Below, piece by piece: positions 1 to 64,000 of a DNA stretch of 64,000 bases (its first letter is position 1; every line of letters starts with the position of its first letter). Position numbers and translations under genes: made by a program. Under the pieces are notes generated by a model. That model made no database searches. It worked only from the letters and a program-made list of their open reading frames with translations, and was not told where the DNA came from. Origin of the DNA: Carnobacterium alterfunditum DSM 5972 (lineage in GTDB: Bacteria; Bacillota; Bacilli; Lactobacillales; Carnobacteriaceae); assembly GCF_000744115.1 (NCBI RefSeq), contig NZ_JQLG01000004.1:372001-436000 (forward strand). The letters are read 5' to 3'.

Positions 1-105
1 TCCCATTTCAATTCCTACCTTCTATAGTTTATGGGCTGCTTCTCATTCAATCAACCGCAAGCAGCTTGCCCTTAATGATAACATAAATAAACTCTTAAAG
101 AGAAT

Positions 106-133
106 ATAAAAAGCAAGCTGCTTGATCAGCTTT
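106..133 (-). terminator. Intrinsic terminator after GH3 gene
   Basis: Read on the minus strand, a 6-bp stem (AAGCTG/CAGCTT) with a 6-nt loop is followed by GCTTTTT, just past the stop of the beta-glucosidase gene. A wider inverted repeat (a second AAGCAGCTTGC near 60-70) may extend the structure. Confidence 0.5.
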
Positions 134-139
134 TGTATT

Positions 140-2311
140 TTATTCACTTTTTTTGAAAGTTAAATACACTGTATTTATTTCCAACTCTTCACTATTTGGC
201 CCTATCATTAAATCAAATTCTCCTGATTCAACTGATACTGATAAATCCTGATGTGTATACTCGAAGTCTAGCTTATTTAAATTAAAGGCAACAATAGTTG
301 ATTCACTAGGCTCTAGCGAAACTTTTTTAAATCTTTTCAGTTCCTTGATTGGGCGGACTACTTTCCCTACCTTATCCCTGATATACAGTTGGACTACTTC
401 AGTACCTGCTAACTTCCCACTATTCGTAATCATCACTTCTATCCTGACTTCATCTTCTTGGCTTTTTGGAGATCTAGTCAAGGTAACTTCCATTGGACTA
501 TACTTGAAATACGTATAACTTAAGCCATAACCAAAAGGAAAAAGTGGACTATTATCAACATCCAGATACCTTGAGAGAAACTTATCTTCTTGGTTTAGCG
601 CTGTTAAGGGGCGCCCAGTATTGTCCTGGTTATAGTAAAGAGGAACTTGCCCAACCGCTCTTGGAAAAGACATGGTCAATTTACCACTTGGATTTTTTTT
701 TCCATACAATAAATTAGCCACTGCCGAACCAGCTTCGGTTCCTGGAAACCAAGCTTCTAGGATACTGTCTACATCTTGAATAATATCCGTTAAATCTAAA
801 GGCCTGCCATTGAAAAGAGTCGCTACTATAGGCTTATCTAATGTACGCAGTTTTTTGATCAATTGAATCTGTTCGGACGGCAATTTAATGTTGCTTCTGC
901 TCGCTCCTTCACCGCTCATATAAGAAGATTCGCCAACGACAGCCACAATAATATCAACATCAGCCAGATCTGCCAGCCAGTCTGCTTTTATTTCTTTTTG
1001 CGCATCAGCGATTGTTTTCAATACGATCGATTCTTTTGGTATATGCTGCAGGAGACCTTCGTATAATGAAACACTTTCATTTTGTTGGCCTTTCCAAGAC
1101 CATGCACCTAGCACATCTTTTGCTTGTCCTTCAGGTACGATCAGAGCTACTTTTTGATGGATACTTAAGGGCAAAATTTGTTCTTTATTTTTCAATAAAA
1201 CCATTGATTCTTCAGCCATTCCCCTGGCTTTTTCTCGATGCTCCTGACTAAACACTATCGCCTTTTCCTCTGCACTATTTGCCCCACGATAAGGATCTTC
1301 AAATAAACCTAAATCATTTTTCAAAGTTAAGACTCGCCATACGGCTTCATCGATCAGCGTTTCGGCGATTTCCCCTTCATCGATCAACTCGTTCAAATAA
1401 TTTAAATAGGCACCTGTCATCATCTCTATGTCCACACCAGCTTCGATTGCTAATTTACCGGCTTCTTTTAAATTCTCGGCGATGCCATGGGGGATCATTT
1501 CACCGACTGCTGCCCAATCAGAAATAAGGACTCCTTCAAAACCGAATTCTTTTCGAAGAATATCGCGCATCAACCGCTTATTCGCTGTAGCAGGAACGCC
1601 GTCAAGTGAATTAAAAGCGGTCATAACTAATTTACTGCCTTCATCGATCCCCGCTTGATAAGCTGGCAGATACATGTCTCTTAAGGTTCTTTCAGACAAT
1701 TCGACTGTGTTGTATTCTCGCCCAGCTACTGGTGCACCATATCCAGCAAAGTGTTTGATACAAGCCGCTATACTAAACTTATCGGTCGCCAAATTTTTTC
1801 CTTGGTACCCTTTAACAAAAGCACGTGCATATAGTTGATTCAAATAAGGATCTTCACCTGTAGATTCCATTACTCTTCCCCAACGAGCATCACGCACTAG
1901 ATCGACCATTGGTGCAAAGGTTACATGTAATCCTGAAACGGCTGCTTCTTTTGCAGCAATTGCGGCACTCTCTTCAATCAAATTAGGATCCCATGCACAA
2001 GCCATACCTAACGAGATTGGAAAAATAGTGCGGTACCCATGAATCACATCCGCCATAAATAATAGCGGTATGCCTAAGCGACTTTTAGCCAAATGCTCTT
2101 TTTGGATCGCTATCAACGTTTGAGCGCCAGAGATCCCAAGCACTGATCCAATAGTAGCCATTTTTCCAGCTGATAGATTCATTTCATGCATCGGACCAGT
2201 ATTTTCACTGTCCTCTTCTTTATAAAATTCACCCGCTAATTGAACCATTTGACCAATTTTTTCTTCTATCGTCATGTTGCTCAGCAATTGTTTAAGTTGA
2301 TTTGAATTCAT
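140..2311 (-). CDS. bglX: Glycoside hydrolase family 3 beta-glucosidase
   Basis: Secretion signal is absent, so this is probably a cytoplasmic enzyme that removes terminal beta-linked glucose or related sugars from short oligosaccharides. The 723 residues show the GH3 plan: N-terminal barrel (about 1-330) with KHFAGYG and the nucleophile motif GVLISDWAAV near residue 265, a second alpha/beta domain (about 370-580) with ESSYMSGEGASR, and a C-terminal fibronectin III-like domain. ATG has an AGGAGG site 5-6 bases upstream. It stands alone, divergent from the YeiH-type gene, and a cre-like sequence lies upstream. Substrate range cannot be read from sequence; the symbol is by family resemblance only. 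Confidence 0.88.
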   Translation of the reverse strand: MNSNQLKQLLSNMTIEEKIGQMVQLAGEFYKEEDSENTGPMHEMNLSAGKMATIGSVLGISGAQTLIAIQKEHLAKSRLGIPLLFMADVIHGYRTIFPISLGMACAWDPNLIEESAAIAAKEAAVSGLHVTFAPMVDLVRDARWGRVMESTGEDPYLNQLYARAFVKGYQGKNLATDKFSIAACIKHFAGYGAPVAGREYNTVELSERTLRDMYLPAYQAGIDEGSKLVMTAFNSLDGVPATANKRLMRDILRKEFGFEGVLISDWAAVGEMIPHGIAENLKEAGKLAIEAGVDIEMMTGAYLNYLNELIDEGEIAETLIDEAVWRVLTLKNDLGLFEDPYRGANSAEEKAIVFSQEHREKARGMAEESMVLLKNKEQILPLSIHQKVALIVPEGQAKDVLGAWSWKGQQNESVSLYEGLLQHIPKESIVLKTIADAQKEIKADWLADLADVDIIVAVVGESSYMSGEGASRSNIKLPSEQIQLIKKLRTLDKPIVATLFNGRPLDLTDIIQDVDSILEAWFPGTEAGSAVANLLYGKKNPSGKLTMSFPRAVGQVPLYYNQDNTGRPLTALNQEDKFLSRYLDVDNSPLFPFGYGLSYTYFKYSPMEVTLTRSPKSQEDEVRIEVMITNSGKLAGTEVVQLYIRDKVGKVVRPIKELKRFKKVSLEPSESTIVAFNLNKLDFEYTHQDLSVSVESGEFDLMIGPNSEELEINTVYLTFKKSE

Positions 2312-2389
2312 ATAATCCTCCTCATCACATCTCTATTTTTTCTCGAATCAAAAATAGTCTTTTTTTACTGATTTTGAACAGTTTATTCA

Positions 2390-2403
2390 TTAAACCGCTT
2401 TCT
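2390..2403. promoter_or_regulatory. cre-like site upstream of GH3 gene
   Basis: TTAAACCGCTTTCT matches the CcpA operator consensus TGWNANCGNTNWCA except at positions 2 and 14, and lies 79 bases upstream of the beta-glucosidase start. Catabolite repression of such a gene would be expected, but two mismatches make this a tentative site. Confidence 0.33.
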
Positions 2404-2502
2404 TAATGCCACTGTAGCATCATTTTTTTTGTTTCTCAAATGATACCATCTAGAAAATATGCTATAGTTGACCAGTGTTACATAGAAAGGACGATAAAAT
2501 AG

Positions 2503-3486
2503 ATGAAAAAAATTAGTAAAGGTCTTTTTCTTTCCATTATCATTGCTCTGATTGCCACACTATTAGGAAACTTTTTCCCAATTATTGGCAGTGCTGTATT
2601 TGCTATTATTTTAGGGCTCGTCATAAACAACACCCTAAGGATCCCTGCTGATTTTCAGCCAGGTATTAAATTTTCTTCAAAGAAAATTCTACAAGCTTCA
2701 ATTGTATTGCTTGGATTTAGTTTATCTATCCAAGATATCAAATCAACCGGGTTATCATCCTTAAGCGTTACGATCGTCACGATCACGGTTGCTTTTATTA
2801 GTGCTTTGTTGATTGGGAAATGGTTAAAAATACCAACAAACACTAAAGTTTTGATTGGTGTCGGAACAGCCATTTGTGGAGGTTCCGCGATTGCTGCCGT
2901 TTCACCGATCGTTGAGGCAGATGATGATGAAATTGCTCTATCCATTTCAACGATTTTTTTATTTAATATTGTAGCTGTCTTTCTCTTTCCTTTTTTAGGC
3001 CACTTGATGAACTTATCTGATGCTGGGTTTGGATTATGGGCTGGGACAGCGATCAACGATACTTCTTCTGTTGTTGCCGCTGGTTACAGCTATAGTGAAG
3101 CAGCTGGAGATCATGCGACGATCGTAAAATTGACCAGAGCAACTTTGATCATTCCGATTTCTTTGATCATAGCTGGAATTCAAGTTTATAAAAAAAAGCA
3201 CTTAGCTGAAAAAGTTTCTTTGAAACAAATTTTCCCTTGGTTTATTTTATGGTTTTTAGTGGCTTCTTTAGTCAGTAGTTCAGGTATCCTTCCTGAGGCT
3301 TTTATAGCAGCAGCCAAATGGCTCTCGCGTTTCATGATCGCCATGGCATTAGGCTCGATTGGGCTATCAGCTAACTTAATAGCCTTACTAAAGACCGGAA
3401 AAAAACCAGTTCTGCTTGGGTTGGCTACATGGTTCCTTGTAGCTGTCAGCAGTTTACTTGTCCAGTTTTTCCAAGGACAACTTTGA
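2503..3486 (+). CDS. YeiH/UPF0324 family membrane protein, putative sulfate exporter
   Basis: A 327-residue integral membrane protein with about ten hydrophobic segments, matching the YeiH/PSE family (UPF0324). Typical family stretches visible are GLVINNTLRIP, the KILQASIVLLGFSLS segment, GVGTAICGGSAIAAVSPI near residue 125 and GTAINDTSSVVAAGYSYS near 185. Family members are called putative sulfate exporters; the true substrate is not established. ATG is preceded by AAAGGA. It is followed by uppP on the same strand after about 150 bases, without an obvious terminator between, but no functional link is apparent. Confidence 0.85.
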   Translation: MKKISKGLFLSIIIALIATLLGNFFPIIGSAVFAIILGLVINNTLRIPADFQPGIKFSSKKILQASIVLLGFSLSIQDIKSTGLSSLSVTIVTITVAFISALLIGKWLKIPTNTKVLIGVGTAICGGSAIAAVSPIVEADDDEIALSISTIFLFNIVAVFLFPFLGHLMNLSDAGFGLWAGTAINDTSSVVAAGYSYSEAAGDHATIVKLTRATLIIPISLIIAGIQVYKKKHLAEKVSLKQIFPWFILWFLVASLVSSSGILPEAFIAAAKWLSRFMIAMALGSIGLSANLIALLKTGKKPVLLGLATWFLVAVSSLLVQFFQGQL

Positions 3487-3634
3487 TTTTTACTACTAAA
3501 AACAGCCCATCACTTATGACATAATCTAAAGAAACACTTAATTTTCGTTAAATAGTATAGGATAACTAGTGGGATTTAGGTATACTTAGGTTTGTGCTTT
3601 TTAATTTTACGTTTTGATTTGAGAGGAGAACAAC

Positions 3635-4459
3635 ATGATTTTTATTGAATTATTAAAGGCCGTATTTTTAGGGGTCGTCGAAGGAATCACCGAATGGCTG
3701 CCCATTAGTAGTACTGGACACATGATTTTGGTAGAAGAATTTATCCAATTAAATGCTTCTGCTGAATTTAAAGAAATGTTTTTTGTAGTCATCCAATTAG
3801 GTGCTATTTTAGCTGTTGTCTTACTTTATTTTAACAAGTTGAACCCATTTTCACCAAAAAAATCCACTCAAGAGAAGAAAGATACAATGTCGATCTGGTA
3901 CAAAGTACTTGTTGGGGTTCTTCCAGCAGCTGTTTTAGGCTTACTTTTTGATGACTGGTTGAACGAACATCTATACAATTATTGGACAGTTGCTATTATG
4001 TTGATCGTTTACGGAATTTTATTTATTATTATTGAAAATCGTAATAAAGGAAAAGAAAGTTCAATCAATTCATTTAAGGATTTGACCTATAATACAGCCT
4101 TTTTAATCGGGATGTTCCAAGTCCTTTCCTTGATCCCTGGTACTTCTCGTTCAGGAGCAACGATTCTAGGTGCTATTTTGATTGGTACTTCTCGTTTCAT
4201 TGCTACAGAATATTCTTTCTTCCTATCTATTCCTGTCATGTTTGGCGCAAGTTTCCTTAAGCTGGTTAAATTTGGTTTCGAATTTACGGGAATGGAAGTC
4301 GCTATTCTTTTAACTGGTATGCTAGTTGCATTCGTTGTTTCGGTTATCGCGATCAAGTTCTTGATGGGCTACATTAAACATAATGACTTTAAAGCTTTTG
4401 GCTGGTACAGAATTATTTTAGGTATCCTTGTGCTCGGTTATTTCGTTCTTTTTGGTTAA
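3635..4459 (+). CDS. uppP: Undecaprenyl-diphosphatase UppP (BacA)
   Basis: Membrane phosphatase that recycles undecaprenyl pyrophosphate to the monophosphate lipid carrier for cell-wall synthesis; extra dosage gives bacitracin tolerance in other bacteria. The 274 residues hold both active-site signatures: [14 protein letters not shown] (about 14-27) and [10 protein letters not shown] (about 165-175), plus about eight hydrophobic segments, and the length is normal for the family. ATG follows GAGAGGAG at a normal distance. A strong terminator directly follows, so it is the last gene of its unit. Confidence 0.95.
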
Positions 4460-4494
4460 AAATATTAGCTGAGACAAGCAAGTTATCCTACTAG

Positions 4495-4550
4495 AAAACT
4501 CGTTTCCACTTTTGATGATTTATTTCATCAAAAGTGGGGATGAGTTTTTT
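4495..4550 (+). terminator. Strong intrinsic terminator after uppP
   Basis: A long stem (AAAACTCGTTTCCACTTTTG... paired with ...CAAAAGTGGGGATGAGTTTT) with a short loop, ending in a run of T. Confidence 0.9.
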
Positions 4551-4591
4551 AATTGACTAGTTTATCAGCTGCTCTCATGTGAAAACAGCTC

Positions 4592-4632
4592 AAAAAAAAA
4601 TCTTACTCTTCCATTGAATGGAAAAGTAAGAT
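4592..4632 (-). terminator. Terminator after aspartokinase gene
   Basis: On the minus strand AATCTTACTTTTCC pairs with GGAAGAGTAAGATT and is followed by nine T. It lies about 100 bases beyond the aspartokinase stop codon. Confidence 0.85.
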
Positions 4633-4730
4633 TAGAAACTAGTATGCAGTTAAGAATCATCCAAGACTTTTTGATATCGAAATGATTATATTAGAATTGA
4701 GTTGAACAAAGAAATTTTTTCGCTGTATTC

Positions 4731-6083
4731 TCACTTTACAAAAAATGCTTCATATAAGGCTTTCACTGCCAAATCTTCATATTTTGCTTGAATCCCAAAT
4801 ATAACGCTAACTTCTGAAGCCCCTTGGTTGATCATGTCAATATTGATATGATTTTCAGAAAGAGCTGTTGCTGCTTTAGACATCGTGTACATTTTCTCAC
4901 GCATGCCCTCCCCGACGATCATGATCAACGCAATATTATGTTCAACAGTCACGCTATCTGCACACAACTCTTCTTTTAATTGAATCAACAATGAGTGTTC
5001 TTCTTCGGTCGTCATTTGATTCGTCTGTAAAATAATCGTTAAGTTATCGATTCCTGATGGCATATGTTCATAACTGATTCCTCTTGCCTCCAGTATCTCC
5101 AATACTTTGCGCCCAAAACCGATCTCACGGTTCATTAAATACTTATCAATATAAATACTGCTAAAGCCGCTTGAACTGGCAATACCGATCACACCTTGTT
5201 CAGTCAATTGGCGTTCTTTCATGATGCGGGTCCCCGGAGCAGATGGATTATTTGTATTTTTGATTTGAACTGGAATACCTGATTTAAATGCCGGCTGTAA
5301 AGCTTCATCATGTAAGACTGAAAAACCGCCATATGAAAGCTCACGTATTTCACGGTAAGTCAGTTCTTTGATACCAATAGGATTTTCAACTACATGAGGG
5401 TTAGCCGCAAATATGGCATCTACATCTGTGAAATTTTCATATAGATCTGCTTGGATCCCATTTGCCAAAATAGCGCCAGTGATATCTGAACCACCTCTTG
5501 AGAAAGTACACACTTTCCCATCTTTTGTATACCCAAAAAAACCAGGAAAAATGATAACTTCTTCGCTATCGCGTAATTTAGCTAACTGCTCATAACTCTC
5601 AGGTAAAACTTGAGCATTTCCTGGTTCGTTGGTTACCATCAATCCAGCTTCTTTAGGATCCATATACCGAGCTGGTACACCTTCTTGGTTAAAATAAGCA
5701 GCTACTAATTTTGCATTATTATCTTCTCCACTTGCTTTAAATGCATCTAAATAATAATTGGGTTCATTTTTATTGCCTTTGACTAAGGAATCTAAGTTGC
5801 TTCTTATCTCATCGATGATTTCTGTTCCTAAGCCTAATTCCTCTGCAATATTTTGGTATCGGTCAATGATTTTTTCTAGTACGGCACTAAAGTCATGGCC
5901 GACAAGAGCTTTCATACCAAAACCAATCAACAGATCTGTCACTTTTTCGTCCTCCGCTGAACGCTTACCAGGAGCTGATACTACAACTATTTTGCGTGCC
6001 GCATCTTCTTTTACAAGTTGGATAACTTTTTTCAACTGACTTCCTGAAGCTAAGGAGCTTCCACCAAATTTAATCACGTTCAT
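4731..6083 (-). CDS. thrD: Aspartate kinase, YclM/ThrD type
   Basis: Phosphorylates aspartate in the first step to lysine, threonine, methionine and diaminopimelate. The kinase domain opens with VIKFGGSSLASG and has SRGGSDITG near residue 200; two C-terminal ACT domains follow (from about 305), where feedback control would act. Opening and length (450 residues) resemble B. subtilis YclM. A start 21 bases further upstream exists, but only the inner ATG at 6083 has a Shine-Dalgarno-like AAAGGGTG at proper spacing, and the family begins with MxVxKFGG. No lysine riboswitch is visible upstream, and no other pathway gene is adjacent. Confidence 0.9.
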   Translation of the reverse strand: MNVIKFGGSSLASGSQLKKVIQLVKEDAARKIVVVSAPGKRSAEDEKVTDLLIGFGMKALVGHDFSAVLEKIIDRYQNIAEELGLGTEIIDEIRSNLDSLVKGNKNEPNYYLDAFKASGEDNNAKLVAAYFNQEGVPARYMDPKEAGLMVTNEPGNAQVLPESYEQLAKLRDSEEVIIFPGFFGYTKDGKVCTFSRGGSDITGAILANGIQADLYENFTDVDAIFAANPHVVENPIGIKELTYREIRELSYGGFSVLHDEALQPAFKSGIPVQIKNTNNPSAPGTRIMKERQLTEQGVIGIASSSGFSSIYIDKYLMNREIGFGRKVLEILEARGISYEHMPSGIDNLTIILQTNQMTTEEEHSLLIQLKEELCADSVTVEHNIALIMIVGEGMREKMYTMSKAATALSENHINIDMINQGASEVSVIFGIQAKYEDLAVKALYEAFFVK

Positions 6084-6405
6084 CAGAGTAACACCCTTTA
6101 TCATTTTTATTTGATTTCATTTTATAACTATACTATTTTAGAAATTGACGTATTCTTATATTTTGGACTGTTCTTTATTGAGAATCAAGTCTTTCTGTTT
6201 ATTTAAGCAAAAATGTAGCAACATTTCGTTTATTTTATCTAATTTTTTTTTTAGTAATCTATTTAACATCATTTTGACATCAAAATAATACTTTAGTCCC
6301 TATTTAATTCATTAAAATAGGCTTATAATATAGTTGTTATCGTTTTTGCAATTCTTAACTATTATATCGCACTTATTCTATTACTTATTATGGGAGAAAT
6401 CAAAT

Positions 6406-6777
6406 ATGAAAATGTATAAATATATCCACTATCTTTTAGGATTTTCCGTTATTGCTCAGTTACTGGGGAAATCTGTTTCAAATAGAAAAAAGTGTTTAGC
6501 TAAAAAAAGTTCTCTTCAGCAACCTATATCCTCTTTTGTTGGAACTTGGAGCAGTCAAGAACATAAAACACGCTGGCTTTTAAAAATAACACAAGATGGC
6601 GATCTTCACATTAATAATCATCTTATTAAAGGAAGCCTCACATCTATTTCAGATCAGCAGCTGGTCTTCACTGATCACTACGGGTATAAATTGATTGCTA
6701 AACGCCATGAAAACAATACATTGTCATTTTATGACGAGGCCGATGAAAAGAACTATTTATTTGTTTTATCAGAGTAA
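6406..6777 (+). CDS. Small DUF4828-like protein with N-terminal membrane segment
   Basis: A 123-residue protein with a hydrophobic N-terminus (about 4-22) followed by basic residues, so probably a membrane anchor or uncleaved signal. The C-terminal part FVGTWSSQEHKTRWLLKITQDG onward looks like a small beta-sheet domain and resembles DUF4828, a domain known from Lactobacillales; function unknown. ATG at 6406 has GGGAG nine bases before it; a longer TTG start at 6334 lacks a ribosome site. A terminator follows immediately. Confidence 0.6.
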   Translation: MKMYKYIHYLLGFSVIAQLLGKSVSNRKKCLAKKSSLQQPISSFVGTWSSQEHKTRWLLKITQDGDLHINNHLIKGSLTSISDQQLVFTDHYGYKLIAKRHENNTLSFYDEADEKNYLFVLSE

Positions 6778-6820
6778 AATCGATCCATGATTTCAACCTC
6801 ATGGATTGGTTTTACTTTTT
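6776..6820 (+). terminator. Terminator after DUF4828-like gene
   Basis: AAAATCGATCCATGA pairs with TCATGGATTGGTTTT, with a TTTTT run close behind; the stem begins within the stop codon. Confidence 0.75.
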
Positions 6821-6919
6821 CTATTCTCTTAGTATTTGCTATTGAAAAAAAATCTTGTAGACGTTATGGTATACTCAGTAATCAAATTATTTTCCACTGT
6901 CTAGAAAGGAGTACTGCAC

Positions 6920-7276
6920 TTGTTTCAATACCTTCTAATCGGGTTGATCGTCTTTTATGTGATGGGTAATTTATTGGCTTTACGTCATTTTGGTGCCTAT
7001 GATTTTGAAAGTCAATTTGTCCGTATCTTTCTTGTAAATGATCGAAGGATCATAAAAAATATCAAAGAAAAGCCGACTGTTCCATTAATAAAAAAATTAA
7101 AACAAATCTTTAGCCTTCAACTGATTGCAAAAATTTTGATTTATTCTCTATTTGTTCATTTTTATCTTGGAAATAATACATCTGTGAGTGTTTTTGTTTT
7201 AGCATCTTTATTCGTCTGTAATATTCTTTTTGACCTCCATACGAATAGAATCGTTAATGCAGCAAATAAACTTTAA
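6920..7276 (+). CDS. Small membrane protein of unknown function
   Basis: 118 residues starting at TTG, with AAAGGAG eight bases upstream. Hydrophobic segments lie at about 3-20 and 68-105, separated by a basic stretch (DRRIIKNIKEKPTVPLIKKLK), so two or three membrane spans are likely. I do not recognise a family. It sits alone between two terminators. Confidence 0.6.
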   Translation: MFQYLLIGLIVFYVMGNLLALRHFGAYDFESQFVRIFLVNDRRIIKNIKEKPTVPLIKKLKQIFSLQLIAKILIYSLFVHFYLGNNTSVSVFVLASLFVCNILFDLHTNRIVNAANKL

Positions 7277-7293
7277 ATAAATTTAAAACAAGG

Positions 7294-7342
7294 AAAGAGC
7301 TCTAAAACGAGGATGTAAATCTTCGTTCAGAGCTCTTTCTTA
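7294..7342. terminator. Bidirectional terminator between convergent genes
   Basis: AAAGAGCTCT at 7294-7303 pairs with AGAGCTCTTT at 7329-7338. It lies between the small membrane protein gene (plus) and the oppA-like gene (minus) and has A/T runs on both sides. Confidence 0.75.
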
Positions 7343-7382
7343 TTTTGTACTGCCTATAGTTTCACCAAGAGCTGTATAGTTC

Positions 7383-9056
7383 TTATTCAGCTTCGATGTA
7401 AGCATCTTTGTAGCTGTATTTAGCTCCAACTTGGTAGTTGTAGATATCTTTAACATTTTCTTTTTGCAATGTTGCTGCAGCTCTTTGGTATAGAGGAGCT
7501 ACGCCAGCTTCATCTAGCAAGATTTTTTCAGCATCAAGCAAGTTTGTCCAACGTGCTTCAACGTCTGTTGCATTTTCACCTTTTGATAGAGCAATTAATT
7601 CATCAAATTCTTTATTGCTGTAGCTAGAACGGTTATATGGGCTTTCAGTCGTCATTAGATCAATGAAGTTTACTGGATCAGCAAAGTCTGCTCCCCATCC
7701 GCCTAAAGCTAGATCGTAATCTTGATTTGTTTGTAATTCCAAACGAGCTTTAAATGGAACATTTTTCAATGTGATCTCCACACCAGGTAAATTAGTTTCG
7801 ATCTGATCCTTCATGTAAGCTCCAACTTTTTTATTTGTCTCATCATCATCACCAAGTAATTCTAATGTTACAGTATCTGTTCCTAATTCAGATTTAGCTG
7901 CTTCCCAATATTCGTTAGCTGCATCTGCATCAAAAGATAGGTAATCGCCTGATTCTGCACGGAAATCATCTCCAGTTGTTGGATTTGATGCTAATCCAGC
8001 AGGAACAAGCCCACCTACTGTTTGAGAACCATTTGCTAAGATTTCGCTGACCAATAATTCATGATCATAAGAAGAAGCAATCGCTTTACGTAAGTTTTCA
8101 TTAGCTAACGGTGTTTCTTCTTCATCTCTTTCTTGATTCAATTGAAGATAAGAAGTTCTCGCTTCTGTTTCAACAGTGTAATCTGCATTATCTTTATATT
8201 GTTTAGCAAATTCACCGGTTAAATTGACCCGATCGATTTGACCAGAATCATATAGATTTAGCGCTGTTGACGTTTCTTTAATAACTTCAACATTGATTTC
8301 TTCTAAAGCAACATTTTCTGCATCCCAATAATCTTTATTCTTTTCATATGTCCAATTTAAGTTTGTTCCGTCCCAATTACTAAATGTGAATGGTCCGTTA
8401 AAAATCATTGTTTCTGCTGAAGTACCATATTTAGCTCCTTGTTCTTCTACAAATGCCTCATTTTGAGGGAAGAATGTAGGAAATGCCATTAAAGAGATAA
8501 AGTAAGGTACTGGTTTTTCCATTGTAACTTTTAATTCGTAATCACTTACGGCTTCTACGCCTAATGTTTCAGGATCAGCACCATCAGAAATAATTGCTGT
8601 CGCATTTTTGATTCCTTCGAATAGATAAGAATAAGAAGCCGCTGTTTCAGGATCAGCTACTCTTTTCCAAGCATATACAAAATCCTTGGCTGTCACAGGG
8701 TCTCCATTTGACCAAGTAGTACCTTCACGCAATTTAAATGTGTATTCCAAACCATCTTCACTAACAGTTGCTTCTTCTTGGGCCAAAGCAGGAACTGGCT
8801 GACTATCTTTGTCAAGGCGATATAAACCTTCATTTATATTATTAAACACGGTGAAACTTACAGTATCAGTTGCTATTGCAGTGTCCCCTGTAGGTAATTC
8901 AGCAATTTCAACTAAATTAAGTACTTGCTCTTCTGCTAAATTTCCTTCACCTGAATTTGAACTACTTGTTTCACTATCTGCTTCATTTCCACAAGCTGCT
9001 AATAAACCTGCTGTCAATAATAATGCACCTGATTTCCACCACTTCGTTTTTCCCAT
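7383..9056 (-). CDS. oppA: Oligopeptide ABC transporter substrate-binding lipoprotein (OppA family)
   Basis: Extracellular lipid-anchored receptor that captures peptides for an ABC importer. The signal peptide ends in the lipobox LLAAC, with lipidation expected at Cys-22. Family stretches include SDGADPETLGVEAVSDYELKVT and YEKNKDYWDAENV; the 557-residue length is normal for SBP_bac_5 proteins. No permease or ATPase gene is adjacent, so it must work with a transporter encoded elsewhere. A clear paralogue lies at 41,570-43,231, sharing ELLGDDDET and the YLFEGIK/YLFEDIK region. Peptide specificity is not predictable. Confidence 0.93.
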   Translation of the reverse strand: MGKTKWWKSGALLLTAGLLAACGNEADSETSSSNSGEGNLAEEQVLNLVEIAELPTGDTAIATDTVSFTVFNNINEGLYRLDKDSQPVPALAQEEATVSEDGLEYTFKLREGTTWSNGDPVTAKDFVYAWKRVADPETAASYSYLFEGIKNATAIISDGADPETLGVEAVSDYELKVTMEKPVPYFISLMAFPTFFPQNEAFVEEQGAKYGTSAETMIFNGPFTFSNWDGTNLNWTYEKNKDYWDAENVALEEINVEVIKETSTALNLYDSGQIDRVNLTGEFAKQYKDNADYTVETEARTSYLQLNQERDEEETPLANENLRKAIASSYDHELLVSEILANGSQTVGGLVPAGLASNPTTGDDFRAESGDYLSFDADAANEYWEAAKSELGTDTVTLELLGDDDETNKKVGAYMKDQIETNLPGVEITLKNVPFKARLELQTNQDYDLALGGWGADFADPVNFIDLMTTESPYNRSSYSNKEFDELIALSKGENATDVEARWTNLLDAEKILLDEAGVAPLYQRAAATLQKENVKDIYNYQVGAKYSYKDAYIEAE

Positions 9057-9265
9057 GTTAAATCCCCCTGTTTTCTTATCTTATTTTAATCTATCTCTAA
9101 TCAAATTAGAACTTGATAATAAATATACACATTTTTATTATTATTTGCAAGTTTTTTTTAAAAGTTTTTTCCTCATTAACTAACTTTAACTAACTTTTAT
9201 TGACATCTAAACATCTTTACCTTTATGCTTATCATTAGTAAGTATCAATTAAGGAGTGTTGCAGG

Positions 9266-9895
9266 ATGAAAATAGAAGTATGGTCAGATTTTGTTTGCCC
9301 GTTTTGTTACATCGGTAAACGTCATTTAGAAGCAGCCCTTAAGGACCGTTCAGATGTAGAAGTTGAGTTTCATAGTTATGAACTAGATCCCTCAGCTCCT
9401 GAGAAGGTTGACGGTAAAATGGAAGATTATTTTGCCGAGTATAAAGGAATGAGCGTAGAACAAGCCCAATCTATGATCCTACAAGTTACTCAAATGGCTA
9501 ATAACGTTGATTTAGATTACGATTACGACGCTATTCAACATGGGAACACCTTAAAACCTCATCGTTTATTTCAATTTGCCAAAGAACAAGGCAAAGGTAA
9601 TGAATTTATGGAACTAGCTAAGAAAGCCTACTTTATTGAAGGTAAATGGTTAAATGACGATGACTTTTTAGTTCATTTGGCTACCTCTGTTGGTTTAGAT
9701 GAAACTCGTGTTCGAGACGTGTTGGCTTCTGAGGCTTATTTAGATGCTGTACGTTTGGACCAAGCACAAGCTGCTGAAATTGGCATTCAAGGCGTTCCCT
9801 TCTTCGTTATTGATAAGCAATATGGCCTTAGTGGCGCTCAGCCTATTGAAATATTTGAACAGGTATTTGCGGATATCGACGCTAAAAAAATATGA
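9266..9895 (+). CDS. DsbA-family thioredoxin-fold oxidoreductase (FrnE-like)
   Basis: A 209-residue protein with the active-site CPFC at residues 11-14 in WSDFVCPFCYIGKRHLE, a helical insertion, and the cis-Pro loop GVPFFVID near 180. This is the FrnE/2-hydroxychromene isomerase-like branch of the DsbA superfamily. No signal peptide is present, so it is probably cytoplasmic, acting in thiol-disulfide redox or protein folding under stress (family inference). ATG has AAGGAGTG upstream. It is monocistronic, with a terminator just after it. Confidence 0.88.
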   Translation: MKIEVWSDFVCPFCYIGKRHLEAALKDRSDVEVEFHSYELDPSAPEKVDGKMEDYFAEYKGMSVEQAQSMILQVTQMANNVDLDYDYDAIQHGNTLKPHRLFQFAKEQGKGNEFMELAKKAYFIEGKWLNDDDFLVHLATSVGLDETRVRDVLASEAYLDAVRLDQAQAAEIGIQGVPFFVIDKQYGLSGAQPIEIFEQVFADIDAKKI

Positions 9896-9901
9896 TTGCA
9901 T

Positions 9902-9948
9902 AAAAAATGACAGGAACCTTTGCAATAGGGGGTTCCTGTCATTTTTTA
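9902..9948 (+). terminator. Terminator after FrnE-like gene
   Basis: AAAAAATGACAGGAACC pairs perfectly with GGTTCCTGTCATTTTTT, giving a 17-bp stem and a T run. Confidence 0.9.
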
Positions 9949-9978
9949 TAATACTTGCTTGATAGATAAATAAAGTTG

Positions 9979-10103
9979 CTTAACAAATACTACTGGTGTG
10001 GCAAAGAAATTTATTTTGGAATAACGGGTTTGCTTGTGGAGAGCCATGGAAGCTTTACATGGCTACAGGCAATCCCTATTCCGTCAGAATTTCCAAGTAG
10101 TGC
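9979..10103 (+). repeat. Foldback repeat family, copy 1 (short interior)
   Basis: Contains the left arm GGAATAACGGGTTTGCTTGT then GGAGAGCCATGG, and after a short interior the right arm CTATTCCGTCAGAATTTCCAAG. Both arms recur at 49.6-50.0 kb and, inverted, at 57.0-57.5 kb. Arms are imperfectly complementary, so the unit can fold on itself. It lies between two convergent genes. Confidence 0.75.
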
Positions 10104-10124
10104 TCCAAATGATAGTGAGCGTAC

Positions 10125-10160
10125 AAAAAAAGAGAGGGGAAATAACCCCCCCTCTCTTTT
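10125..10160 (-). terminator. Terminator after purine permease gene
   Basis: On the minus strand AAAAGAGAGGGG pairs with CCCCTCTCTTTT and runs into further T residues, 18 bases past the permease stop codon. Confidence 0.8.
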
Positions 10161-10177
10161 ATCGTTTATTGAACTCG

Positions 10178-11455
10178 TTAAATGATCGTAATAGCGATCA
10201 TTGTAAGCAAGAAAAGAAACGATACTACATGCATAGCTTTTTTTACTTTGAAAAATTCTCCCTTTGCTAATTTAAAAATAGGATATGCTACAAAACCAAA
10301 TGCTAATCCATCAACAATACTTGAAGTTAAAGGAATCATCACTAGAATTAGAAAAGCTGGGAACCATTCACTGAAATCATCAAAAGGAATGTGTTTTAGA
10401 TTTTCCATCATAATTGCACCAGTAATAACGATAACTGGTGCTAATGCTGCATTAGGAATATAAGATAACAGTGGCGTGAACAACAACGAAAGTAAAAATA
10501 ATACTCCAGCCGTTACAGCCGTTAGCCCTGTCTTACCTCCAGCTTTGATGCCAGATGCACTTTCAGCTGCTGCTACAGTTGGACTTGTTCCAAACAAAGC
10601 AGATACCATAGTCATAATTCCACTAACTTTAAAAGCACTTTTAAAACGTGTCTTATCTTCTAACATACCTTCAAAAAGACCTATCGCTTCAAAAATCAAG
10701 ATCATCGTTAGTGAGAATACAGCTAATAAAAAAGGTACGCTAAAGAGTGTTGAAAAATCAAAATCCCCTATAAGTGCTGGAAATTCAGAAAGATTGCTTA
10801 ATGAAAATGAAGAAGCACTAACTTCATGAACACGAGTTATCAACGAGATAATAGTAATAACTACAATTCCAATAAAAAAACTGCCGGGTACATTTCTTAA
10901 ATACAGCACACCAGATAGTAAAATCCCGATAACAGCTAATAATACCAACGGTTGAGATAAATCTCCTAAAGCGATAAAAGAACTGTCTCCTCCATCAACA
11001 AGAATACCACCATTTTCTAACCCGATCACAACTAGAAAAAGACCGATTCCGGCTGTGATTCCATGTTTCAATGACTCCGGAATAGCATCTGCTAACAATT
11101 TACTGATAGAAGTATAAGCAATACCTGTAAAAATCACTCCCGAGACAAAGATCACTGCTAATGCTTGCTGCCAGGAAAGACCCAACGAATCAACGATCGT
11201 ATACGTAAAGAACGCATTTATTCCCATACCTGGTACTAGGACTATAGGTGCTTTCCCCCACAATCCCATCATTATACTGCCGATAGCTGAAATAATGATC
11301 GTACTAAAAACACTTAGTTCAGCAGGAATACCTGCATCTGCCAATATTAAAGGATTAACGACAATGATATAAGACAATGCGAAAAATGATGTAGCACCTG
11401 CAATCATTTCTTGCTTAATGCTTGTTTGCTTTTCTTTCAATTTAAAAAAATTCAA
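10178..11455 (-). CDS. NCS2-family purine permease (AzgA/PbuG-like)
   Basis: A 425-residue transporter with at least ten hydrophobic segments. The opening (EMIAGATSFFALSYIIVVNP) and LVPGMGINAFFTYTI are typical of the AzgA branch, which imports adenine, guanine or hypoxanthine by proton symport. TSPTVAAAESASGIKAGGKTGLTA near residue 285 is the second conserved motif. TTG start with AAGGAG upstream. About 130 bases of leader separate it from a likely TATAAT element, but no purine riboswitch fold is recognisable. Monocistronic. Confidence 0.88.
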   Translation of the reverse strand: MNFFKLKEKQTSIKQEMIAGATSFFALSYIIVVNPLILADAGIPAELSVFSTIIISAIGSIMMGLWGKAPIVLVPGMGINAFFTYTIVDSLGLSWQQALAVIFVSGVIFTGIAYTSISKLLADAIPESLKHGITAGIGLFLVVIGLENGGILVDGGDSSFIALGDLSQPLVLLAVIGILLSGVLYLRNVPGSFFIGIVVITIISLITRVHEVSASSFSLSNLSEFPALIGDFDFSTLFSVPFLLAVFSLTMILIFEAIGLFEGMLEDKTRFKSAFKVSGIMTMVSALFGTSPTVAAAESASGIKAGGKTGLTAVTAGVLFLLSLLFTPLLSYIPNAALAPVIVITGAIMMENLKHIPFDDFSEWFPAFLILVMIPLTSSIVDGLAFGFVAYPIFKLAKGEFFKVKKAMHVVSFLFLLTMIAITII

Positions 11456-11578
11456 ATTCTTTTCTCCTTTTCGATGTGTTTTTTAAACACAAGTAATCTG
11501 GAGACATGGGCTTGCATTCTTTATAAAGCTTGCATAGCAAAAAAGAAAGATTTCTTTCTTTACACGCCCCAACACTCT

Positions 11579-11584
11579 ATTATA
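11579..11584 (-). promoter_or_regulatory. Possible -10 element of purine permease gene
   Basis: TATAAT on the minus strand about 125 bases upstream of the permease start. The matching -35 position (ATGACT) is poor, so the assignment is weak. Confidence 0.3.
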
Positions 11585-11710
11585 TCATCTATAGTATAAA
11601 AAGTCATGGATTTCATGCTACCCTTAGCAGGTCTAAAAGCAACTTTTTTTTTAACAGAAATCTCGTATGATCGATTTAACTGACTGCTTCTTAAGAAATA
11701 ATATAGAATC

Positions 11711-11764
11711 AAAAAAAGCTAACAGTTCATCAGTCAGATCTGACTGATAAACTGTTAGCTTTTA
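11711..11764 (-). terminator. Terminator of glycogen operon
   Basis: Nearly perfect long palindrome: AAAAGCTAACAGTTTATCAG arm against its complement, centred on AGATCT, then T7. It lies just past the last gene of the operon. Confidence 0.93.
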
Positions 11765-11769
11765 GTTTT

Positions 11770-13629
11770 CTAAATAATATGGATCATGGTTTCTTGATCT
11801 ATTTCTTTTTTTAAAAGAACCATCCCATTTCCTTCTATTTGGATATGCTCTATTTGATTCTCATTTAAAAAGGATGGAATGTTAAGATCATACTGCTCTG
11901 GAATAGCTGAAGTTTCTAGATGGATTTTTTCATTGGACGTATTTAAAAGGGCAATTACAAATTCTTCCTTGCTTACCAACCTAATAATACCCATTAATCC
12001 ACCTTGCGAAAAGGGATAAAAATCGCCTTCTCTTAGGCTGCCTTCTTTATTACGGATAGCGCTCATTTTTTTTGCAAACATTTGAATCTCATTATTTTCT
12101 CTTCCCCATGGATACATTCTACGATTATCCGGATCTTCATTTCCTTCCAGGCCCGCTTCATCTCCATAATAAAGACAAGGAACTCCCGGCAGAACAAATA
12201 ATAAAGCCATCGCTTGCTTTAATTTTGATACATTGCGGTCTAGTATTGTTAAAATCCGTTTAGAATCATGTGTTCCTATATTATTAAAATTACTTTTGAA
12301 TGCTTCGGCAGGATAATTTTCTTTCAAATTCATCCATTTTTCAGCAGCTTCTTGTGGAGTGATCGTGTTTTGGAGCAAGCCTATAATAATCTCACGAAAA
12401 GGGTAATTCATCGCTCCATGCAACATACCACCTTCAATATAATGGCGACGCTTATTATAAGAAATTTTATTCGAAACGTCCTCCCATACTTCTCCAATTA
12501 ATACAGAATTTGGGACCGTTTCGTCCAATGCTGATCGGATGCCTTTTAATACATCATCCGACAACTCATCCGCTACATCTAGACGCCATCCGCCTATACC
12601 TAACTTTGACCACTTTCGTATAACGCTATTTTTGCCTTCATAAATAAAAGAACGGACTTCTGGATTTTCTGTATTCAACTTTGGTAAATCTCTAACGCCC
12701 CACCATGACTCATAAAATTCCGGGAATTTTTTAAAAGTATACCAATTAGAATAAATACTTTCATTAGACTGGTAAGCACCCTTTTCATTATAAGTTCCAA
12801 ATAAATTAAAATAGCGGCTGTCTGCACCAGAATGGTTAAATACGCCATCCAAAAGAATATGCATACCATTTTTTTCAGCTTTTTGAATAAGCTCTTTAAA
12901 TGTTTCTTCATCTCCAAACATAGGATCGATTTTCATAAAATCACCTGTATCGTATTTATGGTTGCTGCGCGCTTCAAATATAGGACTAAGGTATAAAATC
13001 GTTATACCTAATGCCTTTAAATAAGGCAGCTTTTGGATGATTCCTTTTAAATTTCCACCATAAAATTCCCAACGAATGACTTCTCCATCTTTATTTTTGA
13101 TGTACATGGGCAAATCTTCTTGATGGGCATAAAGAAACGAATTTCTTTTAGGATTCAATACAGTTCCATCTTCATTACCATTGCAGAAACGATCAACAAA
13201 AATATGATAGGCTACTCCTTCGCGATACCATTTAGGTGAAGGGTCTTCGTAAAGATAACTGGTTAATTGATAAGGTTTCACTTGGTGTTCATCTTCGTAA
13301 ATTTGTCCTTCTCCACCCTTGAATCGTTTATTATTTCCATAATAAACGATTCTTGTTTGGTGTTCTTTTTGAAGCGTTAGTTTAAAGAAATAATAATACA
13401 ATCCTTGACCTTCTGTTAATTGAATCGTTACTTGGTGTTGAGAGAGTCCGTCTGGACGCATTTTGACTTCGAATGTATCTCCAAAATCTTTTTGTACAAC
13501 AAGACAAACTGGTTCAACGACCGGGCATTCGCAAGTAAGGGTAAAGGTTACTTCTTCATTGACCGATACTGCTCCAAAAGGTTTTTTGTATTCTGTTAAC
13601 CAAGAATTGTAATAAATCGTTTCCGTCAT
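11770..13629 (-). CDS. Glycoside hydrolase family 13 alpha-glycosidase (neopullulanase/maltogenic amylase-like)
   Basis: Intracellular starch/glycogen hydrolase at the end of the glycogen operon, likely acting on branched limit dextrins or maltodextrins. An N-terminal beta domain (about 1-120) precedes the barrel with GH13 motifs DGVFNHSG (about 263), GWRLDVADEL (nucleophile Asp), IGEVWED (acid/base Glu) and NIGTHDSKR. No signal peptide. Start ATG has GAGGAAAC upstream; 44 bases separate it from glgP. Lactobacillus glycogen operons also carry an amylase gene after glgP. Exact specificity (pullulanase, cyclomaltodextrinase, amylase) is undecided. Confidence 0.88.
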   Translation of the reverse strand: MTETIYYNSWLTEYKKPFGAVSVNEEVTFTLTCECPVVEPVCLVVQKDFGDTFEVKMRPDGLSQHQVTIQLTEGQGLYYYFFKLTLQKEHQTRIVYYGNNKRFKGGEGQIYEDEHQVKPYQLTSYLYEDPSPKWYREGVAYHIFVDRFCNGNEDGTVLNPKRNSFLYAHQEDLPMYIKNKDGEVIRWEFYGGNLKGIIQKLPYLKALGITILYLSPIFEARSNHKYDTGDFMKIDPMFGDEETFKELIQKAEKNGMHILLDGVFNHSGADSRYFNLFGTYNEKGAYQSNESIYSNWYTFKKFPEFYESWWGVRDLPKLNTENPEVRSFIYEGKNSVIRKWSKLGIGGWRLDVADELSDDVLKGIRSALDETVPNSVLIGEVWEDVSNKISYNKRRHYIEGGMLHGAMNYPFREIIIGLLQNTITPQEAAEKWMNLKENYPAEAFKSNFNNIGTHDSKRILTILDRNVSKLKQAMALLFVLPGVPCLYYGDEAGLEGNEDPDNRRMYPWGRENNEIQMFAKKMSAIRNKEGSLREGDFYPFSQGGLMGIIRLVSKEEFVIALLNTSNEKIHLETSAIPEQYDLNIPSFLNENQIEHIQIEGNGMVLLKKEIDQETMIHII

Positions 13630-13673
13630 TTTGTTTCCTCAGTTCTATTGTAGTTCCAGTTTCTCATTTGACT

Positions 13674-16109
13674 TTATACTGGCTGATTTCCTTTTAAAAA
13701 AACTTTATCTTTTGTAGGCCTCTCTTTAACATTCCATATTTCCTCTGCATAGCGCATGATCGTGAAGTCCGCTGAAAATGGTCCAGAGCTTGCGATATTG
13801 ATCAATGCTTTTTGATTCCACAACGGTTTATCTTGGTATAAGATATCTGCTCTTTCTTGTGCTGCAACAAAACTTTCGAAATCTTGCAAGACATAGTATT
13901 CATCGTTGTATTGAACCAATGAGTCATAGATCACTCTGCCCTCTACTTCGATATCCGGAATAGTACCATTTATCAGACACTCCAATATTCTATTTAAACG
14001 TGGGTTGTTTTTTAGGACTGTCTTAGAAGAATAATGTCCTTCTCTATTCATTCGATTCACTTCATCGTTCGTCATCCCAAACAAGAAAATGTTGTCTTCC
14101 CCTACTAGATCCTTGATTTCAATATTTGCACCATCTAAGGTTGCCATGGTCAAGGCACCATTCAGCATCAATTTCATATTGCTTGTTCCAGAAGCTTCTT
14201 TACCTGCTAATGATATTTGTTCGCTAATATCTGCAGCTGGGATGATCAACTCTGCCAACGAGACTCCATAATTTTCGACAAAAACGATTTTTATTTTATT
14301 TCCTACATCTGGATCATTGTTTACCAATTCAGCTAATGCATTGATAAATTTTATGATTTGTTTTGCATAAATATAACTAGGTGCTGCTTTAGCCCCAAAA
14401 ATAAAGACTCTTGGCTGTAATTCGATTTTAGGATCATCTTTGATCTTCAAATAACGATCCAAAATATGCAGTGCATTTAACAATTGGCGTTTATAAGCAT
14501 GCAATCTTTTGATTTGTACATCAAATAAAGCTGTAGGATCAAGTTCAATGGCATATTTTTCTTTCGCATATGCGGCAAATCGTTTTTTATTTTCCAGCTT
14601 TATATCGGACAACAGGTTAAGCGTTTCTTCATCTTTTGAGTAAGCTTTAAATTGTCTTAGTTCTGCTGGACTTGTCTTCCATTCTTTACCGATTTTAGTA
14701 TCAATCAACTGTGTCAGCTTTTCATTAGCCAAATGTAGCCACCTTCGTTGCGTGATACCATTTGTTTTATTGTTGAATTTAGAGGGATACATTTCATAAA
14801 AATCATGCAGTATTTCTTCCTTCAAAATATCTGTGTGCAGCTGGGCAACACCATTTACACTGTGGCTTCCGATGATTGCTAAGTTGGCCATTTTGATATT
14901 GCCATCTGAAATAATCGTTGTCCTATAAGTCAGTTCTTCTCCATATAGAGGGATTTTTTTATCTATATGGCGTTGATTGATAGCCTCAATAATTTGATAA
15001 ATACGCGGAATCAACTCTTGTACCATATGAACAGGCCATTTCTCCATCGCTTCTTGCATAATGGTGTGATTAGTATAACTAATAGATTTCTTTGTAATAT
15101 CCCACGCTTTTTCCCAACTCAATCCTTCTTCATCTAGCAATATACGCATCAATTCAGGAATACATAAAGCTGGGTGTGTATCATTTACATGAATGGCAAT
15201 TTTATTAGGAAACTCACTCCATGGCAACTGCTGCTTTTTGAAAAAACGAATAATGCTTTGGATTCCTGCAGACGTAAAGAAATACTCTTGGCGCAATCGA
15301 AGCAGCTGTCCTTCATAGTTGGAATCATCCGGATAAAGGACTTCCGTAATTTGATTCACTAATACTCGTTCAGCACTTGTTTTGAAGTTTATTTCTTCTT
15401 CAGGAGGAATCTCGGCCGACCATAAGCGAAGATTATTAACGACATCATTTTCGTAACCGATCATTCCTGTATCGTAAGGTACAGCAAGAATATTTTGAGT
15501 GTTCGAATAAATAGGACGCAACTTATTCTCCCCATCTTCTTTCAAGTAGACTTCACCGCCAAAACGAATCATAACGGCTTTGTTTTCTTTTCTAACTTCC
15601 CAAATATTCCCGTTACGCAGCCAGTTATCAGGCAGCTCAACTTGGTACCCGTCTACAAATCTTTGTTGAAACAGCCCATATCGGTAGCGAATACCATTTC
15701 CATTTCCAGGTATGGCAAGGGAAGCAATTGAATCCATAAAGCAAGAGGCCAAACGTCCTAGACCACCATTGCCTAAAGCAGGATCTACTTCTGATTGAAC
15801 GATTGCATCAAAATCCAAGCCCATTTCAGTGATTCCGTCTCGAACGGTATCTAAAATACCTAAATTCAACAAATTGCTTTTCAACATACGTCCCGGTAAA
15901 AATTCCATGGAAAAATAGTAGACTTGCTTAACTTGTTCGTCTATATAAAGCTGATTCGTTTGTTTCCAATTATCAGAAGAATAAAATTTTATAAAATTTG
16001 CTAAAGCGGCATATTGTTGCTCTGAAGAAGAATCTTTTATATTTGAAGCATGCTGGCTTTCAAATACTTTCTTAAATTCTTTTTTAAATATATTAGTTGT
16101 TAATGTCAT
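13674..16109 (-). CDS. glgP: Glycogen phosphorylase
   Basis: Releases glucose-1-phosphate from alpha-1,4 chains of glycogen or maltodextrin, using pyridoxal phosphate. The 811 residues match the GT35 family: YFSMEFLPGRMLKSNL near the N-terminus, NDTHPAL, RRWLHLAN, KRLHAYKRQLLN and the cofactor signature EASGTSNMKLMLNGALT, whose Lys binds PLP. GGGGAG lies before the ATG. It follows glgA after about 120 bases with no terminator visible, so co-transcription is expected. It completes the synthesis/breakdown set of the operon. Confidence 0.96.
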   Translation of the reverse strand: MTLTTNIFKKEFKKVFESQHASNIKDSSSEQQYAALANFIKFYSSDNWKQTNQLYIDEQVKQVYYFSMEFLPGRMLKSNLLNLGILDTVRDGITEMGLDFDAIVQSEVDPALGNGGLGRLASCFMDSIASLAIPGNGNGIRYRYGLFQQRFVDGYQVELPDNWLRNGNIWEVRKENKAVMIRFGGEVYLKEDGENKLRPIYSNTQNILAVPYDTGMIGYENDVVNNLRLWSAEIPPEEEINFKTSAERVLVNQITEVLYPDDSNYEGQLLRLRQEYFFTSAGIQSIIRFFKKQQLPWSEFPNKIAIHVNDTHPALCIPELMRILLDEEGLSWEKAWDITKKSISYTNHTIMQEAMEKWPVHMVQELIPRIYQIIEAINQRHIDKKIPLYGEELTYRTTIISDGNIKMANLAIIGSHSVNGVAQLHTDILKEEILHDFYEMYPSKFNNKTNGITQRRWLHLANEKLTQLIDTKIGKEWKTSPAELRQFKAYSKDEETLNLLSDIKLENKKRFAAYAKEKYAIELDPTALFDVQIKRLHAYKRQLLNALHILDRYLKIKDDPKIELQPRVFIFGAKAAPSYIYAKQIIKFINALAELVNNDPDVGNKIKIVFVENYGVSLAELIIPAADISEQISLAGKEASGTSNMKLMLNGALTMATLDGANIEIKDLVGEDNIFLFGMTNDEVNRMNREGHYSSKTVLKNNPRLNRILECLINGTIPDIEVEGRVIYDSLVQYNDEYYVLQDFESFVAAQERADILYQDKPLWNQKALINIASSGPFSADFTIMRYAEEIWNVKERPTKDKVFLKGNQPV

Positions 16110-16232
16110 TTTTTTCTCCCCGTATTCTTCTTTGATTTAAATTAAAGGCAATCAACGCTATGCGGCAAAAGAAACTCCAACAGCCAAAATAAGAATAGTT
16201 GCCTATCATTATGTGCCCGTCGAAGTTCTCCA

Positions 16233-17669
16233 TTATGCTTTAAGTACTGCTGTATAGACTCTTATATATTCCTTAGTTGATTTTTCCCAACTAAAATCTT
16301 TTGCCATAGCTTGCTCTACCAATGACATCCATACCTTTGGTTCATCGTAGTACACAGTTAATGCACGATCAATGGTTTCAACCATTACAGATGAACGGAA
16401 ATCATAAAAGCTGAACCCTGTTCCTTCGCCCGTTAGCGGATTGAAAGGTTCTACCGTATCTTTTAATCCGCCCGTTTCATGGACGATCGGTAGTGTACCA
16501 TAGCGAAGAGAGTTCAATTGAGAAAGCCCACAAGGTTCAAAGGCAGAAGGCATAATAAATAGATCACTCCCAGCGTAAATATGCTGAGCTAAGGCCACAT
16601 CAAAATCAACGATAACTTTGAAATTTTTCGGGTATTTCCATGTGAAATACTTGAAACTATCTTCATATTCTTTTTCTCCTGTACCTAATATGAGAATTTG
16701 AATATTACGGTGCATTAATTCTTCTACCTGCTCTCTTAATAAATCACAGCCTTTTTGAGTAGTCAATCGACTAACCATTGACATCAAAGCAATCTCCTTA
16801 TTTACAGGCAAGCCAACTCGTTCTTGCAAAGCTATTTTATTGAGTGCTTTTCCTGCTAATTTTTTAGCAGAGAAATGTGCTGGAATCAAATCATCCGTTT
16901 CAGGATCAAAGACATCATAATCGATCCCATTTAAAATACCACTTAATTTATAGTTGTTATACCGCAATACACCATCTAAATTTTCACCAAATTGAGGTGT
17001 TTGTATTTCTTGTGCGTATGTTGGACTAACCGTAGTGACTTGATCCGCATAAAAAATACCACCTTTTAAACAATTGATTTGGTCATAATATTTCAAACCA
17101 TGATCATGAACGGCATTGTATCCAATGCCATATAAATCAGATAATACGAATTGATCATATACACCTTGAAATTGCAAATTATGGATCGTTAAGATCGTTT
17201 TGATCGATTGATAACTGTCTATCCATTGGTATTTATCTTTTAGTAGGACTGGAATAATAGAAGTATGCCAATCATTTACATGCAATATATCTGGAATGAA
17301 TGCTATTTTTTCTAACATTTCACAAATTGCTTGCGAGAAAAAAGCAAACCGTTCGCCATCATCTTCAAAACCATAAATACTTGGACGGTCAAAGTAGTAA
17401 AGATTGTCAACAAAGTAATAGACAACGTTATCTTTTTCCAATTTTTTAATGCCGCAATATTGGCTTCTCCAGCCAACTTTCACTTCAAACTGAACAACAT
17501 CTTCTAATTGATCTTTGTATTTTTGAGGCATCGTACTGTACAAGGGCAATACCACACGTACATCTACACCTTGCTTCTTTAACTCTTTTGGTAAAGCACC
17601 TGCGACATCACCTAATCCGCCGGTCTTAAAAAAAGGGGCACATTCTGCCGCAGCAAATAATACTTTCAT
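16233..17669 (-). CDS. glgA: Glycogen synthase (ADP-glucose)
   Basis: Transfers glucose from ADP-glucose to growing alpha-1,4 chains. A 478-residue GT5 enzyme: ADP-glucose-binding KTGGLGDVAGALPKEL at residues 17-32, HVNDWHTS near 135, and the C-terminal EPCGLSQLNSLRYGTLPIVHETGGL. ATG overlaps the glgD stop by four bases, giving translational coupling, and AAGGGAG sits upstream. Confidence 0.97.
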   Translation of the reverse strand: MKVLFAAAECAPFFKTGGLGDVAGALPKELKKQGVDVRVVLPLYSTMPQKYKDQLEDVVQFEVKVGWRSQYCGIKKLEKDNVVYYFVDNLYYFDRPSIYGFEDDGERFAFFSQAICEMLEKIAFIPDILHVNDWHTSIIPVLLKDKYQWIDSYQSIKTILTIHNLQFQGVYDQFVLSDLYGIGYNAVHDHGLKYYDQINCLKGGIFYADQVTTVSPTYAQEIQTPQFGENLDGVLRYNNYKLSGILNGIDYDVFDPETDDLIPAHFSAKKLAGKALNKIALQERVGLPVNKEIALMSMVSRLTTQKGCDLLREQVEELMHRNIQILILGTGEKEYEDSFKYFTWKYPKNFKVIVDFDVALAQHIYAGSDLFIMPSAFEPCGLSQLNSLRYGTLPIVHETGGLKDTVEPFNPLTGEGTGFSFYDFRSSVMVETIDRALTVYYDEPKVWMSLVEQAMAKDFSWEKSTKEYIRVYTAVLKA

Positions 17670-18844
17670 TTTTCAACTCCCTTTTCAACATTGATTTCAC
17701 GATTTTTTTCAACTACCAATGGATTTTTCTTGGTCCCTTTTAATTTAACTCCTGGACCAATTTTTACGCCTTTATCTAAAATAACGTAATCTAATTCTGC
17801 CCCCTCAGCAATTTTACTGCCTTGCATGATCAAGGAATGTCTGACGATCGCTGTTTTTTCAATGGTCACTTTACGGAAAACGATCGAGTCCTCAACTATG
17901 CCATCTATTACACAATCACTGGCGAACTGAGAATTAGTAATAACCGCTTCTTTTGAATAATAAGTTGGTGCTCCATTTTTCACTTTTGTAATGACCGGTT
18001 GGCTACGATAGAATAGCGCATTGTAATTGTCTTCATCAAGTAGATCCATATTTGCTTCATAATAACTTGAAATTGTTTCAATATTTTTCAAATAGCCAGT
18101 ATATTCATAGCCATGTACCGTGTTTTTTTTCAAACTATGTTTAATTAAAACATTGATATCTCCTTTTATTCTATTATTCGCTGCTTCGTTTGTTAATTCG
18201 ATAAATTTATCCGTTTTCATAATTGCAATTCCCATTCCAACAGCCAATTTTGTTTCTTTTTTTGGAATTTCGCATGCAGGAAGTAAATCAGCTAATTTAC
18301 TTTCTCCTTCTACTTCAAAAGTTAAACAATTAGCAATCGAATCCGGTAAGCAAAATTCTCTTGTAACATTTTTATAGACCACAGTAATATCAGCTTCGTT
18401 TGCGATATGGCTTCTTAAAACAGCCTTTAAATCTACATTGCAAAGCATTTTACTGCCCATAACAACAACATACTCTTTTTTAGAATGTCGAACAAAATCA
18501 ATCTGATCTTGGTAGTAGCTGCTGATTTGGTCTGGTTCTAATTTTTCTAAAGCTTCTTTGAACTCAGCTCCTGCGTGAATGAACAATCCGCCACCAACTG
18601 TCGACTCCATCCCCCAAGGGTATCCACTTCGTACATGATCCAATAAAGCTCTAGCGCTACCTCTTACAAATAATGCAACCGAATTGACCTCTGCACTATA
18701 CAAACTGGAAAGAGGAAAATCAATCAGCCTATACCGTGAGCCAAATGGCAATGCTGCTAATGCTCTTCTCTTTGTTAAAGGCATTAATTTTGACTCTGAT
18801 TCATCTAGATTCACTACTGCGCATAACTGTTCATTAGTCTTCAT
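17666..18844 (-). CDS. glgD: Glucose-1-phosphate adenylyltransferase, GlgD subunit
   Basis: Second subunit of ADP-glucose pyrophosphorylase in Firmicutes, which pairs with GlgC. The 392 residues keep the nucleotidyltransferase fold ([23 protein letters not shown]) and a C-terminal left-handed beta-helix, but lack the GGxGTRL nucleotide loop seen in GlgC, as is usual for this mainly regulatory subunit. The start overlaps glgC by 11 bases, with AGGAGGG seven bases upstream. Confidence 0.95.
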
Positions 18845-19982
18845 CTTTTAACCCTCCTACCTCTTCTGCATAGCCAACAACAGTAATATTTTTTGGATCC
18901 CCGATAAGTTGCGCTCCATCATGGATTTTTGCATTTTCTCCAATAATGGCACAATTAATGGTTACGTTCTCGCCTATCGTCACATTGGCCATGATCAAAC
19001 TATCTTTAATAGTAGAATTTTTACCTATTTTAACGTTGGGTGATACAATTGAATGCTTGACTTCACCTGCAACATAACAGCCATCTACGATCATAGAATC
19101 CGAAACATTTGAGGTTTTAGTTAAAAATTGAGGTGGAGCAGAATAATTTCGTGTGTAGATTCTCCATGAAGAATCTCTTATATTCAATGCATGATTTGGA
19201 TCTAAAAATTCCATATTTGCTTCCCAAAGACTTTCAATCGTTCCTACATCTTTCCAATAATCTTTGAATGCATAAGCAAATACATTTTCGCTGTTTCTCA
19301 AATATGCTGGAATAACGTCTTTCCCAAAATCTTCCATCGTCCGATTTTTAGCATAATTATCAATAAGATAACTTTTTAGCATTGGCCAATCAAAAATGTA
19401 GATCCCCATTGAAGCTAAATTACTTTTAGGTTCTGCAGGTTTTTCTTCAAATTCGATGATTCGATCTGTCTGATCCGTATTCATGATCCCAAAGCGTGGA
19501 GCTTCTTCAAGTGGAACTGGAATGACCCCTACTGTTAGAGCTGCCTTTTTTTCTTTATGAAATTCGATCATATTTTGATAGTCCATTTTATAAATATGGT
19601 CTCCAGATAGTACTAATAAGTATTCAGGTTCATAGCGGTTAATAAAATCGATATTTTGATAGATCGCATGTGCGGTTCCATTAAACCATTTTTCACCATC
19701 GACACTTGAATAAGGTTGTAATATAGTCGCACCACCATCATGCGTATTCAGCCCCCAGTTTTCCCCATTTCCAACATGGGTATTTAATTCAAGTGGCTGA
19801 TATTGAGTCACTACGCCGACATTTTTTATACCAGAATTAGCACAGTTACTTAACGCAAAATCAATGATCCTATACTTACCACCAAAAGGGACAGCTGGTT
19901 TAGCTATATCTCTGGTCAACTTTCCAAGCCTTGTTCCTTGTCCTCCTGCTAAAATCATAGCTAATGTCTCTATTTTTTTCAT
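18834..19982 (-). CDS. glgC: Glucose-1-phosphate adenylyltransferase, GlgC subunit
   Basis: Makes ADP-glucose from ATP and glucose-1-phosphate, the committed step to glycogen. 382 residues with the catalytic loop [22 protein letters not shown] (about 14-35), [36 protein letters not shown] and FEEKP, then a beta-helix domain. The ATG at 19982 has no ribosome site close by. A seven-codon frame with a good AAAGGAGGG ends four bases before it, so initiation may depend on translational coupling. Confidence 0.96.
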
Positions 19983-19986
19983 TATA

Positions 19987-20010
19987 CTATCGGAAGAATC
20001 GTCTTGCCAT
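19987..20010 (-). other. Possible seven-codon coupling ORF between glgB and glgC
   Basis: ATG at 20010 is placed ten bases after AAAGGAGGG (20021-20029) and encodes MARRFFR before a TAG; the glgC ATG lies four bases further on. The only strong ribosome site in the glgB-glgC gap serves this frame, not glgC directly. Reading it as a coupling mini-ORF is inference. Confidence 0.35.
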
Positions 20011-20036
20011 CCTTCCTCTACCCTCCTTTTTATCGT

Positions 20037-21956
20037 TTAATTTTTTGGCACTCCAAAAATTCTTTTTGGTCTTAAAATCAAAACGCTCATTGCCGGTACA
20101 ATCAATTCAATTGTATAATCTTGTTGGTCGGTAGTTTCTTTTACCGTTTTCAAAGGACCTTGATCCTTAACCCATACTCCGCCGTACTCACTCATTTCAG
20201 TATTTAAACATTCTTCATATAACCCTTCAAATGGTACTCCAATCTTATACCCTTTACGTTCAACTGGAACAAAATTACAAATGACAACCACGAAGTCACG
20301 CGGTTTTTTCCCTTTACGAATGAACGTTAAAACTGTTTCAGCATCATCTACATCCAAGATTTGGATCCCTTCTGCTTGGTGATCTACTTCCCACAATGCT
20401 CGTTCTGTTTTGTATATTTGATTTAAAGACTCCATAAAATGTAAGTGTTTGGCATTCATCTCATCATCCAAACTTCGCCATTCTAATCCTTCATGAATAC
20501 GCCACTCTAAGAATTGACCAAAATCGTTTCCCATAAAATTTAATTTCTTCCCCGGATGAACCATCATATAAGCTTCTAGTGTGCGTAAACTGGCGAATTG
20601 ATTGTACCGATCACCTGGCATTTTATGCATCAATGATTTCTTTCCGTGGACAACTTCATCATGAGAAAACGGTAAAATAAAGTTTTCATTGAATGTGTAC
20701 ATGAAAGAAAAGGTAATTAAATTAAAATTATTTTTTCGGAATAATGGATCCATTTCAAAAAATTTCAATGTGTCATTCATCCAACCCATATTCCATTTGT
20801 AATTAAAACCCAATCCTCCCATGTGAACCGGTTTCGTGACTTTTGACCATGCCGTACTTTCTTCAGCGATCATCAATAAGTCTGGATGCCGTTCAAATAC
20901 TTTTTTATTTAGTTTTTTTATAAACTCAACGCCTACTTTGTTGTGGTTGCTGCCATCTTCATTAGGTGTCCATTCGCCAATATCGTAATCTAGATACAAC
21001 ATACTGGATACGGCATCCACCCTTAAACCGTCTAAATGGAATTGTTCGATCCAATAAAGAGCATTGGAAATCAGAAAGCTCTGGACCTGGTTTTTACCTA
21101 AATCAAAGTTCATTGTGCCCCAGCGATTATTTTCTGCTTTATTCTTATCTGCATACTCGTATTGCGGTGTTCCGTCAAAATAGACCATCCCGTAATCATT
21201 GCGGTTAAAGTGACCTGGAACCCAATCCATCAATACTCCGATATTTGCAAGGTGAGCCGCTTCAACAAAATCTTGAAACTCTTCCATTGTGCCAAATTTT
21301 GAAGATAATGCATAGTAACCAGTCAATTGGTATCCCCAAGATGCATCTAAGGGATGTTCCATCAGAGGCATGAATTCAATGTGCGTGTAACCCATTTTTT
21401 TTACATAAGGAATCAATTCGTCTTTTAATTCAGGAATGGTGTACCAGGTACCATCTTCGTGGTGTTTCCATGAGCTGAGGTGTACTTCATAGATATTGAG
21501 CGGGCGTTCATAAATAGAAAAGCGTTTTTTATTTGCCGTCCATAAACCATCTTTCCATTTTTTTTTCGGCAAATCTTTTACGATCGAAGCATCATTAGGT
21601 CTGACTTCAAATTCTAGCGCATAAGGATCAATTTTTAATTTTACCGTTCCATCAGATCGTTCTATCCGGTATTTATAACATTGTCCTTCCACAGCCTGCT
21701 CACTGAACACTGTCCAACAACCTGTCTTGCCTATTCTTTCCATTTCAATTCCTATATGCCAATCTGAAAAATCTCCTACTAAACCAACATTCTTTGCATT
21801 AGGAGCCCACACAGTAAAACGAAAACCAACTTTCCCTTCATAATTTTCCTGTTTACATCCCATAATTAGATAACTATCGAAATGCTCTCCTGTATTAAAT
21901 AAATACAGCTCTTCTTCAAGATCATCTTTTATTTTTTCATTTATTGATTGATTCAT
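20037..21956 (-). CDS. glgB: 1,4-alpha-glucan branching enzyme
   Basis: Introduces alpha-1,6 branches into glycogen. It has an N-terminal CBM48-like domain (VGFRFTVWAPNAKNVGLVGD), then the GH13 barrel with EFMPLMEHPLDASWGYQ, GLRVDAVSSML (nucleophile Asp), LMIAEESTAW (acid/base Glu) and LPFSHDEVVHGKKS. The longest frame starts at GTG 21968, but AGGAG overlaps that codon. ATG 21956 (spacing 11) or GTG 21959 (spacing 8) fits better; I chose the ATG (639 residues). First gene of glgB-glgC-glgD-glgA-glgP-amylase. Confidence 0.95.
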   Translation of the reverse strand: MNQSINEKIKDDLEEELYLFNTGEHFDSYLIMGCKQENYEGKVGFRFTVWAPNAKNVGLVGDFSDWHIGIEMERIGKTGCWTVFSEQAVEGQCYKYRIERSDGTVKLKIDPYALEFEVRPNDASIVKDLPKKKWKDGLWTANKKRFSIYERPLNIYEVHLSSWKHHEDGTWYTIPELKDELIPYVKKMGYTHIEFMPLMEHPLDASWGYQLTGYYALSSKFGTMEEFQDFVEAAHLANIGVLMDWVPGHFNRNDYGMVYFDGTPQYEYADKNKAENNRWGTMNFDLGKNQVQSFLISNALYWIEQFHLDGLRVDAVSSMLYLDYDIGEWTPNEDGSNHNKVGVEFIKKLNKKVFERHPDLLMIAEESTAWSKVTKPVHMGGLGFNYKWNMGWMNDTLKFFEMDPLFRKNNFNLITFSFMYTFNENFILPFSHDEVVHGKKSLMHKMPGDRYNQFASLRTLEAYMMVHPGKKLNFMGNDFGQFLEWRIHEGLEWRSLDDEMNAKHLHFMESLNQIYKTERALWEVDHQAEGIQILDVDDAETVLTFIRKGKKPRDFVVVICNFVPVERKGYKIGVPFEGLYEECLNTEMSEYGGVWVKDQGPLKTVKETTDQQDYTIELIVPAMSVLILRPKRIFGVPKN

Positions 21957-22102
21957 CACTTGGTTCACTCCTAACTAAAAAGTTATGTACTTAAAAAAAA
22001 GCCATCATTCTATCATCTTATTTTCATTCTACAACGTAATGGCTTAATAATCGACCTAAATTTTCATTTTTTAAAATTTAAATGTTATTTAATTATATCT
22101 GT

Positions 22103-22111
22103 AGTATACCA
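22103..22111 (-). promoter_or_regulatory. Extended -10 promoter of glycogen operon
   Basis: TGGTATACT on the minus strand is an extended -10 element (TGn plus TATACT), about 150 bases upstream of glgB. The -35 region (TAAACG) is weak, as expected for an extended -10 promoter. Confidence 0.5.
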
Positions 22112-22119
22112 CTAAAAAA

Positions 22120-22133
22120 AGACAGCGTTTACT
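22120..22133. promoter_or_regulatory. cre-like CcpA site at glycogen operon promoter
   Basis: AGTAAACGCTGTCT (minus reading) matches TGWNANCGNTNWCA at all but the two outermost positions. It lies 9 bases upstream of the extended -10 element, where CcpA binding would compete with RNA polymerase. Carbon catabolite repression of the operon is thus plausible. Confidence 0.45.
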
Positions 22134-22560
22134 TTTCTGTTAAAATATCTTTTTCAAATAAAAAAAAAGATGAAAATTAAATAATTTTTATCTTTTTTCA
22201 AAATAAAAACACTTAATTGTTTTTATTTTTTATTATTTGAACTTCTTTATTATTTTTTGATACACTGAGTAATCAACAAATACTCAGCTAAACCAATTCA
22301 ATATTTTATAGCAAATCTTATAATTTATAATTTTTTTATCAATAACAATTAGATGATTTGAAATTACCTAAAAAAAGGCTTATGTGCTATCAGAATAATT
22401 AATTTTAGTTGGTTTTTTTGTTTCTTTAGAATATATTTTACTAAATCACTAAAAAAGCTGGCAAATTTGGGCTTAGAAGTGCGTAATAGTATTACAAATG
22501 GTAAAATAGAAGTAACTAAGATCAACTCATCCTTAGTTTAGATAAACAAAGTAACTTACA
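22134..22560. other. AT-rich intergenic region upstream of nfeD
   Basis: About 430 bases of very AT-rich DNA between the divergent glgB and nfeD genes. I see no open frame, hairpin with T run, or recognised RNA. TTGAAA-N17-TATGTG near 22,357 is a possible weak promoter for the nfeD unit. Confidence 0.4.
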
Positions 22561-22577
22561 TTAAGGAGGTGAATATA

Positions 22578-23183
22578 TTGGAAATACTATTATTAACTGT
22601 TGGCTTTATTGGTTTAGTGATAGCGGCACTAACGCCTCAATCTACTCTAGGAGGACTTTTGGCATTAGCAAGTTTTGGAGGTTATTTTTATTTGAATAGT
22701 CTCGAAAATTGGATTCCAATTATTATTTTTATTTTAGGAATTTGTTTGCTTATCTTTGAAGTTTTTGTACCAGACTTTGGCGTAGCAGGCATCATTGGTT
22801 TTCTTTTAATTATTGGCGGTATCTATTTAACCAATAATAATTTTGGATTAGCCTTACGTGATTTAAGTATTGCAGTGGTGGCTTCTTCATTCTTAGTCAT
22901 CATGCTTGTACGAAGAGGCTATTCGCTAGCTCATTTTGAAAAACTTGTCCTGAAAAAGAATTTAGACAAAAAAAGTGGTTTTTCAAGTAACAGTGACGCT
23001 TCCGTTTATTTAGGACAAATTGGAACAACGACCACGCCTCTTAGGCCGTCTGGAAAAGTACGCTTTGAAGATGCAGAACTAGATGTCATCAGCACTGGTG
23101 AACATATAGATACTGCTGTTTTAGTTGTAGTTACAAAGGTAGAAGGATATAAAATTATGGTTAGGAGAGTGGATCAAACATGA
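22578..23183 (+). CDS. NfeD family membrane protein
   Basis: 201-residue NfeD-like protein that accompanies flotillins and is thought to assist membrane-microdomain assembly. About four hydrophobic segments (residues 1-125) are followed by a small soluble beta-barrel (OB-fold) domain: [54 protein letters not shown] nine bases further upstream overlaps AAGGAGG, so the TTG at 22578, eight bases after that site, is the better start. Stop overlaps the floA ATG by four bases. Confidence 0.9.
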
Positions 23184-24181
23184 CAACAGTTACAGATATC
23201 ACAACAAATTGGATAGGATTTTTATTCATAGCTATTATCGTTATCATCGTTATCAGCTTATTTTTCCGTTTTGTCCCCGTTGGATTATGGGTCACAGCGT
23301 ATTTTTCAGGAGTTAAAGTCAGTATAGGAACACTTGTAGGAATGCGTCTAAGACGAGTAGCTCCACAAGATATCATCCGTCCGTTGATCAAAGCCACAAA
23401 AGCTGGTTTAGATATTGATATCAACGAGTTAGAAGCCCATTATTTAGCCGGTGGTGACATCAATCAAGTAATTGACGCTTTGATTGCTGCACAACGTGCA
23501 AACATTGATTTAGTTTTCAAACAAGCTGCTGCGATCGATTTAGCTGGTAGAAATGTTTTTGAAGCTGTCCAAGTCAGCGTTAATCCAAAGGTTATTGAAA
23601 CACCTGTCATTGCTGCTATGGCAATGAACGGTATCGAAGTTAAAGCACGTGCTAAAGTAACTGTTCGTGCAAATATCGAACGCTTAGTTGGTGGTGCTGG
23701 TGAAGAAACAATCATCGCTCGTGTTGGCGAAGGTATCGTAACTACTGTTGGTAGTGCAGCAAAACATACAGATGTTTTAGAAAATCCAGACTCTATCTCA
23801 AAAATGGTTCTAAAAAAAGGCTTAGACTCTGGTACTGCTTTTGAAATTCTTTCAATTGATATTGCTGATATCGATGTCGGCCGTAATATTGGTGCCAGCT
23901 TACAAATGGAACAAGCTCAAGCCGATAAAAATATTGCACAAGCTAAAGCTGAAGAAAGACGTTCAATGGCGATTGCTCAAGAACAAGAAATGATAGCTGA
24001 AGTTCAAAAAATGCGAGCTCGCGTTGTAGAAGCTGAAGCTGAAGTACCTTTAGCCTTAGCTGAAGCGTTCAGATCTGGTAATATAGGTGTAATGGATTAT
24101 TACAACATGAAAAATATTAATGCCGATACTAAAATGAGAAACTCTATTTCTGGTTCTACAGAGAGAGAAAGTGATGAATAA
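23180..24181 (+). CDS. floA: Flotillin-like protein FloA
   Basis: Membrane scaffold of bacterial lipid-raft-like domains (B. subtilis YqfA/FloA). 333 residues: an N-terminal hydrophobic hairpin segment (about 12-45), the [22 protein letters not shown] region and SPFH-like core, then an Ala/Glu-rich coiled coil (about 245-300) and [24 protein letters not shown] near the end. Length and order next to nfeD match the yqeZ-yqfA arrangement. Its stop shares one base with the next ATG. Confidence 0.95.
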
Positions 24182-24771
24182 TGGATCCACTATTAACCCT
24201 TATTATTTTATTTCTTGTAGGGACTACACTCTTTTCTTTTATCGCAACTATTTATCGTTTCTTCATTTCATTAGTTGTAAACTCGTCTCCTCCGAGAAGT
24301 AATCAAAGACAAGGTTCTCAAAGATCAGATTTAAAAAATAGAGAGTCTGTTTCCTTAAAGGATGCTTTTTATGCTAATGAAGCAACCAGACAAAGTTCCA
24401 GAAAGAACTCGGCTGTTGATCCTTCACAAAAAAGAAATCAGCAGACACGTTCAAATCAATTGTCCAGTCGTGCGCAACAAGACGCAGCACGTAGAAGAGC
24501 CGAAAATTTGCAGCAAAACCTAAAAAGACAGCCTGAGAATGATCGCTATTCTTCCGCTTCTTATAAAAATGCCCCTAGACAGGAAGCTACTCAAACACAA
24601 CTTAGGGGAAAAGATCTGACTACTTTAGTCCCGATTGAAAAAGTAACTTCTACAAAACAGGTTGCTAAACAGTCTAAAACTAAAAAAAATCAGTTCCAAA
24701 GAGACTTTGTAAAAGGAATGATCTACAAACAAATTTTAGATGAACCTCGTAGCTTAAGAAAAAATAAATAA
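24181..24771 (+). CDS. Unknown membrane-anchored basic protein of floA operon
   Basis: 196 residues: one N-terminal transmembrane segment (about 4-35), then a long hydrophilic tail rich in Gln, Arg, Ser and Asn, probably disordered, and a short C-terminal motif FQRDFVKGMIYKQILDEPR. I do not recognise a family; B. subtilis yqfB in the equivalent position is much shorter. The start overlaps the floA stop by one base, so it is translationally coupled and likely works with, or at, flotillin domains (inference). A terminator follows. Confidence 0.75.
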   Translation: MDPLLTLIILFLVGTTLFSFIATIYRFFISLVVNSSPPRSNQRQGSQRSDLKNRESVSLKDAFYANEATRQSSRKNSAVDPSQKRNQQTRSNQLSSRAQQDAARRRAENLQQNLKRQPENDRYSSASYKNAPRQEATQTQLRGKDLTTLVPIEKVTSTKQVAKQSKTKKNQFQRDFVKGMIYKQILDEPRSLRKNK

Positions 24772-24820
24772 ACCATCAAGAAAGTTCCTTAACTGGAACT
24801 TTCTTGATGGTTTTTTATTT
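24771..24820 (+). terminator. Terminator of nfeD-floA operon
   Basis: AACCATCAAGAAAGTTCC pairs with GGAACTTTCTTGATGGTT, then TTTTT. Confidence 0.93.
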
Positions 24821-24845
24821 TCCGTTAAATGATGTGAATAGTTCA

Positions 24846-24935
24846 AATGGCCATTAATTGCCCACATTTCTTCCATTCAAGCTACAAGCAACTTTTTCCC
24901 TCTATAAATTTCGAGTGATAAATTCAATTAATTTA
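24846..24935 (+). repeat. Foldback repeat family, decayed right half
   Basis: ATTGCCCACA..CATTCAAGCTACAAGCAACT and the following TTTCGAGTGAT resemble the right half of the copy at 49,777-50,032 (TTTGCCCACAGTGCTTCATTTTAGGCTACAAGCAACT). No left arm remains. Confidence 0.45.
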
Positions 24936-24978
24936 TCACTCCTAAAAATTATAAGCCGCTTTTTTAAGGACTAGTTCC

Positions 24979-26736
24979 CTACTTTATCTTTTCTTCATCG
25001 TACTCTAGTGCCTTAAATCCTTGAACTCCAGAACTTACTCGAACAACATTTTCAACATTGTAAACGAAGATTTTTCCATCACCAACTGTTCCGGTGTACA
25101 AAGCTTGTCTAGCAGTTTCAATAATTAGAGAGACTGGAATTTTGCTCACAACTATTTCTAATCGAATTTTTGGCAATAGATTGGCTTCTATTTCTACCCC
25201 TCTGTAATAAGCAGTTTGTCCCTTTTGCATGCCATATCCTTGTACTTTTGTTACTGTCATGCCTGTAATACCAATAGTATTTAAAGCTTTTTTCAAATCT
25301 TCAAATTTAGTCTCATTCGTTATGATATCTACTTTCATTAATGTAGTATCTTCCTCTTCTTTAGGTGCATCAGATGCACTAGCATGAACGGACCGCTGTT
25401 GAAATTCAACAGTTGGATTGCTAATAGGAATAGGATCCATACCTGCAAAAGCTAAGCCAGGTCCTTCATTTTCAAATTTCACCCCTTGAAATACAGGTTT
25501 TTGTCCAAAAGGAACCGTAACGAAGTCTCCGTAACTCGATTCTAAACCATGCTCAGAAATATCCATACCAACAATTTCTTCTTCTGGTGTTACCCGTAAT
25601 CCAATAGTTCTATCAACAAGTTTAAAAGTAATGATCATAGTTACAGATACCCAAATAATTACTGAAACTACCCCTAATACTTGAATGCCCAAGAGATTAA
25701 AACCACCGCCATAAAATAAACCTTCATCAGTTGCAAAAATCCCCACTAAAATGGTCCCTAAAGCGCCAGATATCCCATGAACTCCAAATGCTCCAACTGG
25801 ATCATCAATTTTAGCTTTCTTTTCAACAAATTCGATTCCATAAACTAAAGCAATAGCAGAAAGGGCCCCGATAGCTACAGCTCCAAAAGGTGAAACAATT
25901 GCACATCCTGCAGTAATTCCTACTAAACCAGCTAATGAGCCATTTAGCGTCATAGAAATGTCCGGTTTTCCGTATTTCGTCCACGTTATTATCATAGCCG
26001 CCAATGTAGCAGCTGCTGCTGATAAATTCGTGTTTAAAAGAATCTTTCCTATGAGAGTCAACGATTCATCTCCGGTCGCTGAAACCGTTGAAGCTCCATT
26101 AAATCCAAACCAAGCAAACCAAAGAATGAAAACCCCTAACGCTCCTAACGTTAAACTATGACCTGGGATCGCTTTTACTTTTCCTTCTTTATCATATTTT
26201 CCAATTCTTGCTCCAACAATCTTCGCTCCAATTAAAGCTGTTACTCCTCCGACCATATGAACAGCTGTTGAACCAGCAAAATCGACAAACCCCAATTGGG
26301 CTAACCATCCTCCACCCCAAATCCAATGTCCAGAAATAGGATAAACGATAGTAGATATAATCAAAGTATAAACTAAGTATGCACTAAATTTTGTTCTTTC
26401 CGCCATCGCTCCAGAGACAATCGTGGCAGCAGTTGCTGCAAAAACCGTTTGAAACATTAAAAATACATATCCTGGTATTGTCGTATCGTAATTCCCTTGT
26501 ACAAACAAGTCAGGTGTTCCAATTAGACCTGCTATACTGGGACCAAACATTATCCCAAACCCAATGATCCAATACATTAGAGAACCGAGTACAAAGTCCA
26601 TTAAATTTTTCATAATGATATTACCTGCATTTTTTGCTCTAGTAAAGCCTGTCTCAACCATTGCAAAACCAGCTTGCATAAAAAAGACTAAAACAGTTCC
26701 TACGATTACCCACAGCGTGTCCACAGATGAAAACAT
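24979..26736 (-). CDS. amtB: Ammonium transporter fused to a C-terminal PII domain
   Basis: Ammonium channel (Amt family, 11 membrane segments, residues 1 to about 400) with a natural C-terminal PII/GlnK-like domain (about 467-585) joined by a roughly 65-residue linker. Amt signatures: GFAMVETGFTRAKN, GGVTALIGAKIVG, GALGVFILWFAWFGFN. PII signatures: VQGYGMQKGQTAYYRG (T-loop, with the classical modified Tyr equivalent near 511), LPKIRLEIVV and GDGKIFVYNVENVVRV. Elsewhere GlnK plugs AmtB as a separate protein, so here the gate is covalently attached. ATG has AAAAGGAGG upstream. No separate glnK or glnB gene is nearby. Confidence 0.93.
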   Translation of the reverse strand: MFSSVDTLWVIVGTVLVFFMQAGFAMVETGFTRAKNAGNIIMKNLMDFVLGSLMYWIIGFGIMFGPSIAGLIGTPDLFVQGNYDTTIPGYVFLMFQTVFAATAATIVSGAMAERTKFSAYLVYTLIISTIVYPISGHWIWGGGWLAQLGFVDFAGSTAVHMVGGVTALIGAKIVGARIGKYDKEGKVKAIPGHSLTLGALGVFILWFAWFGFNGASTVSATGDESLTLIGKILLNTNLSAAAATLAAMIITWTKYGKPDISMTLNGSLAGLVGITAGCAIVSPFGAVAIGALSAIALVYGIEFVEKKAKIDDPVGAFGVHGISGALGTILVGIFATDEGLFYGGGFNLLGIQVLGVVSVIIWVSVTMIITFKLVDRTIGLRVTPEEEIVGMDISEHGLESSYGDFVTVPFGQKPVFQGVKFENEGPGLAFAGMDPIPISNPTVEFQQRSVHASASDAPKEEEDTTLMKVDIITNETKFEDLKKALNTIGITGMTVTKVQGYGMQKGQTAYYRGVEIEANLLPKIRLEIVVSKIPVSLIIETARQALYTGTVGDGKIFVYNVENVVRVSSGVQGFKALEYDEEKIK

Positions 26737-26824
26737 ATTGTTGCCTCCTTTTTATTATGTTATAAAATCTAACATTTAAAAAAGAGGCAAACAAGCAATT
26801 CACTTGAAAAAGTAAAAATAACTT

Positions 26825-26877
26825 AAAAAACCTAACAATTCGTGTTATGTTTTCTAACATGAATTGTCGGTTTTTTT
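26825..26877 (-). terminator. Terminator after ROK gene
   Basis: Long stem-loop (AAACCGACAATTCATGTTA against TAACACGAATTGTTAGGTTT) ending in T6 on the minus strand, directly after the ROK stop. Confidence 0.85.
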
Positions 26878-26881
26878 GTTT

Positions 26882-27781
26882 TTACTCTTCATTTAGTTTG
26901 TAATTGTACAATGCTCCGATAATATTCCCATTATTTCCAAATTTACTTTCCATGATGGTCGGCATCACAAAAAGATTTTCTCCTAATTCCTCTTCATATA
27001 CTTTTGTTACATTTTTATTGATCAGTTGGATCAATAATGGATTCCCACTGATCCCGCCACTGATAATGATTCTTTCTGAATCTAAAATCATCTGCAGATT
27101 AAACAATTGAATAGCTAGTGTATAGCAATACTCGTTTAAACAAATTGCCGCTTTTTTATTGCCAGCTTCAATCAATTCATACATCATATACCCATCCACA
27201 GACGCTAACGGAACATCACATTGATCAGCTATCTTTTGAAACAACTTTTTTATGCCATTTTGGAAGCCAAACATATAGTCAGCATCCTTGCTTCTAGCAG
27301 CATTCGTTTTAATAAAAGAAAATTCTCCTGCTGAATAATGGTGGCCCTTCAGTAATTCTCCATTTACAATTATTCCTCCCCCAATGCCGGTTCCTAGAGT
27401 AAGCATGATACCCTGTTGAATATTTTTTAAATTCCCTTTCCATAATTCACCAAGCGTAGCTGCTTTCCCATCATTTTCTACATGGATAGTCGTTTGACAC
27501 CTTGTTTCTAACATTTCAACCATATTCATTTTTTTAATGTACTTTAATGATCCGCCATGGACCGCATAACCTGTTTTGGAGTGAATGATCCCAGGCATAC
27601 TAACAGCCATACCCTCAATTTGATCAGCATATTCATCGTAAATATCTCCCATCATATCTAAAAAAAGGGTCAATGATTCCATAGGTGTTTCCCTAGTTTT
27701 AATTGTCCCTAATTCACCATCGTCATCTATTAATCCATAATTTGTTTCTGTTCCCCCAATATCAATGCCTAAATAAACCAT
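26882..27781 (-). CDS. ROK family protein (sugar kinase-like)
   Basis: 299 residues with the ROK phosphate loop DIGGTETNYGLID (6-18), ENDGKAATLGELWKGN and the second glycine loop TLGTGIGGGIIVNGELLKG. The cysteine zinc cluster (CxCGxxGCxE) typical of glucokinase-like ROK enzymes is not present: the position reads HHYSAGEFSFIKTNAARSKDAD. It may therefore be a kinase for a beta-glucoside or amino sugar rather than glucose, but the substrate is unknown. ATG has AAAGGAGGG upstream; monocistronic. Confidence 0.85.
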   Translation of the reverse strand: MVYLGIDIGGTETNYGLIDDDGELGTIKTRETPMESLTLFLDMMGDIYDEYADQIEGMAVSMPGIIHSKTGYAVHGGSLKYIKKMNMVEMLETRCQTTIHVENDGKAATLGELWKGNLKNIQQGIMLTLGTGIGGGIIVNGELLKGHHYSAGEFSFIKTNAARSKDADYMFGFQNGIKKLFQKIADQCDVPLASVDGYMMYELIEAGNKKAAICLNEYCYTLAIQLFNLQMILDSERIIISGGISGNPLLIQLINKNVTKVYEEELGENLFVMPTIMESKFGNNGNIIGALYNYKLNEE

Positions 27782-27885
27782 TATTTTCCCTCCTTTATAT
27801 GCAATACTGTTTATTCAATAGTTTTAGTCTACCACTATTGCTTAATGAATAGAACGTTTACATTGGCAGCTATTTAACAACTAGT

Positions 27886-27935
27886 GTTGGTATTTCAAAA
27901 AGAAATTTCTTCTAGAATCAGTGTTCCACTAAATC
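27886..27935 (+). repeat. Foldback repeat family, decayed left end
   Basis: GTGTTGGTATTTCAAAAAGAAATTTCTTCTAGAAT matches the outer left end of the repeat (GTGTTGGTGTTTCAAAAGAAATTTCCTCTGGAAT); the rest is lost. It sits in the ROK to M23-peptidase divergent gap (27,782-28,112), where I otherwise see only promoter-like sequence. Confidence 0.5.
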
Positions 27936-28058
27936 TACCAGCACTAAACGTGATAAATTCACATTAACTATCTTTCGCTTTATTTCATTAAACAATCGTT
28001 ATGTAATACTATTCTATCTTTTTGTCACACAACTAACATCATATTTGCTTCTTAACTA

Positions 28059-28067
28059 TGCTATACT
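28059..28067 (+). promoter_or_regulatory. Extended -10 promoter of M23 peptidase gene
   Basis: TGCTATACT is an extended -10 element, about 45 bases upstream of the TTG start. Confidence 0.5.
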
Positions 28068-28112
28068 TTTTGAGTACGTAAAAAGGCAAGAGAATCCTAT
28101 GGGGGTAGACAA

Positions 28113-29702
28113 TTGAAAAAGAGAGTAGTAACAGGAATTATGGCTACGATGTTATTTGCTAGTCCATTTTTGCCAACTATCGCTCAAGCGGATACTTTGG
28201 AAGAAATGGAACAACAAAAAAACGAACTTGATTCACAATCATCAGAACTTAATAATAAAATTGAAAAACAAGATAGCACTTTAAATGATTTAGAATCAGA
28301 AAAAAGTATTTTAGAATCTGACATTACCACCTTGCAAACTCAAATTGACGAAACGGTATTAAAATTACATGATCAAGAACAGAAATTAGAAGAGTCTAAA
28401 GCAAAAGTTGAACAATTAAAAAAAGAAATCGAACTATTAAAAGAATTAATTGATCAACGGACAGGTAAGCTTGAAAATCAAGCTCGCTCTGTACAGACTG
28501 ATGGCAATGCTTCTAATTTAATAGGTCTTCTTATAACTGCTGAAAGTTTTACAGATTTAGTAGGCCGTATAGGTGTCGTCAACCAATTGGTTACCGCTAA
28601 TAAAGATATTGTTACCGAACAAGCAACTGATCAAAAAGCTTTAGAAACTAATGAAGTAAAAGCGCAAGCTGAAAAAGTGGCTATTGAAGACACAAAAAAT
28701 GACATTGAATTATCAAAAAATAATTTAGTCGCTCAAAAAGCTGAAATGGATGATAAAATTGTCCAAGTTGCTATCCAATACGATATGACTGAAGAAGAAA
28801 AAAATACTTTTGTTAAAGAGCAACAAGTGATTGCTACTCAAACAAGCACATTATCAGAAACTATGCAAAAAGAACGTCAACGAATTATTGAAGAAGAACA
28901 AGCAAGACAATTAGCTGTTCAGGAAGCTGCCGCTGTTAAAGCCGCTGCTGCTGAAGAAGCTAGGTTAGTTGCTGTAGCATCTCAAGAAAAAGCTGAACAA
29001 GAAGAAACCGCTAGACAAGAAAGAACTGCTAAAAAAGAAAAAACTGCTGAACAAGAAGAAGCCGCTGAACAAGAAGAAGCCGCTGAACAAGAAGAAGCTG
29101 CTAAAAAAGCACAAACTGCTAAAAAAGAAGCTGAACAGGCTGCCGAACAAAAAGCAACAATTGCCAGTTCTTATATTAAGAAATCAACTAGCACTAATAA
29201 GTCGACTAGTTCATCAAGTAAGTCGACTAGCTCTACTAAGTCTAGCAGTACAACTAGTCCTTCAACACAACCAACTGTTACACAAAAACCAAAACCAGAA
29301 CCTGTAGCACCCTCATCTAATTCCAATTTTATTCGTCCTAGTGGTGGTTATATGACTTCTGCATATGGTTATCGTGTCCATCCTATTACAGGTGATTATA
29401 AACTACACGGCGGTACTGACTTTGGTGGCGGCGGAGCAATCGTTGCTTCTAAAAGTGGTTCAGTAGTCATTGCTGGATACCATTCAGATTGGGGTTACTA
29501 TGTGAAGATCGACCACGGCAACGGATTACAAACACTTTATGCCCACATGGTTGCAGGAAGTTTACTTGTTACTCCAGGACAACAGGTCTCTCAAGGACAA
29601 CAAATCGGTACAATGGGAACAACTGGCTCTTCCACTGGCGTACATTTACACTTTGAAATGTACAAAAACGGAAGCCGGGTCGACCCAGCGTCTTATTTAT
29701 AA
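28113..29702 (+). CDS. Secreted M23-family peptidoglycan hydrolase with coiled coil (PcsB/EnvC-like layout)
   Basis: Extracellular cell-wall endopeptidase. Signal peptide residues 1-26 (cleavage after AQA). Long coiled coil (about 28-250), an Ala/Glu/Lys-rich stretch with a threefold 18-base repeat (AEQEEA), a Ser/Thr-rich linker (about 355-405), and a LytM/M23 domain (about 414-529) with HGGTDFGG (His-432, Asp-436), LYAHM and GVHLHFE (His-511, His-513), all zinc or catalytic residues present. TTG start after GGGGG. The layout suggests a division-associated hydrolase held inactive by its coiled coil (family inference). Monocistronic. Confidence 0.92.
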   Translation: MKKRVVTGIMATMLFASPFLPTIAQADTLEEMEQQKNELDSQSSELNNKIEKQDSTLNDLESEKSILESDITTLQTQIDETVLKLHDQEQKLEESKAKVEQLKKEIELLKELIDQRTGKLENQARSVQTDGNASNLIGLLITAESFTDLVGRIGVVNQLVTANKDIVTEQATDQKALETNEVKAQAEKVAIEDTKNDIELSKNNLVAQKAEMDDKIVQVAIQYDMTEEEKNTFVKEQQVIATQTSTLSETMQKERQRIIEEEQARQLAVQEAAAVKAAAAEEARLVAVASQEKAEQEETARQERTAKKEKTAEQEEAAEQEEAAEQEEAAKKAQTAKKEAEQAAEQKATIASSYIKKSTSTNKSTSSSSKSTSSTKSSSTTSPSTQPTVTQKPKPEPVAPSSNSNFIRPSGGYMTSAYGYRVHPITGDYKLHGGTDFGGGGAIVASKSGSVVIAGYHSDWGYYVKIDHGNGLQTLYAHMVAGSLLVTPGQQVSQGQQIGTMGTTGSSTGVHLHFEMYKNGSRVDPASYL

Positions 29703-29720
29703 AATTAATACTTGTATAAA

Positions 29721-29762
29721 AAAAGGCAGATCATTCATTTAAATGAATGATCTGTCTTTTTT
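29721..29762. terminator. Bidirectional terminator after M23 gene
   Basis: AAAAGGCAGATCATTCATTT pairs with AAATGAATGATCTGTCTTTT almost perfectly. It lies between the convergent M23 peptidase and ECF S-component genes. Confidence 0.9.
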
Positions 29763-29836
29763 GGTTCTGTCTATGTGTCATTTGACAACTGTTATTGGTG
29801 TAAAAACATCGAATGATCAATGAATTGCAGCTGCTT

Positions 29837-30376
29837 TTATTTATCATAGTACCTGCCAATAAATTTTCTTAATAGCGGAAATAAAATCGGTGCTAGTATC
29901 AGATAAAACCCAATATTACCTGCCGCATGCAAGGTGTCAAAAGGAATTCCAGAAGCGTAATACACCAAAAAATTTTGAATGCCAAAAAATGGCGCTTGTA
30001 CTAGCGAAATTAAAAAACCATACAAATACCCTGTAAATCCGGCATATAAGAGCATGAATCCAAAAGGAATCTTTTTGAAAAAAGGTTTGATGAGCAATCC
30101 CGTAACCAAAACGATTCCACAAAATGAAACGATTTGAGCAATCGTCCATACACCCATTCCAAGTGTTATATTGGATAGGATAATCGACAATACAGCTACG
30201 ATCAACCCATCCATTATTCCCAATGTTAGTGTTAAAATAATTAAGATAACCGTTACAGGTTGGATATTTGGTAAAAATTGTAGCAACTGCCGGCTGACTT
30301 GACAGAGTGCTGTCATAAAGGCAAGTAAGGTGATTCTTTGAATGGATAGTTTTCCATTCAGCTTATTTCCAAGCAT
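29837..30376 (-). CDS. ECF transporter S component
   Basis: 179 residues, about six hydrophobic segments, with the Ala-rich helix RITLLAFMTALCQVSRQLLQFLP of vitamin-binding S components, which dock onto a shared EcfAA'T module encoded elsewhere. The start overlaps the DUF4430 lipoprotein gene by 14 bases, implying coupling. Since DUF4430 has a transcobalamin-like fold, the pair may take up cobalamin or another corrinoid; this rests on context, as the S-component sequence alone does not show the ligand. Confidence 0.8.
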   Translation of the reverse strand: MLGNKLNGKLSIQRITLLAFMTALCQVSRQLLQFLPNIQPVTVILIILTLTLGIMDGLIVAVLSIILSNITLGMGVWTIAQIVSFCGIVLVTGLLIKPFFKKIPFGFMLLYAGFTGYLYGFLISLVQAPFFGIQNFLVYYASGIPFDTLHAAGNIGFYLILAPILFPLLRKFIGRYYDK

Positions 30377-30776
30377 TTAAAAACCACTTCACTTGATCTC
30401 CATCTTCCACTTCATATTCAGCTGCGCCCACAGTTGGCTCTTCATTGTTCACCTCATACATCCAATATTTCTCTGCTTCTTCGTCTTGCTCTATCCCTTC
30501 AATAGAAACAATAAAGCCATCTTCTTCAACCACTTTATACTGTTCACTCAATAAATCTAATACCGTAGTCCCCGCTTCTACTTCCAATTCTTTTGTTTTG
30601 CCTTCAATTTCTTCTTCATCCTGCTCCAATGAAATAGCGACAGAAAGCATTTCTTTCGTTTGACTTTCAACTAAGCTGCTGCTTTCTGAAGAAACGGCTT
30701 CCTGCGTGCCCATGTCCCCACAAGCTGCTAAACTAAGAGCTGTTACTAAAATAAGTCCAATTTTAAAAATTTTCAT
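30363..30776 (-). CDS. DUF4430 (transcobalamin-like) lipoprotein
   Basis: 137-residue secreted lipoprotein: signal peptide MKIFKIGLILVTALSLAAC with the lipobox Cys at 19, an acidic Ser/Glu linker, then a DUF4430 domain (about 55-137) with LEVEAGTTVLDLL, YWMYEVNNEEPTVGAAEYEVEDGDQVKWFL. DUF4430 resembles the C-terminal fold of transcobalamin. A longer frame starts at 30872, but GGAGG is ten bases before the ATG at 30776, which gives a canonical lipoprotein signal. Probably an extracellular ligand-capture partner of the overlapping S-component gene. Confidence 0.8.
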   Translation of the reverse strand: MKIFKIGLILVTALSLAACGDMGTQEAVSSESSSLVESQTKEMLSVAISLEQDEEEIEGKTKELEVEAGTTVLDLLSEQYKVVEEDGFIVSIEGIEQDEEAEKYWMYEVNNEEPTVGAAEYEVEDGDQVKWFLNAWK

Positions 30777-30899
30777 TCTATTCATTCCTCCATCAATTAT
30801 AATCCTATGATTTTTACCAGATTCTCTGTGTATAAAATTGCACAAAAATAATTCCTTTACCAATGTTTCCATTCCTTAAACCACTATATATCAGTTCTC

Positions 30900-30939
30900 T
30901 TTATTTTTCAACCACAACATGTTGTGGTTGAAAAATAAA
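30900..30939. repeat. 40-bp perfect palindrome
   Basis: Every base from 30900 to 30939 is mirrored around the centre between 30919 and 30920 (half-site TTTATTTTTCAACCACAACA). As RNA it would form a stem with A/T-rich flanks in both directions, so a bidirectional terminator is the simplest reading; a protein-binding site is also possible. Confidence 0.85.
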
Positions 30940-30940
30940 A

Positions 30941-30978
30941 ACGAATCAAGTCAATTGACTCGATCCATTTTTTTCCTA
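30941..30978 (-). terminator. Terminator after CAP-domain gene
   Basis: On the minus strand ATCGAGTCAATTGACTTGAT forms a stem, followed by a T-rich run. It lies between the CAP-protein stop and the 40-bp palindrome. Confidence 0.6.
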
Positions 30979-31016
30979 TTCATATTGATCAGTCTAAACC
31001 ATACCTGTTACTTGAA

Positions 31017-31688
31017 TCATCGTGGTGTTCCAAATAGCTGGACAACATAAAGATTTTCTCCATTATAATGGACTCCAATACCTACCTCTTCAAAATCCTT
31101 CTTCACCATATTTTCATAATGACCTGGACTCTCTTTTAGTCCCTTAAACAACCATTCAGCCATCTCTTTTTCAGCCAAGTAATAAGTTCCCATTGCCAGG
31201 TTCTCTCCTGCTAACTGATACGAGTAATCTACATCAGGTTCTTCTAAAACTGTAAAGGTAGCTCTACCGTCCGGACGCGTATGAGAAAAGGATTCTTCTG
31301 TTTCAATTGCTCTAATATTAGCTGCTTTTTTCAATTGATCATTAGAACTGACTGGTGAAACACCCACTTCTTTTCTCAAATTATTCAAAAGTTCTAAGAC
31401 CCGGTTCTCCACGACTGCAACATCAATTTCATCTGTATCCGTTAAATCATTCGTACTGATAATTGTTGAACTTTCGCTCGTCGCTTGTTCTTGTTCTTGT
31501 TCTTGTTCTTGTTCGCTAGTATTTGGAACTTCTTCTACAATTACCCTTTCGTTACTTGGCAATTTATCCACAAATTGAGAAATAGTATCACTAATTTTTG
31601 TTCCTTCTAGAATCGTCGAACTTCCAAGCCAGTAGCCAAAACTAATCAATATGACCAACATTAAACTATATGAGAAAAATTTTCTCAT
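31017..31688 (-). CDS. CAP (SCP/PR-1) domain extracellular protein
   Basis: 223 residues: N-terminal membrane anchor or signal (about 5-25), a low-complexity linker with five Glu-Gln pairs, and a C-terminal CAP domain (about 100-223) similar to bacterial YkwD proteins. CAP signatures: VLELLNNLRKEVGVSPV, ANIRAIETEESFSHTRPDGR, LAGENLAMG and ESPGHYENMVKKDFEEVGIG. The function of bacterial CAP proteins is mostly unknown. The Glu-Gln stretch is encoded by a hexamer microsatellite. No partner genes are adjacent. Confidence 0.88.
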   Translation of the reverse strand: MRKFFSYSLMLVILISFGYWLGSSTILEGTKISDTISQFVDKLPSNERVIVEEVPNTSEQEQEQEQEQATSESSTIISTNDLTDTDEIDVAVVENRVLELLNNLRKEVGVSPVSSNDQLKKAANIRAIETEESFSHTRPDGRATFTVLEEPDVDYSYQLAGENLAMGTYYLAEKEMAEWLFKGLKESPGHYENMVKKDFEEVGIGVHYNGENLYVVQLFGTPR

Positions 31689-31859
31689 CCCATCAAACCT
31701 TTCTTTTACTTTATCTGCCTTACTATATGTAGTATACCAAAAATTATTAAATACAAATATAAGCTGAAAGGAAAACGTTCGTTCTATTTCTAGTTTTAGT
31801 ATATTGACCCTTATTTTCTTGCGTTTAATTAAGATCTATTTGAAAAATTAATAACTATT

Positions 31860-32067
31860 CTGAGTTTGTTGAACTATGGTTTGTTGTACTTACTCAAATC
31901 ACTTACTCCGTCTGAGTTCATCAAACTAAGCCTTGTTGCTCTTACTCAAATCACTTACTCCGTCTGAGTTTATCAAACTAAGCCTTGTTGCTCTTACTCA
32001 AATCACTTACCCCTTCTGAGTTCATTGAACTAAGGCTTGTTGCACTTGCTCAACTGACAGACTACTT
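31860..32067. repeat. 52-bp tandem repeat array, four units
   Basis: Units start at 31860, 31912, 31964 and 32016, exactly 52 bases apart. Units 2 and 3 differ at about three positions; unit 1 is more diverged, and unit 4 diverges after about 38 bases. Each unit begins CTGAGTT and contains TTGTTGCTCTTACTCAAATC. ACTCA of one unit can pair with TGAGT of the next. There are no spacers, and no open frame runs through it. It lies in the 600-base gap between the CAP gene and dedA. Confidence 0.93.
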
Positions 32068-32293
32068 TGAATCGGTAATGGTGCCCAATCGTAACTTAGT
32101 ATGAAAAACTCAGAAAACTTAAAAATGCCTTTATCTATATAGTCGCTTTTTTAAGTTTAATGGAATAATTTTAAACCACTCCTTAAGCAATTGTTATATT
32201 TTTTATAAAGTAAGCCTTTTGAATCAAAAATAGTTCATTATCGTGTATAGTAACAATAGATACTATACAAAAAAAGTATATAAGGAGATTATT

Positions 32294-32908
32294 ATGGAAG
32301 CTTGGATTCAAGGAATTATGGAACAATTTGGATATATAGGTGTATTTTTACTTATTATGGTAGAAAACTTATTTCCCCCCATACCTTCAGAAATCATTCT
32401 AACGTTTGGCGGTTTTATGACGACCAGTACAGAATTAACTATTTGGGGCGTTATTTTAGCTTCAACACTTGGTTCTATGATCGGGGCGATCATTCTTTAC
32501 GGAATCGGTTTATTGTTAGATGTGGAACGCTTAGAAAAAATCGTTGATCGTTGGGGTCATATTTTAAGATTGACACGTGAAGATATCCATAAAGCTGATA
32601 ATTGGTTTGATAAATACGGTATTTGGACGGTATTCTTTTGTCGGTTTGTGCCGTTGATCCGAAGTCTGATCTCGCTGCCAGCAGGGATGTCAAATATGAA
32701 TTTTGGTCTTTTCATATTTTTCACCACAATAGGTTCGCTTATTTGGAACACCGTACTCATCTACTTAGGAGCTGCAGTTGGATCACAATGGGAAGTTATT
32801 GTTCATTACATGGATATTTATTCTACTATTGCCTACGTTGTAATTGCTATTGTAATGATCGCGTTCATCGTTTGGTTTATCAAAAGCAGGAAAAAAGATA
32901 AGGTTTGA
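32294..32908 (+). CDS. DedA family membrane protein
   Basis: 204-residue SNARE-associated/DedA protein; members are implicated in lipid-carrier flipping and membrane homeostasis. Family marks: ENLFPPIPSEIILTFGGF (about 20-37), GSMIGAIILYGIG, the FCRFVPLIRSLISLPAGMSNM motif (about 115-135) and GSLIWNTVLIYLGAAVG, with about five hydrophobic segments. A longer frame starts at 32243, but AAGGAG lies seven bases before the ATG at 32294, which gives the usual N-terminus. Confidence 0.92.
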   Translation: MEAWIQGIMEQFGYIGVFLLIMVENLFPPIPSEIILTFGGFMTTSTELTIWGVILASTLGSMIGAIILYGIGLLLDVERLEKIVDRWGHILRLTREDIHKADNWFDKYGIWTVFFCRFVPLIRSLISLPAGMSNMNFGLFIFFTTIGSLIWNTVLIYLGAAVGSQWEVIVHYMDIYSTIAYVVIAIVMIAFIVWFIKSRKKDKV

Positions 32909-32941
32909 TCATTGAATATTGTTCATTAGAATGGACTTTAG

Positions 32942-32990
32942 ACAAGAATAAGACCACCTCCAATTATTTTGAAGGTGGTCTTATTCTTGT
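32942..32990. terminator. Bidirectional terminator between dedA and gcvPB
   Basis: ACAAGAATAAGACCACCT pairs with AGGTGGTCTTATTCTTGT, an 18-bp stem between convergent genes. Confidence 0.92.
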
Positions 32991-34447
32991 TATTTTGTAT
33001 ACTTAACAATCAATTGTCTAGCGGCCTTCACTTCATCTAAACGCCTTACAGAAGTCGTATGTGGGGCATTTAAAACTACTTCAGGTGTTTCTTCTACTTC
33101 TTTAGCTATCTGAATCAGTACATCAGCAAATGCATCTAGTGTTTCTTTGGTTTCCGTTTCTGTTGGTTCGATCATCATTGCTTCATCGACGATCAGCGGG
33201 AAATAAACTGTTGGAGCATAATAGCCAAAATCTAGGATCCGTTTTGCAATATTCATTGTTGGGACGCCTATTTTCTTCTGTCTTGAACCGGATAAAACAA
33301 ATTCATGCTTACTGTATTGGGTATAAGGAGTCGCATAATACGGTTCTAATTTCTTACGTAAATAATTAGCATGCACTACCGCACTTTCAGATACTTGGCG
33401 TAAGCCTTTTGGCCCCATCGTCCGTATATATGTGTAGGCACGAACATTGACCCCGAAGTTTCCATAATAGCCTTTTACTCGGCCGATCGAATCAGGATAG
33501 TCTGTATTTAGAACATACTGATCTTTTTGTTTCTCGATTCGAGGTACCGGCAAATAAGGAATCAAAAATTCCTTGACGCCTACTGGACCGGAACCTGGTC
33601 CTCCACCGCCATGTGGTGTGCTGAAAGATTTGTGTAAATTTAAATGAACAATATCAAAGCCCATCATTCCTGGTGTTGTCTGACCTAAAATAGCATTTAA
33701 ATTTGCACCGTCATAATAAACCAGACCGCCTGCTTGATGAACGATTTCGGCCATTTCGACGATGTCTTTTTCAAAAATACCCAATGTATTTGGATTAGTC
33801 AACATTAGGCCAGCCGTATCCTCGCCCACCTGTTTTTTTAATTCGACTAAATCAACTGTTCCATTTGAATTAGAAGGGATTTCAACTACATCAAACCCAG
33901 CAGCATGCGCACTAGCAGGATTGGTCCCATGAGCAGAGTCTGGTACTAAAACTTTTGTTCTACTCGTCCTATGGCCATTTTTAGTGTGATAAGCTTTCAT
34001 CATCATCAACCCAGTCCATTCTCCCTGAGCACCGGCAGCCGGTTGCAGGGTAATAGCATCCATTCCTGATATGACCTGCAGATCTTCTTGCAATTCATAC
34101 AATAGTTCAAAAGCTCCTTGAACTGTCTCGATTGGTTGAAATGGATGAATCGCAGCAAATCCAGCATAACGTGCTACATCTTCGTTGATTTTTGGATTAT
34201 ACTTCATCGTACATGACCCCAGTGGATAAAATCCGTTGTCCACACCAAAATTTTTAGTTGATAAAGACGTATAATGACGCATCAACTGCGGTTCTGATAC
34301 TTCTGGTAATTCAGCCGGTTCTTCACGTATCAACTGTTTAGGAAACTTAGTTGTTAATTCAACTGAAGGAACATCACTTTCAGGCAGGCTGAATGCTGTA
34401 CGTCCGGGTTGACTTATTTCAAAAATCAAATCATTGTACTCTGTCAT
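32990..34447 (-). CDS. gcvPB: Glycine dehydrogenase (decarboxylating) subunit 2
   Basis: PLP-containing half of the split P-protein of the glycine cleavage system, which decarboxylates glycine and loads the aminomethyl group on GcvH. 485 residues, normal length, with the cofactor motif [20 protein letters not shown], whose Lys binds PLP. The start overlaps the gcvPA stop by four bases. Last gene of the operon, ending at a shared terminator. Confidence 0.96.
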
Positions 34448-35790
34448 CTGTGCATTCCCTCCAGTGCTTCAATAAATCGATCTATATCTTCTTTTGTTCG
34501 TTGTTCCGTAACAGCTAACAATACTGCATTCTCCATACCATAATCAGGCTCCATATCGTAGCCTCCAATAAAGCCTTTTTGAAGCAAATATTGGTTGATT
34601 TCTTTTATCGGTCTATTAAGTTGTACGACAAATTCATTGAAAAACGGCGCTTCATTTTTCAATGAATAACCTTTACTTTCCAATTGTTTCGCCATATAAT
34701 CAGCTTTTTCAATATTGAGTTGGGCCATCTTTTTTATGCCTTCTTTACCTAAAGCAGACATGAATACAGATGAAGCTAGCGCATTTAAAGCTTGATTAGA
34801 ACTCATATAAGAAGTTGCTTTTTCACGACGAATATGTTGCTCTCTTGCTTGAAGAGTCAAGACAAAACCGCGCTTACCTTCTGTATCTGTTGTTTGTCCC
34901 ACGATGCGTCCTGGGATCTTACGGATATATTTCTTCTTGACTGCAAAATAACCACAATGCGGTCCGCCAAAGTTCATCGCTAACCCCATCGGCTGCATAT
35001 CTCCTACTACAATATCCGCTCCTAGCTTCCCTGGCGACTCTAATAACGCTAACGCTAAAGGATTGGCCATCACGATCAGTAAAGCTTTCTTTGCTGCAGT
35101 AAGTTCTCTGATTGCCGCTAAATCCTCAACTGAACCAAAAAAATTAGGGTATTGGATGATAACGGCAGCTGTTTCATTATCTATTTGTTCTTCTAGTAAA
35201 GTTAAATCCGTGCTGTCAGTTGTTAAATCAAGTTCTTCAACTTGGTATCCATGACCATTTGCAACCGTTTGGAGAACTTGTCTTCCTTGAGGGTGAACAG
35301 CTTTAGAGATAAGGATCTTGGAACGTTTTGTTGCTCCAACAGCTAAATTTGCTGCTTCACCAAGCGAAGTAAAGCCATCATATAAAGAAGAATTCGCTGC
35401 GTCCATTCCGGTCAATTCACAGACCATCGTTTGGAACTCAAATAAAGCTTGAAGTTCACCTTGACTGGCTTCTGCTTGATAAGGAGTGTAGGCCGTGTAA
35501 AATTCAGAACGCGAAATAACATGATCGATTACGCTTGGAATGTAGTGGTCGTACGTGCCGGCTCCTAAAAACAGCGTTTGGTCATGCGCTGTAGCATTTC
35601 TATCTGCTAAACGCCTCATTTTTTTTGTTAAAGTTGATTCATCGATAGCTTGTGAGATCGGCAAATCTTCTGTTAATCTGATTTCAGCTGGAATATCTGA
35701 GAACAATTCATCAACTGAGCTGATTTTTAAAGCATCCAACATCTCTTTTTGATCTTGTTCAGTATCCGGAAGGTATCTAAATTTGTCCAA
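34444..35790 (-). CDS. gcvPA: Glycine dehydrogenase (decarboxylating) subunit 1
   Basis: Partner half of the split glycine decarboxylase. The longest frame begins inside gcvH (35826), but the TTG at 35790 is nine bases after GAGGAGG and four bases after the gcvH stop. It gives 448 residues beginning near [12 protein letters not shown], the usual family start and length. Family stretches: [65 protein letters not shown] and [24 protein letters not shown]-like (here [10 protein letters not shown]). Confidence 0.95.
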
Positions 35791-35794
35791 TCGC

Positions 35795-36196
35795 TTATGC
35801 CTCCTCTTCAGCTGCCAATTCAGCAATATAAGTTTTATACTGTTCTTCAGTTAATAATCCCTGTAATTCGATAGGATTTTCTAATTGGATCTCAGCAAAC
35901 CAACCTTCTTCAAAAGGAGAAGCGTTGACTAACTCTGGGCCGTCTTCCAATTCTTCGTTAACTGCTATAATAATTCCGGTAACCGGTGAAAAAATTTCTG
36001 AAGCTGATTTAATGGATTCAACAGTCCCTATTTCACCGCCTGCTGAAACCTCTGCATCCACTTCTGGTACTTCTACATATACAACATCTCCAAGTTGTTT
36101 CACAGCATACTCCGTGATTCCGATACGCACTAGGTTTTCACCTAATGGCAATATCCATTCATGGTCTTTACTATATAATCTGTCCTCTGTCATCAT
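35795..36196 (-). CDS. gcvH: Glycine cleavage system H protein
   Basis: Lipoylated carrier shuttling the aminomethyl arm between the P, T and L proteins. 133 residues with LYSKDHEWILPLGENLVRIGITEYAVKQLGDVVYVEVPEV and the lipoyl site GTVESIKSASEIFSPV. The frame can be opened 75 bases upstream, but ATG 36196 has GAGGAG seven bases away and gives the normal family N-terminus. 28 bases downstream of gcvT. Confidence 0.96.
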   Translation of the reverse strand: MMTEDRLYSKDHEWILPLGENLVRIGITEYAVKQLGDVVYVEVPEVDAEVSAGGEIGTVESIKSASEIFSPVTGIIIAVNEELEDGPELVNASPFEEGWFAEIQLENPIELQGLLTEEQYKTYIAELAAEEEA

Positions 36197-36224
36197 TAAA
36201 ACACTCCTCATCTTTAAGTATCTA

Positions 36225-37346
36225 TTATAATTTATTTTTTGATTCTCTTTTATAGAACGGGGTTTGCACAATTACTGCGTCTACCAGTTTATTGCGTATC
36301 TCAACTTTCACATTTGTGCCAACGTCGCTTCCAGTTGTAGTCAAGAGAGCTAGTGCAATGCTATCGCCTAGTGTCGGAGATTTTGTTCCTGAAGTGACCA
36401 CTCCGATTTCTGAACCATTCTCAGCAAAAACCTTGTATCCGTGTCGCGCAATTCCTTTTCCAACTAGTTTAAGCCCTTTTATCTTCTTATCTACTCCACT
36501 TTTTAGTTGAGCTGTTAAAGCAGCTTTTCCAATAAAATCAGCTTCTTTTTTAGTCTTGACAGCAAAACCAATGCCTCCTTGGAGTGGTGAGATATCGTCT
36601 GAAAGTTCATTTCCGTACAACGAAAGACTCGCTTCCAAGCGCAACGTGTCTCGAGCGCCCAGTCCGCAAGGCTGCAAACCCTCTTCTGCCCCTGCTTCAA
36701 GCAGTAAATGCCATAATTTTTCAGTTTCTCCTGCTTCCAAATACAATTCAAAACCGTCTTCTCCAGTGTAGCCTGTACGAGAAATCAATACAGGTGAAAG
36801 GTTTTTTAATTCTATATGCTGGACGAAGTGGAACGGCTTAATTTTGCTTAAGTCATTATTTGCTAATTTTTGTAGAATTCTTTCAGCATGTGGACCCTGG
36901 AGAGCCAACAAGCCAATCTCTTCAGATTTATTTTCTAATACCACATCACCAGTTAAATGTTTTTCCATCCATTGAAATACTCTATCGCTATTTGAAGCAT
37001 TAGGTGTAACTAAATAGCCTTTTTCATCTAGTTTAAAAATAATCAGATCATCTATTGTACCGCCGTTTTCATTAACGATAGCATTATATTGCGCTTGACC
37101 ATTTTTCATTTTTGAAACATCATTCGTCAATAAATAATTCAGAAATGCTTCAGAATCATTTCCCTTTACAAGGATCTCTCCCATATGAGAAACATCAAAT
37201 AATCCAGCATATGTACGTACACTTTGATGTTCATCTATAATACTTGAAAACTGAATAGGCAAAGCCCAGCCTCCAAAATCCATTAATTTTACATTGTTTT
37301 CTTTATAATAATTGAACAACGGTGTTTGTTTCAATTCTTCCCCCAT
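36225..37346 (-). CDS. gcvT: Glycine cleavage system T protein (aminomethyltransferase)
   Basis: Transfers the one-carbon unit from lipoyl-GcvH to tetrahydrofolate and frees ammonia. 373 residues: PLFNYYKENNVKLMDFGGWALPIQFSSI, FDVSHMGEI, NDVSKMKNGQAQYN, SRTGYTGEDGFELY and the C-terminal GTKSPTLGDSIALAL region. ATG 37346 follows GGGGGAT; six extra codons upstream are unlikely. First gene of gcvT-H-PA-PB. The L protein gene is not in the window. No glycine riboswitch is visible upstream. Confidence 0.95.
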   Translation of the reverse strand: MGEELKQTPLFNYYKENNVKLMDFGGWALPIQFSSIIDEHQSVRTYAGLFDVSHMGEILVKGNDSEAFLNYLLTNDVSKMKNGQAQYNAIVNENGGTIDDLIIFKLDEKGYLVTPNASNSDRVFQWMEKHLTGDVVLENKSEEIGLLALQGPHAERILQKLANNDLSKIKPFHFVQHIELKNLSPVLISRTGYTGEDGFELYLEAGETEKLWHLLLEAGAEEGLQPCGLGARDTLRLEASLSLYGNELSDDISPLQGGIGFAVKTKKEADFIGKAALTAQLKSGVDKKIKGLKLVGKGIARHGYKVFAENGSEIGVVTSGTKSPTLGDSIALALLTTTGSDVGTNVKVEIRNKLVDAVIVQTPFYKRESKNKL

Positions 37347-37393
37347 TTTATATCCCCCAATCATTCATGATATGGAACAAATAAATTTACTGC

Positions 37394-37407
37394 TGTTAAC
37401 GCTATTA
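37394..37407. promoter_or_regulatory. cre-like site upstream of gcvT
   Basis: TGTTAACGCTATTA matches TGWNANCGNTNWCA except at position 13. It lies 48 bases upstream of the gcvT start, so catabolite control is possible; confidence is modest because a single such match can arise by chance in AT-rich DNA. Confidence 0.35.
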
Positions 37408-37522
37408 ATTGCTTTAATACGTTTAATCTACCACTTTTACAAACTCTTTCATAGACTATAATCCATTTTTTTCCAGTAAGCATTATAATTGCTTTTTATA
37501 GTCGTTTCTTTTAAACTTCCTA

Positions 37523-37551
37523 TTGAAAACGATTACGTTTATTGATATACT
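37523..37551 (+). promoter_or_regulatory. Sigma-A promoter of spx with overlapping cre site
   Basis: TTGAAA, 17-base spacer, TATACT: a near-consensus promoter about 40 bases upstream of the spx ATG. TGAAAACGATTACG at 37524-37537 matches the CcpA consensus at every position but the last and overlaps the -35 element, an arrangement suited to repression. Confidence 0.65.
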
Positions 37552-37589
37552 GAACTACTATTTAACGAACACAAGAAGGAGGGGTTCAC

Positions 37590-37994
37590 ATGATCACATT
37601 GTATTCATCTGCTAGTTGTACTTCTTGTCGCAAAGCCCATTCATGGTTAGAAGAACATAACATCCCCTTTACTGAAAAAAATGTATTTACTGAAAAGATA
37701 ACGGACCAAGAACTGAAAGCTATTTTGCAACTAACGGAAAACGGAACAAATGAAATCATCTCACAACGTTCACAAGCCTTCAGAGATTTAAATATTACTA
37801 TAGACGATATGTCTTTAGGAGAAGTATTGAAATTGATCCAGCAACATCCAGGAATTATGCGTCGTCCTATTCTTATAGATGATAAAAGGTTATTAGTCGG
37901 CTTTAACGAAGAAGACATACGTTGCTTTTTACCAAGAGACATCCGCAAACTAGAACTTTCAAAATTACACGATCAATTGCCGGTCAACTTCTAA
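37590..37994 (+). CDS. spx: Spx family transcriptional regulator
   Basis: Redox-sensing regulator that binds the RNA polymerase alpha C-terminal domain and switches on thiol-stress genes. 134 residues with ArsC fold: the redox switch CTSC at 10-13 (SASCTSCRKAHSWLEEHNIPF), GTNEIISQRSQAF, and the alpha-CTD-contact region PGIMRRPILIDDKRLLVGFNEEDIR. Near-identical spacing to B. subtilis Spx. ATG follows AAGGAGG. The neighbouring convergent gene is an RclA-like flavoprotein, also redox-related. Confidence 0.93.
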   Translation: MITLYSSASCTSCRKAHSWLEEHNIPFTEKNVFTEKITDQELKAILQLTENGTNEIISQRSQAFRDLNITIDDMSLGEVLKLIQQHPGIMRRPILIDDKRLLVGFNEEDIRCFLPRDIRKLELSKLHDQLPVNF

Positions 37995-38026
37995 TCATAA
38001 ACCGTTCTGTAATTGTTCACATATGT

Positions 38027-38070
38027 AAAAGACCATTATTTGCTTAACTTAGCAAATAATGGTCTTTTTT
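38027..38070. terminator. Bidirectional terminator between spx and rclA-like gene
   Basis: AAAAGACCATTATTTGCT pairs with AGCAAATAATGGTCTTTT; T and A runs on both sides. Confidence 0.92.
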
Positions 38071-38074
38071 AGTC

Positions 38075-39397
38075 TTACATATCAAATAAGCTGTTAAAAA
38101 TCTCTGACATAACCGGATGATTCACGACTTGATTTCTAAGGTAAGTGTACGGGATCTGATTATCCATCGCCATCTTGACTTGATTGACTAATTCATGAGC
38201 TTGATCTCCAAAAAGAGTAACCCCTAAAATCTCATGTGTTTCCTTGTTGACAACTGCTTTATACAAACCTCTCGTATCATTGATAATATCTGAGCGAGTC
38301 GTTCCACCTACATAAGCAATATTGGTCAGCACTTGATACCCTTGTTTTTTTGCTTCTGATTCGGTCAATCCGACTCGAGCAAATGAGGGTTCAATAAAAA
38401 TGGCGTAAGGCACATGTTGACGCTCAGAAAGTTTGCGATCTCTTTTACCCAGTACATGATCAGCAATCAATTTAGCATCATTGATCGTGATATAAGTGAA
38501 TTGATAGCCTCCTCTAACATCCCCTAAGGCAAAAACATGCTCAACGGCCGTTTCTAAAAAGTCATTTACTTGGATCCCACCTTTTTCATCCACAACAATA
38601 TCCGTCTTTTCTAGCTTTAAATATGCAGTATTGGGTTTGCGTCCGGTAGCTACCAAAACAGCATCAAATAGAAATTCTCCATCATCCTCTGTTTCAAGTC
38701 TGACTTGATTTTTTTCATTTGAGACTTTAGTTGCTTTTGCATGCAGCTTGATCGTAATCTCTTTATCTTCTAAAACATGTTGAACAGCTTCTGCTACCTC
38801 ACGTTCTTCTTTTGGCATAAATTGTTCACCCGTTTCAAAAAGAGTGACTTTTGAACCAAACATCGCATAAATCGAAGCAAATTCTAACCCGATATTTCCT
38901 GCCCCGATAATACCTAATTTTTTGGGCATTTCCGGCAATGTTTGAAGTTCTGTGCTGTTATAAATTCCTTTTGTTTCTTTTAGTCCTTCAATCGGCGGGT
39001 AGCTGCTTTCTGAACCGGTATCAATAAAGATATACTCTGCCTCAAGTTCTTCCATCCTATCGCCTAAATCGACCGTTATCACATGATTGGATTTAAATGA
39101 ACCTGTTCCGGTATATAAATCGACCCATTCATTTTTTTGCATACTAGTAAACTCTGTATTTCGATTTCTTTGGGTAACGTCATTTCTGCGTTTTAATGCC
39201 GCTGCATAGCCCTTTTTTTCACGAGCATCATGTTCTAAAATTTTGGTAGGTATACAACCGATGTTTACGCAAGATCCGCCATACATCAACTCATTTTTTT
39301 CAATCAAAGCCACTTTCCATTTCTTTGCTGTCAGCTTAGTTGCTATGGTACGAGCGCCCTGACCAAATCCAATAATAATTGCATCATACTTTTTCAA
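38075..39397 (-). CDS. RclA-like pyridine nucleotide-disulfide oxidoreductase
   Basis: FAD/NAD(P)H flavoprotein of the dihydrolipoamide dehydrogenase fold, close to RclA/YkgC rather than to a true E3. 440 residues: FAD motif IIGFGQGARTIA, redox motif GGSCVNIGCIPTK, NAD-binding GIIGAGNIGLEFASIYAMFG, FALGDVRGGYQFTYITIND and the dimerisation end VVNHPVMSEIFNSLF. E. coli RclA is a hypochlorite-resistance, copper-reducing enzyme; a comparable role is inferred. TTG start after AAGGAGATG. Despite lying near gcv genes, the RclA-like motifs argue against its being GcvL. Confidence 0.85.
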   Translation of the reverse strand: MKKYDAIIIGFGQGARTIATKLTAKKWKVALIEKNELMYGGSCVNIGCIPTKILEHDAREKKGYAAALKRRNDVTQRNRNTEFTSMQKNEWVDLYTGTGSFKSNHVITVDLGDRMEELEAEYIFIDTGSESSYPPIEGLKETKGIYNSTELQTLPEMPKKLGIIGAGNIGLEFASIYAMFGSKVTLFETGEQFMPKEEREVAEAVQHVLEDKEITIKLHAKATKVSNEKNQVRLETEDDGEFLFDAVLVATGRKPNTAYLKLEKTDIVVDEKGGIQVNDFLETAVEHVFALGDVRGGYQFTYITINDAKLIADHVLGKRDRKLSERQHVPYAIFIEPSFARVGLTESEAKKQGYQVLTNIAYVGGTTRSDIINDTRGLYKAVVNKETHEILGVTLFGDQAHELVNQVKMAMDNQIPYTYLRNQVVNHPVMSEIFNSLFDM

Positions 39398-39583
39398 AAT
39401 AACATCATCTCCTTCTAAATTTAGTTGAGATTGTTTTCTAGGTATACCTTCAGTATACCATTTAGAAACTTTAAGAAAGAATAATCAGCTTACGATTATT
39501 TTACGAATCTATCAATTTTTTTTGTAAACAATTGTGATAAATGGTATCATTTTAAAAAAACTTAGAGGCAGGTTTTATTACTT

Positions 39584-40390
39584 ATGACAAACAATCTCGA
39601 TCTTTCTAATCGCATCAATCAAAATTATCCACTCTTATCAAAAAAAGAAAAGCAAGTGGCTGAATTTATACTTGAACATAAAAATGATGTTGAGTCTTGG
39701 AATATTAAAGACCTTTCACGCTTAACGGAAACCTCAAATGCTACTATTTCACGTTTTTGTGCAAAATTAACTTATCGAAACTTCAGTGAATTCAAATCGT
39801 TTGTTATTCAAGAATTAGGCAGTACACCTCCTCCACTGCAAGTACCTGTAAAAATTTCCAGCTACTACACACAGTTGATTCATTCGGCATCCCAATTAAT
39901 TAAAACAAAACAGATCAATGATTTTGTGGAAGCTATTCATCTTTCCAGTAAAATTTTGATTTGCGGCGTTGGCAATTCGGGATTGAGCGCTATGGAAATG
40001 AAATACCGCTTAATCAGAATGGGATTGATCGTTGACGTAGTAACCGATCCGCATATGATGTTGATGGATGCTGTATTATTAAAAAAATATGATTTAATGA
40101 TAGCTATTTCAAATTATGGTAAAACACAAGCTATTATTGATGCCTGTACTATCGCAAAAAAAGAACAAGCTACCGTTTTTGTGATCACCAATCAAAATCA
40201 CACACCTTTAACAAACATCGCAGATCAAGTACTATTTGCTTCTGACAGAACATCTATTCCAGATGATCAATTTATTAACAGTCAATTATCGATTCATTTT
40301 ATCTTAGACGTATTGTGCTATGTCTTGTTAGAAAATAAATCTTATAAAGAAAATCGAAAAAAAACTTTAGCTGCTTTAGACTTACGTTAA
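39584..40390 (+). CDS. MurR/RpiR family transcriptional regulator
   Basis: 268 residues: N-terminal RpiR-type helix-turn-helix (about 1-80; KKEKQVAEFILEHKNDVESWNIKDLSRLTETSNATISRFCAKL) and a SIS sugar-phosphate-binding domain (about 105-250; ILICGVGNSGLSAMEMKYRLIRMG). It senses a phosphorylated sugar and controls its catabolic genes. The convergent neighbour is nanE, so ManNAc-6-P or GlcNAc-6-P is a reasonable ligand guess, without direct proof. Confidence 0.9.
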   Translation: MTNNLDLSNRINQNYPLLSKKEKQVAEFILEHKNDVESWNIKDLSRLTETSNATISRFCAKLTYRNFSEFKSFVIQELGSTPPPLQVPVKISSYYTQLIHSASQLIKTKQINDFVEAIHLSSKILICGVGNSGLSAMEMKYRLIRMGLIVDVVTDPHMMLMDAVLLKKYDLMIAISNYGKTQAIIDACTIAKKEQATVFVITNQNHTPLTNIADQVLFASDRTSIPDDQFINSQLSIHFILDVLCYVLLENKSYKENRKKTLAALDLR

Positions 40391-40427
40391 AATATTAGTA
40401 GGGTTTCAACGTAGGTTATTCTAGTTT

Positions 40428-40488
40428 AAAAAAGGTTGGCTTGTAGAAATCGGTTACTAGCTGAAATATGTAGTCTTCCAACCTTTAA
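40428..40488 (+). terminator. Possible terminator after rpiR-type gene
   Basis: AAAGGTTGG at 40431 pairs with CCAACCTTT at 40478 across a 38-nt loop; the following sequence is T/A-rich but has no clean T run. Confidence 0.4.
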
Positions 40489-40516
40489 TTTAAAAAATTA
40501 TAGATCACATTAAAAC

Positions 40517-40566
40517 AAAAAAAGCTGGCAAGAGAGTGCTGGTCCTACTCTCTTACCAGTTTTTTA
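40517..40566 (-). terminator. Terminator after nanE
   Basis: On the minus strand AAAACTGGTAAGAGAGT pairs with ACTCTCTTGCCAGCTTTT, followed by T residues. Confidence 0.88.
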
Positions 40567-40576
40567 ATTCACCTTT

Positions 40577-41269
40577 TCATTTTACTTCTTTCATTTTCCC
40601 AACAAACTCAGCAGTGATCAATTGAGGACGAGTGATTGCACTCCCTACTACGATAGAATGAACACCAAGCTCCTTACATCTTTTAGCTTTCTCAGGTGTA
40701 TCAATATGACCCTCCGCAATTACTGGGATGTCAACGGACGTTAGAATCGTTTTCAAGCGTTCAAAATCATTGTCTGCAATATTATCGCCTTTGGATTCTT
40801 TCGTGTATCCCATTAAAGTAGTAGATACACAATCAAATCCTAATCTTTCTGCTTCGATTGCTTCGTCAATCGTTGCTGTGTCAGCCATTAATAGAATCGA
40901 AGGGTATTTTGTACGAACAGCTTTCACGAATGACTCGAGCGTTTCTCCATTAGGTCTGGCCCGATCAGTAGCATCTAGTGCTATCATATCGCATTTAGAT
41001 TCAGCTAATTCATCGATTTCTTTCATCGTTGCCGTAATAAAAATTTCTGAATCGTCGTAGTCTCTTTTTACAATTCCAATAACCGGTAAATCAGTATTTT
41101 TCTTGATTTCAATAATATCTTCTTTTGAATTCGACCGGATGCCTTTTGCTCCACCTTCTTCAGCAGCGACTGCCATTCTCCCCATGATATAAGAGCTATG
41201 CAAGGGCTCATTATCTAAGGCTTGGCAAGAAACAATTAGTTCTGCTTTAACTTTATCTAATATATTCAT
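40577..41269 (-). CDS. nanE: N-acetylmannosamine-6-phosphate 2-epimerase
   Basis: Converts ManNAc-6-P to GlcNAc-6-P in sialic acid or ManNAc catabolism. 230-residue TIM barrel: IVSCQALDNEPLHSS, GGAKGIRSNS, PVIGIVKRDY (catalytic Lys), DMIALDATDRARP and IAEGHIDTPEKAKRCKELGVHSIVVGSAITRP. ATG 41269 is nine bases after AGGAG; the ATG three codons earlier abuts that site. Other nan genes (lyase, kinase, transporter) are absent here. Confidence 0.94.
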   Translation of the reverse strand: MNILDKVKAELIVSCQALDNEPLHSSYIMGRMAVAAEEGGAKGIRSNSKEDIIEIKKNTDLPVIGIVKRDYDDSEIFITATMKEIDELAESKCDMIALDATDRARPNGETLESFVKAVRTKYPSILLMADTATIDEAIEAERLGFDCVSTTLMGYTKESKGDNIADNDFERLKTILTSVDIPVIAEGHIDTPEKAKRCKELGVHSIVVGSAITRPQLITAEFVGKMKEVK

Positions 41270-41342
41270 TTTATTCATCTCCTAACATTTCTTCAATTAA
41301 AATGAGAACATCTTTATATATGAAAAATCCTTAAAATTAAAT

Positions 41343-41425
41343 CGTTCAACATATGGTATTGGTGTTCCCAAAAAAAATTTTGCTGGAACAAACGAGTTTA
41401 CTTGTGTAGAACTATAGTATCATCT
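41343..41425 (+). repeat. Foldback repeat family, decayed left half
   Basis: GTTCAACATATGGTATTGGTGTTCCC... GCTGGAACAAACGAGTTTACTTGTG parallels GGTGTTGGTGTTTC... CTGGAATAACGGGTTTGCTTGTGG of intact copies. It lies in the nanE to oppA divergent gap. Confidence 0.5.
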
Positions 41426-41569
41426 TTAAGCCTCAAACAAAATGCATCAGAGTACAACTTTATTAAAAAACACCTACTTAAAAATGAGAACTTGCATGTT
41501 TTCTATTCTAAGATTAAACTTGATAAGTTGAAAAATAAGTCATCTTAGATGATTTTTGGAGGAATCAGT

Positions 41570-43231
41570 GTGAATACAAAAAAACTATCGTTAAGTTTAG
41601 CCTTTTTTAGCCTAACCTTATTATTAAGTGCCTGCCGCTCTGTAGAAGAAACTACTGCGGACAAGAAAGATGCACAAGAAGAGGTTCTTGCTTCTGAACA
41701 AGTCATGCACTTAACTGTAGAAAGCGAATTAGCAACAACCGACAGCGTTTTAGTGGCTGAAAATATTACTTTTGCTGGTGTCAATCAATTTATAGAGGGA
41801 CTCTATCGTTTAGATGAAAATAACGAGCCCATACCTGCTTTAGCTGAAAGCGAAGATATCTCAGAAGACGGCTTAACGTATACCTTTCACTTAAGAGATG
41901 ATGCTACATGGTCGAATGGCGAACCCGTTACTGCACATGATTTTGTTTTTTCATGGCGTCGAAATGTTGACCCAACCTCTGGTGCAGCTTATGCGTACTT
42001 ATTTGAAGATATAAAACATGCTTCTGACATTATGGCTGAAAAATTGCCGCTCGAAGAACTCGGAGTTAAAGCATTAGATGACTCTACATTAGAAGTTACA
42101 CTAGAAACACCGATTGCTTATTTCCCTTCTCTTATGTCATTTGTTTCATTCTTTCCACAAAATGAGGCTTTTGTAAAAGATACTGGCGATCAGTACGGAA
42201 CGAACAGTGAAACCACTCTTACAAACGGTCCTTTCTTATTGTCCGAATGGGATAATGGACTGGATGAAAGCTGGACTTATGAAAAAAATCCAACTTATTG
42301 GGATGCAGATAATGTTCATTTAACCAAAATCACGAACCAAGTGATCAAAGAGGTATCCACTGGTGTAAATTTATTTGAAAAAGGCACTGTCGATAATGCC
42401 TTATTATCTGGCGAATACGCAAAACAATTTCAAAAAGATCCTAGCTATACAGTCGAGTATTTTTCAAGAACCAACTACTTAGAAGTCAATCAAACAGATA
42501 ACCCTTATTTAAAGAATGAAAGCCTCAGAAAGGCACTTGCACTAGCTGTTGATCGCGAAGAATTGACTTCTATCATCTTAAATAACGGCTCTCTACCGAT
42601 TACTGGATTGGTCCCAGATCATTTTGTTAAAAATCCTGAATCAGGTACAGAATTTGCTGAAGAAGCTGGCGAATTTTATACTTATGATCTGCCTGAAGCG
42701 CAAAAATTAGTCGAAGAAGCTAAAGCCGAACTTGGCGTAGAAACGATTGAACTGGAATTACTTGGAGATGACGATGAAACAAGCAAGCGTGTAATGGAAT
42801 ACTTGCAAGGAGAATTACAAAACAATTTAGACGGTATCGAAATCAAGTTATTGAATATCCCATTCAACGCACGTTTAGCTAAAGCTGCAGCAGGCGATTT
42901 TGATTTAATCTCATCTGGTTGGAGTGGATATGTGTCTGATCCAATAATCATGCTAGATGTTCTGTATAGTACGTCTTCTTATAATAATGGCGGATACTCT
43001 AATAAAAAAGTGGATCAATTGATCGATGATGCAAAAGGAATTCACGCGAACGAGCCGCTTTTAAGATGGAAAGATATGTTGGAAGCACATCAAATTGCTG
43101 TAGACGATGCCGCTCTGATACCCTTGTATCAAAAAGGAGAAGCTATGTTGCGAAACCCAAAAATCAAAGGTATCCACATCAATTCAGTTGGAGCCAGATA
43201 CAGCTACAAAAATACCTATATTATTGAATAA
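41570..43231 (+). CDS. Second OppA-family peptide-binding lipoprotein
   Basis: 553-residue paralogue of the protein at 7383-9056, with lipobox LLLSAC and the same sequence landmarks (EGLYRLDENNEPIPALAES, SYYFPSLMSFVSFFPQNEAFV-like region, ELLGDDDETSKRVMEYL, NSVGARYSYKNTYI). GTG 41570 is chosen because GGAGG lies seven bases upstream; an ATG seven codons earlier overlaps no ribosome site. No permease genes are adjacent. The neighbouring gene encodes a dipeptidase, consistent with peptide use. Confidence 0.92.
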   Translation: MNTKKLSLSLAFFSLTLLLSACRSVEETTADKKDAQEEVLASEQVMHLTVESELATTDSVLVAENITFAGVNQFIEGLYRLDENNEPIPALAESEDISEDGLTYTFHLRDDATWSNGEPVTAHDFVFSWRRNVDPTSGAAYAYLFEDIKHASDIMAEKLPLEELGVKALDDSTLEVTLETPIAYFPSLMSFVSFFPQNEAFVKDTGDQYGTNSETTLTNGPFLLSEWDNGLDESWTYEKNPTYWDADNVHLTKITNQVIKEVSTGVNLFEKGTVDNALLSGEYAKQFQKDPSYTVEYFSRTNYLEVNQTDNPYLKNESLRKALALAVDREELTSIILNNGSLPITGLVPDHFVKNPESGTEFAEEAGEFYTYDLPEAQKLVEEAKAELGVETIELELLGDDDETSKRVMEYLQGELQNNLDGIEIKLLNIPFNARLAKAAAGDFDLISSGWSGYVSDPIIMLDVLYSTSSYNNGGYSNKKVDQLIDDAKGIHANEPLLRWKDMLEAHQIAVDDAALIPLYQKGEAMLRNPKIKGIHINSVGARYSYKNTYIIE

Positions 43232-43266
43232 TCTGTCTTGCTAATTTATTCAGATGTATGTCCATC

Positions 43267-43310
43267 AAAAAAGTTCACCAGTGTTCATAAACGCTGGTGA
43301 ACTTTTTTTT
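43267..43310. terminator. Bidirectional terminator between oppA paralogue and dipeptidase gene
   Basis: AAAAAAGTTCACCAG pairs with CTGGTGAACTTTTTT. Confidence 0.9.
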
Positions 43311-44244
43311 ATTGTGGTAAATGATCCATAAAATTTTGAAAAGCAAATCCTTCAACTTCTTCTATAGTGAACTTTTCAAGCAAAGCTTGGATAAGATTTT
43401 GGGTTTCTCCGGTATGTGACAGTCCTTCAATATGCGTGCTGATCCCATCAAAATCCGAGCCAAAACCAATCGTACGAACAGCATTTAGTTTAACTAACCG
43501 TTCAATATGAGGAACCAAATCATTTATGGTCACCTTTTTGTCTTTGCCATCTTCAACAGTAAATGTTGGATTAAAGATGATGTGGATCATAGCATCACGT
43601 TCAATCATCGCTTTGATCTGCTCATCATTTAAATTTCGCATATGACTGCAAAGAGAAAGCACATTTGAATGAGTAGCAATGGGATAGCTTGAACATTTCA
43701 TGACGTCCCAAAACCCTTTAACACTTAAATGAGAAACATCTGTAAAGACCTTACGCTCATTTAATCGTTTAACGATTTCAAATCCAAAAGTCGTTAATCC
43801 ACCACCCCTTGGTTCTCCAACCCCATCCGCTGCGAGATTGGCTGGATTCCATGTCAGCCCCACTGATAATACTCCTGCATCTAATAGGTGTTCTAACTTG
43901 CTTAAATCATTTCCAATAGAAGATACCCCTTCTAGAGTCAAAAATGACCCTATTTCGCCTTCTTTTAACTCTTGGATTTCTGGCCATTTTTTTATTTGTT
44001 TCATTTCAGGATTTTTACCAATAACTTCTTTCTGATAATAGTTGATTTGTTCTAAAACAGCTGCAAATTGTTTATCGGAAGGAAGGTCCGGTTCGATAAA
44101 AATCGCAAAGGCTTGGACTTTTACTTGTCCTTCCTTTAACCGTTCAAGATTTACATCTAACTGATTTGAATCTTTGAAATTTAACGGCTCTTGGCTTTTT
44201 TGCATCTTATAAAGGACGTCACAATGCATATCAATGCTATTCAA
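43309..44244 (-). CDS. M19 family membrane dipeptidase (renal dipeptidase-like)
   Basis: Zinc dipeptidase, likely cytoplasmic as no signal peptide is seen. 311 residues with metal-binding DMHCD (His-7, Asp-9), FLTLEGVSSIG (Glu ligand), DVSHLSVKGFWDV and PIATHSNVLSLCSHMRNLNDEQI (His ligands), and GFGSDFDGI near the C-terminus. TTG start with TAGGAA upstream. It cleaves dipeptides, possibly including D-amino acid ones; specificity unknown. Confidence 0.9.
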   Translation of the reverse strand: MNSIDMHCDVLYKMQKSQEPLNFKDSNQLDVNLERLKEGQVKVQAFAIFIEPDLPSDKQFAAVLEQINYYQKEVIGKNPEMKQIKKWPEIQELKEGEIGSFLTLEGVSSIGNDLSKLEHLLDAGVLSVGLTWNPANLAADGVGEPRGGGLTTFGFEIVKRLNERKVFTDVSHLSVKGFWDVMKCSSYPIATHSNVLSLCSHMRNLNDEQIKAMIERDAMIHIIFNPTFTVEDGKDKKVTINDLVPHIERLVKLNAVRTIGFGSDFDGISTHIEGLSHTGETQNLIQALLEKFTIEEVEGFAFQNFMDHLPQ

Positions 44245-44324
44245 ATTCGTTCCTACTTTCTGCTTCTACGCACTTATCTTCTGTTTTTTCTCATCATACT
44301 GCAATAATCGTAGAAGTGCAACCG

Positions 44325-44362
44325 TAAAAAAAAAGACATAAACGGCTATTCTAGCCGTCTCT
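44325..44362 (-). terminator. Terminator after MFS gene
   Basis: On the minus strand GACGGCTA-GAA-TAGCCGTT forms a hairpin, followed after a few bases by T9. Confidence 0.75.
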
Positions 44363-44374
44363 GCCTCCTTTCAT

Positions 44375-45646
44375 TTAGCCTATCTTCTTTTCACGAGCTG
44401 GTTCTTCAACAAAATAAAGGACAGATCCTCCTATAATAAAGAGAATAATTAAAGCAAACACTCCGTTCAAGGAATTCCCCGTCGTTTGAGAGATGATACC
44501 AACTAACAAAGGACCAACAACGGCTGCAAATTTACCGAAAATATTGTAAAAGCCAAAAAATTCATTTGCATGTTGCTTAGGAATCAACTGTCCAAATAAC
44601 GAACGGCTAAGCGCTTGGATCCCGCCTTGAGCTGTTCCAACAAGCACTGCCAATGTAATGAAGGTCAATAATGAATCTAGCGTCAAAGCATAAATACAAA
44701 TGAAGGTATACGTAATGATTCCAACATAGATCATCTTTTTGTTGCCGAATCGACCAGCCAATATTCCATATATGATAGAAGAAGGGAAAGCGACAAATTG
44801 ACTCACCATCATCACCACGATCAAATCATTAGCTGCAAGTCCAATATCTGAACCAATAGCGGTCGCCATTTGGAAGATAGTACCCACGCCATCAATGTAA
44901 AAGAAATACGCGATCAAAAACAAAAAGACATTGCGGTACTGACGAACATTGTTAATGGTTTTCCATAACCTTAAGAAACTATTTTTAATGATATGCGGTT
45001 GTTTTTCAATATAGGTTTTTTGTTCGACATTTTTCCAATATGGAATCGTAAAGACCAACCACCACAGCGCCGTTGCTACAAATCCGCCTTTGATAAGAGC
45101 GCTTTGCGAAATGGGAAGAATACCGGTTAATTGAAAAAAAATAAAAATGACAAATGGAATCGAACTGCCAATATAGCCCCAACCATATCCGGCACTGGAT
45201 ATACGATCCATCCGGTTTAAGGTTGTAGAATCGACTAATGAAGCATCGTAAAAGATATTTGCTGCGCCATAACCAATCGAAGAAACAGCATAGAGAATCA
45301 ATAATAATAACCAATTTTCATTTGGAATAAATGCAAAACTAAGTGTTGCAATAATTCCCAGGCCGGTTGCTAAAGTGAACATCGGATTGCGATAACCTTT
45401 GTAATCAGCAACTGCTCCTAAAATGGGCGCTAATAATGATACAACCAAAGTCCCAATTGCGTTTGCATAGCCTAAATAAGCTGTCGAGTTTACTGCACTA
45501 ACGCCTGACCCTTCGGAAACAGCCTTGAAAAACAAGGGAAAAACAGCTGTCGTTACCATGATCGAGTAGGCTGAGTTAGCCCAATCTTGCAAGATCCAAC
45601 TCTTTTCAGACAGTGTATACTTAAATCGCTCTTTTTGGATTTCCAC
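44375..45646 (-). CDS. MFS transporter, Atg22/UMF1-like (YxiO type)
   Basis: 423-residue, about 12-span permease. The N-terminus EKSWILQDWANSAYSIMVTTAVFPLFF is the mark of the vacuole-effluxer/Atg22-like family, which exports amino acids in yeast; the bacterial substrate is unknown. GTG 45646 shares bases with the upstream stop (TAGTG) and has GAGGGG eight bases away, so coupling to the phosphatase gene is likely. Confidence 0.85.
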   Translation of the reverse strand: MEIQKERFKYTLSEKSWILQDWANSAYSIMVTTAVFPLFFKAVSEGSGVSAVNSTAYLGYANAIGTLVVSLLAPILGAVADYKGYRNPMFTLATGLGIIATLSFAFIPNENWLLLLILYAVSSIGYGAANIFYDASLVDSTTLNRMDRISSAGYGWGYIGSSIPFVIFIFFQLTGILPISQSALIKGGFVATALWWLVFTIPYWKNVEQKTYIEKQPHIIKNSFLRLWKTINNVRQYRNVFLFLIAYFFYIDGVGTIFQMATAIGSDIGLAANDLIVVMMVSQFVAFPSSIIYGILAGRFGNKKMIYVGIITYTFICIYALTLDSLLTFITLAVLVGTAQGGIQALSRSLFGQLIPKQHANEFFGFYNIFGKFAAVVGPLLVGIISQTTGNSLNGVFALIILFIIGGSVLYFVEEPAREKKIG

Positions 45647-46938
45647 TATTGGCACCCCTCTTGCTCAAATAAAATTTCTAACACTTCTCCATCAACTTCT
45701 GTCGGGAATTCAAGTCCTATCGCATGTAAAAAGGTAGGGCCTTCATCGATCAATCGAGCTGACGGTATGCGGGCATTGGCGTTGATCCCAGGACCTGAAA
45801 TAAATAAAGTCGTTTCATAATTCTCTTTTTTAGGACTATATCCATGTACTCCTTTATGAAATACTGACTTCCCATCTACCCCAATCTCTTCTAAAAATGG
45901 TCCATCACTTCCACTGACAAAATAGTACCCTCTCTTTGCTTCGACTAAAAAACTACAGGTATCGTCAGCTCCTAAACCAGCTGCTTCTTCTTGAGTATAA
46001 ATAGTCTCAATTTGTTCAGGATACCGTTCTAAAATGTTTTTTACATCAGCCAAATTCACTTCAGGTTTTGTATAGATATAACACGAGCCATCTGCTCCTT
46101 TAGCCAATACATCCCATTCTTGAATTGTTCCGTCCTTGTTTTCGCTTAACCAACCTTGCGTTTTGAACAGTTGGTTCAACCTCACAACGGTATGGGCATC
46201 TAGCTGATAATGATCTCCAAATAGCGCTAGCACAGTCTCTTCAAAAATCCCTTTTTCTTTCATCGCTGTGATAATTTGATTTAAGTGCTCATCCATTCGT
46301 TTAATAGCTGCCCTTGTTTCTTTAGTATCCACACCGAATCGATGTCTCGTGCTGTCTAGATCAACTAAATGTATTGCCATTAAATCAGGCTTCTTAGAAT
46401 GGATCGTATTGACGACCCCAGCAGTTAAGAAATGATCCAATGCTGGCTGTTTGATACCTTTACGTATTTTACCGAATTTACGTTCTAGATCAAAAATGAA
46501 TTTTGGCGATGAGGACCATAATGTAATAAGGCTCTGTGATTGCCAAGGTCGGTTAGCAAAAACTTCCGCAAAATTATAGTTTATAACTCTGCTTCGACCC
46601 GTAACGGGCCATAGAAAAGAAGCAATCGAGTACCCGGCTTCATGAGCAATATCAAATAGGGTGGGAACTTTAATATCTTTTGCATACCAGTGCCAATCAG
46701 GTGATTTTCTTTCAGGTTGTATATATGTATTATTCGTAATGCCGTGTTTTCTAGGATAAACTCCTGTTACAATAGTTGTATGGGCCATATAGGTCAATGA
46801 CGGATATATCGATTCTACTTTCTCTACTAAAGCACTGCGATCCAATAAGTATTTAAAGGTTGGCAGTGTACGGGCGTATGCTAAATCTTTTGCCCCAAAA
46901 GCATCTAAAGAAATGATATATAAACGCTGCTTCTTCAA
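45646..46938 (-). CDS. Alkaline phosphatase superfamily hydrolase (nucleotide pyrophosphatase/phosphodiesterase-like)
   Basis: 430 residues; metal-dependent phosphodiesterase fold: LYIISLDAFGAKDL (first Asp ligand), YPSLTYMAHTTIVTGVYPRKHGI (nucleophile Thr region), HLVDLDSTRHRFG, FGDHYQLD, and KGVHGYSPKKENYET (last His ligand). No signal peptide, thus probably intracellular. TTG start after AGGAAGAC. In an operon with an Atg22-like transporter; the two may handle the same metabolite, but that is only suggested by coupling. Confidence 0.88.
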   Translation of the reverse strand: MKKQRLYIISLDAFGAKDLAYARTLPTFKYLLDRSALVEKVESIYPSLTYMAHTTIVTGVYPRKHGITNNTYIQPERKSPDWHWYAKDIKVPTLFDIAHEAGYSIASFLWPVTGRSRVINYNFAEVFANRPWQSQSLITLWSSSPKFIFDLERKFGKIRKGIKQPALDHFLTAGVVNTIHSKKPDLMAIHLVDLDSTRHRFGVDTKETRAAIKRMDEHLNQIITAMKEKGIFEETVLALFGDHYQLDAHTVVRLNQLFKTQGWLSENKDGTIQEWDVLAKGADGSCYIYTKPEVNLADVKNILERYPEQIETIYTQEEAAGLGADDTCSFLVEAKRGYYFVSGSDGPFLEEIGVDGKSVFHKGVHGYSPKKENYETTLFISGPGINANARIPSARLIDEGPTFLHAIGLEFPTEVDGEVLEILFEQEGCQ

Positions 46939-47011
46939 TTAGTCTTCCTCCTTACCACTGTATTATCCCACAAGCCTACTTTTTGAGGAAGTTAATTTTC
47001 ATTATTTTTAT

Positions 47012-47167
47012 TTTATTCACCAAATGGCGTTAGTGTCTCAAAAGAAATTGCTTTTAGAATGAATCTTTTTTTGTACAGATCAATGGTAACACTTGAAAAA
47101 TACCTACTCCTACTTCTCCAAAAATTACAAATAAATGATTCACTTAATCGTTCAACACTAAAAATTA
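47012..47167 (+). repeat. Foldback repeat copy (decayed) interrupted by ISL3 element
   Basis: Left end GGCGTTAGTGTCTCAAAAGAAATTGC and right end ...TTCTCCAAAAATTACAAATAAATGATTCACTTAATCG.. ACACTAAAAATTA align with the intact copies; the final bases (AAAATTACAGAC) reappear at 48668 beyond the insertion element. Confidence 0.6.
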
Positions 47168-48667
47168 GGCTGTATAATTTTTGGTGTGGATGAAGAAATT
47201 CATTCGCACCTATTTTTTTATAAAAAAATAGAAACAAATGAATTTTCCAGTTAGAATAAAGTCACGACAACCCACTAGAAAGGAAAATTCATATGTCTCA
47301 TAATAATTGTATCCGAACTGCACTTGATTTAAAAGATAAAAATATCTTTTTTGATGAAAAATTTTGCGAGGAGAAACGAATCAAAGGGTTCAGATCAAAA
47401 GTTTTCTATGCCACTTTAACGTACAAACCCACTCACTGTGAGTGTTGTGGGATGAAGAACCACGCCTACTCTATTGTAAAGAATGGGTATTTAACCTCTA
47501 GGGTTAAATGGGTCAGTTCGACTCATTATGCAACGTCTATTCGATTAAAGAAGCAGCGGTTTCTTTGTAGAGCATGCGGTGTTACCTTTGTTGCACGTTC
47601 TCCTGAAATTGAAGAAGGTTGCTTCATCGCTAAACGGGTCAAACAGTCTATCGCGGTTGAATTAGCCGACACTATTTCTATAAAAGACCTGTCTAAACGG
47701 CATTTTGTTTCTCCTACCACTGTAGACAGAGTCTTGAAACAACTCAATCAGTCTGTTAAAAATACCTTCAAATCCTTGCCGCAACACCTCTCTTTCGATG
47801 AATTTCAATCCGTTAAAAACGTCGAAGGAAAAATGAGCTTTATTTATTCGAATGCAGACACACATGAACCAATCGATATCTTGCCAACTCGGCTGCTACT
47901 AGCTTTACGCCGTCACTTTCTTCGCTATCCCTATAAGACGAGGATGAACGTAAAAACGATTGTCGTAGACATGAACGCGGCCTACTTTACATTAGTTAAA
48001 GATCTCTTTCCTAATGCTAAAGTGATCATTGACCGTTTCCATATCGTTCAGTTGATATCACGCTCGTTGAATCAAACCAGAGTTCAAACAATGAAACAAT
48101 TCCATACCTCTAATTCAGAAGATTTAAAGAATTACAGAAAATTTAAAAGGTACTGGCAACTCCTGTTAAAGGATTCAGACGACTTAAATTTTAAGGATTA
48201 CCGCTATCAACGACTCTTTAAAAAACCTTTACCGAATACAGAAATCATCGACTACCTACTTACGCTCGACGAGACTCTTAAAGCGACGTATGATTTGTAT
48301 CAAAATCTTCTTTATTATTCTAAAAAAAATGACTATAAAGGGTTTAAAGACCTTGTACTTAAGGCTTCTCCTAAAGAGTTATCTCCTTTTATGCAGACTG
48401 CCCTTAAAACCCTGCGTAAACACTTGCCTAGGATAAAACATACTTTTATGTATCCCTATTCTAACGGTGCTTTAGAAGGGTCAATCAATAAAATAAAAGT
48501 CATCAAACGGGTTGCTTATGGTTATCGGAATTTTCAGAACTTTAGATGTCGTATTTTGATTAGTTTTAAAGCAAAAAAAAGCAGCGCGAGAAGATTCTCT
48601 CACGCTGCTTAAACAAGACGTTATTTCCAACTAAATTTAGCTCATCCACACCATTTGACGTAGAGCC
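47168..48667 (+). mobile_element. ISL3-family insertion sequence, apparently complete
   Basis: 1,500-bp element bounded by 26-bp imperfect inverted repeats (47168-47193 and 48642-48667; both start GGCT and end GGTGTGGATGA, 18 of 26 positions equal). The 7-base sequence AAAATTA occurs on both sides (47161-47167, 48668-48674), close to the 8-bp duplication usual for ISL3. One transposase gene fills it. Confidence 0.88.
47293..48612 (+). CDS. ISL3 family transposase
   Basis: 439 residues. Zinc-finger-like CECCGMKN...CRACG at the N-terminus, helix-turn-helix (KDLSKRHFVSPTTVDRVLKQ, about 130-150) and DDE catalytic domain with SFDEFQSVKNVEGKMSFIY, TIVVDMNAAYFTLVKDLFPNAKVIIDRFHIVQ and the C-terminal GALEGSINKIKVIKRVAYGYRNFQNFRCRIL containing the Glu. 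Intact, with an AAAGGAAA ribosome site, so the element could be active. Confidence 0.95.
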   Translation: MSHNNCIRTALDLKDKNIFFDEKFCEEKRIKGFRSKVFYATLTYKPTHCECCGMKNHAYSIVKNGYLTSRVKWVSSTHYATSIRLKKQRFLCRACGVTFVARSPEIEEGCFIAKRVKQSIAVELADTISIKDLSKRHFVSPTTVDRVLKQLNQSVKNTFKSLPQHLSFDEFQSVKNVEGKMSFIYSNADTHEPIDILPTRLLLALRRHFLRYPYKTRMNVKTIVVDMNAAYFTLVKDLFPNAKVIIDRFHIVQLISRSLNQTRVQTMKQFHTSNSEDLKNYRKFKRYWQLLLKDSDDLNFKDYRYQRLFKKPLPNTEIIDYLLTLDETLKATYDLYQNLLYYSKKNDYKGFKDLVLKASPKELSPFMQTALKTLRKHLPRIKHTFMYPYSNGALEGSINKIKVIKRVAYGYRNFQNFRCRILISFKAKKSSARRFSHAA

Positions 48668-48700
48668 AAAATTACAGACTTTATTTTCCAATTTTTTTGC

Positions 48701-48733
48701 AAAAAAAAAGCACTGATAAAATCAGTGCTTTTT
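48701..48733 (-). terminator. Terminator of candidate small RNA
   Basis: AGCACTGAT-TTT-ATCAGTGCT followed by nine T on the minus strand; only a shorter T run follows in the plus direction. Confidence 0.9.
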
Positions 48734-48905
48734 CCGACAATATTCATTTGCATGAATAGGTCCCATGAATTCCACAAAACAGAGGGGTCCAAGCACCTGC
48801 ATCTTGCAGTTGTACCTAAGTACGGTTGTGCCCTGTCTAAAGTTCCAATCACTTGTCGCCGCAGCGAAATGACCGAAGTCACCTGATTGGAGGTCAACTC
48901 ATCGC
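48701..48905 (-). ncRNA. Candidate structured small RNA, about 205 nt
   Basis: A minus-strand promoter (TTGTAC-N17-TAAAGT), then about 170 nt of dense structure, then a terminator. Stem TCCAATCA/TGATTGGA (48884-48891 with 48844-48851) encloses two hairpins capped by C(UUCG)G (48870-48881) and C(UGCG)G (48856-48867) tetraloops. A second stem (GCAC/GTGC plus flanks) encloses hairpins at 48812-48823 (GUAC) and 48797-48809 (CUGCA). UNCG loops on the minus strand fix the orientation. No convincing coding frame. Not matched to 6S, SRP, RNase P or tmRNA by eye; a diverged 6S-like RNA is an alternative. Confidence 0.6.
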
Positions 48906-48913
48906 ATATATGT

Positions 48914-48942
48914 ACTTTACCATGTATATTCATCAAGTACAA
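48914..48942 (-). promoter_or_regulatory. Promoter of candidate small RNA
   Basis: TTGTAC (-35), 17-base spacer, TAAAGT (-10) on the minus strand, placing the RNA start near 48905-48907. Confidence 0.5.
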
Positions 48943-49013
48943 GAAGTTTTCCTATTATTTATTCTTTTTTTCTAAATTAGCTAAGAACTTCTTTATCATT
49001 TTCATGCTTATCA

Positions 49014-49043
49014 TTGGTACTAACTCTTTAGCTGTTCTATAAT
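49014..49043 (+). promoter_or_regulatory. Promoter of the unknown 141-residue protein gene
   Basis: TTGGTA, 18-base spacer, TATAAT; divergent from the small-RNA promoter about 70 bases away. Confidence 0.6.
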
Positions 49044-49110
49044 GGGGTTGATTCAATAGAAGAGTTTTTCCTCATTACTAGGCAAGACTTTAACTTAAGG
49101 AGGCCTTTTT

Positions 49111-49536
49111 ATGAAAGAAGACGTTATCGTAAATTATTTGGATCGTCATGGTCTAGAAGCAAAAACAGGTAGCACTATTTTGGTTGAAAGAAAAACCCGG
49201 AATCGAAAATGGTACGCTGCTTTATTAGGTAAGAATGAGACTGAAAAAATTTACCTGAATTTTGGTAAAAAAGAATTCGTTATTTTGCCGCTTGTTCAAG
49301 ATTCTATGGCCCTTATTGAAGGTGACTATGCCCAAGTTCCTTTACTCGAAGTTAAATCAATCTATTTCAAAAAGCAACCTAACCATTATACTCTGATAAT
49401 CCAATACAATGACGCTACTGCTGACGATGATCGCATTAAAAAATACAAAGTACCTAAAGAAGTTGCTGATTCTCCATGGCACAAACAAAATCTAGCTAAT
49501 CTGATTGAACGCTATGGTTTAAAAGAACCTAAGTAA
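49111..49536 (+). CDS. Conserved-looking protein of unknown function
   Basis: 141 residues, soluble, mixed charge, ending KQNLANLIERYGLKEPK. Predicted as an alternating beta/alpha protein (VKSIYFKKQPNHYTLIIQYND suggests adjacent strands). I do not recognise a family. Its expression signals are excellent: AAGGAGG nine bases before ATG, a good promoter and a strong terminator, so it is a real gene. It is divergent from the candidate small RNA. Confidence 0.75.
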   Translation: MKEDVIVNYLDRHGLEAKTGSTILVERKTRNRKWYAALLGKNETEKIYLNFGKKEFVILPLVQDSMALIEGDYAQVPLLEVKSIYFKKQPNHYTLIIQYNDATADDDRIKKYKVPKEVADSPWHKQNLANLIERYGLKEPK

Positions 49537-49554
49537 GAATGAGACTGGTAAATG

Positions 49555-49708
49555 ACCAGCCGAGAATAAGAAAAAGTGTCTGTTTATCAGGAAACTGATA
49601 AACAGACACTTTTTTTGTTATATATCGATTGTTCAATAAAGCGTGTTGGTATTTTAAAAGGAAATCTCTTCTGGAATAACAGGTTTGCTTGTGGAGAGCC
49701 ATGGAAAC
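49555..49708 (+). repeat. Inverted duplicate A (terminator plus repeat left arm)
   Basis: ACCAGCCGAGAATAAG, the following terminator hairpin, TTATATATCGATTG and the repeat left arm reappear inverted at 57458-57610 (about 85% alike by eye). The pair brackets the accessory segment. Confidence 0.8.
49571..49617 (+). terminator. Strong terminator after unknown gene
   Basis: AAAAAGTGTCTGTTTATCAG pairs with its exact complement, then T7. The same hairpin occurs after groEL in the opposite orientation. Confidence 0.93.
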
Positions 49709-49769
49709 CCTATTCCGCTAGAAATTCTAGGTAAGTGATTAAACTAAACTGTTGATACTAAAATTATAG
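49622..49769 (+). repeat. Foldback repeat family, intact short copy
   Basis: Outer ends GTGTTGGTATTTTAAAAG and GTTGATACTAAAATTATAG; arms CTGGAATAACAGGTTTGCTT and CTATTCCGCTAGAAATTC. The interior between the arms is missing compared with the next copy. Confidence 0.85.
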
Positions 49770-49776
49770 CCTCATA

Positions 49777-50032
49777 CCGATTATTCAATAAACGGTATTG
49801 GTGTTTAAAAGAAATTCCTTCTGGAATAAAGGATTTGCTTGTGGAGAGCCATGGAAACGCCTGAAGCCTAAAAAGAAGTTGTCATGGTTGTTGCTGCTTT
49901 AGCAGCTTACAAACATGATACACTTGGGTGTTATTTGCCCACAGTGCTTCATTTTAGGCTACAAGCAACTCCTACTCCTTCAGAAATTTCAAGTAAGTGA
50001 TCAAACTAAACTACTGACACCGAAAATTATAG
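49777..50032 (+). repeat. Foldback repeat family, long copy
   Basis: Same ends and arms as the preceding copy, but about 130 extra interior bases including nested inverted repeats (GAAGCCTAAAA against TTTTAGGCT; GCTGCTTTAGCAGC). Together with the previous copy and the terminator it fills the 610-base gap before gloA. Confidence 0.85.
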
Positions 50033-50146
50033 AGCCTACATATCCGAATCATAAATAGAGTAGTACGTTTAGTTACGTAGATTTTTCAATAAAAAGAGTT
50101 ATATGATTCTTTTTTGAATCCTTACAATCGTTACAGAAAGCTTGTC

Positions 50147-50527
50147 TTAGTTTTGGATAACTTCGATTTTATAACCATCAGGATCCGTTATAAAAAAGAA
50201 AGCAGCTGCGTTATTTGGAAGGCCTTTTAAATCTGTAACTTCATAACCACTTGCTTTATACTCTTTTTGAGTTGCTCCTAAATCATCCACACCGATTGCA
50301 ACATGGCCGTAACCATTGCCAAGTGTATACGATTCTTTTTGATCATAATTATATGTTAATTCTAATTCATAGTCATCGTTATCTAATGCAAGATAAACTA
50401 GTGTGAATTTAGATTCTGGAAAATCTAACCGACGTGCTTCTTTAAAGCCTAGTACATTTGTATAAAATTCTACCGATTTTTCTAAATCCTTCACTCGAAC
50501 ACAAGTATGCAACATTTTTTTTACCAT
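50147..50527 (-). CDS. gloA: Lactoylglutathione lyase family protein (glyoxalase I)
   Basis: 126-residue VOC-fold enzyme detoxifying methylglyoxal. Metal-ligand positions of GloA appear present: His-7 (MLHTCVRV), Glu in DYELELTYNYD, His in GYGHVAIGVDD and Glu in DGYKIEVIQN. YTNVLGFKEARRLDFPESKFTLVYLALD is typical of GloA. The thiol cofactor in this organism is unknown. 76 bases downstream of a second VOC gene. Confidence 0.92.
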   Translation of the reverse strand: MVKKMLHTCVRVKDLEKSVEFYTNVLGFKEARRLDFPESKFTLVYLALDNDDYELELTYNYDQKESYTLGNGYGHVAIGVDDLGATQKEYKASGYEVTDLKGLPNNAAAFFFITDPDGYKIEVIQN

Positions 50528-50603
50528 TATTTAATCATCCTCTCGTTTCATCAGTTCGTACTTCTTTATCTTAATACAATTCTATTTAGACTTCAAAAAT
50601 TAT

Positions 50604-50984
50604 TCATTCATGTATCTCTAGCGGCAACCCATCGGGATCCTTAAAAAAAGTGAATTTCCCGCCTGTATATTCGTCTATTCGCACCGGCTCTGTTTCAATG
50701 CCTTTTTGATTCAACAGTCGGATAGCTTCATCAAAATCATCGACATAAAAACACAAGTGTCTTAACCCGGCTGCTTCAGGTTGCGTAGGTCGTTTTGTTG
50801 GATTTGGGAAAGAAAATAATTCAATTTCACTTTCTCCCAATTTTAAATCTAGCTTATAAGAATCTCGTTCTGACCGATAGTTTTCGCGTATGATTTCTAA
50901 ACCTAAGACCTCAGTATAAAATTCTTTTGATTTTTGATAGTCAGATGCAATAATTGCAACATGATGAATTTTTTTTATATTCAT
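50604..50984 (-). CDS. VOC family protein (GloA2/YaeR-like)
   Basis: 126 residues, glyoxalase/bleomycin-resistance fold. IHHVAIIASDYQKSKEFYTEVLGLEIIRENYRSERDSYKLDL and GLRHLCFYVDD with DPDGLPLEIHE resemble YaeR-type proteins of unknown substrate. ATG has GGGGGAA upstream. Same strand as gloA and the GNAT gene; the three may form one unit (gaps of 76 and 20 bases). Confidence 0.88.
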   Translation of the reverse strand: MNIKKIHHVAIIASDYQKSKEFYTEVLGLEIIRENYRSERDSYKLDLKLGESEIELFSFPNPTKRPTQPEAAGLRHLCFYVDDFDEAIRLLNQKGIETEPVRIDEYTGGKFTFFKDPDGLPLEIHE

Positions 50985-51004
50985 CAGACATTCCCCCCAT
51001 TGTT

Positions 51005-51538
51005 TTAAATATCACGGACCATTTCAATACTTGTAAAATCCGAGCTCTCATTATCACTGTTATCGTGTATTTGCTTAAAACCAAGAGCTTCATAGAATAG
51101 AAGACTCTCTTTATTCGATTTAAATAAACTGGCCAACTGGGTATGGTTGCCTAATAACTGCTGCATTTGTGTTAAGTGATCGACTAGACGCTTTCCGATT
51201 CTTTCTCTTAAATAATCTGGATCAATATACAAATCAGAAATTTTTGCTACCTTAGAATCAACAATGCCTCCACCAATTACGCCAATTACTTTTTCATCTA
51301 GTCGAGCAACGATCCACCCACTCCATTTAGAGGATACATTTTCAATTTCCTTTAGAATTCTTTCAGGATAATAATATTCTTCAACCTTCTTTTGTACTTT
51401 TTGCTTATCCTTTACAGCTGCTGCACGAGTATATCCTTCGATACAAATAGCAACAATTTGATCAAGATTTTCAGTTGTGGCTAATTCAATACAAATTTCT
51501 TCAGAGTTTAGCTTTTCTTTTCTTTTAACCTGTTCCAT
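51005..51538 (-). CDS. GNAT family N-acetyltransferase
   Basis: 177 residues with the acetyl-CoA-binding core: VIGVIGGGIVDSKVAKISDLYIDPDYLRERIGKRLVDHL and SLLFYEALGFKQI. Acceptor unknown. GAGGAG lies nine bases before the ATG. It is 20 bases upstream of the YaeR-like gene, suggesting an operon with the two VOC genes. Confidence 0.85.
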   Translation of the reverse strand: MEQVKRKEKLNSEEICIELATTENLDQIVAICIEGYTRAAAVKDKQKVQKKVEEYYYPERILKEIENVSSKWSGWIVARLDEKVIGVIGGGIVDSKVAKISDLYIDPDYLRERIGKRLVDHLTQMQQLLGNHTQLASLFKSNKESLLFYEALGFKQIHDNSDNESSDFTSIEMVRDI

Positions 51539-51809
51539 CTTTTTTCTCCTCTAGTTTAGGTTGCTAATAAAACACCTAGCTATATTTTCTTGTTTCCTTT
51601 AAATTAGCATTAAATTCTTTACTTGTCACTAGCCTAACGACTAAGATCAAAACTATTTTTCACTATATTAACTTGATTCACAAGCTCACTGAATTTATTT
51701 TTTCAATCAATTGATTTTATTATTTTTAATTGCAAAAAAAAAAGAAGCCAGCTTATGACTAAAATCCCCTAAGCAAATCTCCTTTTATTATACAGTAAAA
51801 AATATTTTA

Positions 51810-51893
51810 TGCGGCCGAGAAGACTCGAACTTCCACGGGAGATCCTCCCACCAGCCCCTCAAGCTGACGCGTCTACCATTCCGCCACGGCCGC
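51810..51893 (-). tRNA. tRNA-Leu (anticodon GAG)
   Basis: 84-nt class II tRNA. Acceptor GCGGCCG pairs with CGGCCGC, discriminator A, long variable arm, T-arm with GTTCGAGTC. The anticodon stem TCAGC/GCTGG holds loop TTGAGGG, giving anticodon GAG (Leu CUC/CUU). 3' CCA is not encoded. Confidence 0.95.
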
Positions 51894-51974
51894 TCAAATA
51901 AACCCTATAAGCACGGTATTTTCGAACTTCAAACGATATATTTACGTTCGATTTCGATAAACCCCACACTAGCT

Positions 51975-52003
51975 ATTATACAAACACGCGGTCTTTTTTG
52001 CAA
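51975..52003 (-). promoter_or_regulatory. Promoter of tRNA-Leu
   Basis: TTGCAA, 17-base spacer, TATAAT on the minus strand, about 80 bases upstream of the tRNA. The IS1202-type target duplication begins at the very next base (52004). Confidence 0.8.
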
Positions 52004-52030
52004 GGTCTACAAAAGAATTGCGTAGCTTCA
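52004..52030 (+). repeat. 27-bp target-site duplication, left
   Basis: GGTCTACAAAAG ... GCGTAGCTTCA, identical over all 27 bases to 53716-53742. Confidence 0.95.
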
Positions 52031-52121
52031 TGTCATTAACAAATGATAATGTCTTAATAGTTAACAAATGAAAATGTCCCGTAACTACGTTACTCTAATC
52101 TAAAAGGATTGGAGTGATTAA

Positions 52122-53528
52122 ATGGGAGTTCACCTAACAATGTTTGAAGAACAGAAATATAAGATCATAAAAAAAATAAGCAATGGACAAGTTTCCAAAA
52201 CTCGTGCAGAAGTCGAGTTAGCTCTATCTCGCAGACAAATTAATCGATTAATCCAAGTCTATCAGACAAAAGGAAAAAGCGGCTTTATACATGGGAATCA
52301 AAATCGGAAACCTTCTACTGGTTTATCAACTGAAACTAAGAAAAAAATTATTGCTCTTTATAACAAAAAATATGAAGCGTTCAACCTTACACATTTTACT
52401 GAGAAACTAATTGAAGTAGAAAAGATCCAAGTCTCATACACAACCGTACGGAACTTATTGCATGAAAAAAATCTTTTATCCCCACGTGCTTTTCGACAAA
52501 CAAAAAGAAAAAAGCGTAAAGAATTGCAAGAAAAGGAACAACATAAGCAGGTACTAACTAAAAAAGAGTGTCAGGTATTAAATGAATTGGATTATGTAGA
52601 TACACTGAAGGCTCACCCAAGTCGTTCTCGCAAGAAATACTGTGGCGAACAGCTTCAAATGGACGCTTCCTCTCATGATTGGTTTAAAAACGGGACATAC
52701 GCTCATTTACACGCCGCAATCGATGACGCAACAGGGCTTGTAGTAGGAGCCTATTTTGATAAGGAGGAAACGCTGGACGCCTATTATGAAGTAATGGAGC
52801 AATTTTTAACCAACTATGGTATTCCTTACGAAATTTTAACAGATAACCGTACGGTTTTTATCTATAAACAAGAAAAGCACCCCTCTGAAGAAAAGGATAC
52901 TTTTACACAATTTGGATATGCCTGCCACACTTTAGGGATAAACTTACGTACAACTAGTATCCCTCAAGCAAAAGGGAAAATCGAACGACTTTGGAATACA
53001 CTCCAAGATCGTCTCCTTCATGAAATGGCCTTATGTTCTATCCAATCAATCGATGAAGCAAATCTATTTTTGACGCATTACATTCCTACATATAATGCCA
53101 AATTTGCTTTACAGCTAAAGGATAGCAAAAGTGCTTTTGAAAAGCTACCAAAAACAGTCATTTTGAATCATATACTCGCTCGATTTTCACAACGAATTAT
53201 CCAAAAAGGTCATGGTGTGAAGTATCAAAATAAGCTTTATCGTTTGCATGATCAAAACCAGCAGGTTTTACTTACTCCAAAAACAAGCGTCTTGATTATC
53301 CATACAAAGGGAAATGAATTATACGCTAGCGTTGATAATTCGGTGTTTTCCTTACAAGAGATTTTATTACATGAAGAAGTATCGAAAGAATTAGATGCGC
53401 CTGTGAGAGCGAAAAAAACTCAGCTAATCATACCCTCCCTGTCTCATCCTTGGAGGAAACCTTCTTATGATCGTTATCTTAGAAATAAAAAACAAAAAGA
53501 AGCCTTAAAAAAGGGTACTTTAGTCTAA
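52122..53528 (+). CDS. IS1202-group (ISNCY) transposase
   Basis: 468 residues: N-terminal helix-turn-helix (VSKTRAEVELALSRRQINRLIQVYQ), then a DDE integrase domain with QLQMDASSHDWF (first Asp), TDNRTVF (second Asp) and AKGKIERLWNTLQDRL (Glu). The C-terminal part IIQKGHGVKYQNKLYRL resembles the family tail. GGAGTG lies before the ATG. Confidence 0.93.
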   Translation: MGVHLTMFEEQKYKIIKKISNGQVSKTRAEVELALSRRQINRLIQVYQTKGKSGFIHGNQNRKPSTGLSTETKKKIIALYNKKYEAFNLTHFTEKLIEVEKIQVSYTTVRNLLHEKNLLSPRAFRQTKRKKRKELQEKEQHKQVLTKKECQVLNELDYVDTLKAHPSRSRKKYCGEQLQMDASSHDWFKNGTYAHLHAAIDDATGLVVGAYFDKEETLDAYYEVMEQFLTNYGIPYEILTDNRTVFIYKQEKHPSEEKDTFTQFGYACHTLGINLRTTSIPQAKGKIERLWNTLQDRLLHEMALCSIQSIDEANLFLTHYIPTYNAKFALQLKDSKSAFEKLPKTVILNHILARFSQRIIQKGHGVKYQNKLYRLHDQNQQVLLTPKTSVLIIHTKGNELYASVDNSVFSLQEILLHEEVSKELDAPVRAKKTQLIIPSLSHPWRKPSYDRYLRNKKQKEALKKGTLV

Positions 53529-53566
53529 TAAAGCAGCGAATCAATTTTGTATAGGTTTCTTATAGC

Positions 53567-53621
53567 AGTTGTTTAGGATGGTTGCTTCATGTTTTTTGAA
53601 GGAACTATCCTAAACAACTTT
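53567..53621 (+). terminator. Hairpin after IS1202-type transposase gene
   Basis: AGTTGTTTAGGATGGTTGCTTCA pairs imperfectly with TGAAGGAACTATCCTAAACAACT; the T run afterwards is poor. Within the element. Confidence 0.45.
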
Positions 53622-53715
53622 AGCAAGCGAAGCGCGGTCGTTAACTTGAGAAATTGAGTTGATAAGCCTAACTCATTATTATCTAAAAACGGGACATTTT
53701 CATTTATCATTGACA

Positions 53716-53742
53716 GGTCTACAAAAGAATTGCGTAGCTTCA
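53716..53742 (+). repeat. 27-bp target-site duplication, right
   Basis: Exact copy of 52004-52030; it contains the stop codon of the small minus-strand frame at 53740-53883. Confidence 0.95.
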
Positions 53743-53883
53743 ACGTTTATAGCGGTATTTTTCGAAATATAGTTTATTAATTTCGCTATTAAATTCTTTA
53801 ATCGCTTCCGGCGAAGGTGTATTGCTTGTTACCTTTACATTTAATTCGCCTATTTTATATTCATGAATTCTAATATCATCCAC
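53740..53883 (-). CDS. Small phage-like hypothetical protein
   Basis: 47 residues from GTG: acidic/basic mix (DDIRIHEYKIGELNVKVTSN ... EAIKEFNSEINKLYF). AAAAGGG abuts the start, so initiation is uncertain. The stop lies in the right target duplication of the IS, so the insertion left this frame complete. Codons rich in TTCG/CGAA differ from the housekeeping genes. Confidence 0.4.
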   Translation of the reverse strand: MDDIRIHEYKIGELNVKVTSNTPSPEAIKEFNSEINKLYFEKYRYKR

Positions 53884-53911
53884 CCTTTTCGTATCTGATA
53901 TTCAATTCTTT

Positions 53912-54142
53912 TTACAATTCCTCATCATCTTCGAATTCTGGTTCGAAATCAATTAAAATCTACGATATTTTCCCGTCTTCGTTGGTTAAACCTATAACTG
54001 GATAACTTCTGTCTCCGTGTGTTGTGATGTTAGCAAATGACCACCCACGCATTACCTGACCAAACCAATCTTCTGATAAATTTTTTTCACATATTTCACT
54101 ATACGATTTTCCAACACCAGATTCGTTTTTGTTTTGCCCCAA
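53912..54142 (-). pseudogene. Phage-like small gene broken by an in-frame TAG
   Basis: Frame from TTG 54142: GQNKNESGVGKSYSEICEKN ... GLTNEDGKIS, then TAG at 53960-53962, then ILIDFEPEFEDDEEL and TAA in the same frame. The sequence after TAG continues the acidic C-terminus naturally, so the stop looks like a recent mutation. The 5' part may also be frameshifted (YLGEIGAKQ in another frame just upstream). Confidence 0.45.
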
Positions 54143-54186
54143 TTTCGCCTAAATAAACGCTTGAATATGCCTTATATGTTTACTTA

Positions 54187-54318
54187 TTATATATTCCTTC
54201 TTTCGTCTGTATTATTTAATTCGATTAATCGCTTGATAGCACGAATGTCGAAAGGTTCCGTCATTTTCTTACTTTTGATGTCGTACAAGTCGATTCTAAT
54301 AACATTTCAAACGTTCAT
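54187..54318 (-). pseudogene. Phage-like small gene with in-frame TGA at codon 4
   Basis: ATG AAC GTT TGA, then an open frame NVIRIDLYDIKSKKM and TEPFDIRAIKRLIELNN to a TAA. No good ribosome site. Alternatively translation starts inside (TTG or ATG). Unknown function. Confidence 0.35.
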
Positions 54319-54332
54319 GCGGATAAGTTTGC

Positions 54333-54521
54333 TTACTGACTACTCTCCATGACTGCGCTTCTATCCGACATTTCAATTAGAGTTTCTTCAAGTTCTGCAA
54401 TATGAGCGTCTTTTTCGTTTAGTTGGCAAATAAGTTCTTCATTAATTGTCGAAACTTTCGCTTTGTGTCGTGCAGTTTCGATTAATTCACGTTTAGTTGT
54501 AAAAATGTATGATGTATTCAA
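54333..54521 (-). CDS. Small coiled-coil protein, phage-like
   Basis: 62 residues, TTG start after AGGCAGG. Nearly all helical, with a heptad-like stretch INEELICQLNEKDAHIAELEETLIEM. Size and position between other tiny genes recall the short proteins near phage tail modules, but no specific family is recognised. Confidence 0.5.
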   Translation of the reverse strand: MNTSYIFTTKRELIETARHKAKVSTINEELICQLNEKDAHIAELEETLIEMSDRSAVMESSQ

Positions 54522-54621
54522 TTATTTTCGCCTGCCTTTCTTTTTCACTCTAACTTAATACATTCCTTACACTTACTTTTCATGTGTCCTTTTGTTGATA
54601 TGTTAAAGCTTCCCCCTAGCT

Positions 54622-54750
54622 TCATTTAACCACACCCTGTACATTTTGCACTAACACTCGACCAATTCCCGAAATAAGCTGTTTTCTTGCACTAGTTGTA
54701 AATTGCATATGTGCTTCGATTTCTTGATCTTCTACCTTGAATTTTGGCAT
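54622..54750 (-). CDS. 42-residue hypothetical protein with strong ribosome site
   Basis: MPKFKVEDQEIEAHMQFTTS followed by ARKQLISGIGRVLVQNVQ and GVVK. AAAAGGAGG lies eight bases before the ATG, one of the best sites in this segment. No signal peptide or recognised domain. Confidence 0.5.
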   Translation of the reverse strand: MPKFKVEDQEIEAHMQFTTSARKQLISGIGRVLVQNVQGVVK

Positions 54751-54888
54751 TACATAGACCTCCTTTTAGTATTATTCGATGTATTGAATGTCGTATATAT
54801 TTTCATTTCGCAACAAAAAGGATAAAAAAAGACAAAAAAATAAGCCGGAAATTAATCGAGCTTAAATTTTATCTTTTACTTTTGAGAA

Positions 54889-55350
54889 TTAGTCCATTCG
54901 GAAGTTCTCTTCGACAAATATCTTTTCTTCTTCTGGTGTGGTTAATCGTTCCGCTTCCCCGGTGTCCCCTTCATTTGAAGACCATATACTATTGTGTACT
55001 TCTACTGAATTCGAAAAGTCTCCTTTTTTCCACGCATTCAATATCTCACGATAGGATTCTTCATTTTCCATTTCAGTTTCACCTAGTACCGATAGCAACA
55101 TATCGATGTTTTCTTCTTTCATTTCGAATGCGCCCCACTTTGGTTCCGCATATACTTTTTGATGTGTCATTTCGTGGACTCTTTGCTCAAATCCTTTTTT
55201 TGAATATTCGTAAGGTAGTGGCTCACTTGATTCTACTTGAATAGATTCTGTTATTTCGTTTTCTTTCGACTTTTCGATAGATATAAGTGCTACAGCTATA
55301 ATCCCTCCTAACACAATTACTCCAACCAATCCTAAAATAAAATTTTTCAA
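54889..55350 (-). CDS. Membrane-anchored DUF6241-like protein, copy 2
   Basis: 153 residues: N-terminal membrane segment (about 4-24), acidic linker, then a domain (about 55-150) with HEMTHQKVYAEPKWGAF, a helical middle and GDFSNSVEVHNSIWSSNEG ... LTTPEEEKIFVEENF, resembling DUF6241 of Bacillales. Function unknown; extracellular-facing by topology. Starts at TTG: compared with the upstream paralogue, one base has been gained near the start, and AAGGGG sits 12 bases away. 21 bases after its paralogue. Confidence 0.65.
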   Translation of the reverse strand: MKNFILGLVGVIVLGGIIAVALISIEKSKENEITESIQVESSEPLPYEYSKKGFEQRVHEMTHQKVYAEPKWGAFEMKEENIDMLLSVLGETEMENEESYREILNAWKKGDFSNSVEVHNSIWSSNEGDTGEAERLTTPEEEKIFVEENFRMD

Positions 55351-55371
55351 CTTTCATTTCCCCTTACACCA

Positions 55372-55911
55372 TTATCTGAAATTAGTTTCGACAAGTTCTT
55401 GTTCTTCTTCCGGCGTCAATAATCTTTCAGCTTTACCAATGTATCCGCCCTGGTCGTTCCATATCTTATTGTGCACTTCAACGCTATCAGAAAAGTCGCC
55501 TTCTTTCCATAAATTAAAAACTTCACGGTAGTAATCTTCATCTGCGAAATCCGTTTCGTCTAAAATTGATAATAAAGCGTTTATGTTTTGTTCGTTTAGT
55601 TCTACGGAACCCCATTTGTCTTCGGCATATACTTTTTGGTGTGTCATGTCGTGAATATCTTGCATGAATTCTTCTTCGCCTTCTTCGAATGGTAGATAGT
55701 TCCCACGTGACCGGTTACTTAATAGTGATGATTCTTCTACAATTACACTTTCGACGCTTTCAACCGCTTCGGATTCTTCGTTTCCCCCGGCTTGATGTCG
55801 TGCGGATTCGTTTACTAAGTTTTCTTTTGCCTTTTCTACCATCGGAAATGCGAAGAAAACAACGACGCCTATTCCCATTATCGCAACCAATACCAACATA
55901 ATCTTTTTCAT
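55372..55911 (-). CDS. Membrane-anchored DUF6241-like protein, copy 1
   Basis: 179 residues, same plan as the neighbouring copy: membrane segment (about 4-22), acidic/Ser linker, domain with HDMTHQKVYAEDKWGSVEL and GDFSDSVEVHNKIWNDQGGYIGKAERLLTPEEEQELVETNF. The third codon ATG (55911) is eight bases after GGGG and is preferred to the ATG two codons earlier. The conserved HxMTHQKVxAxxKWG and HNxIW motifs suggest a functional site; no role is known. Confidence 0.7.
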   Translation of the reverse strand: MKKIMLVLVAIMGIGVVVFFAFPMVEKAKENLVNESARHQAGGNEESEAVESVESVIVEESSLLSNRSRGNYLPFEEGEEEFMQDIHDMTHQKVYAEDKWGSVELNEQNINALLSILDETDFADEDYYREVFNLWKEGDFSDSVEVHNKIWNDQGGYIGKAERLLTPEEEQELVETNFR

Positions 55912-56042
55912 TTTCATTTCCCCTTTTCAATTATCCGATTTGTTCCCTATATTGATGATAATTCAAAAATACGGATTAAACAACCCTCGTTCTTGAACCT
56001 TGTTTTAGCAATAATAAAATAAAAATGTACGTAACTAAATGC

Positions 56043-56273
56043 TCATCTCGTTATATAAAAAATTTTAAATGACTTTTTCGCGCGTGATACGTAGGTTCTC
56101 ATTTTTCCGTTGTATTCTTCCGCTTCTCCGGTTAATGTTGCTAGTTCGTCACCTTCATACCCTAACCACATACTATAAATGATATTCGCATATCGAAGGT
56201 TTTTCTTACTTGATTGTTCAAAAGCTTCTATTATTTCAATTTGTTCCGCCTTATATTTGTAGGGTACATGCAG
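56043..56273 (-). pseudogene. 5'-truncated small gene (DNA-binding-like C-terminus)
   Basis: Open frame without a usable start (a TAG lies a few codons before a CTG): KYKAEQIEIIEAFEQSSKKN ... WLGYEGDELATLTGEAEEYN and GKMRTYVSRAKKSFKIF. The GEAEEYNGKMRTYVSRAKK part is reminiscent of a sigma-region-4/helix-turn-helix phage regulator, a weak resemblance. The remainder of 55,918-56,530 shows no other intact gene. Confidence 0.35.
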
Positions 56274-56411
56274 CCCTCTATTCTATGACTAAAAACGAAA
56301 TCTCCTTCTTGTTTGAACTGGGATCCATCAAAGGATAACCATTCTACTATTTAATTGTTTTCAATAGGTACTTTTACCTTCCGAAAGCTTTCTATTGCTT
56401 TATGCTTTATG

Positions 56412-56420
56412 GTATGATTA
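56412..56420 (+). promoter_or_regulatory. Extended -10 promoter of small orphan gene
   Basis: TGGTATGAT approximates TGn-TATAAT. It is followed by a leader with a long-range pairing (ATACCTA with TAGGTAT) and an inner GAATTT/AAATTC hairpin. Confidence 0.35.
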
Positions 56421-56532
56421 AAGATACCTACTATGCTTTTTTAAGAATGCTATAAAGGCATGAAGAATTTTAAATTCATCGACAGAACTAGGTATTAAGG
56501 TTTAAAAAACGAGTTATAGAAAGGTGATAAAA

Positions 56533-56844
56533 TTGAATTTTAAAGAATTCGAAGAATTTTTAAACGCAAATTTGGGAAGTAAAAGTATTTTTTTTGAAAA
56601 AGCTATGGAAGACCAGATAAAAAGAAACGCCAGAAGAGCTCCTGCAAAGAGATGGAATGAAGCAAAATTAGAGCGCGCTGTTAACAAAATGTGGACGGAC
56701 ATGGCTACAAGTATTTACAATAAGTTTAAAATATCGATCAAAACTAATTCTGCTGACCCTTATCAATCTTGGATCGACTTTATTGAAAAGAATGAAGCTT
56801 TAGAAAACTTAGATGAAATGATGACCGAGTTAGAATTTGGATAA
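56533..56844 (+). CDS. Small hypothetical protein
   Basis: 103 residues, helical and charged (FKEFEEFLNANLGSKSIFFE; MWTDMATSIYNKFKISIKT), no signal. TTG 56533 is preferred: AAAGGTGA lies just upstream, while the earlier GTG overlaps that site. No family recognised. It is the only plus-strand gene in this part of the island. Confidence 0.55.
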   Translation: MNFKEFEEFLNANLGSKSIFFEKAMEDQIKRNARRAPAKRWNEAKLERAVNKMWTDMATSIYNKFKISIKTNSADPYQSWIDFIEKNEALENLDEMMTELEFG

Positions 56845-56856
56845 ACGCTCATAATG

Positions 56857-56905
56857 GAATAATTTATTCCATGAGGCTTGGACATACGTCCAAGCCTATT
56901 TGCCT
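56857..56905 (+). terminator. Hairpins after small orphan gene
   Basis: GGAATAATTTATTCC followed by AGGCTTGGAC-ATAC-GTCCAAGCCT; the T run is short. Confidence 0.45.
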
Positions 56906-57017
56906 ATCCAGCTATTCATTCTAAAGGTACTTCTAAAAGTAGCCTCGTCAGCATGAAAATGTAAACCTATAAAACAAAAATAGACCCTAAATATTTTATG
57001 ATTCAAATATTTAGGGT

Positions 57018-57277
57018 CTATAATTTTTGGTATCAACAGTTTAGTTTGATCACTTACTTGAAATTTTTGGCGGAATAGGGTTTGCTTGTAGCCATGTAAA
57101 GAATCCAATGCGAATTAAAAAGCCTTAACGCTTTAGCGATTAAGCTTTGTTTGAGGCTTGGAAGCCTGGAAGACTTGCTTTTTAGGCTTCAGGTGTTTCC
57201 ATGGCTCTCCACAAGCAAACCCGTTATTCCAGAGGAAATTTCTTTTGGAACGCCAATACTATTTTTTAAAACAATTA
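57018..57277 (-). repeat. Foldback repeat family, inverted copy 1
   Basis: Reversed relative to the copies at 49.6-50.0 kb: CTATAATTTTTGGTATCAAC end, arm GGCGGAATAGGGTTTGCTTG, an interior with TTAACGCTTTAGCGATTAA, then the complementary arm. Repeats with a 264-base period into the next copy. Confidence 0.88.
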
Positions 57278-57279
57278 AT

Positions 57280-57545
57280 AGATATAATTTTTGGTGTCAA
57301 CAGTTCAGTTTGATCACTCACTTGAAATTTTTGGCGGAATAGGAGTTGCTTATAGCCATGTAAAGAATCCAATGCGAATTAAAAAGCCTTAACGCTTTAG
57401 CGATTAAGCTTTGTTTGAGGCTTGGAAGCCTGGAAGATTTTTTTTTAGGCTTCAGGCGCTTCCATGGCTCTCCACAAGCAAACCCGTTATTCCAGAGGAA
57501 ATTTCTTTTGAAACACCAACACCATTTTTTAAACAATCGATATAT
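57280..57545 (-). repeat. Foldback repeat family, inverted copy 2
   Basis: Very similar to the preceding copy over its whole length (a few substitutions and one short indel), i.e. a local tandem duplication. Together they fill most of the gap between the small orphan gene and groEL. Confidence 0.88.
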
Positions 57546-57610
57546 AACAAAAAAAGTATCTGTTTATCAATTTCCTGATAAACAGACACTCTTTCTTATT
57601 CTCGGCTGGT
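57458..57610 (-). repeat. Inverted duplicate B (terminator plus repeat left arm)
   Basis: Inverted counterpart of 49555-49708; includes the groEL terminator. Confidence 0.8.
57546..57600 (-). terminator. Terminator of groESL operon
   Basis: AGTGTCTGTTTATCAGGAAA then TTGATAAACAGATACT and T7 on the minus strand. Confidence 0.9.
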
Positions 57611-57653
57611 TATATCCCAACCTTATTATTTTATTCGTTTTAAGATGACAGGG

Positions 57654-59300
<1,647 letters not shown>

Positions 59301-59330
59301 TTAGTTTGTTCAAGTTTTTGCTTATTTTAT

Positions 59331-59615
59331 TTAATCTATGACTGCTACGATATCGTGTTCTTTTACCACTAAATATTCTTTCCCGTCATATTTCACTTCT
59401 GTTCCAGCATATTTTTCAAATAGCACAGTATCGCCTACTTTTACTGCCACTGCTACTGTTGAGCCGTTTTCTAGAATACGACCTTCCCCAACAGCTATGA
59501 CTGATCCTGTTTGAGGTTTTTCTTGCGCTGAACCCGGTAAAACAATACCGCTGATTGTTTTTTCCTCTTCCTTAGCAACTTCAATAATGACACGATCTCC
59601 TAATGGTTTTAACAC
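59331..59615 (-). CDS. groES: Co-chaperonin GroES
   Basis: 94-residue lid of the GroEL chamber: [36 protein letters not shown] (mobile loop) and [33 protein letters not shown] start with GGAGGG upstream. First gene of groES-groEL. Confidence 0.99.
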
Positions 59616-59648
59616 GTAAATCCCTCCGTCTAAATTATTTCTTCCATT

Positions 59649-59675
59649 TTAGCACTCAGACAATTCAAGTGCTAA
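59649..59675. promoter_or_regulatory. CIRCE operator (HrcA binding)
   Basis: TTAGCACTC, nine bases, AAGTGCTAA: one mismatch from the CIRCE consensus. It is placed about 35 bases upstream of groES, so HrcA heat-shock repression is expected. A TATAAA element lies about 10 bases upstream. Confidence 0.93.
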
Positions 59676-59802
59676 ACTACTTCTTTATAATAACAAATAT
59701 AGAAAAGAATGCAAGAATTTTCATCTCACTTCCAATTCCTTTTTGATCGCATCATTTTTATCGAAAAGGATTTTTTGTCTTCTATATGTTGTATTCCTTT
59801 TA

Positions 59803-59811
59803 TGGTATACT
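59803..59811 (+). promoter_or_regulatory. Extended -10 promoter of ydiL-type gene
   Basis: TGGTATACT, about 150 bases before the ATG. Confidence 0.5.
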
Positions 59812-59960
59812 GTAAAGCGAAGTTATTTTCAGTTTAGTTAAATTTGAGTTGGTTCCTATTATTTTATTAGTGAGCTTTCTATCGTGTACTGATAAAATTA
59901 TTTACTAAACTATGTAAAAATGAGAATCATTTATTTCGAAAAAAGAAGGTTTTGGTCACA

Positions 59961-60614
59961 ATGAAAAAAATAGTCAGTCACACATCGATTTCAATGCTAT
60001 TGTTTTATCTGATAGCACAATTTCTACCAGTGCTCATCATTTCGGCAGCTCCAAAAAATTTCCAAACAGAAGCTTCGATTTATGGAACGATAGTCAGTTT
60101 TTCTTTAGGAGCAGTTGCTATGCTTTTACTGAATCGGAAATCCAATATAAAAAATTCGTTGACCTCAAGTCCATCCTTACCCCTAAAAAGCGTTTTTTAC
60201 TGGGGGATCGTTGTTGGGATACCTTTGGTACTTTTAACGCAATATTTTGCAAATATCATTGAGATTTTGGTATTGGGACTTCCAATCGATTCTATTAATA
60301 CGCAAAATATTCTTTTGATTGTAGAAAGCTATCCTATCTATATGATTATTGTTTCCATTATGGGACCGATCATGGAAGAATTTGTTTTTAGAAAAGTAAT
60401 CTTTGGTTTCCTATACGATATTACAGGTGGAATAGGTGCTGCGGTGATCAGTTCGCTTATCTTTGCTTTTATGCACTTTGATGGACATATTTTACTCTAT
60501 TCTGCTATGTCTTTCGTTTTTTGTTTCCTATATAGTAAGACAAAAAATATTGCTACCCCAATTATTACCCATATTGCTATGAACACACTAGTTATGTTAG
60601 TGACCTTCTTTTGA
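59961..60614 (+). CDS. CPBP family intramembrane metalloprotease (YdiL-like)
   Basis: 217-residue, multi-span membrane protein with the CPBP/Abi motifs MEEFVFRKVIFGFL (EExxxR) near 147, FAFMHFDGHILLY (His) and TPIITHIAMNTLVM (HxxxN). Members include CAAX prenyl protease-like and bacteriocin-immunity proteins; this one occupies the B. subtilis ydiL position beside groES. ATG 59961 after AGAAGG is preferred over the TTG three codons earlier. Confidence 0.88.
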   Translation: MKKIVSHTSISMLLFYLIAQFLPVLIISAAPKNFQTEASIYGTIVSFSLGAVAMLLLNRKSNIKNSLTSSPSLPLKSVFYWGIVVGIPLVLLTQYFANIIEILVLGLPIDSINTQNILLIVESYPIYMIIVSIMGPIMEEFVFRKVIFGFLYDITGGIGAAVISSLIFAFMHFDGHILLYSAMSFVFCFLYSKTKNIATPIITHIAMNTLVMLVTFF

Positions 60615-60646
60615 TGGATCACTAAATATTAGAAAGGAATTTTTAA

Positions 60647-60853
60647 TTGATAAAAAATCGTAATTTTATAACACAAATCATCATTACCTACTTGATGTCG
60701 GGAGTTTTCATCTGGTTTGCTATTGATTCTGTAGGTAACTCCGGTTGGACATTTTTCTCTGTACTCTATGTCCTATTTTCTACAAGTTACTTTATTAGGG
60801 CTTCAAAAATACTTGAAGTTTACTATAAACTAAAAAAAGGAAACAAACCTTAA
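60647..60853 (+). CDS. Small membrane protein (YdiK-like)
   Basis: 68 residues, two hydrophobic segments (about 8-25 and 31-47), basic C-terminus. TTG start eight bases after AAAGGA. Position next to the CPBP protease and groES matches B. subtilis ydiK, so orthology is proposed from synteny and size. Function unknown. Confidence 0.65.
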   Translation: MIKNRNFITQIIITYLMSGVFIWFAIDSVGNSGWTFFSVLYVLFSTSYFIRASKILEVYYKLKKGNKP

Positions 60854-60870
60854 AAAGTTTGTTTCCTTTT
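60832..60870. terminator. Bidirectional terminator between ydiK-like gene and rex
   Basis: AAAAAGGAAACAAAC pairs with GTTTGTTTCCTTTTT; the stem includes the last ydiK-like codons. Confidence 0.85.
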
Positions 60871-60878
60871 TCATTCAA

Positions 60879-61520
60879 CTATTCTTTTGTTGACTCGTAA
60901 TGATCCAAGAAGTAAATCAACGTTTGAAGTTCATTTGTTAGATCAACATTTTGTACTCTTACAGTATCTGGTACAGAAATTCTAAATGGGGTAAAGTTTA
61001 AAATGCCTCTAACATTTGCTTCAACTAATCGGTCAGCTGTTGCTTGCGCTACAGTTGATGGAATAGTAATAATAACAACTTCAATTTGTTGAATTTTTAA
61101 TTGTTCGATCATATCGTCCATGTGATAAATAGGTACACCACTTAAAATGGTTCCAACGATTTCTTCATTTATATCAAAAGCTGCACTGATACGCATGTTA
61201 TTGCTTTGATGGAAGTTGTAGTTTAATAAAGCACGACCTAAGTTCCCTACTCCAATAAGAGCAACATTCGTTAACTGGTCTTGTTTAAGTGTTTTACTAA
61301 AAAAATTCATCAAATCTTCAACGTCATATCCGTATCCTCTTTTTCCTAAAGCCCCAAAATAAGAGAAATCTCTTCGAATCGTTGCACTATCAACTTTGAT
61401 AGCTTCACTTAATTCAGTTGAAGAAACACGTACCTTTCCGGAATCGTATAAGAATCGCAAATAGCGATAATAAATAGGCAATCGTCTAGCTGTTGCATTG
61501 GGTATTTTCTTTTCTACCAT
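60879..61520 (-). CDS. rex: Redox-sensing transcriptional repressor Rex
   Basis: Senses the NADH/NAD+ ratio and represses fermentative genes. 213 residues: N-terminal winged helix ([57 protein letters not shown]) and Rossmann domain with [29 protein letters not shown] near 160. Length normal. Two TTCACAA half-sites lie 57-91 bases upstream, consistent with autoregulation. Confidence 0.97.
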
Positions 61521-61576
61521 TCTTTTCTTCCTCCATCAGCCATTAGTTTTAACTTCTTCAATCGGTCACTTGTTTT

Positions 61577-61611
61577 TTCACAAACAATTCGTTATATTTT
61601 TTTCTTCACAA
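61577..61611. promoter_or_regulatory. Possible Rex half-sites upstream of rex
   Basis: TTCACAA occurs at 61577-61583 and 61605-61611. The Rex operator consensus is TTGTGAA-N4-TTCACAA; only the half-sites are present here, so binding is speculative. Confidence 0.3.
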
Positions 61612-61718
61612 TCTTTTTCTAATTGACTTTTTTATTATATCATTTTTTCGGTATAATACTAGCACTTTTTTTAAATTCTATGCATTTTAATATACTTACT
61701 ATTAGTTATATTGTAAAA

Positions 61719-61740
61719 ATTCACAAGTACCCTTGTGAAT
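61719..61740. repeat. Inverted repeat ATTCACAAG-N4-CTTGTGAAT
   Basis: Perfect 9-bp arms in the rex/ABC-F divergent gap. The arms contain TTCACAA and TTGTGAA in the order opposite to a canonical Rex site; TTGTAAAAATTCACAA overlaps the left arm. Confidence 0.6.
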
Positions 61741-61769
61741 CAGCTTCTTAATAGTTAGCTTTTAATGGA

Positions 61770-61799
61770 TTGTAATTTCCCTGGACCTAAATCTATGCT
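61770..61799 (+). promoter_or_regulatory. Promoter of ABC-F gene
   Basis: TTGTAA, 18-base spacer, TATGCT about 38 bases upstream of the start codon. Confidence 0.5.
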
Positions 61800-61837
61800 A
61801 AACTAATACTGAGAATGATGAAATGAGGACCAAGACT

Positions 61838-63784
61838 ATGATTCTATTACAAGCACAACATGTTGCTCGCCATTTTGGAGCAGATGTGTTGTTCGAAAAT
61901 ATTTATTTAGAAATCCAAGAAAGCTCTCGTATCGCTTTAGTTGGACGAAACGGCACAGGTAAATCAACTCTTTTAAAAATGATTGCGGATATAGAACAAC
62001 CTGACGCAGGAAAAATTGTTAAAGGAAAACAAGTTAGCATTGGCTATTTAGCTCAAAATACTGGTTTGACTTCTGAAAGAACCATTTGGGATGAAATGTT
62101 AACCGTTTTTGAATCGGTCATTCAACTTGAAAGAGACTTGCATACTATTGAAAAACAGCTTGGAGACCCGGAGCTGCTTTCTAATGAAGAGTTATACCAT
62201 GCAACCTTAAACCGCTATGACCATATCCAAAATCGTTTTCGTGAGGAAAACGGCTTTGGGTATCAAGCTGAGATCCGTTCTGTTTTACATGGTTTTCGTT
62301 TTTATGAAGCCGATTATACTAAACATATCAGTCAACTTTCCGGTGGTCAAAAAACGCGATTGGCTTTAGCAAAATTACTATTAGAAAAAAAAGACTTATT
62401 GATTTTAGATGAGCCTACTAACCATTTGGATATCGAAACATTGAGTTGGCTCGAGAGCTACCTACAATCTTATGATGGCGCATTACTGATCGTTTCCCAT
62501 GACCGTTATTTTCTAGACAAGGTCGTAAATGAAGTTTATGAGATCAGCCGTAAAAAAATCTCCCATTATAAAGGAAACTATTCAAAATATTTGGATTTAA
62601 AGGCTGCACAACTGGAACAAGAATGGAAAGAATTCGAAAAGCAGCAAGGCGAAATAGCCAAGTTAGAAGATTTCGTCAGCCGTAATTTAGTGCGTGCTTC
62701 AACAACTAAACGTGCCCAAAGCAGACGCAAACAGTTAGAAAAAATAGACCGTATCGGGAAACCTCAAGGAGACGAAAAATCAGCCCATTTTTCTTTTAAA
62801 GCAGAAAAAGAGAGCGGTAATGCTGTTTTGACCTTATCTAACGGCGCAATCGGTTATGACGATACTATTTTATCTAGCCCTGTTAATTTAGATGTTCGAA
62901 AATATGACTCTATTGCATTAGTCGGACCAAATGGGATCGGAAAATCTACATTATTGAAGTCACTTATTGGACAACTTCCATTGATCCAAGGTGAGAAGCA
63001 CATTGGTACAAATGTCTTACTGGGTTATTATGATCAAGAACAATCTGATTTAAATTCAACAAAATCGGTTTTAGCAGAACTTTGGGACGATCATTCAACT
63101 ACTCCTGAAAAAGATATTCGTTCTATTTTAGGCAGTTTCTTATTTTCAGGCGAAGACGTAGAAAAAGCTGTTTCTTCGTTGAGTGGTGGAGAAAAAGCGC
63201 GCCTAGCTTTAGCTAAACTAGCAATGAATAAGGATAATTTTCTCGTTTTAGATGAGCCTACGAATCATTTGGATATTGATAGTAAAGAAGTTTTAGAAAA
63301 TGCCTTGATCGATTTTGATGGGACGCTGTTATTTGTTTCTCATGACCGTTACTTCATTAATCGAATCGCGACAACTGTCGTTGAGCTCTCTGAAAATGGC
63401 AGTACTCTTTATTTAGGTGATTATGACTATTATCTTGAAAAGAAAGCTGAACAAGAAGAGCTTCGTTTATTGGCTGAAGCTGAGACCGTTAAAAAGTCTA
63501 AAGTTGAATTGCCTCCAACGATTAAAGCAAACCGAGAAACCAACAAAGCTGAACAAAAAATGCTTCGTCAGTTAACACGTCGTATTGAATCGATCGAATC
63601 GGAAATGGAGGTTCTTGAGACTGCCATTACGAACTATGAAACCCAATTAATCGATCCAGAGATATTTGGAGACCATCTGCGTGTGCAAGAACTGAACGAA
63701 GAGATGACGATTGCTCAAGAAAAACTCGATAATTTAGTGAATGAGTGGGAAGAAAAAAGCTTGAAATTAGAAGAATTACAATAA
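61838..63784 (+). CDS. ABC-F family ATPase (YdiF type)
   Basis: Cytoplasmic translation-associated ATPase with two ABC domains and no membrane part. 648 residues: Walker A GRNGTGKST (about 35) and GPNGIGKST, signatures LSGGQKTRLALAKLL and LSGGEKARLALAKLA, Walker B LLILDEPTNHLDIETL and FLVLDEPTNHLDIDSK, a P-site linker rich in Lys/Gln, and a C-terminal coiled coil (about 580-648). The ATG at 61838 gives MILLQAQHVARHFG, the YdiF-like start; five upstream codons are possible. Ribosome-quality or antibiotic-tolerance roles are known for relatives. Confidence 0.92.
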   Translation: MILLQAQHVARHFGADVLFENIYLEIQESSRIALVGRNGTGKSTLLKMIADIEQPDAGKIVKGKQVSIGYLAQNTGLTSERTIWDEMLTVFESVIQLERDLHTIEKQLGDPELLSNEELYHATLNRYDHIQNRFREENGFGYQAEIRSVLHGFRFYEADYTKHISQLSGGQKTRLALAKLLLEKKDLLILDEPTNHLDIETLSWLESYLQSYDGALLIVSHDRYFLDKVVNEVYEISRKKISHYKGNYSKYLDLKAAQLEQEWKEFEKQQGEIAKLEDFVSRNLVRASTTKRAQSRRKQLEKIDRIGKPQGDEKSAHFSFKAEKESGNAVLTLSNGAIGYDDTILSSPVNLDVRKYDSIALVGPNGIGKSTLLKSLIGQLPLIQGEKHIGTNVLLGYYDQEQSDLNSTKSVLAELWDDHSTTPEKDIRSILGSFLFSGEDVEKAVSSLSGGEKARLALAKLAMNKDNFLVLDEPTNHLDIDSKEVLENALIDFDGTLLFVSHDRYFINRIATTVVELSENGSTLYLGDYDYYLEKKAEQEELRLLAEAETVKKSKVELPPTIKANRETNKAEQKMLRQLTRRIESIESEMEVLETAITNYETQLIDPEIFGDHLRVQELNEEMTIAQEKLDNLVNEWEEKSLKLEELQ

Positions 63785-63788
63785 TTTT

Positions 63789-63838
63789 AAAAACAAAAAG
63801 GAAATTGGATCATTATCCCAATTTCCTTTTTGTTTTTA
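63789..63838. terminator. Bidirectional terminator between ABC-F gene and tsaD
   Basis: AAACAAAAAGGAAATTGG pairs with CCAATTTCCTTTTTGTTT; it overlaps the tsaD stop codon. Confidence 0.9.
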
Positions 63839-64000
63839 ATTAAATGTTAGACCAGGCTTAGCATTCAATGCATAATCTGTGAATTGATTTTTTTGATACT
63901 GGATGGATGCAGCTGCTCCAATCATAGCTGCATTATCCCCGCAAAACGCTAAAGGTGGAATAACTAATTCCACATCTGGCAATTCTTCAGCCATTACTTT
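63836..64000 (-). CDS. tsaD: tRNA N6-adenosine threonylcarbamoyltransferase, C-terminal fragment
   Basis: Last 54 codons, cut by the window edge: ELVIPPLAFCGDNAAMIGAA is the conserved C-terminal TsaD motif (metal-binding Asp). TsaD makes the t6A modification of ANN-decoding tRNAs. Location beside a YdiF-type ABC-F gene matches B. subtilis ydiE-ydiF, although here the two are convergent. Confidence 0.9.
   Translation of the reverse strand, partial: KVMAEELPDVELVIPPLAFCGDNAAMIGAAASIQYQKNQFTDYALNAKPGLTFN

Follow-up and report, generated by a model that had tools for sequence, protein, structure and literature searches.

The window analysed here, a 64,000-nt stretch of the Carnobacterium alterfunditum DSM 5972 genome, carries on its minus strand a gene for an RNA of about 206 nt (48906 to 48701), which has its own promoter and is terminated. 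The 5' end of the RNA falls at 48906 or a few bases away, and the transcript runs into an intrinsic terminator with nine T. Directly past this terminator lies an ISL3-family transposase gene (Pfam DDE_Tnp_ISL3, 47293 to 48612). In same-genus relatives, a phosphodiesterase gene (45646 to 46938 in the window) starts approximately 0.3 to 0.6 kb after the RNA start, and the ISL3 element was therefore probably inserted here recently. A divergent gene encoding 141 amino acids (49111 to 49536), with no Pfam match, is kept near the RNA in ten Carnobacteriaceae genomes; a second transposase/integrase-like ORF (52122 to 53528) and a tRNA-Leu(gag) gene (51810 to 51893) lie about 5 kb or less from the RNA gene. 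Regulation of a neighbor in cis was considered and rejected, no gene being consistently adjacent across families. The features of the locus are as follows:

48914 to 48942, minus strand: sigma-A-type promoter, TTGTAC (48942-48937), a 17-nt spacer, and TAAAGT (48919-48914), with extended -10 TG-G (TGG)
48701 to 48906, minus strand: complete RNA of about 206 nt, assigned to Rfam family RF02840 (Ref68/Lacto-3)
48893 to 48906, minus strand: single-stranded leader at the 5' end, UGCGAUGAGUUGAC, antisense to 23S GUCGGCUCAUCGCA (E. coli 2505-2518, 5' strand of H90)
48845 to 48890, minus strand: P1 domain, outer stem CCAAUCA/UGAUUGG bearing two hairpins, one with a UUCG and one with a UGCG loop; all pairs covary (helices 1 to 3)
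48736 to 48837, minus strand: long-range helix P2, GACAG (48837-48833) with UUGUC (48740-48736), enclosing P3, P4, and P5 (helix 4)
48792 to 48832, minus strand: P3, GGCAC/GUGCU with P3a (GUAC/GUAC) and the conserved P3b (CUGC-AAGAU-GCAG); covaries (helices 5 to 7)
48759 to 48790, minus strand: P4 hairpin, GGACCC/GGGACC, displaying the antisense loop; covaries (helix 8)
48771 to 48776, minus strand: P4 loop UGUGGA, antisense to 23S UCCACA (E. coli 2473-2478, H89 tip), a kissing-loop candidate
48741 to 48758, minus strand: P5 hairpin, UAUUCA/UGAAUA; 94.7% of cells paired, covaries (helix 9)
48701 to 48733, minus strand: intrinsic terminator AAGCACUGA-UUUU-UCAGUGCUU-U9, read from the sequence, with equivalents in homologues

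An initial annotation of this DNA had described a standalone, structured small RNA on the minus strand beside an ISL3 element, and in this it was right. The promoter it gave, TTGTAC-N17-TAAAGT, is present and has in addition an extended -10; the strong T9 terminator is there as hairpin plus T9 at 48733-48701; and its two branched domains correspond to P1, whose hairpins have UUCG and UGCG loops, and P3, which carries the GUAC and CUGC stems. The extended -10 (TGnTAnnnT) was found 5' of 89 of 105 homologues, where it begins at a fixed spacing of 13 to 14 nt 5' of the conserved leader. As that annotation had also said of coding potential, no conserved reading frame was found in the RNA; a conserved small protein was rejected, since overlapping ORFs are restricted to close relatives and track the RNA. 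What did not stand were its descriptions of the RNA as unassigned and, as main alternative, 6S-like.

The RNA is real, yet it already belongs to a family. A cmscan search of Rfam 15 matched RF02840 Ref68/Lacto-3 at 66.2 bits (E = 8.5e-12), well above the gathering score of 44, over 48767 to 48906 and the full model (positions 1 to 124 of 124), an outcome that the annotation had itself named as one that would overturn its reading. Known as Enterococcus sRNA 68 or Lacto-3 RNA, the family shares sequence and structure with the RNA described here and occurs in single copy across Lactobacillales. The Rfam model ends within P4 and lacks the long-range P2, the complete P4, and P5. Its entry gives no function, and no published function was found for the family in the open-access literature, where text searches for "Ref68" or "Lacto-3" returned no relevant paper and Ref68 goes unnamed in the maps and Grad-seq papers on E. 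faecalis/E. faecium. Identity with E. faecalis ef0869 was rejected because ef0869 is ref19C.

That the RNA might be 6S-like has next to nothing in its favor beyond a comparable size, a single copy, and a high degree of structure, and we give it a negligible probability. 6S RNA (RF00013) is likewise a structured small RNA of the abundant type, but it is a different family: the Rfam scan gave no RF00013 match at this locus, and the true 6S RNA of the genome lies elsewhere (G000:C4:1984715-1984902, 71 bits). In place of a rod with a central bubble, moreover, the fold has a leader, P1, and three hairpins enclosed by P2.

The Rfam model matched 147 of 295 sampled Lactobacillales genomes, with one copy in each. 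Two covariance models of our own, R1 (covering 48734 to 48906 of the window) and R2, matched 101 and 186 genomes, respectively; with the models combined, at least 197 of 230 genomes across seven Lactobacillales families were positive, the RNA being single-copy. No match was found in the 65 sampled genomes of two further families of the order (f7 and f8), and when 399 genomes from across the class were searched, all matches fell within Lactobacillales. The family is thus dispensable for ribosome assembly in general, as it is missing from f7, f8, and other Bacilli. Streptococcus loci were retrieved by the leader pattern and then confirmed with R2, the 23 named homologues scoring 37 to 57 bits versus 15 to 17 for four chance matches. 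One genome has two adjacent RNA pieces (L111, G001:C34:1500-2500), one of them without the 3' domain, which may reflect a duplication followed by decay.

The predicted fold has an energy of -67.7 kcal/mol compared to a shuffle mean of -51.6 (z = -3.6) and was equaled by 1 of 200 shuffles. Its architecture comprises a free leader, P1, the long-range P2 enclosing P3, P4, and P5, and the terminator; across homologues, P1 is either a single hairpin or a stem bearing two. R1 was used to realign 85 homologues, 84 of them distinct, which represent about 50 genera, and covariation was scored on the result. It is seen in each of the nine helices: 91.1% of cells are paired, the covariation score is 0.58 over the 84 distinct homologues, and double-sided changes occur in 47 of 47 pairs, so that the RF02840 helices are backed by compensatory changes, counts that the realignment favors because it was fitted to the structure. 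Controls slid by one to three columns, which correct for this in part only, gave covariation of at most 0.10, and 0 of 500 shuffles reached the observed value. In P2, 84% of cells are paired and every pair shows double-sided changes. Compensatory changes are also seen in the raw sequences of several helices, for example in P2 (GGTAG/CTACC, GCGG/CCGC, and GACAG/CTGTC). Little emerged from plain RNAalifold when divergent members were aligned with MAFFT, and model-based realignment was needed. The two stems that the initial annotation had singled out for a test of compensatory change, in P1 and P3, both show it; helix P2 and hairpins P4 and P5 had escaped it, as had the most informative feature of the RNA, its complementarity to 23S rRNA.

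This complementarity involves two unpaired elements, the first of which is the 5' leader. Its sequence, UGCGAUGAGYYGA, is nearly invariant among homologues, and in C. alterfunditum it forms 14 continuous pairs, two of them G-U, with 23S positions that we take to be the 5' strand of H90 (E. coli numbering was checked on the rrlH sequence). A search of this genome for the leader's 13-nt target, with R allowed at both wobble positions, returned the eight 23S genes and, besides them, nothing but the complementary strand of the sRNA gene itself. In 12 of 12 genomes scanned, the site was the best in 23S (-23 to -26 kcal/mol), the next-best 23S site being about 8 to 10 kcal/mol weaker in nearly all of them. 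The leader duplex, at approximately -24 kcal/mol, is likewise stronger than the runner-up across the entire rRNA operon (-17.5) and than any duplex obtained with 60 shuffled leaders (-21.3 at best). Where the leader carries C in place of U, 23S has G2513, as seen in family f2 and again separately in genus g58, the latter noticed after the g58 23S had been read. Since a leader U can pair with 23S A or, as a wobble, with G, the covariation test is weaker for the leader, and its independent pairs are not significant. Some f4 genera have the leader GAGGCGA, with one mismatch to 23S.

The target strand has a partner within 23S: positions 2507-2517, in the 5' strand of H90, can pair with 2567-2581. 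Pairing with the leader is the stronger (-22.4 versus -14.9 kcal/mol for the H90 strands alone), and a bound leader would therefore block H90 until displaced. Such an imbalance, together with the choice of two sites in the catalytic core, is what might be expected of a ribosome-silencing RNA that invades the peptidyl-transferase center of free or stressed 50S subunits to inactivate or store them. We consider this unlikely, if the most serious of the alternatives, as the target strand is buried in the folded 50S and the promoter is strong and constitutive looking.

A quite improbable alternative is that the RNA guides or recruits an rRNA-modifying or -processing enzyme near 2498-2504 or on H89. 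The end of the leader duplex does adjoin positions 2503 and 2504, which are modified in E. coli, but the bacterial enzymes for these positions are known as protein-only and synteny links no partner gene to the RNA. Neither does the RNA have snoRNA architecture: unlike in box C/D RNAs, the 5' leader is unpaired and the 3' end is an intrinsic terminator, with no terminal stem, and the order leader-P1-P2[P3,P4,P5]-terminator, with a U run as 3' end, is not that of an H/ACA RNA.

The second element is the P4 loop. Across the family its sequence is UGUGRA(C), the complement of 23S (G)UYCACA at 2472-2478, which lies 26 nt upstream of the leader's site. In all 40 genomes compared, the loop follows 23S position 2474, with GG accompanying C2474 (24 genomes) and AA accompanying U2474 (16 genomes); a further 21 of 21 genomes obey the same rule, for a total of 61 of 61, the P4-loop copy having been picked by eye where the motif occurs twice in a genome. 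Among 1,924 variable 23S columns, only 2474 fits the loop at 100%, the runner-up reaching 78%. On a 23S tree built without this region, loop and 2474 change together on six branches, and the switch was made three times within family f9 alone (genomes G142, G240, and G226). Independent pairs agree in direction throughout (six pairs on the best tree, 4 of 4 on well-supported branches), although with just four of the six co-changes on well-supported branches a sign test on those cannot reach 0.05. In one of the 21 added genomes (G282), 23S UUCAC was predicted from the sRNA alone, by its loop GUGAAC, and then found. The energy of the loop interaction is insufficient to single out the H89 site, and the case for H89 thus rests on covariation, not on energy.

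A third rRNA contact, between a GGAU in the P3b loop and 23S AUCC, was dropped because the loop varies (CGGAU, CGUAU, CGCAU, and AAGAU) without matching 23S change. P3b (48797 to 48809) has a conserved small loop of the CGNAU, AGGA, or AAGAU type that does not track 23S and may serve in protein binding or a tertiary contact. The Streptococcus versions (L059, L166 to L179, and L191 to L217) are strongly shortened, with P1 a single small hairpin and P3 short. They retain the leader and a GUGAAC loop, making the two rRNA-pairing elements the most conserved parts of the RNA.

Sequence comparison thus establishes the RNA, its fold, its complementarity to 23S rRNA, and the covariation between the two, and what is new here is that both conserved unpaired elements are antisense to the 23S peptidyl-transferase center. 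On this evidence the RNA almost certainly pairs directly with 23S rRNA; none of the alternatives listed accounts for the covariation of loop and 23S without such pairing.

We propose that this is a housekeeping sRNA that pairs in trans at the peptidyl-transferase center and acts as a placeholder or chaperone in 50S assembly, a statement that, taken as a whole, is probably correct. The assembly role as such we regard as reasonably likely. The RNA most likely binds nascent 23S, in unfinished 50S particles, since leader pairing excludes H90. There, the free 5' leader would cover the 5' strand of H90 (2505-2518) while the P4 loop would kiss the H89 tip (2472-2478), so that the H89-H90 region of the catalytic core would not fold prematurely. 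Closure of the peptidyl-transferase center would be delayed until domain V is ready and the RNA then released, presumably displaced by helicases or GTPases when its place is taken by the 3' strand of H90 (2567-2581); this release step, like any protein partner, is something we infer. Lactobacillales would then possess, as seems on balance somewhat favored, a ribosome-dedicated, single-copy trans-acting RNA that is the counterpart, not the homologue, of the assembly snoRNAs, clamping the H89 tip and an H90 strand and so timing the folding of the peptidyl-transferase center.

To our knowledge, bacterial ribosome assembly is thought to use proteins only, with no trans-acting, rRNA-pairing placeholder RNA known. 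None was found in the open-access literature; an earlier report elsewhere is possible. If true, the proposal would provide a function for an Rfam family without one, as well as a nonessential, genetically simple system in which to study how RNA may assist folding of the ribosomal catalytic core, and sRNA knockouts such as that of SSRC21 (see below) would need a different reading. The covariation itself makes a clean, directly testable claim, 23S C/U2474 with loop GG/AA.

Among characterized RNAs, SSRC21 of Streptococcus pyogenes is very probably the homologue in that species, as judged from a primer and a neighboring gene. According to the accessible portions of the report on it (PMC3675131), SSRC21 (SR914400 in an earlier study cited there) was mapped by circular RACE, and the primer used for its deletion contains the family leader GTATGCGATGAGTCGATTG. 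The gene next to SSRC21 carries a cardiolipin synthetase annotation and corresponds to the PLD-domain gene that precedes the RNA in S. uberis, and a cardiolipin synthase neighbor is common to SSRC21 and the homologues in S. uberis, S. catagoni, and S. didelphis. SSRC21 is abundant in the exponential and early stationary phases and drops strongly in late stationary phase; the deletion mutant is viable, 142 transcripts change, and those portions of the report describe neither a ribosome defect nor a search for one and propose no rRNA link, SSRC21 having been studied as a regulator of mRNAs (PMC3675131). The altered transcripts would suit an ordinary mRNA-regulating sRNA, its match to rRNA being incidental or serving as a decoy. 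This, too, appears improbable, as a ribosome defect would also fit broad transcript changes, a near-invariant leader and an rRNA-tracking loop would not be expected of such a regulator, and the leader's target is confined to 23S genes in the C. alterfunditum genome. The growth-phase profile and the deletion are, short of proof, more readily reconciled with a growth-linked ribosome factor than with a storage factor.

For the proposed placeholder function, parallels come from outside bacteria. U3 and other assembly snoRNAs act in eukaryotic or archaeal RNPs, U3 having the small subunit as its target; they would share with the RNA described here the holding apart of rRNA strands by a trans-acting RNA during assembly. 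The closest working parallel is, by analogy, the yeast snoRNA snR190, which has two elements antisense to 25S rRNA, for which no methylation was detected, and which has been called a placeholder (PMC8536666). It differs from the RF02840 RNA in its unrelated sequence and fold, in being a nucleolar C/D snoRNP, and in its sites, H73 and domain I versus H89/H90 (PMC8536666). Both RNAs nevertheless have a pair of elements antisense to rRNA of the large subunit, with domain V among the targets (at the root helix H73 in snR190) (PMC8536666), and it is the leader and the P4 loop that would supply the two elements of the proposed snR190-like, rRNA-pairing assembly chaperone in Lactobacillales.
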